DNA of 64,000 nucleotides from Candidatus Nitrosocosmicus agrestis. GTDB lineage: Archaea > Thermoproteota > Nitrososphaeria > Nitrososphaerales > Nitrososphaeraceae. This document shows, one piece after another, positions 1-64,000 of this stretch. The stretch covers positions 1 through 64,000 of the forward strand of contig NZ_VUYS01000017.1 of NCBI RefSeq assembly GCF_008389435.1, in the 5' to 3' direction. Under the pieces are notes generated by a model that was not told the DNA's origin, did not search any database, and saw only the letters and a list, made by a program, of their open reading frames with translations. The first letter of the stretch is position 1; the number at the start of each line of letters is the position of its first letter. The translations under genes were made by a program, and so were the position numbers.

Positions 1-126
1 AAGGACAGAACAGAAAGTTTCGATGATTACTTTCCATGTAAAATGAACAATTGTAAGTTAAAGCATGTACGAAACTGGCTGAATCTTTTTGTCAACTATC
101 ATAATAAGGAGATGATCAACGCTTAA
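1..126 (+). CDS. IS6-like transposase, C-terminal 41 residues (partial)
   Basis: Open from the first base to TAA at 124-126. The peptide begins KDRTESFDDYFPC and ends HNKEMINA. It aligns residue for residue with the C-terminus of the transposases at 3087-3695 and 29360-29979, just after the catalytic Glu region. It is therefore the tail of a third copy of the same DDE transposase, with its start outside the window. Nothing can be said about whether the upstream part is intact. Confidence 0.85.
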   Translation, partial: KDRTESFDDYFPCKMNNCKLKHVRNWLNLFVNYHNKEMINA

Positions 127-138
127 GTTAACAGCGCC
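1..138 (+). mobile_element. Right end of an IS6-like insertion sequence (truncated by window edge)
   Basis: The first 138 bases match the right end of the two complete IS copies at 3035-3707 and 29308-29991. The coding end is followed by the terminal inverted repeat CTTAAGTTAACAGCGCC at 122-138. It differs at two positions from the perfect repeat of the 3035-3707 copy. The rest of the element lies to the left of the window, so its integrity and left target duplication cannot be judged. Confidence 0.85.
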
Positions 139-781
139 GTTCGTAATTTATATATCAAAGGTTATGATGCGGGTAGAATGGTTTTTAATTCAGTTATTAG
201 TTCTACTACAGTTTAATTTCAAATTATGCTAATATTTAATTGTCAGTTTTCAATAATACTGGTGATATGCGATATATTAATGCATTATTTGACTGATCAA
301 GTGACTAGAAAAAAGAGATAGTATCAAAGACCAAAAACCTTAATTATGAAGAAGTTAAACTGTCCCTGTTATTACTAAGCGAAGTTGATCGGACAAAATA
401 GCTTGTTATATGGGCTGAAACATCCGATCAACCTCAGCTATGTATATGAAAATGATAGCTTATATGAATTTCTATATCTTTATGATGAATGCTTCTGCAG
501 GTTAAATCTTGTCCCCTATTAAAACTTGAGCGAGTTTGTGCATTTACATACCTGAAGGTGTATGTAATTGAATTTTTTTGAGAATATCAAAGATGATGAA
601 TTAAAAATTTTAGATTTTGTGTTTCATTGTAAATAATTGCTATGCAGTTATCGTTAATTAGCATATTCGATTTGAATACTAGTAGTAATTCCTACACAAT
701 TAGTTGATATTGTAATTAATAATATTGTATATTATTTTAAAACCGATCTCTTAAGTTAACTAATTTTACACTTCATACCAT
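139..781. other. AT-rich intergenic region with one hairpin
   Basis: No convincing gene in either strand. The only structured element seen is the 10-bp perfect inverted repeat at 384-432. A shorter imperfect inverted repeat (ACATAC/GTATGT) lies near 545-564. Confidence 0.5.
384..432. repeat. Inverted repeat / hairpin, 10-bp perfect stem
   Basis: GTTGATCGGA at 384-393 and its exact reverse complement TCCGATCAAC at 423-432 enclose a 29-base loop. It lies in a non-coding spacer between the IS fragment and the DUF488 gene. It could be a small structured RNA, a regulator site or a mobile-element scar; the sequence does not decide between these. Confidence 0.55.
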
Positions 782-1210
782 TCACTTTTTAAAACTCTCG
801 ATATATTCCTTCAACGCAATGGCATTGTTGAATTTTTCGTCCTTTGCTCCGTATAACAAAATAACTGAACCTTTTTCTAACTTGGTTAAAATTACATTAA
901 TAGATTCATTGCATTTATCTAGTTCTTCAAAATATTTCGATTTAAATTGCTCCCACTTCCTTTCGTCATGATTAAACCATTTTCTTAGGGGTGTACTTGG
1001 TGCGAGGTCTTTCATCCAAAGATCTACTTTTACCTCATTCTTGCTGAGACCTCGGGGCCAAAGTCTGTCTACTAAAATCCGCAACCCATCGTTTTGATTT
1101 CCAGATTTTCCAATTGGATTATCATATATCCGTTCAATTTTTATCAATTGACATACAACGACTTTAATTAGATCAAACGAATGTAATATTAAAGATTTAT
1201 CAAATTTCAA
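782..1210 (-). CDS. DUF488 family protein (YeaO-like)
   Basis: The 142-residue product carries the hallmark of the DUF488/YeaO family: an [11 protein letters not shown] block around residues 43-54, then [18 protein letters not shown] and a C-terminal [15 protein letters not shown] segment. Family members are small cytosolic proteins of about 115-125 residues with no firmly established function. The conserved part here starts at IERIYDNP near residue 25, so the first 20 or so residues may be an over-extended start. No operon partner is seen; the gene stands alone between AT-rich spacers. Family assignment is firm, function unknown. Confidence 0.85.
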
Positions 1211-2331
1211 AAAAGTAGTTACTTTCTGTAGTAATATATGCGAAATTAAATACTAATTCGATTTCTAAAAAAAAGGTCAGGTCTGGTTGAGTTACAATTA
1301 GAAATCAAAATATTCAACATCGATTTTTTTTTGTAACAATATATTCTGTACATTCTATTTACCTAATCCTTTTCACAATCATAACATAACCAGTCATAAT
1401 TTACTATTATACCTCAAAAAAATGCAAAAAGAAAACAGAGAATTATACGACAGCAATATAGTTAGCACTAGTACAAAGAATCTTCAATATTATATAATAT
1501 CAAAGGTTTTGTTTGTCATCTTGTTCATTCTTTTATCTCTTTTCTACAGTCTAAAGGTTCTAAATTGCAATTAACTTTGAATGTTGGTTTTAATCAAATC
1601 AATATCGCCTCCAGAGTTACTTTATATGTTTGATTTACAAATCCAGCCAAAAAAAGGTAACAATGACAATAAATTAGAAAAACTAAAGTCATTGTGAAGA
1701 TCCATTAAACATTTCAAAATTACGAGGATACAGAACAAAATAAATCCTGCGATTCCTATCAGAATTGAAAGCGGTGCATATATTACTGAATGGTAAATCT
1801 CCAGCAGATATTAAAATATCAAACAGGTTGTTATTGCTATTGCTATTGTATATGGCTAGTTTTACTAAGCGAGTGACTCCAAGGTTTGATCTTTTTATTT
1901 GTTTCATTGCTATAAGCCACGTAAACAGCAATTCATGATGATGCTAAATAAATTAATGTAATCAAACTCCTACTTTTCATTTATAATTGTAATCTTTTAC
2001 CCTCTAGTTTTTTCACCTATTCAAAGGAAATAAACATTCCATTATAGGGCTAAAACATCATACCATAAAATAACATGAACCATGCTGGACCAAATTTCGG
2101 AAAGAACATCCGTATAGCCTTTTATGGTTGTACATTTTTTTTGTTTATGGTTTATTAAAAAAATTTGAAGGATACACTAACTACACCGTAAACTAAAAGT
2201 GATTATCGTGATAAAAATTTAATCACGATTGTTTATAACCGCTGTTTTGATAATCTCTTTCAAGTTGATAATAGTATGTTGATTGGTTGGTAATGTCACA
2301 GACACACATTATCACACATAACTTACCTTCT
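1211..2331. other. AT-rich intergenic region
   Basis: Mostly non-coding. It contains one possible 50-residue membrane peptide (1422-1574) and a perfect 8-bp inverted repeat, ATCGTGAT/ATCACGAT, at 2205-2229. An 80-residue open frame at 1689-1931 on the minus strand is not convincing as a gene. Confidence 0.5.
1422..1574 (+). CDS. Possible small single-pass membrane protein
   Basis: A 50-residue open frame with an ATG start. The N-terminal 25 residues are polar (QKENRELYDSN...), followed by a hydrophobic stretch of about 20 residues (SKVLFVILFILLSLFYSL) typical of a membrane helix and a short basic/polar tail. I do not recognise a family. In DNA this AT-rich a hydrophobic frame of this length can arise by chance, so it is only a candidate. 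Upstream sequence is A-rich without a clear ribosome-binding site, which would fit leaderless translation but does not prove it. Confidence 0.25.
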   Translation: MQKENRELYDSNIVSTSTKNLQYYIISKVLFVILFILLSLFYSLKVLNCN

Positions 2332-2526
2332 CTACTTGTAAAAAGAATTGCTAAACCAAAAGGGTGAGAAATCTTCGTTTATATCTTTCTGAGGTATTGG
2401 AAAATTACTAGAGATAGCAGTGGAAATCATATCCTTATTGCACATAAGTACCTTAAATACATCAAGCTTCGTAACGATACCTACAGGGTTATTTTCTTCC
2501 AAGGCAAAATCTGGACGGTATTGAAA
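2332..2526 (-). pseudogene. Remnant of a CBS-domain protein (C-terminal stub)
   Basis: A 64-codon open frame ends at TAG 2332-2334 and is closed upstream by a stop at 2527-2529, with no usable start codon near its beginning. It reads FALEENNPVGIVTKLDVFKVL, which matches the second half of a CBS domain (the N/K-P-V-G-I-V-T-K-x-D pattern), followed by a polar tail rich in Pro and Phe. The first half of the domain is missing. This is best read as the decayed 3' end of a CBS-domain gene, common in archaea, lying about 0.5 kb from an IS copy. Confidence 0.6.
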
Positions 2527-2733
2527 CTAACTATAGAAAATCTGAAATAAAATACTAACATATCATAAAAATGATTTATGATTTTAATAACATAAAATAC
2601 GCAATTTATGATATATAGCGGAAAAAAATACCGTAAAGAATCAGGGCTGGACCTAAACTTGCATGATAATCAATTTATAAATACTAGATTTTCTTATAAA
2701 AGAAACTCCTGCCAAAATAAAAACAACACGATG

Positions 2734-2970
2734 TCAACTGCAATATGACAACATGAGGAGATAACCGCGTTTGTGTATGATTAAACAGCAGGCTACACTT
2801 GCGCCATAAGCATCAAAAATAGTCCCTACCATCACTATTGGGTAATTTATTGGTGTTAGTTTAGCTCCATTAACACCATGATCATCAGTCATTATATCTA
2901 ACCCAGTCAGTTTTGATGCAAAAGCGCGAGGGGTTACGAGACGCCTATTGATGCCTGCTCCTTTGCTTAT
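2734..2970 (-). pseudogene. Unidentified gene remnant
   Basis: A 78-codon stop-free stretch between a stop at 2971-2973 and the stop at 2734-2736. It reads in part KGAGINRRLVTPRAFASKL, then TDDHGVNGAKLTPINYPIVM. The Gly/Pro/Asp-rich, non-AT-biased composition and GC content above the surroundings look like real protein sequence rather than chance. There is no clear start codon at the beginning, and I do not recognise the family. With the neighbouring CBS stub it suggests a decayed gene patch beside the IS at 3035. Confidence 0.35.
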
Positions 2971-3034
2971 TCATATAAGCGGTCTCCTCATTTCTAATAC
3001 TTCTTAACTGTATATACATACAATTTCAAAATAC

Positions 3035-3707
3035 GGCTCTGTTAACTTAAGAAAATGATTTAGCTTGAAGATGCTCTATTTCTGTTATGTTAAGCAAAAG
3101 AAACAGAACTCCTTCTTTAGATATTGACCATGCTTTGTATTTGTACTTTCTTGGTCTGTCAACCAGAGGCGTTGCCAAAGCAATGTTCTTTCTACACAAA
3201 GTCAGGAGAAGTCATGTAGCCATCTGGAATTGGATTCAGAAACATAATCATCAAAGGATATCATCAAAGAGGAAGAAAATTTCAGAGTACATAGTAGATG
3301 AAACTATTTTAAAGGTTGGTTCAGAATACATCTGGCTCTGGGTAGCAATAGAGCCTGAGAACAGGCAAATTCTCGCACTATCCATCTCCAAGGAAAGAAA
3401 CATGTTCGTTGCTGAGAGATTCTTATCAGGTCTAGTCAAAATTCATGGAAAGCATCCAGTATCAACAGATGGTGGAACATGGTACCCTCAGGCTTGTAGG
3501 TTCCTAAAGATAAGACATCATCTTCATTCTCCTTTAGAGAAAAGCTTGATTGAAAGAACTATGCAATATATCAAAGATCGAACTGAAAGTTTCGATGATT
3601 ACTTTCCATGTCGAAAAGCAAACTGTAAACTAAATCATGTGATAAATTGGTTGAATCTATTTGTATGTAAACACAATAAGGATATAATGGCTTAAGTTAA
3701 CAGAGCC
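3035..3707 (+). mobile_element. Complete IS6-like insertion sequence, 673 bp
   Basis: Perfect 17-bp terminal inverted repeats: GGCTCTGTTAACTTAAG at 3035-3051 and its exact reverse complement at 3691-3707. They are flanked by an 8-bp direct repeat CAAAATAC (3027-3034 and 3708-3715), the target duplication. An 8-bp duplication, short length and a single transposase gene fit the IS6 family. The transposase stop codon overlaps the right inverted repeat. Perfect ends and an unbroken gene mean a recent, probably active copy. Confidence 0.95.
3087..3695 (+). CDS. IS6 family DDE transposase
   Basis: A 202-residue protein with an N-terminal helix-turn-helix region (about 10-60, including the family-typical FLGLSTRGVAKAM and SHVAIWNWIQK segments) and an RNase-H-like DDE catalytic domain. 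Candidate catalytic residues are D71 (VDETILK), D128 (STDGGTWYP) and E156 (SLIERTMQYIKDR). The Asp-Glu spacing is about 28 residues, a little below the classical 34. The enzyme catalyses cut-and-insert or replicative transposition of the IS. The ATG start lies 36 bp inside the left inverted repeat, and the gene runs into the right one. It is full length compared with the frameshifted copy at 29360-29979. Confidence 0.93.
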   Translation: MLSKRNRTPSLDIDHALYLYFLGLSTRGVAKAMFFLHKVRRSHVAIWNWIQKHNHQRISSKRKKISEYIVDETILKVGSEYIWLWVAIEPENRQILALSISKERNMFVAERFLSGLVKIHGKHPVSTDGGTWYPQACRFLKIRHHLHSPLEKSLIERTMQYIKDRTESFDDYFPCRKANCKLNHVINWLNLFVCKHNKDIMA

Positions 3708-3715
3708 CAAAATAC

Positions 3716-4592
3716 ACGCATATTAACTTTCAATTTTGAGGATTGTGGTTTAGGTTTATGTAATATTCATCAGTTTATTTTTCTGATAGTAATTGAAGTT
3801 GTTTTTTACGGATTATTTATTTTATTGAAATACCTACTAGGGCATCTTTATTTGCAGTTCTTGATTAGAAAGTTCAGAGACTATAACTACCCTGAGGGTT
3901 TTAGAATCATATTGTGACAAAATGGGTCATTCCTTGATTTGCCTTTTCCACATCATGGTAATATCCAACATCGTTTTAGACTCGAGTTACAAGATGACCG
4001 TCCAAAAAATAGGTTCATGAATGCTATTTTTTTGATTTTAATAGCTTTAAAGCGCCTAACTGCATGTTACAATTATCTCTTAAATTTATAACACTATCAA
4101 AATTATTTATATAACAAGTCATTGAAACAAGATGATAAAATAGGAGTTAAGAGAACTCATTATATTTACAATTGTATGCGTAGCTAGTTATTTTAGGGGA
4201 CACCTGTTGAGATATTTATAGGATTGTAACTTGAATAACTCATATCATAACCAAAATGTAATAATGGGTTGGATTCAATTTTATAGCCCAAAGAAATTCA
4301 ACTTTCACCCTTAATAAAAAAGACTAGAGCAAGAGCCAGCCGACACCTGCCCCTAAGCCTGTTACTCCTGAAAACATTTGACATTTGTAAAGTCTAAACG
4401 AGGGTAATGGATTTATAGTATATATTGTGAGATAGAATGTGGACACATTATAACGCATAGAATCAATTATTATATTATTGACAAAATTTTTTGCCTATCA
4501 GGAAACCTTTGGTAAAATTCATAAAATGTTCTAATCCATTTATCCGTGGTAAAAGATATATTCATACAGAAATTTCATTCTACTATATAATC
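3716..4592. other. AT-rich intergenic region upstream of aspS
   Basis: I see no supported gene. A short GC-richer patch at about 4324-4377 has a 17-codon hydrophobic frame on the minus strand (MFSGVTGLGAGVGWLLL), too short to call; it could be a gene scar. The aspS frame is open upstream to 4491 but the homology begins at 4593. Confidence 0.45.
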
Positions 4593-5954
4593 ATGGATGA
4601 AAAACTGATTGTCGAAGATACTCTTGGGGACTGGAGGAGAACTCATTATTCATCTGAGATTTCTCATTCTGTTGTTAATTCTGAAGTGATAGTGATAGGA
4701 TGGATTTCATCCAAGCGAGATCATGGAAACGTATTATTTGCATTACTCAGGGATCGATACGGTGACATTCAATTGGTTGTCAAGAAAAAAGAACTTCCTA
4801 AAGAATTATTTGATTCATTGAGAAATTTAAAGGAGCACTCTTCTATTGCAGTCAAGGGCATTGTGGTAGAACAAAAAAATGAGAATGGATCTTTTGAAAT
4901 TATTCCAAAGGAAATCAAAATTTTGTCTATATCCAATAAACCTGCGCCGTTTTTGACACAAGCCGTTTCATCTATTGGGATTGATACAAGATTAGACCTT
5001 CGAGCTATTGACTTGAGAAGAGATTATCTGCAAATTATCTTTAGAATAAGAAGAAATATTCTTAAATCCATTAGAAATTACTTTGATCAAAATCATTTTG
5101 TCGAAGTTAATACTCCCAAAATGATTGCAACTGCAACGGAAGGCGGTGCTGCACTCTTTCCCATATTCTACTATGACCGCGAAGCATTCCTGGCCCAGAG
5201 CCCGCAGTTGTACAAAGAACAACTCACTATGGCCTTTGAAAGTGTATATGAAATAGCCCCGATATTTAGGGCAGAACCATCTAGGACTAATCGGCATTTA
5301 TCCGAAGCCATTTCAGTTGATGCTGAAAAAGCATACGTTAATTATGATGATGCGATGGATATACTTGAAAACCTAATTAAACATGTTGTCGATTCAATTA
5401 AACACCATAATTTAACCGATTTAAAAGAACTCGAACTTGATCTGCCTGAAATATCTGGTCCTTTTCCACGCCTCGCGTATAGTGATTTGGTTTCAAAACT
5501 TCAAGAAAATCATAAATATATCAGATGGGGTGATGACATATCCCCAAAGATTCTAAGGGATATGTTTGGCGATGAGTTTTACTTCATAACTGATTGGCCA
5601 GCATCTACTAAACCATTTTATGTGAAATCTAAATTAGACAAATCCGATCAAAAACCTCATGGCGAAAATGACGAACGTATCTTAAGCGAATCCTTCGATT
5701 TGATGTTTGGAACGCTAGAGCTATCTTCTGGAAGCACTCGTATAAATAATAAGGTTGAATTAATGGAACAAATGAAGAATAAAGGTCTGAACCTTGAAGC
5801 ATTTGATTATCATCTGAGGATATTTGATTATGCAGTACCTCCTCATGCTGGTTTCGGTCTTGGTTTGGAGAGATTAATCATGGCGTTGCTGAAGTTAGAA
5901 AATATTCGAGACGCAACTTTTTACCCTAGAGATATAGACCGGCTTGCCCCATAA
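4593..5954 (+). CDS. aspS: Aspartyl-tRNA synthetase (archaeal type, probably Asp/Asn non-discriminating)
   Basis: Class IIb aminoacyl-tRNA synthetase that charges tRNA with Asp using ATP. The N-terminal OB-fold anticodon-binding domain (VIVIGWISSKRDHGNVLFALLRD) is followed by the catalytic core. That core has motif 2 FRAEPSRTNRHLSE and motif 3 HAGFGLGLERLIMALL, plus the Asp-binding QSPQLYKEQL segment. From the ATG at 4593 the product has 453 residues, close to the archaeal norm of about 430-440. An upstream in-frame ATG at 4491 would add a basic stretch that is not part of the family. The gatCAB genes follow directly. Such pairing usually means the enzyme also makes Asp-tRNA(Asn) for amidation, but that specificity is inferred from context. 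Confidence 0.95.
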   Translation: MDEKLIVEDTLGDWRRTHYSSEISHSVVNSEVIVIGWISSKRDHGNVLFALLRDRYGDIQLVVKKKELPKELFDSLRNLKEHSSIAVKGIVVEQKNENGSFEIIPKEIKILSISNKPAPFLTQAVSSIGIDTRLDLRAIDLRRDYLQIIFRIRRNILKSIRNYFDQNHFVEVNTPKMIATATEGGAALFPIFYYDREAFLAQSPQLYKEQLTMAFESVYEIAPIFRAEPSRTNRHLSEAISVDAEKAYVNYDDAMDILENLIKHVVDSIKHHNLTDLKELELDLPEISGPFPRLAYSDLVSKLQENHKYIRWGDDISPKILRDMFGDEFYFITDWPASTKPFYVKSKLDKSDQKPHGENDERILSESFDLMFGTLELSSGSTRINNKVELMEQMKNKGLNLEAFDYHLRIFDYAVPPHAGFGLGLERLIMALLKLENIRDATFYPRDIDRLAP

Positions 5955-5991
5955 AGTAAATATATTGTAAAGTATGTTCCCATGCTAGTAA

Positions 5992-6291
5992 ATGTCCAAT
6001 GAAATTGAAGTGAAAAAATTATGTGAACTTTCAAAATTGGAGATTCCGGATGAAATGATATTAGAAACCTCTAATAAGATTCGAGAGGTTATGTCCTTGT
6101 TTCACAAGCTTGATGAGTTAGACATAAGTAGTGCTGATGACACGGACAGTTATGGTGGGTTGAGAATAGAAAAATCCCTTGATTCCTTGAGAGGTGATGT
6201 CCCTCGTCGAAGTTTTTCTGTCACTGATTCAGTGGCTAAATTAAAATTATTGAATACTCGAAATGGGTTTGTTCTCGGACCAAGGATTTAA
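5992..6291 (+). CDS. gatC: Asp-tRNA(Asn)/Glu-tRNA(Gln) amidotransferase subunit C
   Basis: The 99-residue product has the GatC pattern: an N-terminal VKKLCELSKLEIPDE helix and a central hydrophobic/acidic helix, then the Arg-x-Asp-x-Pro-like segment LRGDVPRRSF near residue 65. GatC is the small subunit that stabilises GatA and wraps the GatA-GatB interface. It sits 37 bp after aspS and 3 bp before gatA, so the three gat genes and aspS form one likely transcription unit. Length is normal for the family. Confidence 0.93.
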   Translation: MSNEIEVKKLCELSKLEIPDEMILETSNKIREVMSLFHKLDELDISSADDTDSYGGLRIEKSLDSLRGDVPRRSFSVTDSVAKLKLLNTRNGFVLGPRI

Positions 6292-6294
6292 GAT

Positions 6295-7758
6295 TTGACA
6301 AACTTGCTAGAATTGCCTGCTCATGTTGTAATCGGTAAAATAAAAGGAAACGATTTGAAGGCAGTAGAGTATGTTTCTGTTTTAATTCAAAGGATAAAAG
6401 ATATTGATTATAAAATTAATTCATTTATATCTACAAATTTTGAAAACGCAATTAAACAAGCAAAAATTGTAGACAAAAAAATTCAATCTGGTGAGAGTGT
6501 AGGTATGCTTGCTGGAATTCCTATAGGGATAAAAGATAACATTAGCGTCAAAGGATTGCGTAACACTTGTGCCTCACAAATGTTGAGAGATTATGAATCC
6601 CCTTACAATGCAACTGTAGTTACTAATATTGAATTTCAGGATGGTATTGTAATGGGCAAAACTAATATGGATGAATTTGGCATGGGCAATACATCAGAAT
6701 ACTCATCATTTGGCCCTGTCAAGAATCCTTGGAATAGCGAATACGTCGCGGGAGGATCTTCTGGCGGAAGTGCCGCAGCCGTTTCATCCTTGCAGGTTCC
6801 GCTAGCATTGGGTTCAGATACGGGTGGGTCAATAAGATGTCCCTCGAGTTTTTGCTCCGTGGTTGGTTTAAAGCCTAGTTATGGTAGGGTAAGTCGAAGT
6901 GGTTTGATTTCATACTCTAATTCGTTAGAACAGATAGGGCCAGTTGCTAGAAATATAACCGATCTGGCCCTTCTGTTTAATACAATTGAGGGTACTGACG
7001 CTTTTGATAATACCACAGCCTGTTCACATAAAAAAAGTGTAATTAATTCATTAGATCAGATCACCTCAAAAGGATACCAGATTGGAATTTTTTCAAATTT
7101 AACTGAAAATTCGGACATTCAAGTTCAGTCCAAATTAATGGAAATGATAAAGGTATTTGAAAGGCATCAGTTTGTTCTGGAAAATATAGACCTAAGATTA
7201 AAGGAGTTTGCTGTGGCCGCTTATTATATAATCGCAACCGCTGAAGCAAGCAGTAATTTGTCTAGATTTGACAATGTAAGATACGGATATCCTTCTAATC
7301 CTGAGGGATTTGAGTGGAATCGTTATTATGAAAAGTCAAGGTCATTATTTGGTGATGAGGTTAAGAGAAGAATACTCTTGGGATCTTTCGTTTTGTCTGC
7401 AGGTTATTTTGGAAAATATTATGCCAAAGCCCAGGCCTTTCGAAATATGTTGCGCACTGAATTCGAGAGATTGTTTAAAAAATATGACGTACTCATCCTT
7501 CCTACCATGCCAATTTTGCCCATTAAGTTAGGGGAAAAAATATCAAATCCCGTACAATTGTATAATTTTGATTTATTTACAATATTAGCCAATTTAACAG
7601 GATTACCTGCCATCACACTGCCGGCAGGATTTTCAGATACGGGTTTACCTATAGGAATTCAAATCATGGCCAATTCATTTGAAGAACAAAAGCTATTCGA
7701 TTTAGCCGTCTTATTTGAAGATGAGAGTAAATTTACGGAGCGGACACCAACTATATGA
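6295..7758 (+). CDS. gatA: Asp-tRNA(Asn)/Glu-tRNA(Gln) amidotransferase subunit A
   Basis: Amidase-signature enzyme that hydrolyses glutamine to supply ammonia for converting Asp-tRNA(Asn) to Asn-tRNA(Asn), and probably Glu-tRNA(Gln) to Gln-tRNA(Gln). The Ser-cisSer-Lys triad is visible as K80 (GIPIGIKDN), S155 in the GGSSGGSAAA block and S179 (DTGGSIRCPSS). The 487-residue length is typical. It starts at TTG, 3 bp after gatC, and its stop overlaps the gatB start (ATGA), so translation is probably coupled. Confidence 0.96.
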   Translation: MTNLLELPAHVVIGKIKGNDLKAVEYVSVLIQRIKDIDYKINSFISTNFENAIKQAKIVDKKIQSGESVGMLAGIPIGIKDNISVKGLRNTCASQMLRDYESPYNATVVTNIEFQDGIVMGKTNMDEFGMGNTSEYSSFGPVKNPWNSEYVAGGSSGGSAAAVSSLQVPLALGSDTGGSIRCPSSFCSVVGLKPSYGRVSRSGLISYSNSLEQIGPVARNITDLALLFNTIEGTDAFDNTTACSHKKSVINSLDQITSKGYQIGIFSNLTENSDIQVQSKLMEMIKVFERHQFVLENIDLRLKEFAVAAYYIIATAEASSNLSRFDNVRYGYPSNPEGFEWNRYYEKSRSLFGDEVKRRILLGSFVLSAGYFGKYYAKAQAFRNMLRTEFERLFKKYDVLILPTMPILPIKLGEKISNPVQLYNFDLFTILANLTGLPAITLPAGFSDTGLPIGIQIMANSFEEQKLFDLAVLFEDESKFTERTPTI

Positions 7759-9278
7759 ATAGAAAGGAAATGTTCAAAGAGAATTTAAAAATAGGACTCG
7801 AGATACATTGTCAGCTTACTAATCTCAATACCAAGTTATTCTGTAATTGTCTGTCAAATTATCGTAATTCTTTGCCAAATGATAATACATGCCCAATTTG
7901 CTTGGGTTTACCCGGAACTTTGCCATTGTTGAATAAAAGGGCAGTTGATTTTGCCTCTATGGTATGTATTGCTTTGAATTGTAAAATTCCAGAAAAGATT
8001 TCGTTTTACAGAAAAAACTATTTTTATCCTGACTTGCCGAAGAATTTTCAAATCACACAGTACAACTCGTACGAGATTAGTAGTATCGGATATGAGGGAC
8101 ATTTTAGTATTGATGATGATTCGGGTGCGTTTACCCAGATGGCAAATTCAAAGCCGTCTAAGTCTCAAATTAGGATATCCAGAATTCAGTTAGAAGAAGA
8201 CCCTGGTAAGATTGTATACGAAGATGAAAAGACTTCTGCCAATACTTACTCCCTTATAGATTATAACAGAGCAGGCGTGGCGCTTATAGAAATTGTAACA
8301 GAACCTGACTTTTCTAGCTCACATGACGTTAGGATCTTTTTAAATGATTTGATAAATATTTTTGAATATCTCGGAGTGTGTGATCCTAGTCTGGAGGGGT
8401 CGATACGATGTGATGTGAATGTCTCTTTGAGAGGTGGAAAAAAAGTTGAAATTAAAAATATCAGCTCATTTAAAGACGTTGAAAAATCTATCAACTACGA
8501 AGTTACCCGTCAGAGAACGATGATAATGCATGATATGGAAGTACAAGCCGAAACTAGGCACTGGGATGAAAAAAGAAAAATAACAATTTCTTCCAGATCG
8601 AAAGAAGAAGAAGAGGAATATCGTTATTTTCCTGAACCGGATATCCCAGTAATATTATTAGGTGGCCAATCTTTCGTTTCATCTATTAGGTCTCAGATGC
8701 ATGAGTTGCCTAATGAAAGATTACAGAGATATAAAGAACAAATGGGATTGAGTACTCATACCGCAAATATTCTGGCAAACAGCAAGAAGATAAGTGATTA
8801 CTTTGAAGAGTCCTTGAAACATTATAATTCTCCAATAGAAATATCAAATTGGATAGTAAACGAACTACTCTCAAAGATTAATGAGATGGAAAAGTCCGAT
8901 GCTAGCAAAGGTGTTGTAATTGACTTGGCAGCCAAGATGTCTCCTGCCATGATCGCCAATATGGCAAAACTCGTTTCAGAAAAAGGATTGAATAGAAATA
9001 TGGCAAGAGAAATTTTTGCCAAGAGTTTTCAATCCGGAGAAGATCCTTACTATATTGTAAAAAGCATGAATGTTGAAAAAATCTCTGATTCTGAGGAGAT
9101 TCTCTCTTTGATAACCGAGACTTTAGAGATTCAACCCACTTTGATTGACCAATCAAAAACAAATCCTAATGTTGTTAATTTCATTTTGGGTTTGATAATG
9201 AAAAAGACAAGAGGTAGGACGAATCCTCAGTTAGCCATAAAGCTTATTCAAGATGTTCTCAGCTCTAAGAAGAATTAA
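7755..9278 (+). CDS. gatB: Asp-tRNA(Asn)/Glu-tRNA(Gln) amidotransferase subunit B
   Basis: tRNA-binding and kinase-type subunit: it phosphorylates the misacylated tRNA side chain and accepts ammonia channelled from GatA. Features seen: the N-terminal IGLEIHCQL block; four zinc-ligand cysteines at about 30, 32, 46 and 49; the catalytic GatB cradle (RKNYFYPDLPKNFQITQY, then RIQLEEDPGK); and a C-terminal YqeY-like helical tail ending MKKTRGRTNPQLA, which contacts the tRNA elbow. The 507-residue length is normal. ATG overlaps the gatA stop by 4 bases. It is a canonical GatB rather than GatE, so the window encodes the GatCAB route. Confidence 0.96.
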   Translation: MNRKEMFKENLKIGLEIHCQLTNLNTKLFCNCLSNYRNSLPNDNTCPICLGLPGTLPLLNKRAVDFASMVCIALNCKIPEKISFYRKNYFYPDLPKNFQITQYNSYEISSIGYEGHFSIDDDSGAFTQMANSKPSKSQIRISRIQLEEDPGKIVYEDEKTSANTYSLIDYNRAGVALIEIVTEPDFSSSHDVRIFLNDLINIFEYLGVCDPSLEGSIRCDVNVSLRGGKKVEIKNISSFKDVEKSINYEVTRQRTMIMHDMEVQAETRHWDEKRKITISSRSKEEEEEYRYFPEPDIPVILLGGQSFVSSIRSQMHELPNERLQRYKEQMGLSTHTANILANSKKISDYFEESLKHYNSPIEISNWIVNELLSKINEMEKSDASKGVVIDLAAKMSPAMIANMAKLVSEKGLNRNMAREIFAKSFQSGEDPYYIVKSMNVEKISDSEEILSLITETLEIQPTLIDQSKTNPNVVNFILGLIMKKTRGRTNPQLAIKLIQDVLSSKKN

Positions 9279-9434
9279 GTGAGGTAAATTATTGTTTACT
9301 AATATAGTTGTCTTAGCTCTGTCTATTCGGCTACTTGGGTATTAAAATTTTTTATATGTAATCATTCATCTTTCGCACCTGTATTGTTTTCGAGGTTTTT
9401 TATTTTTTTATCGACTCAAGTTTTTAAGTGAGCC

Positions 9435-9755
9435 ATGGCGCAAGAACTGTCCCTATATAAACGAAATGTTGAAAAAATAATCATGAATAAATACCTTGAT
9501 GATCAACATCTAGCTACAGCAATGTCGATATCAAATGATATAGATGAAGTATCTACTTGCATTGTTTGTCCACACTGCAGACTAAAGTCACAGAAAGATT
9601 GGATTGTAAAGCATCTGGAATCAAAAAAAAGACCAAGGATCCGAATTTCATTGGTATACTTTAGATGCGTGGCCTGTAATGAGATTACCAAGATAAATGA
9701 TCCAAAACTAATAAAATTTATTGACTATGAGGTAATGAAAAATGATCAGTTTTAG
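9435..9755 (+). CDS. Small zinc-ribbon protein of unknown function
   Basis: A 106-residue protein with two Cys pairs, CPHC near residue 45 and CVAC near residue 80. They are separated by a basic segment (KSQKDWIVKHLESKKRPRIR), the layout of a treble-clef/zinc-ribbon fold. The N-terminal 40 residues are helical and polar. No signal peptide or membrane helix. I do not recognise a named family. It stands alone, 156 bp after gatB and convergent with the next gene. Nucleic-acid binding is plausible from the basic ribbon but is only inference. Confidence 0.7.
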   Translation: MAQELSLYKRNVEKIIMNKYLDDQHLATAMSISNDIDEVSTCIVCPHCRLKSQKDWIVKHLESKKRPRIRISLVYFRCVACNEITKINDPKLIKFIDYEVMKNDQF

Positions 9756-9811
9756 ATGCAATATTTTAATTTTAACCTAATTTGACTAAAATTTCTCAAT
9801 CGCCTTTTGAT

Positions 9812-11074
9812 TCACGAAACATCAGAATTGAGATCTTTTTTTCCTTCAATAAGTGATTTTAGATTCTTCATTACTATAGGCAAAAAGGAGCCTATGTCAG
9901 TTACCACTCCTATAGCTTGAGTAGTGCCTCTATCTAATAATTTGGTTACCACGGGCTGATTAATATCTACTGCAATAACTTTCACAGATGATGGCAGCAT
10001 ATTGCCTACAGCTATTGAATGAAGCATTGTTGACAACATTACAACCAAACTGGCATTATTCAGTACAGACTTGTAAAGGCGTTGAGCTTCAACAATATCT
10101 GTAACTACATCCGGAATTGGACCATCATCTCGGATAGAACCACATAGGACGAATGGAACATCATTTTGAATACACTCATACATAATGCCTTTTTTTAGTA
10201 CTCCCGATTTTACCATGTTCTTAATAGAGCCTGCTTTAAACACTTCATTAACGATGGACATGTGATTTCTATGCCCTCTCACTGCAAGTGTTCCATCGTC
10301 AACATACATTCCAAGGGATGTACCCAACAAAGCATTTTCTATATCATGGACGGCCAAAGCATTGCCAGCCAATACACCATCGACAAATCCCAGTCTTATT
10401 AAACTAGATAATATCTCAGATGCCCCTGAGTGGACCACTACTGGTCCTGCAACCACAACGATTTTCCCACCTGATTTCTTGGTCTTGAATATATCTACTG
10501 CTACTTTTTTTGCTATCTGTTGTGATGGTCTCTCACTTGAACTCGAACTACTCATAAACTGAAATATGTCTATTCCCTCCCTTGGTCTTTCCTGAGGGAC
10601 AATTCTAATTCCTTTCTCACCTGTAACAATTAAATCTCCCTTCTTTACCTCCCTGTTGGTCTTGCATTCAGCTCTATTGTTAATGGGATCGAAGACAATG
10701 CATTTATCCATCATCATTCTATCCACCGAAATCCACTGATTATTGTAGTATAATTGGGTTGCATTATTGGTAGTACTGTAAAAATCATCTGGCAATACCA
10801 TATCTTTTGGTGCTTTTTCACAATTAAAGTTGCTAGTAGAGATACTTGTAGCACCCTCACGATAAAGATTTTCCAGTATATTATGAAGATGGCTCTCTGA
10901 ATTCCCTCGAATCGTCAGCCTAGCATAACTATAATCTTCTTTTCGCTTACCAATGATGAATTCTTCAACAGCAAAGTCGCCCTTAAGGTCCATAACTTTG
11001 TCAAAAATCCGTGTTAGTATTGATGAGTCGACTAAATGACCCTTTACTTCAATTTCTTGTTCGTATTGTTCCAC
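9812..11074 (-). CDS. LOR/SDH-domain protein, TIGR00300 family (archaeal ornithine cyclodeaminase-like)
   Basis: A 420-residue cytosolic protein. The N-terminal region (about 1-185) matches the LOR/SDH domain (EVKGHLVDSSILTRIFDKV..., VLPDDFYSTTNN). The C-terminal region (about 200-410) is a Rossmann-like nucleotide-binding half containing VVVAGPVVVHSGASEILSSL and GFVDGVLAGNALAVHDIE. Family members are described as NAD-dependent ornithine cyclodeaminases making proline and ammonia, also found as the C-terminal part of cyanobacterial arginine-degrading enzymes. Length agrees with the family. It is the last gene of a minus-strand trio with the 110-residue protein (52-bp gap) and the HD hydrolase. 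Exact substrate here is inferred. Confidence 0.85.
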   Translation of the reverse strand: MEQYEQEIEVKGHLVDSSILTRIFDKVMDLKGDFAVEEFIIGKRKEDYSYARLTIRGNSESHLHNILENLYREGATSISTSNFNCEKAPKDMVLPDDFYSTTNNATQLYYNNQWISVDRMMMDKCIVFDPINNRAECKTNREVKKGDLIVTGEKGIRIVPQERPREGIDIFQFMSSSSSSERPSQQIAKKVAVDIFKTKKSGGKIVVVAGPVVVHSGASEILSSLIRLGFVDGVLAGNALAVHDIENALLGTSLGMYVDDGTLAVRGHRNHMSIVNEVFKAGSIKNMVKSGVLKKGIMYECIQNDVPFVLCGSIRDDGPIPDVVTDIVEAQRLYKSVLNNASLVVMLSTMLHSIAVGNMLPSSVKVIAVDINQPVVTKLLDRGTTQAIGVVTDIGSFLPIVMKNLKSLIEGKKDLNSDVS

Positions 11075-11126
11075 TTTGAATCAATCCCAAGTTGACCATT
11101 TATTGGAAGTTAGTATTATAACCATA

Positions 11127-11459
11127 TCAAACAGGTAAAGATACTTTGCCGAAATATTCTTTTAATCTTCCACTTTCAAGAATTTTATTTTTAATGTTTT
11201 CTTTCTTATCTTCTGAAAACCAGTTAGCAATTGCCTTTGCAATACCATTTTTATCACAGATTGCTACTAGGTAACCTTGACTTTCATGCACGATTGCATA
11301 AAAGTTTTCCTCTCCTACCGGCTCCCAACTATTGCTCTTATTGTCTTTCAGTGCTAAAGCTGGCATAGAAGGAGTTTTATCATCGATGAAAGTTGATAAA
11401 AGATCTTGAGCTTCCTTGACCCTTTTTTCACCTATTTTTAGTGCGACAAAGTATTGCAT
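11127..11459 (-). CDS. Conserved-looking hypothetical protein, 110 residues
   Basis: Not recognised. A soluble protein with no signal peptide, starting MQYFVALKIGEKRVKEAQDL, with a central hydrophobic/aromatic segment (NFYAIVHESQGYLVAICD) and a basic C-terminal helix (NKILESGRLKEYFGKV). The pattern suggests a compact alpha/beta fold. It starts one base after the stop of the HD-domain gene and precedes the ornithine-cyclodeaminase-like gene by 52 bp, so co-transcription is very likely. No catalytic motif is visible, so its function is unknown. Confidence 0.75.
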   Translation of the reverse strand: MQYFVALKIGEKRVKEAQDLLSTFIDDKTPSMPALALKDNKSNSWEPVGEENFYAIVHESQGYLVAICDKNGIAKAIANWFSEDKKENIKNKILESGRLKEYFGKVSLPV

Positions 11460-11460
11460 A

Positions 11461-12105
11461 TTATTGTCTACATAAATAGGCTAATATTTCTTTAATTTCG
11501 CTGAGATCAGATTCAATGACTTTAGAGTTTTTGGATTTTGACCTCTCAAATAAGTTGAGATTTTCATTAGTTAACAATGCACCTGAATTCTTAAATGCTT
11601 GCAATTGTTTAGATGTAACATTTTTTCTATTATTTTGATAATAATTTCCCTGAAGTATCATTTCCAATTTATCAATGACATGAACATACTGGGCGTCTAT
11701 AGAAGAAATGGTATTGAATTGATTCCAACTTGTATTTAAGATATTTTTGAATTTGGAAGATGGTAGCCTTTCCATAATATCTTTAAATGTCCTGTTCTCC
11801 AAAGTCTTTTTGCCAGGGTATCTTTTTGAATCTGGAGTTATATCGCCGACGACTGACTCGGCTAAATCATGTACTAGAATCATCTCAATTAATCGTAGTT
11901 TTTTTTTATCCGAGTAAGGACGATTCGAGGTAAAATAAAGAACAAGAACTATCATTAGTAAGGTGTGAGAAGCAACCGTCTCAGGATTTTTTAATTTAAG
12001 TTTATTAACCCAACCTTTCCGGACTATTTCCTTGAGTTTATAAAATGGTGCAGTAATATCTTCTAATTCTCTAATTTTTGTTTGAATGTCATTGTCCAAT
12101 GTCAA
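11461..12105 (-). CDS. HD-domain phosphohydrolase (YfbR/HDDC2-like 5'-deoxynucleotidase)
   Basis: A 214-residue protein with a complete HD metal site: H47 (ASHTLLM), H79-D80 (LVHDLAESVVGDITP) and D145 (VHVIDKLEMIL). The VHDLAE-(S)VVGDITP block is the signature of the HDDC2/YfbR group, which removes phosphate from deoxynucleoside monophosphates. A divalent metal would be bound by these residues. It is the first gene of a minus-strand operon whose next gene begins one base after its stop. Substrate is inferred from family resemblance only. Confidence 0.85.
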   Translation of the reverse strand: MTLDNDIQTKIRELEDITAPFYKLKEIVRKGWVNKLKLKNPETVASHTLLMIVLVLYFTSNRPYSDKKKLRLIEMILVHDLAESVVGDITPDSKRYPGKKTLENRTFKDIMERLPSSKFKNILNTSWNQFNTISSIDAQYVHVIDKLEMILQGNYYQNNRKNVTSKQLQAFKNSGALLTNENLNLFERSKSKNSKVIESDLSEIKEILAYLCRQ

Positions 12106-12367
12106 TTGTCACCCTAAAAATTCAAAAAAGTAAATAACAAAATATGGGGAATGCTTTTTACAAAACTTTCTATATCTGTGAACCTATCAATGCCTACCGT
12201 TAAAATTGTTGCAATAATTGACATAAAAATTGTAATTAATAATATAAAAATAACATTAGTTATCTGAGTCACATTAAAATTCTGTGTAAAGTATTAATTT
12301 AATTCTTGTGACTAAAATGATGACAAAAAACCAACATAGATAAAAATCAATAGTCTCAACCTATGCT

Positions 12368-13042
12368 GTGAAACAAAAGGCTGGCCTGGAATACGCAAGT
12401 GCATTTTTTAGTAAAGACAATTCTGAGAATTATGATCATTTGGTTCATTATGCCACATTTGGAATGGATTCGCGATGGAAAAAAAAAATTTTAGAAAACG
12501 TGGAATCTGATTCAATAGTTTTAGAGCTTGCATGTGGAACTGGAATTCTATCTGCAATTCTTTCGCAGGCGGGAAATACGGTATTGGGCCTAGACTATAC
12601 ATTTTCTTATTTAAAAGTGCTAAAGCAAAAAGGGATTAAGATCCCAGTTGTTAACTCTACAGCTGAGCTTATCCCATTTCGTAGCACCATGTTTGACTAT
12701 ATTATAACTTCATATTTACCTAAATACACAACTCTAGATATTCTCATCAATGAATGTTTCAGATTACTTAAAAGTGGGGGAATGATAATATTACATGACT
12801 TTACATTTCCAAAGTACCGCCTTTATAAAGTAGCTTGGGAAGGGTATTTCAAAATTATTAGCTTATTATGGCGCAAAGATAAAAGATGGAAATATGTATT
12901 TGATGAACTTGATGTACTGATAAGGAGTAGCCAATGGGATTTGAATGTATTCGAAGAACTCGAAAAGTTAAAGTTTAGTCAAATACACAAAAGATATTTA
13001 ACATTTCAAACTTCTGCCATTATTACCGCAATAAAACCATGA
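12368..13042 (+). CDS. Class I SAM-dependent methyltransferase (UbiE/MenG-like)
   Basis: A 224-residue methyltransferase. Motif I is VLELACGTGILSAIL near residue 55; the acidic motif II loop is VLGLDYTFSYLKVL; the post-I/III region has a FDYIITSYLPKY and a LKSGGMIILHDF segment typical of the UbiE/COQ5 group. GTG start at 12368. Its last 4 bases overlap the start of the following UbiA-like membrane protein, implying translational coupling. With that partner and the futalosine genes at 25-29 kb, methylation of a prenylated quinone is a sensible hypothesis, but the small-molecule target cannot be read from the sequence. Confidence 0.85.
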   Translation: MKQKAGLEYASAFFSKDNSENYDHLVHYATFGMDSRWKKKILENVESDSIVLELACGTGILSAILSQAGNTVLGLDYTFSYLKVLKQKGIKIPVVNSTAELIPFRSTMFDYIITSYLPKYTTLDILINECFRLLKSGGMIILHDFTFPKYRLYKVAWEGYFKIISLLWRKDKRWKYVFDELDVLIRSSQWDLNVFEELEKLKFSQIHKRYLTFQTSAIITAIKP

Positions 13043-13740
13043 ATGATGATACGCGACTAAACGAATGGTTTGTCCCAAAATTTGGACCAATCAAATTTCG
13101 CATTATTTGTGGAATGTTATTCCTGCCTTACACTGGAATGTGCGTCTCTTTTGTTGTTTGGGGGGTTTTATTTTCTGGTTCGCTTAGTATTGAAAAATTA
13201 ATTGGAATAATACTAGTATATTTTGTCTCCCTGGGCGTTTCTGCCCATTTTGCTGATAGTATAGGATCTAAAAAACTGAAACCATGGGGTAATATATTTT
13301 CACGAAAACAAGCTTGGTTAATTATCATTTTTGGTCTGGGTTTCTCATACTTTTTAGGAATGCTTCTGGCGATATTATTTGCACCCATGTTGATTATTAT
13401 CGGAATTGTAGAAGGTTTTTTCTTATTTGCATATAATTTCGAGTTATTTGGAGGAAAGTTTCATAACAACTTTTGGTTTAGTGTCTCATGGGGAGCCTTA
13501 CCATTTCTTGCTGGATATGTATTGAGCGTAAATTCTATCACCTTTGAATCTTTATTGTTCTCTGGCATTCCATTTGGGTTGAGTTATGTTGAGATCAAAC
13601 TTTCTAGAAAATATAAGTATCTAAAACGATCCAAAGTAAATAGCGCAATAACAGACCATTATGAGTTTTATCTCAAGGTGTTAAGCCTAAGTGTAATTGG
13701 ATTTACAATTATTTTGACTGGATGGATAATTTTAGTATGA
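13039..13740 (+). CDS. Multi-pass membrane protein, divergent UbiA-like prenyltransferase candidate
   Basis: A 233-residue protein with about seven hydrophobic helices. A polar loop after the second helix reads GVSAHFADSIGSKKLKPWG. It occupies the place of the Asp-rich prenyl-diphosphate site of UbiA enzymes (normally N-D-x-x-D-x-x-x-D) but keeps only one Asp. A later LFAYNFELFGGKFHN loop followed by WGALPFLAGYVL also resembles UbiA architecture. Either it is a divergent prenyltransferase or a UbiA-fold protein that lost catalysis. The overlap with the upstream methyltransferase suggests a joint pathway. Assignment is by pattern, not strong identity. Confidence 0.55.
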   Translation: MNDDTRLNEWFVPKFGPIKFRIICGMLFLPYTGMCVSFVVWGVLFSGSLSIEKLIGIILVYFVSLGVSAHFADSIGSKKLKPWGNIFSRKQAWLIIIFGLGFSYFLGMLLAILFAPMLIIIGIVEGFFLFAYNFELFGGKFHNNFWFSVSWGALPFLAGYVLSVNSITFESLLFSGIPFGLSYVEIKLSRKYKYLKRSKVNSAITDHYEFYLKVLSLSVIGFTIILTGWIILV

Positions 13741-13749
13741 TTTTTTTTT
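13741..13749 (+). terminator. T-rich termination tract
   Basis: Nine consecutive T residues immediately follow the TGA of the membrane protein. This is the usual form of an archaeal transcription terminator, placed between convergent genes. Confidence 0.4.
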
Positions 13750-13800
13750 GAATTACGTCGAATTTTAAAAGGATGAGTATTGTTGATATGAAGATTGTAA

Positions 13801-16800
13801 TTATTTTTTGAGGTTTTTATCATCTCCTTTTTTTACATTATCTCCTTTTTTTACATTATCTAACAAATCGATAAAACTTGTACCCTCTCCGATTTTCTTA
13901 TTATTCTTTAAATGTTTTGCATTCCTTTTTTTTCTGACGCGTCTTATAATGAGTAACGCTATTATTATTACTGCTATAATCATAATCAAGCCGATTGGGT
14001 TGGATGGAGATAAGTATTCACCTATTCCCTGATTTTCATTTATGTTATTCTTTGGGAGATCAATATAAACTATACTGCTTGAATAGACGGTATAAAGATT
14101 TCTCAAATCATCGTAGTATTCAATTTTTAGAGGTACCAAATAGTTTCCAGATGCTGATTTATTACTAGTTGATAGGGGAATGTTGAAAGGTAACGGGGAA
14201 TCTTCTTCCAAGTCGCCCAGATATTGGGGAGTAGTGGATTGAGGACTTACTATCCGTAAACCAGTTATGTTTTCGCCTTTTTGAGCCAACTTGTCTATTT
14301 CCTTATCCAATCTAATTTTATCAGTTATCAATTCTACAGTGGTGAATAACCCTCCTGTATTTCCTTTGTTTAATAGACTACCCACGGCGTTTAATACACC
14401 GCCAATATTGTCTACTGAAACATCATTTACACTAACGTCAATATCACCTACAACGTTAGCTCCAATATTGAATGAATTATTCTTTAGTTGACCATTACTT
14501 ATGTATTCTATAGATACTTTGAATGAGACTGGGTTGTTTATCAAAGAAGTTGAGGCGAAAATTTTAGTTGATAAACTTAGTGTGGACCCAGAGGCAATGG
14601 TACCGATGTTCCATTTAGAATTTCCAAGGATCTCTAATGAGCCTGAATTAACTGATAGGGTTACAACAGCATTACGGATTTCATTGTTGTTATTATTAGA
14701 GATATTGAATTTAAAATCATCTATCTTACCTGCGGTAATGAAAACAGTTTGGCTATTTAGACTTGATGAAGGTTGAGTTTTAGGGGAACTTGGAGGTTGA
14801 TTCGTTTTATTTGGATCATTTATTGTTGTGAAAGTAATTCGGTCTCTATCATTGGTATCAAAATGCAATGGAAACATCTCACTTTCTTTTTCACCGGACA
14901 CAAAAATAGAATTCTCAATCAACTTCTCTGATGGAGTTTGACCTAATTTGCTGGCCGATACACTTAGGCCACCATCAGTATTGTTTGCTGGATTGCTAGG
15001 CGATACACTTAGGCCACCTTCGGGTGGATTGGGAAGTATCCTAAAGCCTATTGTTTTGTCTACCGAATTAGAAATTCCAACCGGATTTACGTAGGTGATT
15101 CTAAGGATAACTTTTTGTAAACTTTCTACAGAATTCATGGAGGGGATGATATTTACGACAAACTCTGCAGATCCACCTGGGGGAATTGTTTTCAAATTAA
15201 ACGTACTTTGTCCAGTGTTAATCAGCGGCATAGACGCACTATCTTCTTGTAAATCTTCGAAAGAAGAATCGTTACCGGTAATTTGACTTGAGGAAGAATC
15301 AGCAACAACCGTTTGATCTGATTCAGATAGCTGCAATATGGATCCAGTTGCAGCCGCTGTACCTCTATTATGAATAATAATCTTCACTGGATTATTTATG
15401 CCTGGTTCTAAGTCAGTAATATTAGCAGTTGCATCCAAAATAGGAACACCAGTAAGATAAAATGGAATCTTGATTTCTTGGGTTCGGTAAGTCCCGATCT
15501 GGGTATCTGGTACCTTGAAGTAGTAAATGGTCAATTCTCCTGTATGTGCACCTATCCTCGCTGATTCTAATACGTTAACTTTGAAATACAGCGTGAAGGT
15601 TTGCCCCGATTTGATAAGATTCCCATTTGAAGCTATAGCAGTGGAATTATCTGGGAGTGGCAATCCGGAGGATATGACTGGTACTGCGCCATTATCTTTC
15701 TCAAATCCACCTGGAAGTTTCAAATATCCTGTTATTCCATTGATGTCAGAGAATCCGTTATTTGATAATTCTACCGCCAGTATAGATCTACCATCTCCTG
15801 GTGCCACTGCCTTCTGTATTGTAGATTTGGTAAATGAACTCGATGTTGAAGCAGAATTACTCTGGAGGGGTGCATCCACCGCCCAATATGAATCAACGAA
15901 TCCATTATTAACACTGGAGGTTTCACCACCATTCAAAATCGCACTGTCGACTAGAAGCGGGTATGAAGCTTTTATTTCTTTGGTTTCCTGTACACTATCA
16001 GTGAACGTTATCCTTAGAGGAAGCATTATTGTATGAGCAGATTCTGAGTTACTGTTTGTTATATTATTTTTCCATAGATTATAGAATTTGAAAATATCAG
16101 ATTCGGATAGAGGTATGCTAAATGGAATCGGTTGGTTTACAGGCAAATCTCCCAGATACTCCCCAAGGCTGGAATCTGGATTCGTAAAATATGTTTTGGA
16201 TTGCTGATTACCCTGAGTTAAGGAGGTGCCGTCTTCAACTATATTAATCTTTGAGAATTTAGCGATGAAATTCCCTTGATTAAGAACATTACCGACCAGA
16301 TTATAAGTATTTCCTATGGGGCGTATTTGCAGATCGTTAATGGTTGGTTTTATTTCACCTTTTACAATAGCACCAAGACTAAATGTGGATGTCTTAATTT
16401 CTTGGTTATTTTTTAAATACTGAACTTTGACCGTAAAGAAGATGGGATTTCCTATCAACGAAGGTGCCGCGAATACACTTGTCGTAATAGTATTTGGTCC
16501 ATCGTTTAAATTGGGGATATTCCAAACGGAGTTGCCCACTATTTTAACTGATGGAGATTGAGGCGATATCGTTACACCCAAGTCTGAAATTAAATTATTA
16601 TTATTATTATTATTATTTTCAAAGTTATTTAAGCTGAAGCTTATATTTTGAACCTTACCAGCAACTATTTCTAATTGTTTGTTACTTGAATTTGGGCTTT
16701 GAGTACTAATTGGTTTGAGACCTGCCATCAATTTTCCTTGATCAAAAGGAGTGTATACAGTGCTCATAGGGAAAGACTGATATGGGTAGATGTTAGCAAC

Positions 16801-18423
16801 TGTGGTAATTTTTGACTGTTCTGAAGTCTGCAATAGGTTTTTTATACCTGACTGTAGAACGTTACCTGACTGAAAGTAATTTCCATTTTCAGAATTAGAA
16901 TTGGCGGGTGATACATAAAAGTCATTTTGAGGAGATGTTGGGACTACTTGTACACCCATCAAGTGGTTTACAGTTTTCTTATTTCCGTAGGCGTCATTAT
17001 ATGAAACTCGAATATCTATATTCTGGAGTGAATTCCCAGAGGATGCTGGTGGAAATATCACAGGATCAATTTTAAACTGTTGCTGGGGTGATATAGTTCC
17101 AATATCAAAAACCGTATTTCCAAGATTGATATACGGGACTTGAGTGGATGTTCTACTGGATGATATCGTAGAATTGTCTTGACTGTCTGAAGCAACGCCG
17201 CTGTTGGTTATTTGGGTATTACTATTTAGAACTTCCACGGTTACACCTGTAGCAACTGCACTGCCTACGTTGTTAATATCAATATTCAAGGTATTAGCCG
17301 AGCCTGCCTTCGCATTAAGTATATCTAAACCCATGTTTGGATTTCTAACACCATAACCATTTAGATTCGGAGCTATTGATCCAACATCTGCGCCCTTTAT
17401 TTCGATCAAAACTTTGCCTGTCAACCTAAAAGGCACTTCAATATTTGCGGTTCGAAAATCCTTTTTAGACTGTTCGGTAAGTTTAAAATATTTTATTTTT
17501 AACTCCCCATGATATTCCTTACCTATTTGCGTGTTACTAGAGATATTTACTGGAAAGTACAACACAAATGATTGTCCAGCTTTTACAACTCCATTGTAAG
17601 AAGATATGGCAGTATCTGAGTCTACATTATCAGGAGTCACCAATGCCTTGAACCCTTTTGGAAAATCAAAATATCCCTTTACGCCTGAAATATCTGAAAA
17701 ACCTTGATTGATGACAGTTACTGCCAATACTGAATTCCCTTCACCTGGTCCTACTTCTTGACGCGCTACCGGTGGCATTTGTTGTGCGGTTACCTGCCCG
17801 GACGAAATGCTTGCAACAACGGTTTCTGGAGCAACATTATTTGTCCAATATGAATCCACAAATGTGAGTTTGACTGGGCCTTTTATGTTTCGAGGGCCAT
17901 TCTGATTATTCTGATTATTCTGATTATTGTGGCCTGAATTGTCATTATGATGTTCATCTTTATCTTCATAAGACTTGGTTTTATGATGGACCTTAACATA
18001 AGTAGAGTCTCCTCTACTTTCATCATTTGCATTTGTGTCAACTTCATTAGATTCTGATTTCGAATTAAAGTCTTCTTCCGAATTCTCTACACCAATATGT
18101 TTTACATGAGTAATCTCTGAATTGGTCACAATATTATTAACATCATTAGTTTCTTCATCTGCTAGATCAGATTTGATTGTGCTTTCCTTTTCGGAAACTA
18201 TCTCAGATTCAGGTCCCGTAGTGAAGTCTTTCATAGAATCCATGTTAAGGAGCGATTGAGATGATACTTCAATGGGTAATTGAATTAGCGATGGGTCTTC
18301 AGAAAATCCATTTACTGAGGAAAGTAAGTGCACTGGAATAACGCTATTGCTTATTAATAGAATCATAAGCGCAATTGATTGTATTGAAAAATTACAATAA
18401 TTTATAGATTTTAGCCACATCAA
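13801..18423 (-). CDS. Giant membrane-anchored surface protein with two homologous halves
   Basis: A 1540-residue protein. An N-terminal hydrophobic segment (about 14-38) acts as signal peptide. An acidic Ser/Glu/Asn-rich region follows (40-180), including a His/Asn/Gln-rich run near 155-177. Two long homologous halves come next, beginning with VDSYW at about 189 and about 843. Each has a GPGEGNSVLAV-like or APGDGRSILAV-like block, an N-x-GFSDI-x-G motif and a later CARDB/NEW3-like beta-sandwich series. A single transmembrane helix (about 1478-1498) is followed by a Lys-rich cytoplasmic tail with a KKGDNVKKGD repeat. This is the layout of an archaeal S-layer-associated or adhesive cell-surface protein. 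Many N-x-S/T sites fit glycosylation. Homopolymeric Asn (about 604-611) is encoded by an ATT-type microsatellite. Confidence 0.85.
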   Translation of the reverse strand: MMWLKSINYCNFSIQSIALMILLISNSVIPVHLLSSVNGFSEDPSLIQLPIEVSSQSLLNMDSMKDFTTGPESEIVSEKESTIKSDLADEETNDVNNIVTNSEITHVKHIGVENSEEDFNSKSESNEVDTNANDESRGDSTYVKVHHKTKSYEDKDEHHNDNSGHNNQNNQNNQNGPRNIKGPVKLTFVDSYWTNNVAPETVVASISSGQVTAQQMPPVARQEVGPGEGNSVLAVTVINQGFSDISGVKGYFDFPKGFKALVTPDNVDSDTAISSYNGVVKAGQSFVLYFPVNISSNTQIGKEYHGELKIKYFKLTEQSKKDFRTANIEVPFRLTGKVLIEIKGADVGSIAPNLNGYGVRNPNMGLDILNAKAGSANTLNIDINNVGSAVATGVTVEVLNSNTQITNSGVASDSQDNSTISSSRTSTQVPYINLGNTVFDIGTISPQQQFKIDPVIFPPASSGNSLQNIDIRVSYNDAYGNKKTVNHLMGVQVVPTSPQNDFYVSPANSNSENGNYFQSGNVLQSGIKNLLQTSEQSKITTVANIYPYQSFPMSTVYTPFDQGKLMAGLKPISTQSPNSSNKQLEIVAGKVQNISFSLNNFENNNNNNNNLISDLGVTISPQSPSVKIVGNSVWNIPNLNDGPNTITTSVFAAPSLIGNPIFFTVKVQYLKNNQEIKTSTFSLGAIVKGEIKPTINDLQIRPIGNTYNLVGNVLNQGNFIAKFSKINIVEDGTSLTQGNQQSKTYFTNPDSSLGEYLGDLPVNQPIPFSIPLSESDIFKFYNLWKNNITNSNSESAHTIMLPLRITFTDSVQETKEIKASYPLLVDSAILNGGETSSVNNGFVDSYWAVDAPLQSNSASTSSSFTKSTIQKAVAPGDGRSILAVELSNNGFSDINGITGYLKLPGGFEKDNGAVPVISSGLPLPDNSTAIASNGNLIKSGQTFTLYFKVNVLESARIGAHTGELTIYYFKVPDTQIGTYRTQEIKIPFYLTGVPILDATANITDLEPGINNPVKIIIHNRGTAAATGSILQLSESDQTVVADSSSSQITGNDSSFEDLQEDSASMPLINTGQSTFNLKTIPPGGSAEFVVNIIPSMNSVESLQKVILRITYVNPVGISNSVDKTIGFRILPNPPEGGLSVSPSNPANNTDGGLSVSASKLGQTPSEKLIENSIFVSGEKESEMFPLHFDTNDRDRITFTTINDPNKTNQPPSSPKTQPSSSLNSQTVFITAGKIDDFKFNISNNNNNEIRNAVVTLSVNSGSLEILGNSKWNIGTIASGSTLSLSTKIFASTSLINNPVSFKVSIEYISNGQLKNNSFNIGANVVGDIDVSVNDVSVDNIGGVLNAVGSLLNKGNTGGLFTTVELITDKIRLDKEIDKLAQKGENITGLRIVSPQSTTPQYLGDLEEDSPLPFNIPLSTSNKSASGNYLVPLKIEYYDDLRNLYTVYSSSIVYIDLPKNNINENQGIGEYLSPSNPIGLIMIIAVIIIALLIIRRVRKKRNAKHLKNNKKIGEGTSFIDLLDNVKKGDNVKKGDDKNLKK

Positions 18424-18426
18424 TTA

Positions 18427-18660
18427 TCACGTTACAAAATCAAAGTTATAATTTGACTTTGAAAATGAAATAATCCCACATTTAGTTTTTCTAAAATTCA
18501 CAATAGAGTTTAGTAAATTTCCTATAGTTTCTTCAGACCTGCATGTATTTCTGTTTGAAATATATTTTACAATTTTATGAAAAACATTACTATCATTCTT
18601 AACTAGAGTAATCAAAGTACTTTCAATAATCTCAGTATTCAAATTTATTTTCCAGCACAA
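18427..18660 (-). CDS. Possible small protein upstream of the surface protein
   Basis: A 77-residue frame starting at TTG and ending 3 bases before the start of the giant surface protein, so the two could be cotranscribed. The sequence is polar with a Cys at positions 2, 39 and 61 and no membrane helix or signal. I do not recognise a family. The AT-rich setting and rare start codon leave open that it is a chance frame in the leader of the large gene. Confidence 0.3.
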   Translation of the reverse strand: MCWKINLNTEIIESTLITLVKNDSNVFHKIVKYISNRNTCRSEETIGNLLNSIVNFRKTKCGIISFSKSNYNFDFVT

Positions 18661-19187
18661 ATAATATATTTAAGAATTTAGTATATTTGAGACTGAAGAT
18701 TCGAGTAGGTTCGTACATAAACCTTTAGTGCTACCAAATGGTCGTTTGATATGGGGTTTCAATTAGAAAATCGAATTCGTTATTAATGTATAACACAGAT
18801 ATTATGCATTAAATTTGAATGGATGAATGCAAAAAATGCCAGAAAAATAAACTAGTCTCTATAACAATTTTTTTTGACTATTATGGATTCTTGTATAAAT
18901 TGTTTGAAAATATTACTTTGTCATATTGTCAAAGCACTTCTCGCAAGGATGATTCAAATTCTCATAAAATATCTTCGCTGATGTTTTTTATCATGTGAAA
19001 CAGAAGTTCCAGCCGACGAAAATTGCATGTTATATGGAAGGTTGAATGTTCCTCTCTTTTATGAATTTAATATTGTTTTTCAAATGGATATCATGATAGA
19101 TTCTAGGAAAAGAAGAGAACCTCAAATTAATCAAACTATGCTGAATAATTTCTACATGCCTTATCCTTGTTTCAATTAAAACCTTTT
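18661..19187. other. Intergenic region
   Basis: AT-rich spacer between divergently placed minus-strand genes. Besides the candidate 59-residue CxxC peptide at 18819-18998 I see no supported feature. Confidence 0.45.
18819..18998 (+). CDS. Possible 59-residue CxxC peptide
   Basis: An ATG-started frame beginning MDECKKCQKNKLVS, which resembles the start of a zinc-ribbon protein (C-x2-C near residues 4-7), with one further Cys at about 37. A second complete Cys pair is missing, so if it derives from a zinc ribbon it is degenerate. The middle is aromatic/hydrophobic (TIFFDYYGFLYKLF). No operon partner. Real gene, decayed gene and chance frame are all possible. Confidence 0.25.
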   Translation: MDECKKCQKNKLVSITIFFDYYGFLYKLFENITLSYCQSTSRKDDSNSHKISSLMFFIM

Positions 19188-19742
19188 TTACTTACTCTTC
19201 CAAATGATATCTGGTTTACCTAATATTTTGTTAAATGACCTTGCCATCACAAAGAATAAATCTGAAAGTCTATTTATATAAATATACGCATATTCACTAA
19301 TCTCTCCTTTTTGATACAAATATACCATCGATAATTCAGCTCTGCGTATTATAGTTCTCACTATATGACTTTGCGATGCCTGAATTGTACCGCCAGGCAG
19401 TATAAATGAACTTAATGGGTCCAAGTTCGCTTCTAATTCATCTATTTTCTTTTCTATCTTTTTTATTTCATCTAACGTTATCCTGGGAAAATCGTTTCTG
19501 CTTTTACTGGGATTCGCCAAGTCGCTTCCAAGTAAAAATAATTGATCCTGAATTGAAAGTAGTAGCATTTTAATTTCACGCAGTTTTTCTTCTTTTTCTG
19601 TTAAAGAAATCAGCATTCCAACCTGACTGTTGACCTCATCCACAAGTCCATAAGATTCTATTCTTTTGCTGGACTTATCTACCCTAGTTCCATCAAAAAG
19701 ACTAGTTTTTCCCTTATCACCGGTTTTAGTGTAGATCTTCAT
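19188..19742 (-). CDS. pduO: Cob(I)alamin adenosyltransferase, PduO/MMAB type
   Basis: A 184-residue enzyme transferring the adenosyl group of ATP to cob(I)alamin to make coenzyme B12. Diagnostic parts: the N-terminal ATP-binding YTKTGDKGKTSLFDG, then RIESYGLVDEVNSQVG, and a C-terminal RTIIRRAELSMVYL helix with YINRLSDLFFVMAR. Length is normal for the family. The C2H2 mini-protein lies 63 bp upstream on the same strand. Adenosylcobalamin would serve methylmalonyl-CoA mutase or ribonucleotide reductase, neither of which is in this window. Confidence 0.94.
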   Translation of the reverse strand: MKIYTKTGDKGKTSLFDGTRVDKSSKRIESYGLVDEVNSQVGMLISLTEKEEKLREIKMLLLSIQDQLFLLGSDLANPSKSRNDFPRITLDEIKKIEKKIDELEANLDPLSSFILPGGTIQASQSHIVRTIIRRAELSMVYLYQKGEISEYAYIYINRLSDLFFVMARSFNKILGKPDIIWKSK

Positions 19743-19805
19743 CTTGGGTTAATTACGGATAAAATAGATTTTCTTATTCCAAGTTTAATATAACGTTGAA
19801 ATTAT

Positions 19806-19994
19806 TCAATACGCATGGACTTCAGCTTTATGTTCTCTGAGATACTTCTTTTTCTTAAATCTCTCACTACATTTGTCACATTTAAAGGGATTTTCAAATT
19901 CCAAAAGAAAGCGTTTCCTTTTTTCTTCTGGACTCTCTAATACTGACGATGATGATTCATTAGCCGTACCATCTAACTCATTCTCATTTGTCAT
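19806..19994 (-). CDS. Single C2H2 zinc-finger mini-protein
   Basis: A 62-residue protein with an acidic/Ser-rich N-terminal half and one classical C2H2 finger at the C-terminus: FKCDKCSERFKKKKYLREH, with the second His in the following KAEVH (C-x2-C-x12-H-x4-H). The basic helix KKKKYLREHKAE could contact DNA or RNA. It is placed 63 bp upstream of pduO on the same strand and could be cotranscribed. Such tiny archaeal C2H2 proteins exist but their targets are unknown; regulatory function is inference. Confidence 0.8.
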   Translation of the reverse strand: MTNENELDGTANESSSSVLESPEEKRKRFLLEFENPFKCDKCSERFKKKKYLREHKAEVHAY

Positions 19995-20106
19995 AGCTAA
20001 CCCTTTTAAATATACTCATTTATTTATTTGGATTGAGATTAATTCTTATCGAACATTTCAACAGAAGTTTACTATATTCTCAAACCCAGCTTTGAGTAAA
20101 GCAATA

Positions 20107-20127
20107 ATATATATTATATAATATAAT
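20107..20127 (+). promoter_or_regulatory. TATA box for tRNA-Phe
   Basis: A strong A/T-only block (ATATTATATAATATAA) ends about 14-20 bases before the tRNA. It matches an archaeal TATA element expected about 25 bp upstream of the transcript start. Confidence 0.5.
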
Positions 20128-20140
20128 GCTTTTAGATTGT

Positions 20141-20236
20141 GCCGTCGTAGCTCAGCCTGGAAGAGCACTCGACTGTGATATCTACAGGGTGAAGCTGAAG
20201 ACCGAGCTGTCGTGAGCTCAAATCTCACCGGCGGCA
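20141..20236 (+). tRNA. tRNA-Phe(GAA) with a 22-nt non-canonical intron
   Basis: Acceptor arms GCCGTCG and CGGCGGC pair over 7 bp with discriminator A. The D arm GCTC...GAGC, a 5-bp T stem GTGAG/CTCAC with loop CTCAAAT and a 5-nt variable loop are all present. Read straight through, the anticodon arm does not fold. Removing 20172-20193 gives stem CTCGG/CCGAG (5 perfect pairs) and loop CTGAAGA, anticodon GAA. The intron sits between positions 30 and 31. A bulge-helix-bulge can be drawn: bulge CG^A, central helix CACT/GGTG, inner helix CTGT/ACAG with a 7-nt loop, and bulge AA^G. Both cuts fall after the second bulge base. The mature tRNA is 74 nt and CCA is not encoded. Reading through the intron would suggest a false GTG (His) anticodon. 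Confidence 0.93.
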
Positions 20237-20259
20237 CTCTGATACTATAAGGTGTATAA

Positions 20260-20418
20260 AACATAATCAGGAACATCAAAAGAATATTTTGTACCCATAA
20301 GAAATGCTTTGCTTATCGTAGATATGATGATTTTGAATTTATCGAATTTTTCGTATGCAATGAATGTGGATCGACTTTAGATACTTTAAGAGGATATGAC
20401 GAGGATATGAGGGGTTAA
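20260..20418 (+). CDS. Zinc-ribbon mini-protein without a canonical start codon
   Basis: An open frame from a stop at 20257-20259 to TAA at 20416-20418. It has four well-placed zinc ligands: FCTHKKC (C-x4-C) and VCNECGSTLD (C-x2-C), about 20 residues apart with the acidic/aromatic linker YDDFEFIEFF. This looks like a genuine ribbon. Yet there is no ATG, GTG or TTG before the first Cys; only ATA or ATC codons are available. Its stop abuts the ATG of the next small gene (TAAATG). It may use a rare start, be misassembled by a base, or be a recently broken gene. The tRNA-Phe gene ends 23 bp upstream. Confidence 0.4.
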   Translation, partial: NIIRNIKRIFCTHKKCFAYRRYDDFEFIEFFVCNECGSTLDTLRGYDEDMRG

Positions 20419-20595
20419 ATGAAAATATCTGACATTGATATTCAGATACTTTTGTTTTTGTGGTGCCTAGGGGCTGGAATCTCGGGAATAGCATTATTGG
20501 TTCCAATCTATGAAATATTTGTAATAGTAGGTTCTGTAGGTTGGGTCCTGGTTGGACTAAGTACTTTTTTGATCTTTCTACATATCAAGAAGTAG
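20419..20595 (+). CDS. Small two-helix membrane protein
   Basis: A 58-residue protein with ATG directly after the stop of the zinc-ribbon frame. It has a short polar N-terminus (MKISDIDIQ), two hydrophobic helices (about 10-30 and 33-55, with Gly-rich turns) and a terminal HIKK. No family recognised. The zero-base junction with the preceding frame argues for coupled translation. It converges on the RAM-domain gene with only 5 bp between the two stops. Confidence 0.5.
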   Translation: MKISDIDIQILLFLWCLGAGISGIALLVPIYEIFVIVGSVGWVLVGLSTFLIFLHIKK

Positions 20596-20600
20596 TAAAT

Positions 20601-20849
20601 TTATCCCCTTCCGCCCTGTTCAGGAATCGAAACTAATGTTACAGTTGAGGTAATTCCGTTAATCTTTCTGATGCTATTTGTTATAGTGTTATTCATTTCA
20701 TCTACTGTATCAGTTTGAATTTTAACGAACATGTCATGTACGCCATACGTGCCGCGAATCTCCTTAACTTGCTGAATTTGAGAAATTTGTTTTATAATTT
20801 CCTCTTCTTTGCCCAATATACAATTAATTAATATATAAGCTGTAGGCAT
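20601..20849 (-). CDS. Stand-alone RAM (Lrp/AsnC ligand-binding) domain protein
   Basis: An 82-residue protein made only of the RAM domain of the Lrp/AsnC family: MPTAYILINCILGKEEEII, then IRGTYGVHDMFVKIQTDTVDE and a final beta strand GITSTVTLVSI. It lacks the N-terminal DNA-binding helix-turn-helix. Such free RAM domains form dimers/octamers and bind amino acids or modulate full-length Lrp proteins. The Gly-rich tail EQGGRG is a little unusual. No operon partner; its regulatory target is unknown. Confidence 0.85.
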   Translation of the reverse strand: MPTAYILINCILGKEEEIIKQISQIQQVKEIRGTYGVHDMFVKIQTDTVDEMNNTITNSIRKINGITSTVTLVSIPEQGGRG

Positions 20850-20934
20850 GAGATATCTTTTTGATTATGATATTTTAACCTATTGGAGGTATCATTGGTT
20901 CATACATAAATAGGGAATAACTATATGTATTCCA

Positions 20935-21816
20935 GTGCGCCTTCCAATAAAAGAAAAGGGAAAGAATAGAGATCAAATTGGTTGGATAAATGAGTTTAAT
21001 TATATATTACAAGGCTCTTTTGAATCGCTCGTTAAAAATATTATGTATACCTTTAAGACTAAAGTCATGTTGGCCGATTTTTCGGTGATTGAAGTCGTTT
21101 CATTTGACCCTAATAAAATAGTTAAAGCCCTTTCTTCAATTGAAGTTGAAATGAATCGACATTCGGGAAATTGGCAAATAGTCGGTGTCCAATCTACCAA
21201 GTCTGATGACCTAAGGAGAATCTATCTTCAACTCAGCCTAGAAATTGATAAATATTATTTTTATGTCTATATGGGCATACAATTTCATTCTTTATTATAT
21301 TATCAAGCTAATAAAGAGGTTATCAGACTTTCCAAAAAGATTAGAGAGTTGGAAGAGACTAATTACCTTACAAAAAATGAAATTACTACTGAAGGTAATA
21401 AGATAATTCGTGAAGAATTAGAAAAATTAGGATATAAGGATAGTGATAATTCTCTGTTATTTGAAGAATTATTTACCAAAAATGAGTTGACACAAAGCTT
21501 AATTGAAAAAGCATCAAACATCGAAAAAAACTATCCGTCTATTGAAAAGAATGAAAAAACGATTACTGAATTAAAGTCTCAATTGAATTCATTTGTAGTT
21601 GAAGCTTATCAGATGAATTTGGCCACACTTGACCAAAATAAAATGCTGCAAGGGGAGGAGGGGGTAGTTTTTTATATAGATTTTGAAATGTTTAAGAATA
21701 AAAAAACAAAAGATCGAACTTCAGTTATTAATTTTGACAAAATACCGAGAGAAATAATAGACAAAATGAAAATGGAATTTGATCACCTGCAAAATATACT
21801 TAACCAGACAAACTGA
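20935..21816 (+). CDS. Coiled-coil protein of unknown function
   Basis: A 293-residue soluble protein starting at GTG. The N-terminal part (about 30-130) is mixed alpha/beta with an IMYTFKTKVMLADFSVIEVV segment. Residues about 130-230 are strongly helical and charged (NKEVIRLSKKIRELEE, KTITELKSQLNSFVVEAY) and likely form a coiled coil. The C-terminal part has YIDFEMFKNKKTKDRTS and ends in another helix. I do not recognise a family. No neighbours within 60 bp on its strand. A later ATG at about codon 38 is an alternative start. Confidence 0.65.
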   Translation: MRLPIKEKGKNRDQIGWINEFNYILQGSFESLVKNIMYTFKTKVMLADFSVIEVVSFDPNKIVKALSSIEVEMNRHSGNWQIVGVQSTKSDDLRRIYLQLSLEIDKYYFYVYMGIQFHSLLYYQANKEVIRLSKKIRELEETNYLTKNEITTEGNKIIREELEKLGYKDSDNSLLFEELFTKNELTQSLIEKASNIEKNYPSIEKNEKTITELKSQLNSFVVEAYQMNLATLDQNKMLQGEEGVVFYIDFEMFKNKKTKDRTSVINFDKIPREIIDKMKMEFDHLQNILNQTN

Positions 21817-23145
21817 AAATGCAATATATTATCAATCCGTTTCTTAATTCTTATTTTCAGATTACGTTATTTATTTATTTAACACACTAATGATTAATGC
21901 AAGAAATGTTTTTCCTCAAATAAAATCGTTTATTCATGTAATATCAATTAAAGACCTATACACTTGTGACAAATAAGTATCCACTGAAAATCACTACAAT
22001 GTTTCTTGGGATAGAGGGATAATGCCCGTATTCTTGCCATATTTGAAACGATTTTACAGATTGAATGTTTCAAAATAGAATAAATTTTTATATTGCCAGA
22101 AGTTGATATCAATTCTTATCCAAGGTTACTATACAAATAAGTTTGGTTTTTGCAAACGTCTCAATCAAGAAATGATAATCCTCAAAATGATTTTATTTAA
22201 GATATTGAATGTATATTTGGTATCAAAATACAAATTCGTGGACGCTTTGATAAAAATGGCGTGATTCTGACTGAAAAAAAACACTTTTACTTGCATTCAA
22301 GTATGGGGATGTATTTATTCAAATAAACTGTGGATCTATTTAATAATCTAATATTGACTGTCTAGATATTCGTTATATATCTAGTATCAAATTCTTAAAT
22401 TGAGAACAATCAAAATTAATGAGAATTTTATTTTTGCATTTCTTTGCTGCGTATACATGTAGGTTGAAACCTTTTCCTACAGGAATGAATTCTAACCAAG
22501 TATTGATGTAAATTAATTCACCATTATTTGATGATAGTAAAGATTTCGGAGACACCTCGAATTTCCACAATTAGAATAATTGGATATCACTACCTTAATT
22601 CGACATGAACACTCACCTTACGATCTCTAGTAAGGCCGTAACTAAATTTCTTATTGACCATAAGTATATTGTTCCTTTTATGATTATTGCAGTTAGACTT
22701 TTGATATGAATCTGTTTTTTAATCCGGCTAAATGATAAAACATCCAAGGCAATGACTACTGCACATATGATTTATTGATGGAACAATAGGTATTGATCAT
22801 ACTATATAAAGTATGTTGAATATTCTAAGACAAGTTATTAAGTCACTATTAACTAGCATGCAATGCCGATCTAGGAATAGAGATAGAAATAATAGTAATT
22901 GTTATAGATATCTCTATTTCTAGATTAATTAGGCAATGAATATTTAGTAATTTTAATATGGTCTTTTGCTACATTCTTTTTTCTGAAGTCTGTTTGTTGA
23001 GTCAAAAACTTAAAGGCCTTTACTAGGCTTTAAGCACTAATCCTCAAATATTAACTAAACTTAAATTAACCACGCTTTTAAAATTCTACTGAGTATAGAC
23101 ATTTCCAAAGTAAATCTAGATAATATCAAAGAAGCACAAAAATTA
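21817..23145. other. Long AT-rich intergenic region
   Basis: 1.3 kb with no convincing gene. A 65-codon frame at 22373-22570 (minus) has protein-like composition but no recognisable family. A strong hairpin is present at 22870-22924. The threonine dehydratase frame is already open from 23065. Confidence 0.5.
22870..22924. repeat. Inverted repeat / hairpin, 16-bp stem with one mismatch
   Basis: TCTAGGAATAGAGATA at 22870-22885 is complementary to TATCTCTATTTCTAGA at 22909-22924 at 15 of 16 positions, with a 23-nt AT-rich loop. It is the strongest fold in the 1.3-kb spacer. It lies about 140-220 bp upstream of the threonine dehydratase frame, so it could be a leader element, a small RNA or a miniature mobile-element scar. 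Confidence 0.6.
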
Positions 23146-24321
23146 TTGCCTAAATCAGGTATTAGAAAGATTGACCTAATTAGATCTAGTACTTTTTCTA
23201 ACCTTTGTGGAAAAAATATTTACTTAAAATTGGAGTGTTATCAGAAAACAGGTTCTTTCAAAGTAAGAGGTGCCGTTACGATGATCGAAAGATTAGGGAA
23301 AGAATCAAGAAAATGCGGTATTGTTGCTGCATCAGCAGGCAATCATGCACAGGGTGTCGCTTATGCTTCGGCAATGAATCAGATAAGTTGTAAGATAATA
23401 ATGCCCAAAAACGCCTCTCCTGCCAAAGTTGCTGCAACAAGATCATATGGCGCAGAAGTCATACTTGAAGGAAACAATTATGATGAATCTTCTCTTATTG
23501 CACATCAAATATCTGAAAAGGAAGGCAGAACATTAATTCCTGCTTTTGACCACCCTGATGTCATTGCCGGTCAAGGTACAGTTGGTTTGGAAATTATAGA
23601 GGATTTAAAAAAAGTGGACGAAATATATGTTCCAGTTGGTGGTGGTGGACTAATAGCCGGAACCGCCATTGCTGCTAAATCATTAAACCCTAAAATAAAA
23701 ATTATAGGTGTTGAATCAAATGCATTTCCCTCAATGCAAAAATCAATAAGAAAAGGTAGAATATGTAACATACAAAAAGGCCATACAATCGCAGATGGAA
23801 TTTCTGTAAAATCCCCTGGAAAACTTACGTTTAAAATCATCAAAGAATATGTTGATGAGATAGTAGTGGTAGACGACTTGGCAATTGTAAAAACTATGTT
23901 TTTATTGATGGAACGTGCAAAAATTGTTACGGAACCTGCTGGGGCAGCTTCATTAGCTTATTTAATATCTAATAAGAAAAAAATAACACACAACCAGAAT
24001 GTAGTCTCTATTCTCTCAGGGGGTAATGTAGATATGTATCTCCTCGGACAGGTCGTGGCAAAAGGTTTGATGCAAACAGGAAGGATGATAAAAATTTTCA
24101 TTGAATTAACCGATAAACCTGGAGCACTTAAGAGAATAGTAGACGAAATTGCATTAGCAAATATCAATATAGTGGAAGTTGTTCACGACAGGTTGAGTTC
24201 TAATATCTCTGCTGGAACCGCAGGAGTATATCTCAGTCTAGAGTTGGAGAATAAGGAACAATCTAAACTCTTAGTTACCTTGTTTGACAAACATCAAATA
24301 AAATACAAATTGATAAAATAA
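23146..24321 (+). CDS. ilvA: Threonine dehydratase (PLP-dependent) with ACT domain
   Basis: A fold-type II PLP enzyme converting threonine to 2-oxobutanoate and ammonia. The PLP lysine is K39 in GSFKVRGA; the phosphate loop is PVGGGGLIAG; the AGNHAQGVAYA block is typical. A C-terminal ACT-like domain (IFIELTDKPGALKRIVDEI..., about 320-391) suggests allosteric control as in the catabolic/biosynthetic dehydratases. The first ordinary start is TTG at 23146. However, the frame is open from 23065 and encodes NLDNIKEAQKLLPKS just before it, which looks like the usual family N-terminus. The true start may be a non-standard codon upstream. Confidence 0.92.
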   Translation: MPKSGIRKIDLIRSSTFSNLCGKNIYLKLECYQKTGSFKVRGAVTMIERLGKESRKCGIVAASAGNHAQGVAYASAMNQISCKIIMPKNASPAKVAATRSYGAEVILEGNNYDESSLIAHQISEKEGRTLIPAFDHPDVIAGQGTVGLEIIEDLKKVDEIYVPVGGGGLIAGTAIAAKSLNPKIKIIGVESNAFPSMQKSIRKGRICNIQKGHTIADGISVKSPGKLTFKIIKEYVDEIVVVDDLAIVKTMFLLMERAKIVTEPAGAASLAYLISNKKKITHNQNVVSILSGGNVDMYLLGQVVAKGLMQTGRMIKIFIELTDKPGALKRIVDEIALANINIVEVVHDRLSSNISAGTAGVYLSLELENKEQSKLLVTLFDKHQIKYKLIK

Positions 24322-24367
24322 AGAGGATTAAAAAATTAAGAATTCTTGTTGAATCTAACTATTGGAT

Positions 24368-25765
24368 TTAAGATGCGTAACAATATTCCCTAAAACCTGC
24401 CCGATCAGCAGTGCTACCACCTATGTTTACAAGTATAAATTCATCTTCGGCATTCAGGAAAGCTTGATCGAACTTTCGAGTATTCTTGTGCAATTTTTCG
24501 TAGTCTTCTATAGAAATTTTAGTCCTTGGTCCGATATCTTTATCTAGGTTCATTCGGGATACCAACTCTTTGTATCCTTCTTGCACGACCCCAGAAAATA
24601 CCATAGCACTACATCCACTACCATATGAACCAAAACCAATCCTTTTATCGAAAAGATCTACATTTTTTAAGAATTCAAACTCTAATAAACTCCTCAAACC
24701 CATATACATAGATGCAGTATACAAATTTCCTATTAGAGCAGAAGCTTGAAGTGATGATGCCATTTTTTTTTCAAAAACATCTCTATAATGCTGAGTTTTC
24801 ATAAACTCCCGCCTGAATTTTTCATCTGCTTTCATGAACTCTACATCTGCAAGAATGGATTCTATTGTTCCACGGGGATCCTTAGGAACCGGCTCATCAG
24901 TTCCGATTTCTTCTATTATTTTCTTCCACCTAGGTAAATGTCTCCATTCATGTCTTAACAAATAAGCAAGTGCCTTCTCCCCCATTCTCCTATAAGGCAG
25001 GTGAACACTAATGTAATCGATGTGATCCGTAATTGATTCATTTTCGCCTAATTTTATTAATCCACTTTTAATGGCCTTATCTTTATACATCTCCAACGCT
25101 TTTCGTACTTGGATTAGGTAAAGTAAATTAGAATATAGTCCATTGACCAGGGGGGTCTCTTTACCAAAAGGCCTATAAAAGTCGTATTCATTCTTTATTA
25201 TAGTAGAAGTAACTTTTTCATCAAAAGCAAGTAATCTGGGATTTTCCTTGATTAACAAGGCAACGGCACCAGCTCCTTGAGTGTATTCACCTGCTGATCC
25301 TATGTCATACTTTGCTATGTCACTTACAATTACGATAGCGGCTTTGTCACTACTTTCCCCTGCTCTTATCCAATTCGTATTGTCATATAGTGCATAAGAA
25401 CCACTAACACACGCAAATTTACATTCTATGCCGCCTGCGTGTTCTAAAGTACTCTCCCCATAAACTTGTTCTAACATGCCTATCACAAAGGAATTCATGG
25501 CTTTTGACTCATCCAGACCAGATTCTGTGGCTACATAAACCCTCCCGATATCCTGTGGACGGAGATCATTATTTTTCATTAATCTCATACAAGCATTAGC
25601 TGCCATACTGGCAGGGTCTTGATTAGCATCAGCCAACGCCATTTTTCTTATTCCGATACCATATTCTAATTTCTGGGGATCAATACCTCTGGCTTCCGCA
25701 AAGTCTTTATAGTCAATGTAAAGCTTCGGAACATAGATAGCCATATCATCTATTCCAACTGGCAC
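24368..25765 (-). CDS. mvaS: Hydroxymethylglutaryl-CoA synthase
   Basis: Condenses acetyl-CoA with acetoacetyl-CoA to HMG-CoA, an early step of the mevalonate pathway for archaeal lipids and quinone side chains. The catalytic residues are in place: E81 (VATESGLDESKA), C119 (CKFACVSGSYAL) and H255 (ISVHLPYRRMGEKALAYL). The thiolase-fold C-terminal block GSYGSGCSAMVFSG is also present. At 465 residues it is of the longer thaumarchaeal/bacterial-like type rather than the about 350-residue euryarchaeal form. It lies 91 bp downstream of mqnC on the same strand. Confidence 0.95.
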   Translation of the reverse strand: MPVGIDDMAIYVPKLYIDYKDFAEARGIDPQKLEYGIGIRKMALADANQDPASMAANACMRLMKNNDLRPQDIGRVYVATESGLDESKAMNSFVIGMLEQVYGESTLEHAGGIECKFACVSGSYALYDNTNWIRAGESSDKAAIVIVSDIAKYDIGSAGEYTQGAGAVALLIKENPRLLAFDEKVTSTIIKNEYDFYRPFGKETPLVNGLYSNLLYLIQVRKALEMYKDKAIKSGLIKLGENESITDHIDYISVHLPYRRMGEKALAYLLRHEWRHLPRWKKIIEEIGTDEPVPKDPRGTIESILADVEFMKADEKFRREFMKTQHYRDVFEKKMASSLQASALIGNLYTASMYMGLRSLLEFEFLKNVDLFDKRIGFGSYGSGCSAMVFSGVVQEGYKELVSRMNLDKDIGPRTKISIEDYEKLHKNTRKFDQAFLNAEDEFILVNIGGSTADRAGFREYCYAS

Positions 25766-25856
25766 AATTGTAATTTTTACCCAAATACATTTATAAACCT
25801 ATTTATAATCGTGACTCCTCTCGACAACATTCCCTCATACTATAGGAAAAAATGAA

Positions 25857-27002
25857 TCAAAAATGTTTTATTACTTCGTAATTATTTCTTCGTTCCACAG
25901 GAATATATCCCATTGCTTTAATAGCATTTATTATATTTTGAGCCAATAATTCAGTGGATCTTGCTCCGGTAGCGCTTACCACCTCTTCGCCTATCAAAGT
26001 CCCACCAAAATCGTCTGATCCATGATAAATGGCCAACTGTGCCATTCCAATCCCGTTGGTCAGCCAAGAAGATTGGAGATGATCGATCAATCCTTTAAAT
26101 ACTATTCTTGAAACAGATATCATTTTCAAGAGTTCAAATCCACCCATTGGAAATTGAACTATGCCGGACTCATTTATCTCGGTATTGTTTGGTTCAAAAC
26201 TCCATGGGATAAAAGCCATAAATCCTTTTGTTTTTTTCTGAAGTTCCGCAATTTTTATAATATGCCTAGCTCTCTGTTCAATGGATTCTACGGTTCCATA
26301 CATCATTGTAGCAGATGACTTGATTCCAAGATCATGAGCCGTTTCCATGATATCAAGCCAAGTCTGACTCGAAATTTTGAGTGGACTTATAATTTCCTTG
26401 ACTTCATCGACTAGTATCTCTGCACCAGCCCCTGGAAGAGATTCTAACCCTGCATGTTTTAATCTAGATAGAACCTCTCTTGGGGAACTTTTGTCTACTC
26501 GTGATATCATATCTATCTCAGAAGCAGATAGCCCATGGATTGCAACATCAGGACACTTTGTTCGAATACTATTAAACACATCTTCAAAGTACTCTGTATT
26601 TAATTTTGGATTGTGTCCACCCTGGAAAAGCACTTGCTTTATGTCATAATTAGTTTTGGCAAATACAATCCTGTTCAAGATTTCTTCTTTACTAACAGTA
26701 TAAGATTCCTTATGACCCGGTGGCCTATAAAAAGCGCAGAATTTGCAGTAAGTAACACAAACATTTGTGTAATTTAAAATAATATTATTTATGAATGAAA
26801 CCTTCTTACCATAAAGATCTTCTCGGATTTTATTTCCTATCAATCCCAACCTCTGGATTTCATGAGTCTTTAGAAGGAAAACGAGGTCATTTATCTTAAA
26901 CTCATTATCGGACAAAATCTCAGTTACGGTGTCTTCAATTTCTGAGCCTTTGAGAATATTATGACTTAATTGGGTGTTTTGCAATGAGTAAGTTACCTTC
27001 AT
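25857..27002 (-). CDS. mqnC: Cyclic dehypoxanthinyl futalosine synthase (radical SAM)
   Basis: A radical SAM enzyme of the futalosine menaquinone pathway that cyclises dehypoxanthine futalosine. The [4Fe-4S] cysteines are C82, C86 and C89 (NVCVTYCKFCAFYRPPG). The following VLFQGGHNPKLNTEYFED block and SLPGAGAEILVDEVKEIISP segment match MqnC better than its paralogue MqnE. The 381-residue length is normal. It is divergently transcribed from mqnE with only 82 bp between, and mvaS follows downstream on the same strand. MqnC and MqnE are easily confused; the GAGAE versus GGGAE signature and the QGG versus VGG motif support this choice. Confidence 0.88.
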   Translation of the reverse strand: MKVTYSLQNTQLSHNILKGSEIEDTVTEILSDNEFKINDLVFLLKTHEIQRLGLIGNKIREDLYGKKVSFINNIILNYTNVCVTYCKFCAFYRPPGHKESYTVSKEEILNRIVFAKTNYDIKQVLFQGGHNPKLNTEYFEDVFNSIRTKCPDVAIHGLSASEIDMISRVDKSSPREVLSRLKHAGLESLPGAGAEILVDEVKEIISPLKISSQTWLDIMETAHDLGIKSSATMMYGTVESIEQRARHIIKIAELQKKTKGFMAFIPWSFEPNNTEINESGIVQFPMGGFELLKMISVSRIVFKGLIDHLQSSWLTNGIGMAQLAIYHGSDDFGGTLIGEEVVSATGARSTELLAQNIINAIKAMGYIPVERRNNYEVIKHF

Positions 27003-27084
27003 CTTCGTACAATTTAATCTTTGATTTTTTATTTTTTTGACTTGTTTAAAAGCACTTATATTTTTTAATTAGGTAGTATCTTCA
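27003..27084. promoter_or_regulatory. Shared divergent promoter region of mqnC and mqnE
   Basis: 82 bp between two divergent starts. CTTATATTTTTT at 27055-27066 is a good TATA element about 19-30 bp before the mqnE TTG, implying a leaderless mRNA. An A/T-only block at about 27020-27040 could serve mqnC. Both genes could be co-regulated from here. Confidence 0.5.
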
Positions 27085-28185
27085 TTGTCTAACCTACTAT
27101 TGAAGCCGACTTCTTCTCTAGAGAAAGCGATAAATGGTGAAGAACTTTCATTTAAGGACGGCGTTGACCTGCTTAAAAATGAAAGCTTATTTTTATTAGG
27201 TAACGCTGCTGATCAACTTCGAAAGAAGATTCGCGGTGATGACGTTACTTTTGTTTCCTCGTATTATCTGAATTATACAAACATTTGTGCAGCTAGCTGT
27301 CAACTATGTGCCTTTTATCGTAAAGAAAAAGATGATGATGCGTATACTTTAACAAATGAACAAATGGTTTTGAGAGCCAAAATGGCGGTTAACGATCTTC
27401 ACGCCACGGAATTACATATTGTTGGCGGATTTCACCCAAAGTTAAACCTTGAATACTATGAAGGAATGTTCAAGTCGATAAAACAGAACTTTCCAAAAGT
27501 AATAATCAAGGCATTGACTCCCGCAGAAATATTTTTTATTTCGAAGGTAACAAAAAACTCTGTTAAGGAAGTATTAATTCGACTTCAGGAAGCGGGCTTA
27601 GATGCTCTTCCTGGTGGAGGGGCTGAGATTTTTAACAAAGCAACTAGGGATAAAATCGTTTTAGGCAAATGTTCGGGAGAAGAATGGTTGGACACTGCCT
27701 ATCAAGCTCACAAAATCGGACTAAGGGGAAATTGTACTATGCTTTTTGGACATATAGAAACTCCCGAGGACATTGTAGACCACATCCTCCGGATAAGAGA
27801 GTTAAATAAGAAAACAGGTGGTTTTACGACCTTTATCCCTTTAAAATTTAGTCTTGAAAACACTCAGCTTGAAAAGCAGCACACAATCATGGCAGAGAGT
27901 CCATCAACGTATGATTTAAGAATCATAGCCTTATCTCGACTCTTACTAGGTAACGTGTTGAACAATGTTTCTGTTTATTGGATTGCCTTGGGTAAGAAGC
28001 TTGCACAAGTAGCATTATGTTATGGTGGAAATGACCTAGTAGGAACTGCCTTCTCTGAAGAAATATTTAAGGCGGCGGGTAAACCAAATCAAATTACATT
28101 AAACGAATTAAGATATCTGGTAAAAGAGATAGGGAGAACACCTGTACAGAGAGATACATTCTTTAATACACTAAATAGGATTTAA
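27085..28185 (+). CDS. mqnE: Aminofutalosine synthase (radical SAM)
   Basis: A radical SAM enzyme joining SAM and 3-[(1-carboxyvinyl)oxy]benzoate into aminofutalosine, the committed step of the futalosine route. Iron-sulfur cysteines are C68, C72 and C75 (NICAASCQLCAFYRK). ELHIVGGFHPKLNLEYYEG, the diagnostic LDALPGGGAEIFNKATRDKI and the SGEEWLDTAYQAHKIGLRGN block agree with MqnE. TTG start at 27085, 366 residues. It is divergent from mqnC and convergent with mqnD, so the three pathway genes are adjacent but not one operon. Confidence 0.9.
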   Translation: MSNLLLKPTSSLEKAINGEELSFKDGVDLLKNESLFLLGNAADQLRKKIRGDDVTFVSSYYLNYTNICAASCQLCAFYRKEKDDDAYTLTNEQMVLRAKMAVNDLHATELHIVGGFHPKLNLEYYEGMFKSIKQNFPKVIIKALTPAEIFFISKVTKNSVKEVLIRLQEAGLDALPGGGAEIFNKATRDKIVLGKCSGEEWLDTAYQAHKIGLRGNCTMLFGHIETPEDIVDHILRIRELNKKTGGFTTFIPLKFSLENTQLEKQHTIMAESPSTYDLRIIALSRLLLGNVLNNVSVYWIALGKKLAQVALCYGGNDLVGTAFSEEIFKAAGKPNQITLNELRYLVKEIGRTPVQRDTFFNTLNRI

Positions 28186-28220
28186 ATTAATTCAGACGTA
28201 GAAGAAAGAAAAAAATACGC

Positions 28221-29054
28221 TTATGAAGCAAATTGTATTTGAATTTCTTTGTCTATTATGCCATTTTCTCGTGCTAGCTTAAATAATGTAATAATGGACT
28301 TTTTCCCTTCTTCCTTCATATCAACAGTATAGTCATTCACGTACATTTTTACAAATTTCGTCAAAGTTGTTTTTTCTGTTCCCCTACCATATCTTGAAGC
28401 AAAGTCAATTGCTTCGTCCAAATGTTCCAAACCATAGATTATCGAATTTTTTAAAAGCCTATCGAAATCTCTTATACGGTCGTTCCTTAAAAGTCGTCTG
28501 CTGGCGACATTAATTCCAAGTGGGACAGGTAAACCGTTAGTTTTGTCATGCCACCAAATACCAAGATCAAAGATTCTACTCAAACTCTGAGATTGATATG
28601 TAAGTTGAGATTCATGAATCACAAGACCATAGTCAATTTCATTTCTATTCAAAGATTCTGGTATTTGACTGAATAGGATCTCCTTACATTTTAATTTGCC
28701 AAATGCCAAGGTCATAAGCAAGTACGCTGATGTCAAATATCCTGGGATCCCAATCAAACCATTATTCAAATTATCCAATGATCTGTTTTTTGAAACTATA
28801 ATTGGGCCATAGTTAATACCGAAGCTTCCGCCACTTGACAAGATAGAATAATCTTCTAGGACTTTCATTGCATGGGCAGATATTGCTGTAACTTCCAAAT
28901 CATGATTTAAGGCACTTTTATTGAGTTTTTCAATGTCTTCAACACAGTGAATTATTTTAAAATCCATCATAGGGATAAGTTCGTTTTCGATGGCATAAAA
29001 CATGAAGGCATCGTCGGCGTCAGGAGTATGACCTACTCTGATCTCTTCTACCAT
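28221..29054 (-). CDS. mqnD: 1,4-Dihydroxy-6-naphthoate synthase
   Basis: A 277-residue enzyme of the periplasmic-binding-protein-like fold, releasing 1,4-dihydroxy-6-naphthoate from the cyclic futalosine product. VGHTPDADDAFMFYAIE at the N-terminus corresponds to the S-P-C-P-N-D-T-F-I-F motif of MqnD. GLVIHESQLTYQ, IFDLGIWWHDKTNGLPVPLG and a C-terminal helical lobe also match. No signal peptide, so it is cytosolic. MqnA is structurally similar, but the DADDAFMF and WWHDKTGLP-like segments favour MqnD. mqnA and mqnB are not in the window. Confidence 0.88.
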   Translation of the reverse strand: MVEEIRVGHTPDADDAFMFYAIENELIPMMDFKIIHCVEDIEKLNKSALNHDLEVTAISAHAMKVLEDYSILSSGGSFGINYGPIIVSKNRSLDNLNNGLIGIPGYLTSAYLLMTLAFGKLKCKEILFSQIPESLNRNEIDYGLVIHESQLTYQSQSLSRIFDLGIWWHDKTNGLPVPLGINVASRRLLRNDRIRDFDRLLKNSIIYGLEHLDEAIDFASRYGRGTEKTTLTKFVKMYVNDYTVDMKEEGKKSIITLFKLARENGIIDKEIQIQFAS

Positions 29055-29307
29055 AATCTAATTATTCTCTACAACAATAGTTGCTATATAAATGGTGATC
29101 ATGGATTAGTAAGATTAAAACTTTAGAAATCCATTCGGTCATATTGAGGTAGCTTTCAAAAGTTGATGGTCATTTTCTCTAAAATTGACATCCTAAACTC
29201 TATAGAGAAACTATTAATTTCATCGGCCACAAGATAACTGATTGAATATTGTTTGTATCTCAAAGGAAAAGTTTAGTTGGACTAATAAGTTTAAGTTGAG
29301 ATATAAC

Positions 29308-29991
29308 GGCTCTGTTAACTTAAGAAAATGATATAGCTGGAAGATACTCTATTTCAGTTATGAACATCAAAAGAAACAGAACACCTTCTTTAGATATTGA
29401 CCATGCTTTGTATTTGTACTTTCTTGGTTTATCAACTAGAAGTGTTTCCAAAGCAATATTTCATCTAAACAAAGTAAAGAGAAGTCATGTTGCAATCTGG
29501 AAATGGATTCAAAAATATACCCCTCAGAAGATATCAATCAAGAGGAAAAGGATCTCAGAATTTATCATAGATGAGACATTGATTAAAGTTGGATCCGAGT
29601 ATATTTGGTTATGGGTTACAATTGAACCCGAAAACATGGAAATTCTCGCACTTCTTTTGCTAATAAATCTAAGGAAAGAAACATGCTTGTAGCCGAAAGA
29701 TTCCTTGATGGTTTGATTAAGATTCACGGAAAACACGGTGTATCTACTGATGGTGGTAGATGGTATCCTCAAGCATGTCGATTCCTGAAACTAAAACATC
29801 ATATCCATTCCTCATTGGAGAAAAGCCTTATCGAGAGAACTACGCAATATCTAAAGGATAGAACTGAAAGTTTCGATGATTATTTTCCGTGTAGAATAAA
29901 GAATTGCAAGTTGAAGCACGTAAGTAACTGGTTGAATATGTTTTCAGATTATCATAACAAGGAGGTGAACAACGCTTAAGTTAACAGCACC
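29308..29991 (+). mobile_element. IS6-like insertion sequence, second copy, 684 bp, gene frameshifted
   Basis: Left inverted repeat GGCTCTGTTAACTTAAG at 29308-29324; right end CTTAAGTTAACAGCACC at 29975-29991 (two mismatches). It is flanked by 8-bp target duplications GATATAAC at 29300-29307 and 29992-29999. It is the same element as 3035-3707 plus an 8-bp insertion and one extra codon. It ends 18 bp before the TATA box of the EF-2 gene. Confidence 0.95.
29360..29979 (+). pseudogene. IS6 family transposase broken by an 8-bp insertion
   Basis: Two frames, 29360-29692 and 29683-29979, together cover the whole 202-residue transposase. Compared with the intact copy, 8 extra bases lie at about 29651-29672 (between the first catalytic Asp region and the rest), shifting the frame. 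The DDE residues are all present but split between the two products: VIDETLIKVG in the first, VSTDGGRWYPQ and SLIERTTQYLKDR in the second. IS6 elements are not known for programmed frameshifting. An inactivating mutation is the simplest reading, with the element mobilisable only in trans. Confidence 0.88.
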
Positions 29992-30009
29992 GATATAACA
30001 CAAGGAAGG

Positions 30010-30017
30010 TTTAATAA
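30010..30017 (+). promoter_or_regulatory. TATA box of the EF-2 gene
   Basis: TTTAATAA at 30010-30017 lies about 28-35 bp before the ATG at 30045, as expected for a short-leader archaeal transcript. A GGAAGG purine block that could serve as the BRE directly precedes it. The IS target duplication ends at 29999, only 10 bp upstream. Confidence 0.5.
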
Positions 30018-30044
30018 CCGTAGAAAAACTTTTTTGGAATATAG

Positions 30045-32249
30045 ATGCCCAAGTTTAAATCGACTCAGGATATTCTTAGGATAATTGGAAATAAAGACCA
30101 AATAAGAAATTTTGGTGTTATTGCACACGTAGACCATGGTAAAACTACCATGAGTGATAGTCTTTTAGCTGCATCTGGGATTATATCTCCTAGTGTAGCA
30201 GGTCAAGCTCTTGCCCTTGACTCCATGAAATTGGAACAAAATAGGCAAATGACCATTAGAGGGGCTAACGTGACACTGTTTTATGAAAATGATGACGGAA
30301 AAGATTTTGTTATCAATATGATAGATACCCCTGGACACATTGACTTTACCGGTCGAGTCACAAGAGCACTTAGGGCTATTGACGGTGTAGTTGTGGTATC
30401 TGATTCGGTGGAGGGGATAATGACTCAAACTGAAACAGTCACAAGACAAGCTTTGGAGGAGAGAGTAAGACCCGTGTTATATATCAATAAGATAGACAGA
30501 TTAGTAAAGGAATTGAGATTGGATCCGGCAGCCATGCAAAAGTGGTTGTCCAATATCATTGCAGAATTTAATAGGTTAGTAGACTTGTATGCTGAGCCTG
30601 AGTTAAAAGAAAAGTGGAAGGTAAGCATACAGGGTAACACAGTTGCTTTCGGCTCTGCCAAAGATCGTTGGGGTTTCAACTTTAAAGTAGCTCAAAAGAA
30701 AGGGATAAGCTTCAAGGATGTATATGATGCTTATACTTCTACAGATCCATCATCCATCAAGAAATTGTCGGAGAGAGCTCCCCTACATGATGCTGTATTG
30801 GGGATGGTAGTTGAACATCATCCTCCTCCTCACGTGGCCCAAAAATATAGAATTCCGAAGATTTGGCCTGGGGACTTGGACTCTGATATTGGTAAAGCAT
30901 TGGTAAATTGTGATGAGAAGGGACCTGCGCTGATGATGGTTACCACTATTAACGTTGATCCTCAAGCTGGTCGAGTTGCAACAGGAAGATTATTTTCAGG
31001 TACGATCAAAGATGGGGATGAAGTCTATTTGATCGATGCAAAAAGGAATGGAAAAGTTCAGTCAGTTAATATTTACATGGGGAATACAAGAGAAGTCGTT
31101 AGTGTATTGCCTTGTGGTAATATTCCTGCGTTACTAGGTCTGGACTATGCAGTGGCGGGAGAAACAATCTCCTCTGTCAAGAATGTAAATGCATTTGAGT
31201 CTATAAAGTACGTTTCAGAACCTGTAGTTACTATAGCTGTAGAGCCTAAACATCCGAAGGACTTGCCTAAATTGGTTGAAGGTTTGAGGAGAATAACGGT
31301 GGAAGATCCAAACTTGATAGTAAAAATTAATGAGGAAACTGGAGAAACGTTGATGGCAGGAATGGGTGTTTTGCATCTTGAAATTGCGACATCCTTATTG
31401 CAAGAAGCCGGATTAGATATTAAAACTACTCAACCTCTCATCAATTATCGTGAGACTATTAAAGGAAAAGCTGGTCCAATAATGAGCAAATCTCCAAACA
31501 AACATAACAAGATCTTCCTCCGAGTCGAGCCCTTGAGCGAAGAAATAATTGAGATGATTCGGACTGGTCAACTACGCGAGGATATGGATAAGAAAGAAAT
31601 GGCTCGATTGTTAAGAGAAAAAGGTTGGAGTTCAGACGAAGCCCGAAGTGTGGTAACTGTCGATCCAAGTGGCAACATGCTGGCAGATGAAACTAAGGGT
31701 GTTCAGTTCATTCAAGAGTCAATGGATTCAATCAAATCTGGATTTGATGACGTTATACATTCTGGTCCTATCGCGCAGGAAGCAGTCAGAGGACTAAAAT
31801 TTGTATTACACCATTTTGTTCCCCATGAGGACCCAGCTCACAGGGGTTTAGCACAATTAATGCCTGCATCTAGAAGAGCAATGCTAGGGGCAATGCTAAT
31901 CGCAGATCCTGTATTGCTGGAGCCTATTTTGGGTATTGAGGTAAAATGCCCTCAGGAACAAATAGGGACAGTTGCTGGTATTCTGTCAGGCAAAAGGGGA
32001 AAATTGTTAAATGTCGATCAAAAAGGGGTGATAGCAATCATATTAGGTGAAGTTCCAGCATCTGAAACTTTTGATCTGTCGGAAACGATGAGAGGTGGAA
32101 CAGCTGGAAAAGCCATGTGGAGTACATATTTTAAGACTTGGCAAGCGGTACCCCAGTCTGTTATAAAGAATTTGGTTACCGATATTAGAAAACGAAAGGG
32201 AATAAATCCGGAACCACCATCTCCAGATGAATTTATAGACAAGGAATAA
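30045..32249 (+). CDS. fusA: Translation elongation factor aEF-2
   Basis: A 734-residue GTPase that translocates the ribosome. G1 is AHVDHGKTTMSDSLL (about 27-41), G3 is DTPGHIDF, G4 is NKIDR. Domain IV carries the DPAHRGLAQLMPASRRA loop with H599 at the position modified to diphthamide. The C-terminal GILSGKRGKLLNVDQKG and domain V are present. The length is that of archaeal EF-2 (about 730). It is monocistronic and convergent with the following membrane protein. Its promoter lies immediately beside an IS insertion. Confidence 0.97.
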   Translation: MPKFKSTQDILRIIGNKDQIRNFGVIAHVDHGKTTMSDSLLAASGIISPSVAGQALALDSMKLEQNRQMTIRGANVTLFYENDDGKDFVINMIDTPGHIDFTGRVTRALRAIDGVVVVSDSVEGIMTQTETVTRQALEERVRPVLYINKIDRLVKELRLDPAAMQKWLSNIIAEFNRLVDLYAEPELKEKWKVSIQGNTVAFGSAKDRWGFNFKVAQKKGISFKDVYDAYTSTDPSSIKKLSERAPLHDAVLGMVVEHHPPPHVAQKYRIPKIWPGDLDSDIGKALVNCDEKGPALMMVTTINVDPQAGRVATGRLFSGTIKDGDEVYLIDAKRNGKVQSVNIYMGNTREVVSVLPCGNIPALLGLDYAVAGETISSVKNVNAFESIKYVSEPVVTIAVEPKHPKDLPKLVEGLRRITVEDPNLIVKINEETGETLMAGMGVLHLEIATSLLQEAGLDIKTTQPLINYRETIKGKAGPIMSKSPNKHNKIFLRVEPLSEEIIEMIRTGQLREDMDKKEMARLLREKGWSSDEARSVVTVDPSGNMLADETKGVQFIQESMDSIKSGFDDVIHSGPIAQEAVRGLKFVLHHFVPHEDPAHRGLAQLMPASRRAMLGAMLIADPVLLEPILGIEVKCPQEQIGTVAGILSGKRGKLLNVDQKGVIAIILGEVPASETFDLSETMRGGTAGKAMWSTYFKTWQAVPQSVIKNLVTDIRKRKGINPEPPSPDEFIDKE

Positions 32250-32264
32250 GGTAAAACCATCCTC

Positions 32265-32271
32265 TTTTTTT
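32265..32271 (+). terminator. T tract downstream of fusA
   Basis: Seven Ts about 15 bp after the fusA stop, in the 35-bp gap before the convergent membrane-protein gene. This is typical of an archaeal terminator. Confidence 0.35.
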
Positions 32272-32284
32272 AAAATATATTTAA

Positions 32285-33238
32285 TCAAATATTGCATGAA
32301 TTTGTGTATGTTTTTTGTAGCATCTTCCCCATCAGGATCAAAGAACCCAACAGTAGTGGGATACTTATTACCACAAAAAGGATTTGATATGAGTTTAGAG
32401 ATGCAAATAATACCAAAGAACTAAATCCTGCGATTGAATAAAATAAACTTCCAGTACATGTGGGACAGCCTACAAACAATCCTGTAGAAATACCTAAAGC
32501 TCCCAAAAAATTTTTTCTCGATATCTTTGCGTACTTGTACCGGTACAAAATGAATATGTTTAATGCCACGTTTAATCCAACTAAGGTCGATATTGTAATC
32601 CCTATTAACAGATTAAGAGGAATCAATAAAATTGAAAAGTTTGCACTTAGTTTGAGAATTAACATTGGCATGTAACCAATATAGTTACAACAAATTATTA
32701 GCTGGTAATCTGGATATACTATGGGCTTTGATTCAATGGCATTTTCAGATCCTTCAGTTGCCTGATTCTGCATTTTTATATTATTATTGTGATTTGTATG
32801 AAGCATATTGCCCTGTTCCGCAGGCTTTGGCGAGGGTAACAATGTGAAAATAGTTGTTTCGTTTATGAAGTAGATAAACATGTTTGACAGAAAAGCAAAG
32901 AAAATGAAATATGCTATTGCAGAAATCAAAAATAGTATTTTGTATTTTAGAACTCTAAATGGCAATTGGATTTGATACAAAAATGAACTCGGACTCTTCT
33001 CTTGGTATAATCGAGAAAAGTAGTATCTAAAAATGCTCAAATAAAAAAGAACCATGCAGGAAATAAAAGAAACGAAAACAATTTCAGCAAAAGTGTGCAA
33101 TGATTTGCTAAGATAAATATCTTGATCGGGTGAAGTCATTGTAGAGTAAAGGAATAAGATTGCAAACATAACTGCACAGATCGCAGTAGGCACAACTATT
33201 CCGTTCTTATATTTTGAATAGTACTTTGACTTTTCCAC
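32285..33238 (-). CDS. Multi-pass membrane protein with a conserved CPTC motif
   Basis: A 317-residue protein with about seven or eight hydrophobic helices, starting near residue 14. A polar, Asn/Gln/His-containing extracytoplasmic loop occupies about 125-175 (HTNHNNNIKMQNQATEG). Near residue 255 a GLFVGCPTCTGSLFYSIAGFSS segment places two Cys (C-x2-C) at the start of a membrane helix, suggesting metal binding or thiol chemistry. I do not recognise a characterised family. It is convergent with fusA and single-gene. No signal peptide beyond the first helix is visible. Confidence 0.75.
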   Translation of the reverse strand: MEKSKYYSKYKNGIVVPTAICAVMFAILFLYSTMTSPDQDIYLSKSLHTFAEIVFVSFISCMVLFYLSIFRYYFSRLYQEKSPSSFLYQIQLPFRVLKYKILFLISAIAYFIFFAFLSNMFIYFINETTIFTLLPSPKPAEQGNMLHTNHNNNIKMQNQATEGSENAIESKPIVYPDYQLIICCNYIGYMPMLILKLSANFSILLIPLNLLIGITISTLVGLNVALNIFILYRYKYAKISRKNFLGALGISTGLFVGCPTCTGSLFYSIAGFSSLVLFASLNSYQILFVVISIPLLLGSLILMGKMLQKTYTNSCNI

Positions 33239-33741
33239 AGTTATCTTAGAGTTGTTAAAGCGTCAAATTAAGCGTTTCATCATATAATTTAACTTCATGC
33301 TATATCAAAATTAAAAACTTAATAGAAAAAGTTCTTTGCATTATTAAATAAAAAATAACTTTTTTTTCATCTGGTTCACCTCACCATTTATAAAACACAT
33401 TTTGATCCAATTAATTTTGGTTGATAAATCTATTAGCCAGGTGGAGTAATATCATATGTGGTCTTGAATTTTTGAAATCTTGAAACTTATGTAATAGTAT
33501 TTTCACATTGTTGATTAAGGTCCAGTATTGTTATATTAAATTGTCCAGTCGAGAGGGGGAAATCCAGTTTGTAATGATAATATAAAAAAGAAAAATATTT
33601 TTTTATTCTTTCTCTTCTCTTCTTTTTTTGCAATTTGCAAAGAAAAATACAAATTGTTATAAATATACTATATGATTTCTAATAATTGCTTATTCCTAAT
33701 TTTCAAATAACGGGGCGTAATACGATGAATTAGAGTAAGAA
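33239..33741. other. AT-rich intergenic region upstream of leuS
   Basis: No gene seen. Poly-A/T tracts and a TTATAAATATACTATATG block near 33656-33673 could hold the leuS promoter. I see no hairpin or repeat worth calling. Confidence 0.45.
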
Positions 33742-36700
33742 TTGTCCGAGGAGACTAACATGTGGAATAATATCGAAAAAAAGTGGCTTGACAATTGGGA
33801 AAAAAATCTGACAAACACATCAGATCCTGATCCCAATCAAAAAAAATATTTTATCACTGTTGCATATCCTTACCCTAACTCTCCTCAGCATATTGGCCAT
33901 GGAAGAACCTATACAATAGCAGATACTCATGCAAGATATAAAAAATTAAGAGGGTATAACGTATTATTTCCCATGGCATTCCATTACACTGGAACCCCCA
34001 TTCTTGGAATGTCTAAAAGAGTGATTGCTGGTGACAGAGAGATAATAGAGAATTTTAAGAGCATATATAAAATTGAAGATAAAATAATAGAAACCTTCAG
34101 AGATCCACTAGAAATTGCCAAATATTTTCATGAGGAAATCAAAAAAGGCATGATGGAAATGGGATATTCAATTGATTGGAGAAGAGAATTTACAACAATT
34201 GACCCTGTTTATAAGAAATTTATTGCTTGGCAATTTGAAACTTTGAAGCGTCTAGGGGTTATAGAGCAAGGTTCTCATCCGGTTGGCTGGTGTCCAAATG
34301 ATAATAATCCTGTTAGCCAGCACGATACACTAGGCGACGTTGAACCCGCCTTCACTGAATATACCATGGTTAAATTTAAACTAACTGATGAGGACATTTA
34401 CCTACCAACAGCAACTTTGAGACCCGAAACTCTATTTGGTGTAACTAATTTGTGGATTAATCCGACATTCGAGTACTTGGTTGTCAGGATAAACGAAAAA
34501 GAAAAATGGATCATGACTGAAGAATCTTTCAATAAACTAAGGTTTTTAAATTTTTCTGTTGAAATAGTCAGAACAATACAAGGCAGTGAAATTGCAGAAA
34601 GATTTGTGGAAAATCCTATCGATGGCTCAAAAATACCAGTTTTGCCTGCAAGGTTTGTTACCTCTGATGAGGGTAGTGGAATTGTAATGTCTGTCCCAGC
34701 GCATGCTCCATTTGACATGCAAGCACTAATTGATCTAAAGAGGAGTCAGACCACAAATAGATTAAAAGACATTGTACCAATCACAATCATAGAGTCAAAT
34801 TTAAAAGGTGAGATATCTTCTGTAGGAATGGATGCCAACCCTAAAGGCGATGGCACGCAAACTGCCGCTGGTTTCAGCCTCAGTGATCTTGATATTCCTT
34901 CGCTCGTAATGCTGAAGAAATACTCAATCAAAGAACAATCCGATCCAAATTTAGAGAAAGCAACTTCTGACTTGTATTCTTTAGAATTTTACTCGGGAAA
35001 AATGAATAACTCTGTTCTTAATTATTCTGGGATGCCAGTCCCAAAGGCTAGGGACGAAGTTAAATTCGATCTATTGCGTCAGAACAAGGCTATTTTATTT
35101 TACGAACTGACTAACAAACCGGTGATTTGTAGATGTGGAACAAAGTGTTATGTGAAATTGCTAGACAACCAATGGTTTCTAAATTATGGTAATCCAAAAT
35201 GGAAAAGGAATGCTTTTGAATGCTTAGAATCAATGGAAATCCTTCCTGAAGAAATAATTAGGGAATTTAAAAATGTATTCGATTGGCTTAAAGTTAGAGC
35301 TTGTGCTAGAAAATCTGGTCTAGGAACCCCTCTGCCTTGGGATACTGATTGGATTATTGAAAGCTTGTCAGATTCCGTAATTTACATGATTTATTACCTT
35401 GTTGCAAAGTATGTTAACCTCTACAATTTAGAAAATTATCTTCATTTAATTGATAATTCTTTCTTTGATTATATTTTATTAAACAAACCTGAAGAATATT
35501 TTAAAGAGGAATTAGTTAAACCTGATAAGGAGTTTTCCCAAAGTTCAGATTTAAAAAAAAGTGACAACACTGAATTGGCAGAATTTAAAGCATTAGCAAA
35601 TAATATCAAGAATGAATTTGATTATTACTATCCTTTGGATTCGAGGCATTCTGGAAGAGATTTGGTACCAAATCACTTGTCTTTTTTCATTTTTAACCAC
35701 TCAATAATCTTTCAAAAATCTCAATGGCCTAAGCAGATTGTGGTAAATGGTTCAGTCTTGATGGATGGCAAAAAAATGTCAAAATCCATGGGTAACACCA
35801 TCCCGTTAAGATCTACTATCAGACAGTTTAGTGCTGATTCAATCAGGGTTGCAATGTTGATTCTTGGGGAATTGCTACAGGACGTTGATTTTTCTTTTAC
35901 GACTTTAAGAGGTATATATACGAGATTAAATGAAATATTTTATTTTGGTAAAGCGTTCTTAAACGAAAATAAACAGTGGATAAAAGATATTTCATTTGAA
36001 GATTACCTTCGCTCTCAAGAAAAAAACAATCTCAACTTAGAAGATCTATGGCTGCTGCACAGACTAAATTCAACCATCACTGAAATATCAGGCGCTTTAG
36101 ATGAAATGCGGATCAGGGATTCATTAAATAACGTTTTATATTTAATGGACAAAGACTTTGAATGGTATAAGAAAAGGAAATTAAGTAAATTGGGTTCAAA
36201 TTTGGAATCAAACCGTGTTTACAAAGAAATTACCTATTTATTCTTAAAAGTCAGGATAATAATGTTATCTCCTTTTTGTCCATTTCTTACAGAGGAACTT
36301 TGGGCTTTAATTGACAAGAATGGCAAATCAGTTTTTAACGGCAACTGGCCATTACCAAATCCCATTTTTAATAACTACACTACTGAGGAAAATGAAAGAC
36401 ATATCACTAATATTTTGAATGACCTTGAAAAAATCCTAAAAGTAACGAAGAATTCTAATCCTGAGAGAGTGTACATATACCTAAGTTCCAAACAAAAGAC
36501 TATATTATATCATAAGATACTCGAAATAGTAAAAGATACAAATTCAAGAAACTTTGGCTTGATTATGAAAACCCTCCTATCAGATACATCTCTAACTTCC
36601 GATCAGAAAAAATTCATTCAGCAAAATAGCGAGTTAATTAAAAAAATGAATCAAGACTTGCTGTCTTTATCACCAAGTGAATTACTAAATAGGCAGAAAA

Positions 36701-36876
36701 TGAATAATTTTGACGAATTATTGCCGTTACAAGATGCAAAAAGTCTGTTAGCAAAAGAAATTGGGATTAAAGAAAGCAATTTTGTTATATATTCGGAGGA
36801 CGAACCGGGAATTATTGATCCTAAAAATAAAGCCCGAATTTCTCGTCCATTTAAGCCAGCACTTTACGTGGAATGA
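33742..36876 (+). CDS. leuS: Leucyl-tRNA synthetase (archaeal type)
   Basis: A class Ia synthetase. HIGH motif at 50-53 (YPNSPQHIGHGRTYTIAD), KMSKS at 678-682 (DGKKMSKSMGN), and a CP1 editing domain between them with the LRPETLFGVTNLW threonine-rich region. The C-terminal anticodon-binding part contains CPFLTEELWALI. At 1044 residues it is about 80-100 longer than many archaeal LeuRS. The extra length is spread over the acidic SDLKKSDNTELAEF region near 600 and the long C-terminal tail. TTG start at 33742; an ATG at 33760 is an equally possible start. Confidence 0.95.
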   Translation: MSEETNMWNNIEKKWLDNWEKNLTNTSDPDPNQKKYFITVAYPYPNSPQHIGHGRTYTIADTHARYKKLRGYNVLFPMAFHYTGTPILGMSKRVIAGDREIIENFKSIYKIEDKIIETFRDPLEIAKYFHEEIKKGMMEMGYSIDWRREFTTIDPVYKKFIAWQFETLKRLGVIEQGSHPVGWCPNDNNPVSQHDTLGDVEPAFTEYTMVKFKLTDEDIYLPTATLRPETLFGVTNLWINPTFEYLVVRINEKEKWIMTEESFNKLRFLNFSVEIVRTIQGSEIAERFVENPIDGSKIPVLPARFVTSDEGSGIVMSVPAHAPFDMQALIDLKRSQTTNRLKDIVPITIIESNLKGEISSVGMDANPKGDGTQTAAGFSLSDLDIPSLVMLKKYSIKEQSDPNLEKATSDLYSLEFYSGKMNNSVLNYSGMPVPKARDEVKFDLLRQNKAILFYELTNKPVICRCGTKCYVKLLDNQWFLNYGNPKWKRNAFECLESMEILPEEIIREFKNVFDWLKVRACARKSGLGTPLPWDTDWIIESLSDSVIYMIYYLVAKYVNLYNLENYLHLIDNSFFDYILLNKPEEYFKEELVKPDKEFSQSSDLKKSDNTELAEFKALANNIKNEFDYYYPLDSRHSGRDLVPNHLSFFIFNHSIIFQKSQWPKQIVVNGSVLMDGKKMSKSMGNTIPLRSTIRQFSADSIRVAMLILGELLQDVDFSFTTLRGIYTRLNEIFYFGKAFLNENKQWIKDISFEDYLRSQEKNNLNLEDLWLLHRLNSTITEISGALDEMRIRDSLNNVLYLMDKDFEWYKKRKLSKLGSNLESNRVYKEITYLFLKVRIIMLSPFCPFLTEELWALIDKNGKSVFNGNWPLPNPIFNNYTTEENERHITNILNDLEKILKVTKNSNPERVYIYLSSKQKTILYHKILEIVKDTNSRNFGLIMKTLLSDTSLTSDQKKFIQQNSELIKKMNQDLLSLSPSELLNRQKMNNFDELLPLQDAKSLLAKEIGIKESNFVIYSEDEPGIIDPKNKARISRPFKPALYVE

Positions 36877-37169
36877 ATTTATCCAATACCTAAATTTTTT
36901 TATGGTTAACTTATGCCCCCAAAAAATCAGTATATTCTTATTTTTCGTAAATACATAATTAATGTTATGATATTTGCAAGTAATACAATTTAAGTTATGG
37001 TAAACGTTTATTTGCAGGGATTTTATCCTTGTATCTCATGCCCGGAAGGAATTAACAATTTGCATCAATAACCCTTCTTAAATCAACAAGAAGTTACTAT
37101 CTTTAATATCATATTGATAGCTTTTCTAATAATAGTTACCATCCAAAAATAAATATATAATTTATGTAA

Positions 37170-37637
37170 TTAATTGTGAAACTTTAAAGTTTCTATAATA
37201 TTTTGCAATCTAGTTTGTGTTTCTTGCGAATCAAACTTCTCTGCCTTATCTTGAAAAGCCAACAAATATCCTTGCCCATCCTGAGATATCAGATATCTCT
37301 TAACCTTGAAGTTGCCTCCATCCTTGGGAATGATAGTTGTTGTTTGGACAATTTTGCTGGCATTTATCCTTACTTTATCTGAGTTTAAATCTTCTATTAT
37401 AATTTCATTTTTGTCAAGAGATGACCTCAGTCCATTCTCTAGTCCGAAATACCTTAATCCAATATTCGCCTCAGGTGATAATTTTAATAACTTGAATTGA
37501 AAATCACCATGTCTGAGACCTAATCCAAGATCAGAATTTGACTCGGTGTCCTTTGCATCCAAGATTAGCAATGAATCGTAAAAAAACGAAATGCCTAATT
37601 CCTGGTTGTAGTATTTCTTGAATAGTTGTTCTTCCAT
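37170..37637 (-). CDS. Hypothetical soluble protein, 155 residues
   Basis: No characterised family recognised. It starts MEEQLFKKYYNQELGISFFYD, followed by alternating hydrophobic/polar strands (FQFKLLKLSPEANIGL, VQTTTIIPKDGGNFKVKRYL) and a C-terminal helix (ETQTRLQNIIETLKF). The strand-rich middle with a final helix recalls PsbP/Mog1-like folds seen in archaeal secreted or cytosolic proteins, but there is no signal peptide here. It lies 84 bp downstream of the small membrane protein at 37722 on the same strand and may be cotranscribed. Confidence 0.65.
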   Translation of the reverse strand: MEEQLFKKYYNQELGISFFYDSLLILDAKDTESNSDLGLGLRHGDFQFKLLKLSPEANIGLRYFGLENGLRSSLDKNEIIIEDLNSDKVRINASKIVQTTTIIPKDGGNFKVKRYLISQDGQGYLLAFQDKAEKFDSQETQTRLQNIIETLKFHN

Positions 37638-37721
37638 TATTTTTCTAATTTATTGTTATTTGTGGGTCATGGTTTTTAAAACATACCGTATTTTTCATTA
37701 AAGAGATTTTTATTTAGTTAG

Positions 37722-37994
37722 TCATAATTTTTTTCCTTTAGCATTTTTCTTCTCCAAGTGACTAAGATAAAAGTGAGAAGCAAAATATAGCACGAATCCG
37801 CATACAACCACTACAAACCCATAAATTGAAACTGCCTCTCTATTGAAAAAACCTCCTAACCCGACCAGAAAAGCTCCAAGTATTATCAATGCGATCCCTA
37901 CCCTCATAGGTCCTGCCATTTTCTTTTTTCTATTCCTTACAGGCCTTTTTGCTCCCATCTTCAAGACTACTCTTGTTTCATGCTTTTTATTCAT
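37722..37994 (-). CDS. Small two-helix membrane protein
   Basis: A 90-residue protein. A very basic N-terminus (KMGAKRPVRNRKKKMAG) precedes two hydrophobic helices (about 29-47 and 52-72, Gly-rich turn LVGLGGFFN) and a basic tail (EKKNAKGKK). The charge pattern puts both ends in the cytoplasm. No family recognised. It precedes the 155-residue protein and is divergent from the reductase-like gene at 38044 with a 49-bp gap. Confidence 0.65.
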   Translation of the reverse strand: MNKKHETRVVLKMGAKRPVRNRKKKMAGPMRVGIALIILGAFLVGLGGFFNREAVSIYGFVVVVCGFVLYFASHFYLSHLEKKNAKGKKL

Positions 37995-38043
37995 ATCTTT
38001 GTGATAGTGAAATCATTTTATTTGTCGAGGTATTAGTTAGGCT

Positions 38044-39075
38044 GTGAAGATCGCAGTTGTAGGCATAGGTGTTGCAGGAGCTTTTTTGATGAATCAGTTA
38101 AGTGGTTTTCATGATATACATGTTAAGGGATTTGAAAGAATGCCTGAAAAGGAGCATGATGCGGTATGTGCTTGGGCTACGTGTGATAACATTATGAAAG
38201 ATTACGCTAAAGTATGTGGTCTTAATTTTGATGATTATATACTGCATGATGGAAAGCAGATGAAGGTTGACGTCGGAGAAGGTATTGAATCTGGAAAATA
38301 TATCAAAATCAACCTAAAGGGAATGATAAGTTACGACAAGCTCAAGTTAATTCAAGATATGATAAAAGGTACCGACATAACCTTTGAAAAATCACCAAAC
38401 AAGAAAACCCTGGAACAAGATTTTGACGTGATAATAGATTCGACAGGTTTTCATCGTCATTACCTTCCAAAGTTAAAGAATGAACTATGGATTCCATGTG
38501 TTCAGTACAAAGTAAAATACCAAAACGTACCATTTGATGATTTCTATTTAAAAGCATTCCCTTCATTATCGGGATATTTCTGGTACTTTCCATTAGGTAA
38601 CGGTTATGCTCATATAGGATCAGGAGATTTCAAGAGGAAGCAAACTCATGCCTTTATGGACACCTTTATGAAAAAATATCCATGTGAAATTCTTAAAAAG
38701 GTTGGTAGACCGGTAAGGATTACTCCACCCTCTAAATGTCTGCCTTTTACAGATGGGAATAAAACTATAGGAGTTGGTGAATCAATTGGGACAGTTTATG
38801 CCCTGCTTGGTGAAGGTATCATCCCATCGACAATCTGTGCACAACTTTTCGTGGATAATCTTTACGATAAAGAAAAGTATATTTCAGAAGTCTTATCCAC
38901 ATTCAAAATTTATTCTAATGTTTATAATTTCATAAGAAAAAGCATAGATAAAAAATTCAATATCATTAAAGATTTTGTAGAACTATTAAAAATTTACAAT
39001 TATATGAAAAGTAGTGAAGACCGATTTGGAATGGAAATTAATATGCTGAATATGATGAAATTAACTAAAATTTAA
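38044..39075 (+). CDS. FAD-dependent geranylgeranyl-reductase-like oxidoreductase
   Basis: A 343-residue flavoprotein. The dinucleotide-binding motif is at the very N-terminus (KIAVVGIGVAGAFLMNQL). A second FAD-contact segment DVIIDSTGFHRHYLP lies near 135, and a late GVGESIGTVYALLGEGIIPST segment resembles the G-D-A-A-G...G-E-G-I motif of geranylgeranyl reductases. Members reduce double bonds in archaeal lipid or quinone prenyl chains. GTG start at 38044. It converges on the heme A synthase gene with 28 bp between. The lipid or menaquinone substrate is inferred. Confidence 0.78.
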   Translation: MKIAVVGIGVAGAFLMNQLSGFHDIHVKGFERMPEKEHDAVCAWATCDNIMKDYAKVCGLNFDDYILHDGKQMKVDVGEGIESGKYIKINLKGMISYDKLKLIQDMIKGTDITFEKSPNKKTLEQDFDVIIDSTGFHRHYLPKLKNELWIPCVQYKVKYQNVPFDDFYLKAFPSLSGYFWYFPLGNGYAHIGSGDFKRKQTHAFMDTFMKKYPCEILKKVGRPVRITPPSKCLPFTDGNKTIGVGESIGTVYALLGEGIIPSTICAQLFVDNLYDKEKYISEVLSTFKIYSNVYNFIRKSIDKKFNIIKDFVELLKIYNYMKSSEDRFGMEINMLNMMKLTKI

Positions 39076-39103
39076 GCCTGTGTATTTACAATCCAAAAAA
39101 AAA

Positions 39104-39607
39104 TTATTCTTTGTTTATTTGTTTGACTTTATTCATTTGATGATAGAGCGATAAGAGTGTAACCAATAATATCCCAAAGAAAGCAATTCCAGTAGCCAAA
39201 TGGCCTGCAACTACCAATGGGTTCAATTTTGTGTAGATCATAAACCACCCGATAAAAATTTGAATCAAAAGTAATCCAGTAGCGAGTGTCAGTTTAGAAC
39301 GCAAACTCTGATTTCTGATTTTTATGTAAGTAAGTGATGTAAAAGTTACCACGGAAATTAGGAGGACAAAAACTAACGTCCTATGAAAGTGTTCATAAAA
39401 ATACTTTGGAGGTGGAAAATCAAACCCATTAGGACATAGTGGCCATGTTAAACATGAAAGTCCTTGATGAATAGAAGATAGATATACTCCAAGTATCATA
39501 ACAGAGTAGGTTAAGCCTAATATTGCTAAAGTTGCAATGAACAAATACCTTGTAGGATTCTTTGACTGACCAATGCTCTTCAAGATAAATGAACTATACA
39601 GTTTCAA
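39104..39607 (-). CDS. ctaA: Heme A synthase, half-size archaeal form (CtaA/COX15 family)
   Basis: A 167-residue four-helix membrane protein. GLSCLTWPLCPNG holds a Cys pair in the first extracytoplasmic loop. EHFHRTLVF in helix 2 and VAGHLATG in helix 4 carry His ligands for heme. Full-length bacterial enzymes have eight helices from two such halves; this single half is the form found in several archaea. It oxidises heme O to heme A for terminal oxidases. No ctaB neighbour is in the window. Confidence 0.85.
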   Translation of the reverse strand: MKLYSSFILKSIGQSKNPTRYLFIATLAILGLTYSVMILGVYLSSIHQGLSCLTWPLCPNGFDFPPPKYFYEHFHRTLVFVLLISVVTFTSLTYIKIRNQSLRSKLTLATGLLLIQIFIGWFMIYTKLNPLVVAGHLATGIAFFGILLVTLLSLYHQMNKVKQINKE

Positions 39608-40261
39608 ATCGGCTTTTAAGTGTTTATGAAATACCAGGGGATATAATCCTGAAGAATTTCAAAAATAATACTCACTTTTTAAATGCTAGGATCCTACAAT
39701 TTAACATTCAGTCAGAGTAGTTGCAAATTCCTAAAACCAATACAATTTTCAGGTTTTTATATAAAAATATTATTCTCCTTCTATAAATTTAAAACTGTTA
39801 AGAATAACTTATTTTAGGCATTTGAAACTTTTCGAATTAAGAATAATTTTATCGGGTGCAGAGAGCAAGATAAATAACGAAAAAGTGCTAAGAATAAAAA
39901 TCTGAAGGAAGCGAATTATATTCGTGTATTTCTCTTCTACCCTAATGCAGCAACTTTTATTTAGCCTGATTAACAGATTCATTTTCAATTCAGGTAAGTA
40001 TGGCAGCAATCCTGCTTGCACGGTATATTGTATTTTTATTTGATTTATTAGGTTTGATATCAACAATCTTTTCGCTTTGGCGACAAAATAAGAAAAGGAA
40101 AAAGATAAAAATAAAAATACTTTAATTTACAAAGTAAAGGTCAAACAAAAATGAAATTAGTTCATGTTACTAATAATATAGGCTGTTTATACTATTTATC
40201 CAAGAGATGTCTGATACAAAAATAGCAAAAAAAAATTAAACAAAGTCGAGGTGATTTATTG
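39608..40261. other. Intergenic region upstream of the HNH gene
   Basis: No supported gene. An 85-codon frame on the minus strand (39809-40066) has a poor N-terminus and a chance-like composition. A GAGGTGAT block at 40249-40256 is a good ribosome-binding site for the HNH start. Confidence 0.4.
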
Positions 40262-40888
40262 ATGAGAGTTAAACGAAGGAAACGAAATTACCGCGGATCC
40301 ACGAATAATTGTGCTTTGACAAATTTGAAATCTTCCAATATAAAAAATGATATCAGTATTAGCGTAAAGACCAATGGTGATCCCATTAAAACAAAACATA
40401 TACCCTCTAGACCACCAAAGCTAATTGTCTATATAAATGAGTTTGATAAGACGGATGATATAGGAAATCCTCAATGTAGAAACAATAACTGCACTAACCC
40501 TGTATGTAAACCATTCAGGAAGTATTGTTCTCTACAGTGCTCCAAACAGTTTACAAAATGGTATAACAGCAACTTTTATTGGAGAAATGTTCGTAATAGT
40601 GTCTTAAGAAGAGATGATTTTACCTGCCAACTTTGTGGTATTAAATTGAATAGAAGAAAGAAAATGAACAAAGGAACGAAAAATTGGCTGGAATGTGATC
40701 ATATAATACCCAAATCATTTTACAAGTCTATAGGTTACGAGTTTAACACATTAGAGGACAAAGTTAAAACTATTCTTGAATTTGTCCACAATAGAAACAA
40801 TCTTAGAACTCTCTGTTATCAATGCCATAGAAAGGAATCAAATAACCTATATAATATTAAATCTCGTTTTGTCAACCCTGAAGACTAG
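40262..40888 (+). CDS. HNH endonuclease with an N-terminal zinc knuckle
   Basis: A 208-residue protein. The first 60 residues are basic and Lys/Arg-rich. A CRNNNCTNPVC...YCSLQC cluster (about 73-100) could bind zinc. The HNH/treble-clef nuclease follows: CQLCG (about 120), CDHIIPKS with the catalytic DH pair, NNLRTLCYQCHRKES with the N and final H. ATG at 40262 is chosen over the preceding TTG because of the GAGGTG ribosome-binding site 6 bp upstream. Likely a DNA nicking or homing-type or restriction-like enzyme. No methyltransferase or intron lies nearby, so its role is open. Confidence 0.85.
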   Translation: MRVKRRKRNYRGSTNNCALTNLKSSNIKNDISISVKTNGDPIKTKHIPSRPPKLIVYINEFDKTDDIGNPQCRNNNCTNPVCKPFRKYCSLQCSKQFTKWYNSNFYWRNVRNSVLRRDDFTCQLCGIKLNRRKKMNKGTKNWLECDHIIPKSFYKSIGYEFNTLEDKVKTILEFVHNRNNLRTLCYQCHRKESNNLYNIKSRFVNPED

Positions 40889-41115
40889 TAAAAGGTAAAG
40901 GTGTATGTTACCATTACTAATAATGTCACTATTCGAATTGTTAATTACTAATAACAGGAATGATACAAATTTTTTCTGATGCTATGGTTATCTGTAAAGT
41001 ATTTGAAATTACAATTAGATTGATTCTGTCATGTTTAAATAATATATATATATTTGCTAATAGAAATCTTTACTAAAGAAATTTATACTTAAAATCACAG
41101 ATAAAAATAAGCAAT

Positions 41116-42360
41116 TTGACTGATATTCTAGCCGATCAAACACTTGGATTAAAAAAGAGGGTCCAAGATGATCTACATAGAATAGACGAGCTTTATCGTG
41201 TAGGCGTAGAAATAGAAATATGTTTGTTAGATGATAAAGCATTACCAGTAAGCGCCCATAAATTGTTAGAAGAAATGCGGTCAAAGTTTGACGTGGAAGC
41301 AGAGTATGGTAAATGTCAGTTTGAAATTAAAACTGCTCCTATATCAATGCATGATCTATTTAGCATAAATTCTTTTTTTGTAGATTTTATTGATCATTTA
41401 GAGATAGCAATAAAGAAGGTATATAAGAATCGAAATGTAATTCCAGTTTTTTTAGGTGGTAATCCATCACCGGACATTTTTAAGAGAAAATTTGTAACCC
41501 GCAAAGAAAGATACCTTAAATTCTATGAATGGCAAAAAAAATTCCCAGATGTGGAAATAGAAGGCCAGTCCTTTAAACCTTCAGACATAGCAACCGCAAT
41601 ACAGGGTTTTCATCTTCATCTTCAGGGTTTGAATCCAGTTTATACTACACATATGTTCAACTATATGCTCAGTCTAATCCCTTCTGCAATACTACTTGGC
41701 GCCAATAGTAGATTATTTTCTGGAAAACTCTTTTCAATTTATGAACCCCGCGTTTTTTTATATGATCACTCTGAACAGCAAAATTCCGGCTTTCCTGCCA
41801 TTCCAAAATATCTTGATAGACTTGAAGACTATATTAACTATATTGCCTCAAGACATAATCCGGAAAATTCTAATGACTATTTTGGGTTAGAAAAGGACAG
41901 ACACGATGATTTAAGAATAAGGTTGAATTCGCCTTACTATCGAGTAGAAACACGAATAATGTCCGTCCAGCCCACCCCTAAGGAAATTGTAGCAATGATA
42001 GAATTTTTTATCGGATTTCTCTATAGGTCCATTATAGAGGGAAGACCATTAAGACCGTTATCTTCTATAAGAGAAGACCGATCTGCTGTCATTCGATCTG
42101 GATATAACGCAAAGACTCATTTTGAAGTATCCGAAACAATCAAGACTTATCTGCATGTTGCAAAGAAAGGTCTCAAAGACCTTGGTCTGGGTATGGAATA
42201 CATTGGTATTTTAGAGAAGCGCTTAGACGCTAGGACTTCTCCTGGTCAATATATCGCTAGTAAATGGGAATCTATCTACAACGGCAATGTTCATCAAACA
42301 GTTTCCGAGATTGTTCAAAGTGTATGGGAAAAAACCAAAAGCAATTCTCCTTTATTTTAA
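41116..42360 (+). CDS. Glutamate-cysteine ligase family 2 (GCS2)-like enzyme
   Basis: A 414-residue protein. It starts with the ATP-grasp-like GCS2 pattern RVGVEIEICLLDDKALPVSA, then AEYGKCQFEIKTAPISMHDL, FHLHLQGLNP and RVETRIMSVQPTPKEIVAMI. Bacterial YbdK and archaeal GshA-type gamma-glutamylcysteine synthetases share these motifs. The family joins Glu to Cys or other amines at ATP expense, making a low-molecular-weight thiol or amide. TTG start at 41116. An M20 peptidase follows 168 bp downstream on the same strand, which could hydrolyse related dipeptides. Substrate is inferred. Confidence 0.75.
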   Translation: MTDILADQTLGLKKRVQDDLHRIDELYRVGVEIEICLLDDKALPVSAHKLLEEMRSKFDVEAEYGKCQFEIKTAPISMHDLFSINSFFVDFIDHLEIAIKKVYKNRNVIPVFLGGNPSPDIFKRKFVTRKERYLKFYEWQKKFPDVEIEGQSFKPSDIATAIQGFHLHLQGLNPVYTTHMFNYMLSLIPSAILLGANSRLFSGKLFSIYEPRVFLYDHSEQQNSGFPAIPKYLDRLEDYINYIASRHNPENSNDYFGLEKDRHDDLRIRLNSPYYRVETRIMSVQPTPKEIVAMIEFFIGFLYRSIIEGRPLRPLSSIREDRSAVIRSGYNAKTHFEVSETIKTYLHVAKKGLKDLGLGMEYIGILEKRLDARTSPGQYIASKWESIYNGNVHQTVSEIVQSVWEKTKSNSPLF

Positions 42361-42528
42361 ATTGAATGTATAAATCTTATATTATATGATTATAAATCCT
42401 TTTAATAGGTTAAACAAACCGAAAATGTTTAACAAAATTTTAATAGTTAACATTGTGAGTTAATTGAGTTAAGAAGTAAATGGGAAATAGGAAGCATTTT
42501 ATAATTTTTGCTTGTTATTGGGAGATAG

Positions 42529-43959
42529 GTGAAATCATTGGATAATATGTTGCTGTCTGCTTCCTTAAATGATGAACAAATGCAAAGTATCATTACAGAT
42601 CTTCAAGTCCTCATTAGGCAGCCTAGCATCTCGGCAACTTGTCAAGGACTAAAAGAATGTGCAACTTTATTATCAAAGATTATGGCTAACGCCGGGATAA
42701 AGTCAGAATTACTTCGCTTGAATGTAGAAGATCAAATTGACAATGTGACAATAAATCCAGTTCCACCGGTTGTGTTTGGTGAGGTCAGGTCAAAATCAAA
42801 TCCTCAATCAAAAACACTATTGTTTTATAATCACTATGATGTTCAACCCGTAGATCCCATAGAAAAATGGAATGAGGATCCCTTTAGTGGTAAGGTAATA
42901 GGTAATCAAATATTTGGTAGAGGCTCTGCAGATGACAAAGGAGAATTAATTACTAGGTTAAAAGCAGTGGAATTTTTCCTAAAAGAAACAGGAGACGTTC
43001 CATGCAATATAAAATTTCTAATTGAGGGAGAAGAAGAAATAGGTAGTCCAAATCTTGGCAAGTATATTCAAAAATTTAAAGATAAATTACAAACTGATTT
43101 GGTAATCTGGGAAAGCGGTTACGTGGATAAGGATGGTCGAGCGATAGTTTCATTAGGACAAAAAGGCATACTCAACACAGAAATTAAAGTCCATGGACCA
43201 TCTAGAGATATTCACTCCAGTCTTGCAGTAGCGATTCCAAATCCGGCTTGGAAACTAATAGAATTACTTTCTGCTCTATATGATTCAAAAAGAGGTGATA
43301 TCCTCATTGGCGGCTGGTGTGAGGATGTGATACCTATCAAGGAAAAGGAATTGCAGCTATTGGCAGATGAGCCCTTCAACGAAGAGGCTTTTAAGAAAGA
43401 ATATGGATTCGCTAACTTCATAGACAACCAAGATTCTTATGAAGTAAAAAAAGCATTAGCAATTGAACCAACCTGTAATATTTCTGGTCTCATCTCAGGA
43501 TATACTAATAGCGGCATTAAGACAATATTGCCTGCAACGGCCACTGCTAAAATGGATTTTCGACTAGTCCCCAATATGAATCCACAGAAGCAATTTGAAA
43601 AACTGGTTTCGTTCATAAGATCTTTGGGTTATTCACAGGAACAAGTGTCGATCAAATATCTATCTGGGGAGCCTGCCTACAAGACTCCTATAGATAATCC
43701 TTATGTAAAGATGGTAGTAGAGTCGGCTTCTAAAATTTTTAACGGCATCATTTTAAACATCTCTTCCCCAGGAACAGGACCAATGTATTTGTTTAAAGAA
43801 ATTTTAAATGTGGATTCAATTTGCATTGGCAGTACCATATTACCAAACAAGCTACATTCTCCCAATGAGTATGCAGAACTTGATCTGTTAAACAAAGGTA
43901 CAAAATGTTTCATTGAGATTATAAAGAATTTTACATCTGTGAAAAAAAATCAAATTTAA
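42529..43959 (+). CDS. M20 family metallopeptidase (CNDP-like dipeptidase)
   Basis: A 476-residue di-zinc peptidase. Metal and catalytic motifs are visible: FYNHYDVQPVDP (His/Asp), FGRGSADDKGELIT (bridging Asp), LIEGEEEIGSPN (catalytic Glu and metal Glu) and a late VDSICIGSTILPNKLHSPNEY block. A lid/dimerisation domain (about 195-340) interrupts the catalytic domain. Such enzymes cleave dipeptides or acyl-amino acids. GTG start at 42529. No signal peptide, so cytosolic. It follows the GCS2-like gene and may share its pathway. Confidence 0.9.
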   Translation: MKSLDNMLLSASLNDEQMQSIITDLQVLIRQPSISATCQGLKECATLLSKIMANAGIKSELLRLNVEDQIDNVTINPVPPVVFGEVRSKSNPQSKTLLFYNHYDVQPVDPIEKWNEDPFSGKVIGNQIFGRGSADDKGELITRLKAVEFFLKETGDVPCNIKFLIEGEEEIGSPNLGKYIQKFKDKLQTDLVIWESGYVDKDGRAIVSLGQKGILNTEIKVHGPSRDIHSSLAVAIPNPAWKLIELLSALYDSKRGDILIGGWCEDVIPIKEKELQLLADEPFNEEAFKKEYGFANFIDNQDSYEVKKALAIEPTCNISGLISGYTNSGIKTILPATATAKMDFRLVPNMNPQKQFEKLVSFIRSLGYSQEQVSIKYLSGEPAYKTPIDNPYVKMVVESASKIFNGIILNISSPGTGPMYLFKEILNVDSICIGSTILPNKLHSPNEYAELDLLNKGTKCFIEIIKNFTSVKKNQI

Positions 43960-44119
43960 CATGATCAAATAATTTTTATCCAAATAATTCAAGATGACCC
44001 TAGACTATTTATCTGTCTATCTATCTCTCCTCCTTTAATTATATATACACACAAAGAAAAAAAATGAGCTGATTGCCATCACAACAAAAAAAATTTTCTA
44101 AAACAAAGTTAAAGAGGGC

Positions 44120-44812
44120 TTACCATCCATTGGCACCTTGTTGTTTTTCCCAGCCACCGTAGCCGCTTCCACTTCCGCCAGACCAGTCACCACTACCACT
44201 ACCACTATGCATTCCGCTCATACCCATGCCATAACCACCATAGCCTTGATTACTTCCGTAACCGCCATTATTGTGCATTCCTTTCATTCCCATATCCGAA
44301 TGTCCTTGAGAATGCATCATCATCATCCATTCCATCATTGATACATTCTTGGTTTGTAACACTGATCCGTTACCGGGATCTACTAATACCTTTGTAAATT
44401 TCATATCTGGTGAACCCAATACTATAGAATAAACAAGATACCCATCCTTTTCTTCACCGTTTGCAGACATTGCGAAAGATCCATTTCCAACTGCTTGTTC
44501 TGCTGTGGTTATAGCATCGGTCAAAGATACATTAAACTTTGCTCCTATTGACGTAAACATTGTTTCCATCAAGTTAATAGTACCGTTAATCGGTTGGTAT
44601 TTCTTATGTTCCATGCCCATCATTGATTTACCGTAGCCGTTTTTACCCATCATCATGTCATTACCCATGGTCATGTTCATCATAGGTGTATTTGATGTTG
44701 CATTTGATTGTGCGAACGCATTTCCTGAAATAATCATTGGCATAACACCAATGGCTGCTGTCAAAATTCCTGCTAGGAATACAAAATTCAATGAATTTGT
44801 AATATTCATCAA
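44120..44812 (-). CDS. Secreted Met-rich PepSY-domain protein with Gly/Ser/Trp-rich tail
   Basis: A 230-residue protein with a signal peptide ending near AFAQ (residue 34), then a Met-rich stretch (MMNMTMGNDMMMGKNGYGK, about 43-62). A PepSY-like domain follows (about 85-150: LTDAITTAEQAVGNGSFAMS..., FTKVLVDPGNGSVLQT). The tail has a Met cluster (EWMMMMHSQGHSDMGMKGMH), then Gly-Tyr-Ser repeats. Met and His clusters are typical of extracytoplasmic copper-binding proteins. PepSY domains are often inhibitory or metal/redox associated. Function is inferred from composition. An upstream TATA-like A/T block at 44821-44850 gives it its own promoter. Confidence 0.78.
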   Translation of the reverse strand: MMNITNSLNFVFLAGILTAAIGVMPMIISGNAFAQSNATSNTPMMNMTMGNDMMMGKNGYGKSMMGMEHKKYQPINGTINLMETMFTSIGAKFNVSLTDAITTAEQAVGNGSFAMSANGEEKDGYLVYSIVLGSPDMKFTKVLVDPGNGSVLQTKNVSMMEWMMMMHSQGHSDMGMKGMHNNGGYGSNQGYGGYGMGMSGMHSGSGSGDWSGGSGSGYGGWEKQQGANGW

Positions 44813-45119
44813 GACTTTATGATTTTTAAAATATAAAAATATATTCTATATTATTTCACTAGAAAATTATTCTGGTTTAATCGACAAGTTATTCGTCCGG
44901 TGGTGAACAAATTAATGAGATTATTTGTGTTTTTTTTGTAAATGGTAATTAATTCTTTTAATTTTATCACGGCTTTATTTTTGATTTTAGAATCCTGCCT
45001 ACCACTGCTTTAATTACAATTGGAAATTGTATCATATTGTTATGGATGAGCATATTTGGTAAGGCATGGTAAGGTAGGGTATTATATTTTTTTTATCTTA
45101 TCTAACCTATCTATGATGC
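44813..45119. other. Intergenic region
   Basis: 307 bp with the probable promoter of the PepSY protein at its left side and a TATTATATTTTTTTTATC block near the right side that may end trkH transcription. No gene seen. Confidence 0.4.
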
Positions 45120-47030
45120 TTATCGTATGAGTTTCTTTACCTTTGAAATTTCCAAAAAAAGGTAAATAACTGCAATAATTTCAAACCTACCGATTATCAT
45201 GTTTATTATAAGGATTATTTTTGAACTTATTTCTGTATCAAGGCTTGTTATCCCTGTTGTGAGTCCTGTTGTAGTAAGTGCAGACGTTGATTCAAACATC
45301 GAATCCAGAAAGTCCTTGTGGGAAAACAAGGAAATCAAGAAACCCGAAAAAATAGATACAAAAATAAACAAAATTATGACCAATATGGCCTCGTTAAATG
45401 TCTTTTGTTCCTTGTGAAGTTCCGTCTTTTGCTCCCAACCATGGTAGGTATGATCATAACGGGAAGACACAGAAGAAATTGATCTATTAGTTACGTCTGC
45501 AGAGAACCTTTTTTTGGTTAGCTTTTGGACAATCAAAAGTATCCTTCCAATTTTTATACCACCGGCCGTGGAGAATGCGGTTCCACCTATAAGCATCAAA
45601 ATGATAAGCATGATCTTCCCATCATCAGGGATAGAATCGGTGCTTAAGAATTGAAAACCCGTTGTAGTCGACGCGCTGACAGCATGAAAAATTCCATCCA
45701 TAAAGTGTGCAGAAGGATTGAATACGTATAGTAGATAAGAAAATATTATGACTGCTATAGCGATTATGCCAAAGTATGCATAAATCTCTGGACGCATTTT
45801 TGTAGTGTGCATTTCCTTGCTAAATACCGCATAGTGAAAAGCAAAAGGTAAAGCCGAAATCACCATTCCTGTCATTATTACAAATAATTCCAAGAAATTC
45901 TCTGAAATGAGTGCGGTTGATGAGGGGATAAATCCGCCGCCAGTTACCGCACTTAATGTTATAGAAATATTGTAAATAATATCGTGATTTCCGGAAATGT
46001 AGAGAAGTATCGACAAAGCAGTGGTGTATATGGTAAATATCACTGCAATAGTAAGAATCAGTTGTTTGAGCCTTAGACTGCCGCCGCCTAACATTCCTTT
46101 CATGTGAGCCAACTTTCTTTCAGGGTAAAAGAAAGTGATTACCAAATATACGAAACTAAGCCCTCCTATCCACTGAGTAAACGAGCGGTAAAAATCAAAA
46201 CTTTTGGGCAGGTCTTCAGGGGTGGTGATCATAGACAGTCCAGTCGTGGTAAAGCCAGAGGCACTCTCAAAAAAACTATTTACAAATAAGGTAATTGAAT
46301 CGATATGTTGTCCGAAGGGATTGACATACATATAGGGAATACTGCCAAAAAAACTAAGCAATACAAAACTCGAAACCATCAAGATAGATGCCTGTCTTAG
46401 ATTCATTGGCGTTTTTTCACCGTATGAATTGAGGACAAAGCCCGTAAGTGACATTGTTGTTATTCCAAGAAACATCCCTGTTGCCGAAATTACCTCACCA
46501 AGGAATGTGGCAAGCATTGCTGGTGCGATAAAAAGTATTCCTGCGAATTGCAAAATAAATCCAAGATTACCCCAAATAGGTTTATAACGTTCGCGAATTA
46601 CCACCCTGTAACTGCGAAACTGACGCTCAAGGACAGAGGTGCGAATTACATTTGCAAGACCCTCCTGCGTCACAACGCCTAAAATATGTATATTGTCTGT
46701 AACTGGAATCCTTTTGATTAGATTTAACCTCATTAGCTCTAAAGCTTGTCTAACGTTAGCCTTGGCTGATATGGTTATTAGAGGTGAGCTCATGATATTT
46801 TTAATAGGTACCTGATCAGAATCCTCTCCACGCATGACGATTTTGTCCAGAATATCGCTGTCAGTAATAATCCCTACAAACTGCTCATGTTTGTTTTTAA
46901 CGATTATAGTTTCTGCCTTTTTTCCATGCATAAATTTTACTGCAGCAGCTGCGTCAGTGTCCTCGTCTAATATTATGAATTGGTGATGCGCATAAGTTAA
47001 TACCGGGCGGTTTAAGGGCTCTGTGACCAT
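45120..47030 (-). CDS. TrkH/KtrB-type potassium transporter fused to an N-terminal CBS pair
   Basis: A 636-residue protein. Residues about 12-135 form two CBS domains (FVGIITDSDILDKIV and ILGVVTQEGLANVI are the ends of each). From about 150 on come the M1-P-M2 repeats of a TrkH channel. Filter loops are seen at 255-264 (ESASGFTTTG), 361-370 (AVTGGGFIPS), about 455 (AVSASTTTG) and about 590 (STSALTTTG). CBS pairs bind adenine nucleotides, so the channel may be gated directly by energy state. Normal TrkH is 450-500 residues and relies on a separate TrkA/KtrA. No RCK protein is found in the window. Confidence 0.9.
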   Translation of the reverse strand: MVTEPLNRPVLTYAHHQFIILDEDTDAAAAVKFMHGKKAETIIVKNKHEQFVGIITDSDILDKIVMRGEDSDQVPIKNIMSSPLITISAKANVRQALELMRLNLIKRIPVTDNIHILGVVTQEGLANVIRTSVLERQFRSYRVVIRERYKPIWGNLGFILQFAGILFIAPAMLATFLGEVISATGMFLGITTMSLTGFVLNSYGEKTPMNLRQASILMVSSFVLLSFFGSIPYMYVNPFGQHIDSITLFVNSFFESASGFTTTGLSMITTPEDLPKSFDFYRSFTQWIGGLSFVYLVITFFYPERKLAHMKGMLGGGSLRLKQLILTIAVIFTIYTTALSILLYISGNHDIIYNISITLSAVTGGGFIPSSTALISENFLELFVIMTGMVISALPFAFHYAVFSKEMHTTKMRPEIYAYFGIIAIAVIIFSYLLYVFNPSAHFMDGIFHAVSASTTTGFQFLSTDSIPDDGKIMLIILMLIGGTAFSTAGGIKIGRILLIVQKLTKKRFSADVTNRSISSVSSRYDHTYHGWEQKTELHKEQKTFNEAILVIILFIFVSIFSGFLISLFSHKDFLDSMFESTSALTTTGLTTGITSLDTEISSKIILIINMIIGRFEIIAVIYLFLEISKVKKLIR

Positions 47031-47324
47031 TATTTATTCAGAATTTAGATAAGTAGGTATTACAAAATCCTTTAAACTTTGCTATACTTTAAACGGAATT
47101 CTTCTAATTATCGTATGATTTTGACGGTGTTTTGTTTATAAAGTACATTTTAGCTGAAGCTTTTTATCTATATGTAATTTCTGCTCACTATAAGGAGAGT
47201 TATCTTACCTCAAGGTAACAAAAGGTATCATGATTTCATATTAATTGATAAAATTAATAAGTTAGATATTAACTGGAAGTTTAAAATTAATTAAAAAAAA
47301 TAATATGATAAAGCCAAAAGTTTG

Positions 47325-47792
47325 CTAAGGTATTGTTATGCTTGCAACTTCAGGAGCATTGGAAGGGGTGTTTGTACCATAGACTCTCTTTATTTCGTCA
47401 TCACCATATACTACTTCTACAGTAAACCCTTTTCCTACTGGAACATCGCTTGAGCTAAATGTAAATGGATAAGATGATGTCTGAAATGCAGGGAAGATTA
47501 GATTGTTGGTTATAACTGGAGAGCGAGATCCATCGATTGATACGTGAATTGTTCCGTACTCATCTAGATTACCGTTATTCGTCACTTCCACTATTATTTT
47601 GAAGGTTTGGCTGCTTTGGGTTCCCTGGGCATAAACATCTTTTAATCCCCAAGACAATGCTACAGTTCCTATGAGTATCACTAAAGAGATTACAAATGAT
47701 GACTTTATCAATTGGTTGACTTGTGATTTATTGTAATGCAAATTGGCCTTTGAACTACAGCGGGTAACATGAAAACAAAGTTTCATTATCAT
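47325..47792 (-). CDS. Secreted beta-rich protein, 155 residues
   Basis: A basic start, then a hydrophobic signal segment (SSFVISLVILIGTVALSWGL, about 32-51) followed by VYAQG, a probable signal-peptidase site. The mature part is a beta-sandwich-like domain: FKIIVEVTNNGNLDEYGTI, then HVSIDGSRSP and FTVEVVYGDDEIKRVYG. No membrane anchor at the C-terminus, so probably released or surface-bound. No named family recognised. An internal ATG nearer the signal segment (not at residue 1) may be the true start. Confidence 0.7.
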   Translation of the reverse strand: MIMKLCFHVTRCSSKANLHYNKSQVNQLIKSSFVISLVILIGTVALSWGLKDVYAQGTQSSQTFKIIVEVTNNGNLDEYGTIHVSIDGSRSPVITNNLIFPAFQTSSYPFTFSSSDVPVGKGFTVEVVYGDDEIKRVYGTNTPSNAPEVASITIP

Positions 47793-49017
<1,225 letters not shown>

Positions 49018-49527
49018 TATTTTGTAGGACTTTTACTTTAATAAAAATTATATTTTATACTTCAAATTTGCAGCTCTATTTTGGTTCGATTACCTAATAC
49101 TGTAAAGATGTTAAACAGGTATTATTTTATTTTTTTATTATTATTATTATTACTGCTAAAAAGCCATGTCTATTAGTATAATCTGACAATTGTAATTGAA
49201 TCAAGAGGAACAGGAAAGGGACGAGGAAATAGGGTGAGTAAAAGCGGGGAGGGAAAGAAAAAAGTTAGAAGAAAAAGTTGCCGACAGTGGAGCAGGATAT
49301 TTACTCGCCAAAAAAGTTAAACATTCTATAAAATGCCCATAAAAAATAATGATTCTTGATGACTTTTGCACAGGAGTTAGGAATCTATTGCAAAATATCA
49401 AAAGGACGAATCTTAACCATAAAGTTTAGGATAGCCTTTATTGTTGTTAACGTATGTATGAATTTTGCACCATAATTGCCTGCTTTGTTGAAAACTTTTT
49501 TATATGTAAATTTGGGAACCTTGATTA
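49018..49527. other. Intergenic region with a polypurine tract
   Basis: Contains an ATT repeat at about 49135-49153, a roughly 80-bp purine-biased stretch at 49202-49285 on the + strand, and a TTTTTTATATGTAAA element at about 49496-49510 that is a good TATA box for the gene at 49528. The purine tract gives a false frame on the minus strand; no gene is called. Confidence 0.5.
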
Positions 49528-50262
49528 ATGCATTCAAGTTTTAAAAATTTAGGTATTCCTCTCCTTGCCTTTATCACTGCTGTATCTATCTTAATAATAT
49601 CATATTCTAATAATTCTTATTCTACTACTGAACCAACAGATGGAAATCAATCATTAAGTTTGGCCATAGACAATCTGACAAATACTAATAATATTTCAAC
49701 CATTTTAAATAATGAGCCTTCCAACATAAATCTTGAATTATCTCCAGAGACAAAGGCACTTTTGAATTCAAGCGTTTTGAATGAAGACTTGGCAAATATG
49801 AATAACCTTACTAACTTTAATAATTCTGGTAGTATGCTGATAAACGATACACAACTATCAGGCACTGAAAAAGTCAAACTCTTGGCAAACTTCTCTTCCA
49901 AGCCATTTGGTCTTGACACAGATTATTATATCAAGGGCAAGCCCTTGATATTGATAAACAATAACCCTTTGACTTATGAATTTGTTAACGATACCAGTGA
50001 TGAAATTACGGTATCTGATATTTTGATATCAATGCGTGCTTCAGTCAAATTGGATAACTCATCTGTGTCAACTTTACCCGTCTACGTCAAAGTATTTGCT
50101 AATCCTGTAAATATAACAAAAAACCCCGACGGATCTGAAACCCTGATTAATAATCCAAGTATGGTTGAAAACATTGAAATTGGTGGTGTGATTTTTTCAG
50201 ACGCCAGTACTACCGTAAGACTTTATCCAAATGGCACAGGAATATTAAACGCCACAAATTAG
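49528..50262 (+). CDS. Secreted Asn/Ser-rich protein, 244 residues
   Basis: The N-terminal hydrophobic segment (LGIPLLAFITAVSILIISYS, about 8-27) is a signal peptide or anchor. The following 80 residues are rich in Asn, Thr, Ser and Leu. The C-terminal half is strand-rich (LILINNNPLTYEFVNDTSDE, IEIGGVIFSDASTTVRLYPN). Several N-x-S/T sites are present. No family recognised. A TATA-like element about 20-30 bp upstream of the ATG suggests a leaderless, monocistronic message. It is one of several surface/secreted proteins in this part of the window. Confidence 0.72.
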   Translation: MHSSFKNLGIPLLAFITAVSILIISYSNNSYSTTEPTDGNQSLSLAIDNLTNTNNISTILNNEPSNINLELSPETKALLNSSVLNEDLANMNNLTNFNNSGSMLINDTQLSGTEKVKLLANFSSKPFGLDTDYYIKGKPLILINNNPLTYEFVNDTSDEITVSDILISMRASVKLDNSSVSTLPVYVKVFANPVNITKNPDGSETLINNPSMVENIEIGGVIFSDASTTVRLYPNGTGILNATN

Positions 50263-50306
50263 CATTATTCTTTGCCTTTTTTTTAAAAAAAATTATTTGC
50301 ATATCA

Positions 50307-50344
50307 TTTATTTTATTTTATTTTATTTTATTTTATTTTATTTA
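50307..50344. repeat. TTTTA pentanucleotide repeat
   Basis: About seven TTTTA/ATTTT units in a row, 45 bp after the stop of the secreted protein. The same unit recurs at 60405-60454. It may double as a T-rich terminator. Confidence 0.85.
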
Positions 50345-50448
50345 AGTGAATCATATTACCTACTAAAATTACATTGATATATGATAGCGAAATTTTATTA
50401 AAGAATCTAATTAGGTAAGATTATTTCAGAATCAGTTTAAACAATCCA

Positions 50449-50460
50449 ATTATATAATAA
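50449..50460 (+). promoter_or_regulatory. TATA box of the small secreted protein gene
   Basis: ATTATATAATAA ends 15 bp before the ATG at 50476, placing the transcript start at or just before the start codon (leaderless). Confidence 0.5.
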
Positions 50461-50475
50461 GTCAATATTTGTTGT

Positions 50476-50763
50476 ATGGATAAGAAAATTAAAATGTCAA
50501 TCCTTTCAATATTTGTTGCAGCAGCATTAGTTGGTTCTATTGTTGCAATCAGCAATATCGACAACAAAGCCTTTGCAGGCGGTGACAACCACCATGACAA
50601 GAAAAAGAAGAAATCAAATGAAGCATTGCAAGATTTAAGTCAAGCAACAGCAACAGGACAAGATTCATCATGTGGTTCTGGTAACGATACAACAGCATCA
50701 TGTAACAACGTTGCCTTCTCATTAAACTTAAATGATGGCAACAACGCATTAGGTCAAGAGTAA
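50476..50763 (+). CDS. Small secreted protein, 95 residues
   Basis: A signal peptide MDKKIKMSILSIFVAAALVG... with a probable cut after NKAFA (residue 34). The mature peptide is short, polar and Gly/Asn/Ser/Asp-rich with a Lys cluster after GGDNHHDKKKKK and two Cys (SSCGSG, ASCNN) that could form a disulfide. It ends LNDGNNALGQE. No family recognised. A strong TATA box and leaderless layout suggest high expression; that is inference. Confidence 0.72.
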   Translation: MDKKIKMSILSIFVAAALVGSIVAISNIDNKAFAGGDNHHDKKKKKSNEALQDLSQATATGQDSSCGSGNDTTASCNNVAFSLNLNDGNNALGQE

Positions 50764-51417
50764 TCTCTTTACCTTTTTTGTATTCCTTTTCGTTATCTGT
50801 TGTTTATTATATATTGTAATTCTCCACTAAAAAAAACAAAAGTATTGTATTATTATTTTGTAGGCATTTATACTTATTTTCTGATTTCTGTTTTTACTTG
50901 TATTTCGAGGTTTCTGTAACAAAATATAAGAACGTTTAAATTAAATAACCTCAAACAAAAAATTTTTATTATTCATGATTTTTGTTTTTTTTTATGTAGA
51001 TAAATGCTTATTAATAAAGATAAATTGTTTAATAAAAATAATTACTTATCTATCACCCCAACCCTCTATGCTGATATGAAATTTTAAGTGTTTTTAAAAA
51101 TATCAATACGGAAAAAATAATGCGTTATAAGGGTTATCCATTAAATTATCATTATGATTCTGTCATAACAGATTAGTTTGAATTTACCAGATAAATGATT
51201 TATATCATTACCTCAATGGTACCTGTGAATGATGATTACAAAGAGGGTCAATTTAAAAAAAAACGACTTGTCACGATTTAATAAAATCAATCACACTATG
51301 TTGATCTTTTATTTAATATTGTTTGATACTTTTAATTTGCTCAAACTCTGTTACTTTATTACAAATAAAAAAAATCATAAAAATTGATTCATTGTTAATT
51401 GTGGTGTACAAATAAAT
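50764..51417. other. Intergenic region upstream of the ABC transporter operon
   Basis: 654 bp without a gene. A short perfect inverted repeat TCTGTCATAACAGA at 51159-51172 (5-bp arms) might be an operator for the operon at 51418, but it is short and 250 bp away. The rest is AT-rich. Confidence 0.4.
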
Positions 51418-52524
51418 TTGGTTAGTCTTAGAATAGAAAATTTATCCAAGAAATACGACAAGAAAACTGCCGCGTTGGATAATCTAAATATTAAGGTGGA
51501 GTCAGGCGAATTTATGGTTTTTCTTGGCCCTTCTGGTTGTGGAAAAACAACTGCACTTCGTTGCATAGCAGGTTTAATATCTCCCACTACAGGATCGATT
51601 TATCTTGGGGACAAAAAAATTAACGATCTTTCACCAAAAGATAGAGATATAGCAATGGTCTTTCAGAATTACGCTTTGTATCCTCATATGACTGTTTTTG
51701 ATAACATGGCCTTCCCGTTGAAAATGCGCAAGTATTCAAAAACAATTATACAAGAAAAGGTAACTAAAATGGCTCAAGTTTTAGGCATAACAGATCTTTT
51801 AGACCGTAAACCTAAAGAACTCAGTGGAGGTCAAATGCAACGCGTTGCTTTGGGAAGGGCCCTAGTACGTGAACCAAAACTGTTTCTCATGGATGAACCA
51901 TTAAGTAACCTTGATGCCAAACTTCGAACTCATATGAGGACTGAAATAAAGAAACTACAAAAAAGTATCAGGATAACAACACTGTATATTACACATGATC
52001 AGGTAGAGGCTATGAGTATGGCAGACAGAATAGTAATAATGAAGTCAGGACATATCCAACAGATAGGAACGCCTCTTGAAGTCTATCACAAACCAAGAAA
52101 TACCTTTGTGGCCCAATTTATTGGAAATCCCCAAATGAACTTGATGCCATGCACTTTTGTTACTAATGATAATCAATCAACTATTATTTCGTTGCACTCC
52201 TCTAACATCCAAATACCTATTTCAAAGTCAGATATTTCGACGAAGGTCCTTTCTGAAAAATTCATCATAGGCGTAAGGCCAAAAGATATTGTAATAATTG
52301 ATAATACTGAAAATTTTGAGGGTATAAAACTAGAATGCACAGTAACATATGTTGAGATACTTGGTGATGAAATTACTCTAGAGGTTGCTGTTGGAACAGC
52401 AGACAACTTGGTAATTAGTTTAAAGAACAATTTGAATCTCTTTAATCAAGGTAATAAATTGCAAATAGGGTTTGAATATTCAAAACTTCATTTTTTTACA
52501 TCGGAAGGATCAAGAATAGAATAA
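51418..52524 (+). CDS. ABC transporter ATP-binding protein, carbohydrate type (MalK/UgpC-like)
   Basis: A 368-residue ATPase. Walker A at 37-45 (GPSGCGKTT), Q-loop (VFQNYALYPHMTV), signature LSGGQ at 135-139, Walker B LFLMDEP at 155-161 and switch His193 (ITHDQVEAM). The C-terminal about 130 residues form the MalK-type TOBE regulatory domain (FIIGVRPKDIVII...). It energises import by the two permeases downstream. TTG start at 51418. It is the first gene of a four-gene operon with a 112-bp gap before the binding protein. Confidence 0.94.
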   Translation: MVSLRIENLSKKYDKKTAALDNLNIKVESGEFMVFLGPSGCGKTTALRCIAGLISPTTGSIYLGDKKINDLSPKDRDIAMVFQNYALYPHMTVFDNMAFPLKMRKYSKTIIQEKVTKMAQVLGITDLLDRKPKELSGGQMQRVALGRALVREPKLFLMDEPLSNLDAKLRTHMRTEIKKLQKSIRITTLYITHDQVEAMSMADRIVIMKSGHIQQIGTPLEVYHKPRNTFVAQFIGNPQMNLMPCTFVTNDNQSTIISLHSSNIQIPISKSDISTKVLSEKFIIGVRPKDIVIIDNTENFEGIKLECTVTYVEILGDEITLEVAVGTADNLVISLKNNLNLFNQGNKLQIGFEYSKLHFFTSEGSRIE

Positions 52525-52572
52525 TTGTATTACTCTAAAGAATGTTCCTTATCTTGAGTTTAATAGTGTAGG

Positions 52573-52606
52573 CAAGACAAGACAAGACAAGACAAGACAA
52601 GACAAG
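52573..52606. repeat. ACAAG pentanucleotide microsatellite
   Basis: About 6.8 units of ACAAG between the ABC ATPase and the binding-protein gene, 31 bp before the ATG. An array so close to a start codon could affect expression if its length varies. Confidence 0.9.
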
Positions 52607-52636
52607 AAAAAAAGGAAATATTATTTCTCTTATTAA

Positions 52637-53995
52637 ATGCATATTACAGCAATATTTAAAAAAGCTGGTGCACCTACTAGGCTAATGAAATTAACCGCTT
52701 CTTTACTTGCCGTGATGGTATCGCTGGTATTTGTATCACTTTACTTTGAAAATAATTTTGAAATCGTATTTGGTCAGCAAATTACGCTAACTGCTATAGT
52801 TGCAGAGCCTAAGGAACGCTGGGATATCTTGTTTGATAAGGCATTAGAAAAACTCAAGGCGAATCATCCTGATATGGACATAAAAATTGATTACCGTGTA
52901 TTACCCTACGATGCTACACGAACTCAAATCCTTACATCCATGTCTGGTAAAACACCTATAGATTTGATCTCCGTGGACCAAATTTGGCTTGGGGAGTTTG
53001 CTGAAGGGGGATTTCTTACGGATCTTACCAATAAAACCAAAGATTGGGGTAGAGCAAACGAATGGTATCCTACAAATTGGGAGGGTGGCAAATATGAAAA
53101 CAAAACATATGGTATCTGGTCTTGGACGGACGTAAGGGCAATATGGTACTGGAAGGATTTGCTTAAAGAGGCCGGAGTAGACCCACAAAACTTGACTTCT
53201 TGGAAGGGGTATATTGAATCTGCTAAAACTTTGAACAATGCCTTAAAAGACATGGGAATTCAAGGTGTTCATTTGGTTGGGGCTGCACATTCACCAGATA
53301 TGTGGTATCCTTATCTTTGGATGTTAGGTGGCGAAATATTAAAACAAAAAGAAGGCCATCCTGAAAAAGGAACGTATTGGTTTCCGGCTTTTAACAGCAC
53401 AGAGGGAGTAAAGGCTTTGGACTTTTTGAAACAGCAAGTTGACGCTGGTATTTCGCCCCAACCTAATCATTTTTGGGGACAGGAGTTTGCCGATAAGAAA
53501 TTTGCTGTAATGCTGGAGGGATCATGGTTGTTAGGAACCTTTCCAAAAGAGCAATGGGGCACCCTTGATCAGAATATAGGTATGCTTCCGGTTTTTCCGA
53601 CGCCGTCAAGTGACGTAAATTCGACCACCATGATGGGTGGATGGTTACTAAGTATCCCACAAACATCTCCTAACAAGGATCTTGCATGGGAACTATTAAC
53701 AATAATGGTTGATCCACAAATCCTTACACCAATGTTACAACAAGAAGGATATTTGCCTACTCAAAAACCAATAGGTGAAGGAGCATATGCTGCTCAACTC
53801 AACTCAACCATTCCATATTACTCTGAATTAGTTTCAATGATTCCAAACGCACACAGCAGGCCAAATATACCCGAGTATCCTCAAATTGCAGAAAATATAA
53901 AACAAGCCATAGATGAGGTATATTATAAAATCAAAGAGCCAAAACAAGCTTTAGATGATGCTGCCAAGAAATCTGCAGAAGTACTTGGTTGGTAA
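52637..53995 (+). CDS. Extracellular solute-binding protein, family 1 (sugar type)
   Basis: A 452-residue protein. A hydrophobic segment (about 20-38) is a signal anchor or signal peptide, followed by QQITLTAIVAEPKERWD. The mature part has the two-lobe binding-protein fold: VDQIWLGEFAEGGFLTDLTN, then GIWSWTDVRAIWYWKDLLKE, and FAVMLEGSWLLGTFPKEQWG, the pattern of trehalose/maltose or glycerol-phosphate binders. Numerous Trp/Tyr are consistent with sugar stacking. No lipobox; in archaea it is likely held by its N-terminal helix. It binds the ligand for the downstream permeases. Confidence 0.93.
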   Translation: MHITAIFKKAGAPTRLMKLTASLLAVMVSLVFVSLYFENNFEIVFGQQITLTAIVAEPKERWDILFDKALEKLKANHPDMDIKIDYRVLPYDATRTQILTSMSGKTPIDLISVDQIWLGEFAEGGFLTDLTNKTKDWGRANEWYPTNWEGGKYENKTYGIWSWTDVRAIWYWKDLLKEAGVDPQNLTSWKGYIESAKTLNNALKDMGIQGVHLVGAAHSPDMWYPYLWMLGGEILKQKEGHPEKGTYWFPAFNSTEGVKALDFLKQQVDAGISPQPNHFWGQEFADKKFAVMLEGSWLLGTFPKEQWGTLDQNIGMLPVFPTPSSDVNSTTMMGGWLLSIPQTSPNKDLAWELLTIMVDPQILTPMLQQEGYLPTQKPIGEGAYAAQLNSTIPYYSELVSMIPNAHSRPNIPEYPQIAENIKQAIDEVYYKIKEPKQALDDAAKKSAEVLGW

Positions 53996-54037
53996 CAGTA
54001 GTAGCAGTAGCAGTAGCAGTAGTAGTAGTTTTAGTAG
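53996..54037. repeat. CAG/TAG trinucleotide repeat after the binding-protein stop
   Basis: Immediately after the TAA, the frame continues as a run of CAG and TAG codons, followed by TTT TAG TAG. It therefore provides several tandem stops in the reading frame of the upstream gene, as the TTA array does at 48241. Confidence 0.85.
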
Positions 54038-54074
54038 CATATTTTTTTAATCCCCAACTCTTTTTTGATAAGAT

Positions 54075-54944
54075 ATGATGACGTTTTCAAAGACTGAACC
54101 ATATCTTTATCTCGTTCCTGCTCTTTCAATCCTTTTTTTATTTTTGTTATTTCCATTTTTTTGGAATGTTTACATTTCTTTACATCAGGTATCGATTACT
54201 TCTATTCTTAAGGAGTGGAGATTTTCCGGAACCGATAATTTCGTTCAAGTCCTAAACGACCCTAACTTTCATACGTCAGTAAAAGTTTCGGCAATTTTTG
54301 TAGGAAGCTCAGTTACATTTCAGTTTCTCATAGGACTTTTAATTTCATCTTTACTTAACCAAAATATAAGAGGTAAACAATTGCTAATAGCCGTGGTGAT
54401 GATCCCATGGATCACTTCTGGTTTGATAGCCGCATTTTCCTTCAAGTTTATTTTTGACAATAGCTTTGGGATAATTAATTATTTTTTTAATTCAATTGGA
54501 CTTCATTCAATTCCGTGGTTATCGGATCCCAACACAGTAATTTGGTCAATTGTAATAGCCAATGTTTGGTACGGAACGCCATTTACTATTTTGTTTTTGA
54601 CGGCTGGTTTGTTATCTGTTAATCCTTCAATTTATGAATCCGCAAAAATAGATGGGGCATCCAAATTAAAGTCCTTTTTTTATCTCACCCTTCCACTGAT
54701 TAAACCTTTCATTTTGTTAGACGTTGTACTTATTACTATATGGTCGATAAACTTTTTTGAAATACCTCTTATTATGACCGGTGGCAATCCGCTATTTGCA
54801 AGTACTCCTGCTTCACTTTACATGTACAGACAAGCTTTTGAATTTGGACTTTTATCTAAAGGATCAGCGGCTGGGATTTTACTATTAATGATTAACATCA
54901 TGGTTGCAATAATTTACATAGTAGCTTTGAAAAAACGGGGTTAA
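54075..54944 (+). CDS. ABC sugar transporter permease (MalF/UgpA-like)
   Basis: A 289-residue permease with six predicted helices. The EAA loop that docks on the ATPase is ESAKIDGASKLKSFFYLTLPLIKP (about 190-213). ATG at 54075 (a second ATG at 54078). It is followed by the second permease after 4 bp, and the two would form the heterodimeric channel. Smaller than E. coli MalF because it lacks the large periplasmic domain, like most binding-protein-dependent sugar permeases. Confidence 0.93.
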   Translation: MMTFSKTEPYLYLVPALSILFLFLLFPFFWNVYISLHQVSITSILKEWRFSGTDNFVQVLNDPNFHTSVKVSAIFVGSSVTFQFLIGLLISSLLNQNIRGKQLLIAVVMIPWITSGLIAAFSFKFIFDNSFGIINYFFNSIGLHSIPWLSDPNTVIWSIVIANVWYGTPFTILFLTAGLLSVNPSIYESAKIDGASKLKSFFYLTLPLIKPFILLDVVLITIWSINFFEIPLIMTGGNPLFASTPASLYMYRQAFEFGLLSKGSAAGILLLMINIMVAIIYIVALKKRG

Positions 54945-54948
54945 ATTT

Positions 54949-55794
54949 ATGCCAGTAAGTACGAATCGAATTGACAAGATTGAAAAATCAATTATTTACA
55001 TTGTTTTGTTTGTGTTCATAGGGCTAACAATGTTTCCTTTGATATGGGTTTTTACAACATCTCTAAAGCCAAACGATGAATCAATGAGTTTTCCACCAAA
55101 ATTGATTCCTGAAAAAGTTACACTTGAGAATTACTTTTTTGTTATGACAAATTCTACCATAGTTAAGAGTTTGTACAATAGTTTGATTGTTAGTGTAGGT
55201 AGTATGATTCTTAATGTGTCTATATGTGCTCTTGCCGGGTATGGGTTGGCGAGGTTTGAATTTAGGGCAAAAAGTATTTTGCTTTATGTTATACTGGCAC
55301 TTTTTACCATACCTATAATCGTTAACATAATACCGCTTTATAGCATTTTAGCAAATCTAAATATGTTAAACTCTTTGCTTTCTTTAATTCTGACTTTTCA
55401 AATACTTATAATTCCTCTAAATGTGGTTTTGTTAAAGAACTACTTTGAAACCATTCCAAAGGAGGTAGAGGAATCCGCATTAATAGATGGATGTTCAAAG
55501 TTTGGTGTGCTACGAAGGATTATTATCCCACTTTCATTGCCTGGATTAGCCGTTGCAGCAATTTTTTCATTCATATTTTCCTGGAACGAATTTGTTTTAC
55601 CCATTGTTTTGGCCAATTCACCAGATTCTACCTTATTCCAAGTAGCACTATATCAGTTCATCTCAATTTATAGAATAGAATGGGGATATCTTTCGGCTGG
55701 AATTGTCGTCGCCCTCGTACCTGTTATCATTTTGATAATTGCGTTTCAACGCCAGATGATAAAGGGGTTCACACTTGGGTCTTTAAGAGGTTGA
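54949..55794 (+). CDS. ABC sugar transporter permease (MalG/UgpE-like)
   Basis: A 281-residue six-helix permease. The EAA loop is ESALIDGCSKFGVLRRIIIPL (about 174-194) and a FSFIFSWNEFVLPIVL segment near 207-222 is typical of MalG-type proteins. ATG 4 bp after the first permease, so translation is coupled. It completes the importer: ATPase, binding protein, two permeases. A T-rich tract follows the stop. Confidence 0.93.
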   Translation: MPVSTNRIDKIEKSIIYIVLFVFIGLTMFPLIWVFTTSLKPNDESMSFPPKLIPEKVTLENYFFVMTNSTIVKSLYNSLIVSVGSMILNVSICALAGYGLARFEFRAKSILLYVILALFTIPIIVNIIPLYSILANLNMLNSLLSLILTFQILIIPLNVVLLKNYFETIPKEVEESALIDGCSKFGVLRRIIIPLSLPGLAVAAIFSFIFSWNEFVLPIVLANSPDSTLFQVALYQFISIYRIEWGYLSAGIVVALVPVIILIIAFQRQMIKGFTLGSLRG

Positions 55795-55796
55795 GT

Positions 55797-55821
55797 GTTT
55801 TTTTATTTTTTTATTTTTTTT
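55797..55821 (+). terminator. T-rich terminator of the ABC operon
   Basis: Three successive T runs separated by single As directly after the last permease stop, a typical archaeal termination signal. Confidence 0.5.
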
Positions 55822-57073
55822 GTGCTAATTAAGATATTTGAATAAATATATTGATATCTGCCTGCAGAAATTTGAAAGAAGATCCGAGAAGAGCATATTA
55901 ATTTTTATTTTTAGAAATTAGACAAGTAAGAAGTGAAAGTAAGTTGAGGATCAAAACAACTTTTTATAATTTTTTTTATATCAATATGAAAGAGTTATCT
56001 TTTTTTACAAAAATTTGATTCAAATACTGTTTTTTTACAGCAAGGACCATCAAATTTTTTTCTGGGTTTTAAGTCCGTAATGTGAATTAGAAAGATTTTA
56101 AGTCTATTCTAAATTCTAAATCTAAATTCAAATTTAAAAGGTGAATTCTACACACAGGTATCTACATATACAAATAATTTCTTGTAATTTAGAATTAGTT
56201 GTTATCAAATTAAATTTACAATCCTTGATTATGTATGGATCAAAAAACATCTTTGGATATTAATTGTAAAAATAACATAATTTGATTTTTGTTAATGTTG
56301 TCTAGGTTACCCTATATCCTCGTTTGAGGAGGAAACCATCTTTTGGGCTCATCTATAATGCATCTTTTGACCTTCAGTGTCATTATTGTCTAACTCATGC
56401 ACGGCATTGTTTAAATGCATTTACTGCTCACCGGTGTCTTGTTATTCTGCAGATCCGAAGTTTTCTACATGAAAGATTTCTACTACTATTTCAACGAAAA
56501 ATACTATTGAGTTTACACTAATAATCTACAATCATTATTTGTTGAAGTAAAGTAAAGTAAAGTTGTGGTCTCTAAATATAGTATTTTTGTATTCGGTAAG
56601 CTACGAACACAACCTACCAAACTGCGTTTTGTCTATTCTAAATCTATTGGTACAAGGACTATACATTTTTAATTAAAGTAACTGCCTTTCGATAATTTTG
56701 GATGGTATACGACTATAATACTGTCAAGTATTTTCATTATTGTTTTGGTATATCTTCGAAATAGATGGGATAGCAGATGAAGTTGAGCAATAAATCCTGC
56801 TAAAGCAAACAAGATTTCTGTCTTCTCACAACAAACAAGTACTATCTTATTTAAAGATCATATGATGATAGCGTCTGTATCAATTAATTATAATTGTGGT
56901 CCATGTGGCTAAATAAAACAAAAAAAATCAATAAATACAAGAACTTAAAGTTATTGGAACTGTCAATCCTATTACAATGGAAAAACATAGCATTTGTTAG
57001 GAGACCAATAAAGTATAATAAATTATTTACTTGCCTTCAAAATTTAGTTCGAACAACATTATAATCAAAGCAA

Positions 57074-57127
57074 ATGCTGAATGGATCAGTGACTATGGAA
57101 CTGGTTACTAATTGATCCATCCAGCAT
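57074..57127. repeat. Long hairpin, about 15-bp stem
   Basis: ATGCTGAATGGATCA at 57074-57088 pairs with TGATCCATCCAGCAT at 57113-57127 (14 of 15). The inner GTGAC/GTTAC extends the stem beyond a 4-nt bulge, with a loop of about 12 bases. It is followed by TTTTT within 6 bp. Could be an unlinked small RNA, a terminator-like element or a miniature mobile element. Confidence 0.65.
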
Positions 57128-57553
57128 GATTTTTGAATTTGATCGGAGATATACTGTAAGAGTGTGGTATGTAATTAATTATTAAAATGTTTTGAATTTG
57201 GTGTTATTTAGCACATATTAATTTATGTATTTTATAAAATTTATATTCATAATCTCGATTCTTTATAAGATTTGGATGGAATATTCTGGGGGATGGGATG
57301 GACAGCCGTAGTCATAATTGGATTGGATAGCACGAGTCAAAAAAAAATAAAATCCATTTCTTACAGGTTTGCAATACTTGAGCAAAATTAGGTTTCGGTC
57401 ACGTGACTCTGCTGTACAGATTTAATAATAATTACATATAAGAAGAAAACTGGATACATTATCCGATTTCAAGGCAAGTAGCTGTGTAATTTAAAATAAA
57501 AATAATCAATGATTTGTTAGAAAAATAATATTTGTTATTTTTTTTTGTTACCA

Positions 57554-57907
57554 TTATTGTTTTTTGCCAAGTACACCGTCGCCTAGAGGTACTGCGTTAT
57601 CTTTCTTTCCGTTGCCTTCTCTAAATGGATGATCATCAGTCTTGCATTGACCGTAAGTACCATCACCCATATCAAGACAGGTTTCACAGCGTTCGAAAAT
57701 AAAGGATCCATTGCTTTCAGCCCAGCAGCAAGTTCTGGAAAAAAAGTCAGATTTACAGTTTTTCTTATCACCGTTTACGGGTTTGCCAAAAACACTATCA
57801 ATCGAAACAGAGGTACTTACTGTTCCTATGATTAGAAAAACAGCAATTACTGCTATCCCTATTTCAGAGATCCTATAAAATTTAAATTTATTTGATTTTA
57901 TCATCAA
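57554..57907 (-). CDS. Secreted Cys-rich protein, 117 residues
   Basis: The N-terminal hydrophobic segment (about 14-33: IGIAVIAVFLIIGTVSTSVS) is a signal peptide. The mature part has six Cys in a compact region (about 51-88): KNCKSDFFSRTCCWAE, then FERCETCLDMGDGTYGQC. This suggests three disulfides or a metal site. It ends in a basic/Gly-rich tail. No family recognised. It lies alone at the edge of a long AT-rich spacer, with downstream T tracts. Confidence 0.7.
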   Translation of the reverse strand: MMIKSNKFKFYRISEIGIAVIAVFLIIGTVSTSVSIDSVFGKPVNGDKKNCKSDFFSRTCCWAESNGSFIFERCETCLDMGDGTYGQCKTDDHPFREGNGKKDNAVPLGDGVLGKKQ

Positions 57908-58542
57908 TGACCTTTTAGTGATTAAATACTTAAAATTGTCTAACTAATTGCAATACTCTAATATTCTAATACAATTAGAATTAAATAAATAGACTAATGT
58001 GTACATCTACCCTTTATCTGGCAGGATCAAGTGAAAAGTGAAAATATTTAATTTAATGCATTATTTATCTTCGATTATAGAGATGTTTATTTTATTTATG
58101 AAAAAAAATAACGAGCACTTTAATCACAGTATTTGCTTGAGCATTAAGACCATTCTCGTAAATCAAAGGATAAAAAATATGGCCGGAATTAACGATATCG
58201 GTTTTTATGTATTTTTGCGACTATAAAGATAATATAAAAATTGAGTGATTGCATCCAACAATGAGATTCATAGATAATTTTATTTTTTTCAAAAAAAAAT
58301 ATGATGTTATTATAAAGTTGGTGATATGTATCCACAACAAAAATTTTGGATACTTTTTTTATAATATTTGAGAGGTAGATAGTTAAGATTATGTCAAAAA
58401 ATTAGATTGTAGTTCCATGATAAAGGATTGTTCGGAAGGTATTGTCACTATAAAATGTAAAACCTTCAAACCTAAACTGATAGAAAGTTCAAATAGTAAA
58501 ATCTTTAGTAAAACTATATTAATAAATGTATATACTTTCAAT
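57908..58542. other. AT-rich intergenic region
   Basis: No supported gene. A 62-codon frame at 58038-58226 (+) has no recognisable features beyond AT-rich residues. The frame of the next gene extends to 58417 but signal-peptide logic favours 58543. Confidence 0.4.
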
Positions 58543-58959
58543 ATGTTGCCGTATACTACAAAATTCTCCTTAGGTACAATTGTTTTAATATTAGGGATCT
58601 TGATGATATCTTCTTCTGTTTTTTCAACCGCTCGAGCACAAAACGGGATGGATGAATTAATTACACAGTTAAAGAATGATGGGGATGGGCTAAAGGCCGA
58701 AATTGCTAGCACTAATTTGTTTAAGACTGGTTTAGTTGAGGGTTTGATCAGCAAAGTGTATTATTATGAGGGTAGAGTAACAGCTTGGGATGGTGGTACT
58801 TGGGCCTATTTGCATGATGTCCAAGATGCATTAATTGCAAAAATTAATGCAACAGGACAAGAAGGATTTACTATGTCAGAACAAATATCCATTGATTCGT
58901 TCGCAACTCATGCAACACAGAGCAAAATAGATCATCCAACTGCCAACGTATTTGAATAA
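58543..58959 (+). CDS. Secreted protein of unknown function, 138 residues
   Basis: From ATG 58543 the product begins MLPYTTKFSLGTIVLILGIL, a clear signal peptide cut near ARAQ. Starting at 58417 instead would put 42 basic residues before the signal, so the later start is preferred. The mature part is helical (MDELITQLKNDGDGLKAEIA, ISKVYYYEGRVTAWDGGTW) and ends SKIDHPTANVFE. No family recognised. It belongs with the other small secreted proteins of this region. Confidence 0.68.
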   Translation: MLPYTTKFSLGTIVLILGILMISSSVFSTARAQNGMDELITQLKNDGDGLKAEIASTNLFKTGLVEGLISKVYYYEGRVTAWDGGTWAYLHDVQDALIAKINATGQEGFTMSEQISIDSFATHATQSKIDHPTANVFE

Positions 58960-60103
58960 TATTAAGGCCTACATCGCTATTTCAATTAACTTTATTTTTG
59001 TGATTAAAAATAGTTGCACATATAAAATTTAAATTGATTCTTGCATACACTTGATTCAGAGTAGTTTTGGAAACAATCCTCGTTTTGCTCATAAATTGGA
59101 GGAACCTAATAAAAGTTAAAAATGCATTAAAGTCAAAGCAATTGATATATAATTTTACACAGAATAGATTGCAACAAAGAACATACGCGATAAGAGGTTG
59201 ACATAATTTGTCCTGTGTTTACAGAAATGCTAACTAACTGTTTTTTTTGGGGGGTAAAATATTTAATTTATCAAAGAATATTTTTTCTTGGTTACCTAAT
59301 AAGATTAATTAATTAATCATTTGATGAAATAAAAGTGGAGAATCTAATACAAATGTCTAAACTGGAGAATTTTGAAAAGTTAAAAGGATCGGAAAAAAAT
59401 GTTATCAAGATGGGAAAATAAACATGGCAAATCATATTAAATCCAGAAGATCTAATAAATCCGAATTACAAAGGATGTTTTATAATTTCATCCTATAACT
59501 TATTGGATAAGTTTTCGAGAGTTTTATTTTTTTTTACAAAGTAGATTTACGAATCCAATAATTAGACAAATTGTGCAAAGTTTGTTCCTATATATATTAC
59601 TGGATATTAGAATTTACAAAATTCCAATATTTCAGATAATTCTTATGCCAGCTCTCAACGGTTTAAGGGTCCTAGGCATTATAATATGATTATGTCGATA
59701 GATATAACGAAAAGCATGGCAGCTTGAATTGAACATGCTACTTTGGGTGATTAAAAAGATCAAAAAGACGAGGGTTTTCAGAATAAAAATGGATGAAGAA
59801 TAGAACAATTAGTTGTTTAAATGTATTTATCCAATTTATAGAGAGGGTTTTAGTAAATATTCTTCTATCTAAAAGAGAATTTAAGTGCCGAGAAGATAGT
59901 TAAATTCCAGCCATAGAATAAATCATGCTTATTTAATCAAATTCTTTAATTCACCGAGTCGTAAAGAAAGAAAACATGAGCTTTACCCTCTAAATTTTTT
60001 TTGCAAATTAACAAAGTTTAAAAGTTTTCTAATTTTAATTGGCTCTTATAACCTCAAATAAATAATAAGTATAAATACGAGATAGAACTAGATTCGCAAG
60101 ATT
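58960..60103. other. Long AT-rich intergenic region
   Basis: 1.14 kb; only very short frames (22-24 codons around 59354-59490). Includes TTAATTAATTAAT palindromic A/T runs near 59305 and a T8G6 block near 59247. No gene, RNA or strong hairpin seen. Confidence 0.45.
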
Positions 60104-60382
60104 ATGGGTAAATCAAAGGTTGTCAAGGGGTATGGGAAATCCCAGGAGAAGAATCTGGATTATTATGTCAAATACCAGCATGATCATGCTTTCATAATTA
60201 GAGATAATAAGTTACAATACAATGTTGAAGTCCTGATTGGTAAACAAACCCTTTACTGCGGTTTTCATGATACTCGAAGTGCAGACCATGTCTGCGAGCA
60301 TATCCGATTTATCAAAAGGTGGGAGGAATCAAAATTCAAATCAAAATCCAATCAAAAAGGTTCGCAAATGCAATCCAATTAG
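60104..60382 (+). CDS. Small protein with SWIM-like Cys/His motif
   Basis: A 92-residue basic protein. Near residue 48 the segment YCGFHDTRSADHVCEHIRF offers C-x2-H and C-x-H ligands, resembling the end of a SWIM-type zinc finger (C-x-C ... C-x-H) but with a His in the first pair. A basic N-terminus (KSKVVKGYGKSQEK) and basic tail surround it. Nucleic-acid or protein binding is plausible. No neighbours; a TTTTA repeat follows 23 bp after the stop. Confidence 0.6.
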   Translation: MGKSKVVKGYGKSQEKNLDYYVKYQHDHAFIIRDNKLQYNVEVLIGKQTLYCGFHDTRSADHVCEHIRFIKRWEESKFKSKSNQKGSQMQSN

Positions 60383-61105
60383 ATTTATCCGGCATGGATT
60401 TTTGATTTTATTTTATTTTATTTTATTTTATTTTATTTTATTTTATTTTATTTTGAGGCAAGTTTGTAAAATATGGGATTTATTAGTGATAAACTTTAAT
60501 TCATCTTTTTTTGCATTGAAAGAATACTTTAACTTAACTTTTCTTACTCTGGATCGGCAATATATAATTAGACCTGTAACGGGTTGCATCTATCTATGTA
60601 TATGTCGAGTTCTTGCTGTTTATTTTTACGGAAAATACTCCTAAAGGCGATACACAGATATCTCTGGATCTTCTCAAATTTTCAAATAAATTGGAATTAG
60701 TTAACGCATGAAATGCTCCAATTTCTTGCTCAAATAAATCATTCATTTGAAAGCATAGAAGATGGAATTGGTATCATATCAGTGATAATACTAGAATTTT
60801 TTTTGCAAACGAATTGCAGAATACCGCATGTTAACTATCGCCTCCAGTCATCCACAAATTCCAAGTGTTAACGTAGACATACTGCTGTTTCTTTAGGTTA
60901 ACAAATGCTACGTCAATCCAATTACATATATAAACATAGTAACGTCTAACAAATAGAAAACAGGGGTACAACAATAATTCATAATTGTAAATCTTAATTT
61001 AATTTTGATTTTATTTCAAATAATTGATGTTCAAGTGGTCCTCATATTCTTCGAATAGTAACTTTAATAATTCAAGAAAACAGTATAGATCACATTCGAT
61101 GCAAC
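60383..61105. other. Intergenic region with a TTTTA repeat
   Basis: Besides the pentanucleotide repeat at 60405-60454, no supported gene. The repeat generates an artificial Phe/Ile/Leu/Tyr-rich frame at 60237-60644 that overlaps the 92-residue gene and is not real. The right part may hold the promoter of the gene at 61106. Confidence 0.45.
60405..60454. repeat. TTTTA pentanucleotide repeat, about ten units
   Basis: A perfect tract of TTTTA units 23 bp after the SWIM-like gene, the same unit as at 50307-50344. It is placed where a T-rich terminator would be expected. Confidence 0.9.
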
Positions 61106-61516
61106 TTGACTAACTTAAAACAGATACTGCATTTCAACTTGATTATTTTGTTGATTTTACTTTTATCTATTAGCAATGCCTATATTTTGAATGCACAACC
61201 AATTACTAATCTTTCTGATGCCTCACCAGATGTTGTTAACATCATGATTACGAGCCTCGAGATCATAAAAAGTACTTCTGGTTCCTACTCCGTTACAGGT
61301 GCTATATTAAATAATTCGACGGAGAATGTAGATCATATTATGGTTAATGTTACTCTATTTGATGATAAAAATGATGAACAGAAAGTAATTAATAGATTTG
61401 TTTCAGGCCCATTTAAAATTTACCCACCCAATGCCATTGAGAGATTTAGTTTTATTATAGATTCTGGAAAATATGATTCCTACAAGGCTGAAGCGTTCGC
61501 AGACAGGGTTAAATAA
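61106..61516 (+). CDS. Secreted FxLYD-like beta-domain protein, 136 residues
   Basis: TTG start, signal segment FNLIILLILLLSISNAYI (about 10-27) with cut near NAQP. The mature domain ITSLEIIKSTSGSYSVTGAI ... VDHIMVNVTLFDDKNDEQKV ... ERFSFIID resembles an FxLYD/CARDB-like beta sandwich (a V-x-V-x-L-F-D-D pattern) used in extracellular archaeal and bacterial proteins. No membrane anchor at the C-terminus. Related in fold to the beta domains of the giant surface protein by pattern only. Confidence 0.7.
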   Translation: MTNLKQILHFNLIILLILLLSISNAYILNAQPITNLSDASPDVVNIMITSLEIIKSTSGSYSVTGAILNNSTENVDHIMVNVTLFDDKNDEQKVINRFVSGPFKIYPPNAIERFSFIIDSGKYDSYKAEAFADRVK

Positions 61517-61974
61517 ATGGAGGTAGTGAATTTCAGAGTGAGTGGTTAACTAGTAATTAAATAAATTTTTTGAAATTTTCAATGGTCTTGGGTATTTCCT
61601 GTATGTATCTTGCTATAAATTTCGCCAGTTATCTTTGCATAGCGCATATATGATTAAAGGTGGTCAAAAAGAATATTTTGTTATTACTATTGTTTTTCTT
61701 AATATTGCAAAAATTTTATAAAGTTTTTGTTTGCCTACATAGGTAGCAATAATTATTCATAACCGAACAATCGGCACCTAAATATAGAATTTGTCCGATT
61801 AAGCGTAACAAAAGAAATTGAAGCATTTATTGGAGATAATTAATTGATTAATTAATTTCTTATTGTCCTGTTATTTTTTAAGTTATTAAATGGATTCTTT
61901 AATTTAGGAATAATTTTTTTAAAAAAAAATAATGAAATGCTAGAGTAGTAAATCTATTTACTTACCGAACTTGT
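61517..61974. other. AT-rich intergenic region
   Basis: No gene. TTAATTGATTAATTAATTT palindromic A/T run near 61838-61858. Confidence 0.45.
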
Positions 61975-62184
61975 TTACATTGGAGCAGTAGAGTTATCTG
62001 TTCCACCTGCAGTTGCATTTCCGCCTGTGGCATTACCTGATGAACCTGCATCCATTGTTGATCCCATGTCGCCACCTGGTGTTGTTGGTGTTTGAGCAAA
62101 TGACGGTACGGCCATAAAGGCTCCTGCCATTAGAGATGCTGTTGCAAGAATACTTGCGATTGCAAATAATTGTATTTTGTTCAT
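61975..62184 (-). CDS. Small secreted Gly/Thr/Asn-rich protein, 69 residues
   Basis: A textbook signal peptide (NKIQLFAIASILATASLMAG...) with probable cut after SFAQ (residue 31). The mature peptide is only about 38 residues, Gly/Thr/Ser/Asn-rich with a few Met and two N-A-T sequons (GNATGGNATAGG). No Cys or charge clusters. No family recognised; it may be a glycosylated surface peptide. AT-rich upstream with AAATATAT about 30 bp before the start gives a likely promoter. Confidence 0.7.
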   Translation of the reverse strand: MNKIQLFAIASILATASLMAGAFMAVPSFAQTPTTPGGDMGSTMDAGSSGNATGGNATAGGTDNSTAPM

Positions 62185-63706
62185 GTGGGTTAAACTGTTC
62201 TTTTATTTCATATATTTATTGGCTAAAATACTACTATATTTTTTTTATACTAACTATATAAAGGATGTTCTAATAAAAAGCGAGATTTTAAGTGAGTTAT
62301 AGCAGATAAAACTCATTTTTTGAAAAATTATGATATTTAAATCCAATTTAATAGATATATTATTTCATTTAGAATATAAATATATGATTATCTGGTATTA
62401 TAGAGTATTAAGTCAAAAGATCTGTTTTATAAGTAATCCTTAATTCAAACAACATTTGATAAACTCAAAGACGATTTTTTGAATGATTAGGAAGAAATAT
62501 TTTACAAACAGTATTGTTTATTGGTAATAATTATTGTCGACCATACGCTATGATGATTTGTGCTTGTTATTGTTTGCACCCTGGATTGCCACAATGTGTA
62601 GGAATGTCTATTATGATATCTTTATTTTCTAAATATAAACATCTTGTTCCTTTGGAGATTCGTGATAGTACCGAAATTCTTGAATTAGATTACCATAGTA
62701 TGAATATTCATAGAATATTGATTGGTGTGTTTTAATTTAATCTATTTGACATGGGGCAAAAAGGCGCAACTCTACTCTGGCAAATTATATCCTGCTAATA
62801 GGAAGAATGAGTATGATTATTGCATATGCATAAAGACGATTTATTTTACATATTTAGCAGGTAGAGAAAAAAAAGATTCTTGATGTTTTAGTATACTGTA
62901 AAAAAACTATCAAGCTGCAATAATAATAGTAATATCATTTTAGCAGATTTATTTAAATAGTAAAGGAAAACCCACACAGTTGACCAGAATTGTAGTTACT
63001 AAATTGCAGCGGCTATCTATGCTCTGCCGTCAAGAATTTGGTAAAGAATTTCAAGCAGTATATTTTGCAAACGTAACATTTTCCAAAATACCTCAGAAAC
63101 AAGATTCTTAATATAAATAGTAATTACTATGTATTAGAAAAAGAGAATGATTAAGATTCAATGGCTTATTTGTTTGAAAAACCTCTATATACTAAGACTA
63201 GATATCTTTGGCATCATTTTCAAAGTATGTTTGGAATGAGACACCCCGCAAGTATTAAGCAAGAATTTTTAACAAATGTTCAAAGCAAAAAAAAGGACTC
63301 TGATTTATGAAATCTTCAACGATTATCTTTGACCACATATTATTATGTTAAAAAGGATAAAATTTTAAGAATCTACTTGTAGAGGGAAGTAGGAATGTTA
63401 CAACTTTCTTTCTTTAACGGTACTACTGCCCTATGGAATTTAAAGCAATTAAATTAATTAGAATTAAAGGAACTAAATACAATGTTATTAATGTGATCAC
63501 TTTTAATCCTTGGGGCTACCATTCTCAGATTTGCGCTTATCATTAATGGTGGCGATCTTCCTTTATAATGCTAGTATTTGTCATTCAACAAATAAACGAT
63601 AAATCCTTAGAAACCTTTACGGTTTTGAGTTATTTGCATTATTGCAATTGTCTTCCATTGAGGAGAATTATTAGATTCTACTCTTTTTAATAACCTTTGT
63701 AAATTC
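62185..63706. other. Long AT-rich intergenic region
   Basis: 1.5 kb. One candidate 49-residue frame at 63161-63310; a second frame at 62514-62735 (Cys-rich N-terminus, no known family) is not supported well enough to call. No tRNA or repeat seen. Confidence 0.45.
63161..63310 (+). CDS. Possible 49-residue protein
   Basis: ATG-started frame MAYLFEKPLYTKTRYLWHHF..., aromatic and basic, ending KKKDSDL. Its residue mix (Trp, His, Pro, Met) is less AT-driven than random frames here, so it may be real. No family recognised and no partner. A Lys/Asp tail is soluble in character. Could also be a fragment of a lost gene. Confidence 0.3.
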   Translation: MAYLFEKPLYTKTRYLWHHFQSMFGMRHPASIKQEFLTNVQSKKKDSDL

Positions 63707-63892
63707 TTATTTCTTATCACTATCAAAAACTTTTTTATCGTTTACGGCCACAAACTGGTTCTCATATTCTAAAAGTAGCTTCTCATAATGAATCGCTATC
63801 CAATTCAAGTTTAACTTATATGTTTCAAATATTCTTGAATTGTACTCTTCTGATTCATTAATTAAAAGCATAATTGAATTATTTAAATCCAC
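63707..63892 (-). CDS. DUF5678-like small protein
   Basis: A 61-residue protein whose second half, LNWIAIHYEKLLLEYENQFVAVNDKKVF, fits the DUF5678 pattern (W-L-x-x-H-Y-E-x-L-x-x-x-Y-...-V-A-V-x-D-x-K-V). Usual members are 65-90 residues and continue into a second helix. Here a TAA stops after DSDKK, yet the same frame goes on as EFTKVIKKSRI before the next stop. A nonsense mutation may have shortened it. Function of the family is unknown. Confidence 0.55.
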   Translation of the reverse strand: MDLNNSIMLLINESEEYNSRIFETYKLNLNWIAIHYEKLLLEYENQFVAVNDKKVFDSDKK

Positions 63893-64000
63893 TAAATGAA
63901 GTTTATGATGATTTAGTTCGAAAGTGCAAGTATACTATTAGAAGACCCAAAGCATCAAAAGTGTTAATATAAACGCTGATAGAAGGACAAAAAATACACT

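Follow-up and report, generated by a model that had tools for sequence, protein, structure and literature searches.

An intron-split tRNA-Phe(GAA) gene with a 22-nt intron at position 30/31 in Candidatus Nitrosocosmicus agrestis

The tRNA-Phe(GAA) locus and the limits of its intron

The window, which is the whole 64,000-nt stretch of DNA analysed from the ammonia-oxidising archaeon Candidatus Nitrosocosmicus agrestis, carries at 20141-20236 a tRNA-Phe(GAA) gene that is split by an intron (Table 1) and reads GCCGTCGTAGCTCAGCCTGGAAGAGCACTCG / ACTGTGATATCTACAGGGTGAA / GCTGAAGACCGAGCTGTCGTGAGCTCAAATCTCACCGGCGGCA. The Rfam tRNA model RF00005 matches exactly this interval, with a score of 46.1 bits, a gathering score of 29 and an E-value of 1.2e-6 for the window. 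The limits of the intron were located by scoring the cloverleaf after each possible single-intron deletion. The unique optimum was the removal of 20172-20193 (22 nt, between positions 30 and 31), which gives the anticodon GAA and a score of 49.9, compared with 46.9-51.9 for most intronless tRNAs of the host genome and with control maxima of 21.3 among 1500 shuffles of 20141-20236 and 21.7 among approximately 1500 random segments of the window. The product is a 74-nt tRNA with the anticodon stem CTCGG/CCGAG, as had been described in the original prediction, and with the loop CTGAAGA. The observation of an intron-split tRNA-Phe(GAA) at this place is confirmed, both by the deletion scan and by the introns read in the family, all of which lie at 30/31.

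Table 1. Features of the tRNA-Phe(GAA) gene and of its bulge-helix-bulge motif (window coordinates)
Feature	Coordinates	Strand	Basis
5' exon, tRNA positions 1-30, 31 nt	20141..20171	+	Rfam, deletion scan; little or no change in any family copy
Intron at 30/31, 22 nt	20172..20193	+	Unique best deletion; intronless orthologues lack it and have the same junction
3' exon, tRNA positions 31-73, 43 nt	20194..20236	+	Rfam, deletion scan, family copies
Anticodon GAA (34-36)	20197..20199	+	Deletion scan
Central helix, exon strand CACU (25-28)	20166..20169	+	Pairs with 20188-20191 in 196/196 cells, 49 combinations
5' bulge CG^A; predicted cut at 20171/20172	20170..20172	+	Sequence, relatives
Intron hairpin h', CUGUG(AUAUC)UACAG	20173..20187	+	Covaries in relatives
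Central helix, intron strand GGUG	20188..20191	+	Pairing with exon 25-28
3' bulge AA^G; predicted cut at 20193/20194	20192..20194	+	Sequence, relatives

In the intron-blind Rfam alignment, GUG occupies the anticodon place, which is the false GTG expected of the unspliced copy. ARAGORN, applied both to the window and to every tRNA locus, made no call at 20141-20236 and also missed most of the other genes with unusual introns, in agreement with the warning that simple annotators may overlook the gene. This GUG is what would lead a simple annotator to call a tRNA-His(GTG), but the intronless orthologues of the gene read GAA, and a separate tRNA with CTGTGG in the anticodon loop and a 28-nt intron, located at G000:C1:18797-18898 (L026), is probably the true tRNA-His(GTG). 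The probability of the tRNA-His reading is therefore practically nil.

The junctions lie within a bulge-helix-bulge (BHB) motif, whose proposed pieces (CG^A, CACT/GGTG, CTGT/ACAG and AA^G) were all located where they had been claimed. The core motif is canonical, comprising a 3-nt bulge, a 4-bp helix and a 3-nt bulge, with each junction behind the second nucleotide of its bulge, and its location alone is non-standard. Pairing was analysed in a set of 49 different combinations of exon and intron, drawn from eight families of which two lie outside the order. The central helix, formed by exon positions 25-28 and the intron, is paired in all 196 of the 196 cells, a count that is not one of independent cases because the sequences are related. 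Its exon side varies (U28 or C28, C27 or U27), and a two-sided change is seen once only, in L189, which has G26-C versus A26-U elsewhere. In the inner hairpin h', the first three pairs are kept in 134 of 141 cells while the sequence changes, versus a mean of 90.0 (sd 4.2, maximum 104) in 2000 shuffled controls, the observed cells again coming from related sequences and not from independent events. The outer helix h consists of two pairs only, G24-C32 and A23-U33, which are invariant across the set. The minimum-free-energy fold of the precursor contains neither the BHB nor the cloverleaf; since the fold of the spliced tRNA likewise lacks the cloverleaf, the precursor fold is uninformative.

Owing to the CTG at both ends of the intron (ACTG...GCTG), the same 22-nt length could also be excised by cuts shifted to 31/32 through 34/35, which would set A31 opposite C39. 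With such cuts, however, the anticodon stem would contain an A-C mismatch, and their scores are below that of 30/31, which is the unique optimum. Moreover, the BHB bulges fix 30/31, many relatives have no CTG repeat at the intron start, and the intronless orthologues have G31. Shifted splice sites are thus very unlikely, and 30/31 is the preferred position.

Copy number of tRNA-Phe and other tRNA genes of the host

The host genome (3.22 Mb in 43 contigs, 98.9% complete) contains 37 tRNA genes according to RF00005. With the tRNA-Phe model the 20141-20236 locus scores 82.6 bits, and the next match, at 70.6 bits, is a tRNA-Met. Another intronless tRNA-Phe(GAA) in the genome, which the original prediction had named as evidence that would count against it, was looked for, and no second tRNA-Phe, intronless or other, was found in the 98.9%-complete genome with RF00005 or the tRNA-Phe model. 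Intronless tRNA-Phe genes reach up to 107 bits with this model, so that a host copy would have shown up. In each of the three single-contig congeneric genomes (G006-G008) there is one full-length tRNA-Phe match. Decoding of UUU and UUC needs tRNA-Phe; with no second source of it found in the genome, splicing of this gene should be required for both codons to be read.

A decayed tRNA gene whose insertion is never removed might be proposed, as splicing is here predicted from sequence. This pseudogene reading conflicts with the presence of only one tRNA-Phe in the genome as searched, and with the near-constant exons and the kept intron pairing across the family, which make it extremely improbable. 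Shifted sites, a pseudogene and tRNA-His were accordingly rejected on the stem mismatch, the sole tRNA-Phe copy and the GAA of the orthologues, respectively. Almost certainly, the 20141-20236 locus is a functional tRNA-Phe(GAA) gene present in a single copy, whose 22-nt intron at 30/31 is predicted to fold into a BHB and to be removed, leaving the exons joined as a 74-nt tRNA.

Other introns outside 37/38 occur in the host genome in tRNA-Ala(TGC) (about 40/41), tRNA-Asn (about 25/26) and tRNA-Pro(GGG) (about 29/30), while tRNA-Arg(CCT) and tRNA-Asp have introns in the D arm. Three loci, L034, L036 and L037 (host C28:186460, C33:36254 and C38:25337), for which Rfam gives truncated matches only, carry introns either in the D arm or close to the acceptor stem, and L037 may contain more than one.

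Elsewhere in the window, the region 4491-9278 encodes, in this order, a tRNA synthetase of class II (Asp/Asn/Lys type), an amidase of the GatA type and GatB, a gene set that suggests tRNA-dependent amidation. An IS240-type transposase-like ORF is located at 3087-3695, and an ORF with a weak match to HNH endonuclease at 40259-40888.

Distribution of tRNA-Phe introns among relatives

Among the 70 genomes of the family Nitrososphaeraceae, 58 have a full-length match of 89-109 nt, three have a 74-nt gene, and nine drafts are without a full-length match; that is, an intron-length copy is present in 58 of the 61 genomes with a full-length gene. The 47 intron-bearing copies comprise 39 distinct introns of 15-42 nt, all at 30/31. 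These introns share one bulge-helix-bulge, made up of CG^A, a 4-bp helix and AA^G, and they start with A (T once) and end with RGTGAA or GGTGAT. The tRNA-Phe exons hardly vary among the family copies. The exon variant CCTGGAAGAGC, present in 14 of the 47 copies, is a mark of the host genus Nitrosocosmicus. It was found in five Candidatus Nitrosocosmicus records, with introns letter for letter as in host-genus genomes, and also in four records that bear the label Nitrosopumilus sp. or Nitrososphaeraceae.

The three 74-nt intronless genes belong to G025, G029 and G042 (the L072, L073 and L071 set), which are part of one genus. Their anticodon stem is CTCCG/CGGAG versus CTCGG/CCGAG, a switch from G30-C40 to C30-G40, so the absence of the intron goes together with a switched pair 30-40, adjoining the former splice site. 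The intron has apparently been lost inside this genus.

One relative, G041, has four dispersed extra tRNA-Phe(GAA) copies (L067-L070) besides its normal copy (L051). Their exons are diverged (GCCGCTG...) and their introns are longer (33, 42, 40 and 41 nt), and the flanks (L221-L224) share only about 115-130 bp, which is essentially the tRNA gene itself. The presence of five tRNA-Phe genes in a single archaeon is unusual.

Most intronless tRNA-Phe copies read from the order's other families have CACTCGGCTGAAGACCGAG / GAGCACTCGGCTGAAGACCGAG spanning the site, a sequence identical to the predicted spliced junction. This agreement between sequences is the strongest single evidence for the putative splice junction. 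Among the genes read in the order, the 30/31 intron occurs in f1, f2, f5 (genus g23), f7, f10 (g31) and f13, and the tRNA-Phe of f10 g31 has a second intron at about 22/23. A D-loop intron is found in f3 (G095), f5 (g21) and f14 (g56), a D-stem intron in f14 (G295), and introns in both D-loop and D-stem in f4, f6 and probably f12, where the parse is ambiguous. No intron is present in the tRNA-Phe genes of f8, f9, f10 (g30) and f3 (G076), nor in those read from f11.

Outside the order, the 30/31 intron was identified elsewhere in the phylum in G338 (f33) and G342 (f34). Its motif is also present in a Bathyarchaeum record (L278) and in two Micrarchaeota records (L244 and L250), the latter two with an apparent further interruption in the T arm, seemingly a second intron in the T loop. 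A spliced-tRNA search in 20 genomes without a clear tRNA-Phe yielded mostly partial matches and no new complete, parseable tRNA-Phe. The 30/31 site is not singular, being conserved through the family and recurring in the tRNA-Phe of other archaeal families.

It is conceivable, if rather unlikely, that the tRNA-Phe 30/31 intron is very old and owes its persistence, or its recurrent return, at this single site to the tRNA-Phe exons, in which half of the BHB is already present. The data fit both ancient inheritance and recurrent gain at a preferred site, and no choice is made between them here. The tRNA-Phe genes of the order represent a natural series (30/31, D-loop, D-stem, two places, none) for archaeal intron gain and loss.

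Splicing enzymes and comparison with known systems

The splicing endonuclease domain PF01974 occurs twice in the host genome and PF01139 (RtcB) once. The product of L087 (1186-1785) gave its best alignment to the solved enzymes 2cv8 and 3p1z, which are crenarchaeal catalytic subunits, and has the active-site His (IDHAPYL) and Lys (TTVKKQFILA) in place. In its loop GISKPK, K54 falls on the K44 column and K56 on R46 of 3p1z. The product of L088 (1081-1803) is without the active-site His and is likely the structural subunit. Separate genes for a catalytic (L087) and a structural (L088) subunit are thus predicted, and the enzyme would belong to the two-subunit, broad-specificity class. Thaumarchaeota have a two-subunit splicing endonuclease (PMC4090602), and in A. 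pernix K44 and residue 46 (Arg or Lys) of the Crenarchaea-specific loop have been linked to cleavage and to broad substrate use (PMC12397907).

The claim that a 30/31 site needs an endonuclease of relaxed specificity stands in part: the host appears to have such an enzyme, with two subunits and of the class with broad specificity, but the strict need was not borne out, the BHB core being canonical, with only the position odd and an outer helix of two pairs.

In the proposed route, exon C25-U28 of the pre-tRNA would pair with the GGUG close to the intron's 3' end to form the BHB, in which the bulges CG^A and AA^G flank the central helix and the intron contains a small hairpin of its own. Each bulge would be cut behind its second nucleotide by the archaeal two-subunit endonuclease, and ligation of the exons by RtcB would produce the 74-nt tRNA. 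The gene set for cleavage and joining is complete in the host and is expected to be active there, and we infer that transcription, cleavage and ligation take place in this organism.

The practical consequence is that a pitfall of annotation is removed: in a search that takes no account of introns, the genome would appear to have no tRNA-Phe or to have an odd tRNA-His. The papers covered on the tRNA introns of Nitrososphaera, Nitrosocosmicus and Thaumarchaeota, a literature sample with few subscription journals, do not report this particular tRNA-Phe intron, and novelty is not implied.

Non-canonical intron sites in archaeal tRNAs include 20/21, 25/26, 29/30 and 30/31 (PMC4090602). The tRNA-Phe intron agrees with these in its listed 30/31 position, in the 3-nt bulge/4-bp helix/3-nt bulge, in its short length and in a host group with a two-subunit endonuclease; nothing essential is different, only isotype and host. 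In Thaumarchaeota, 107 non-canonical introns were found using tRNAscan-SE 2.0, which has a Thaumarchaeota BHB model (PMC8450103); the lineage, under its older naming, and the type of motif are the same as here. The 30/31 junction is also shared with the split tRNA-Lys(CUU) of Nanoarchaeum equitans and some Staphylothermus (PMC4090602). In that system two gene pieces are joined in trans, whereas the tRNA-Phe is spliced in cis from one transcript. The endonuclease chemistry is presumably the same in both. The tRNA-Phe 30/31 intron is a well-supported, ordinary case of documented archaeal tRNA splicing.
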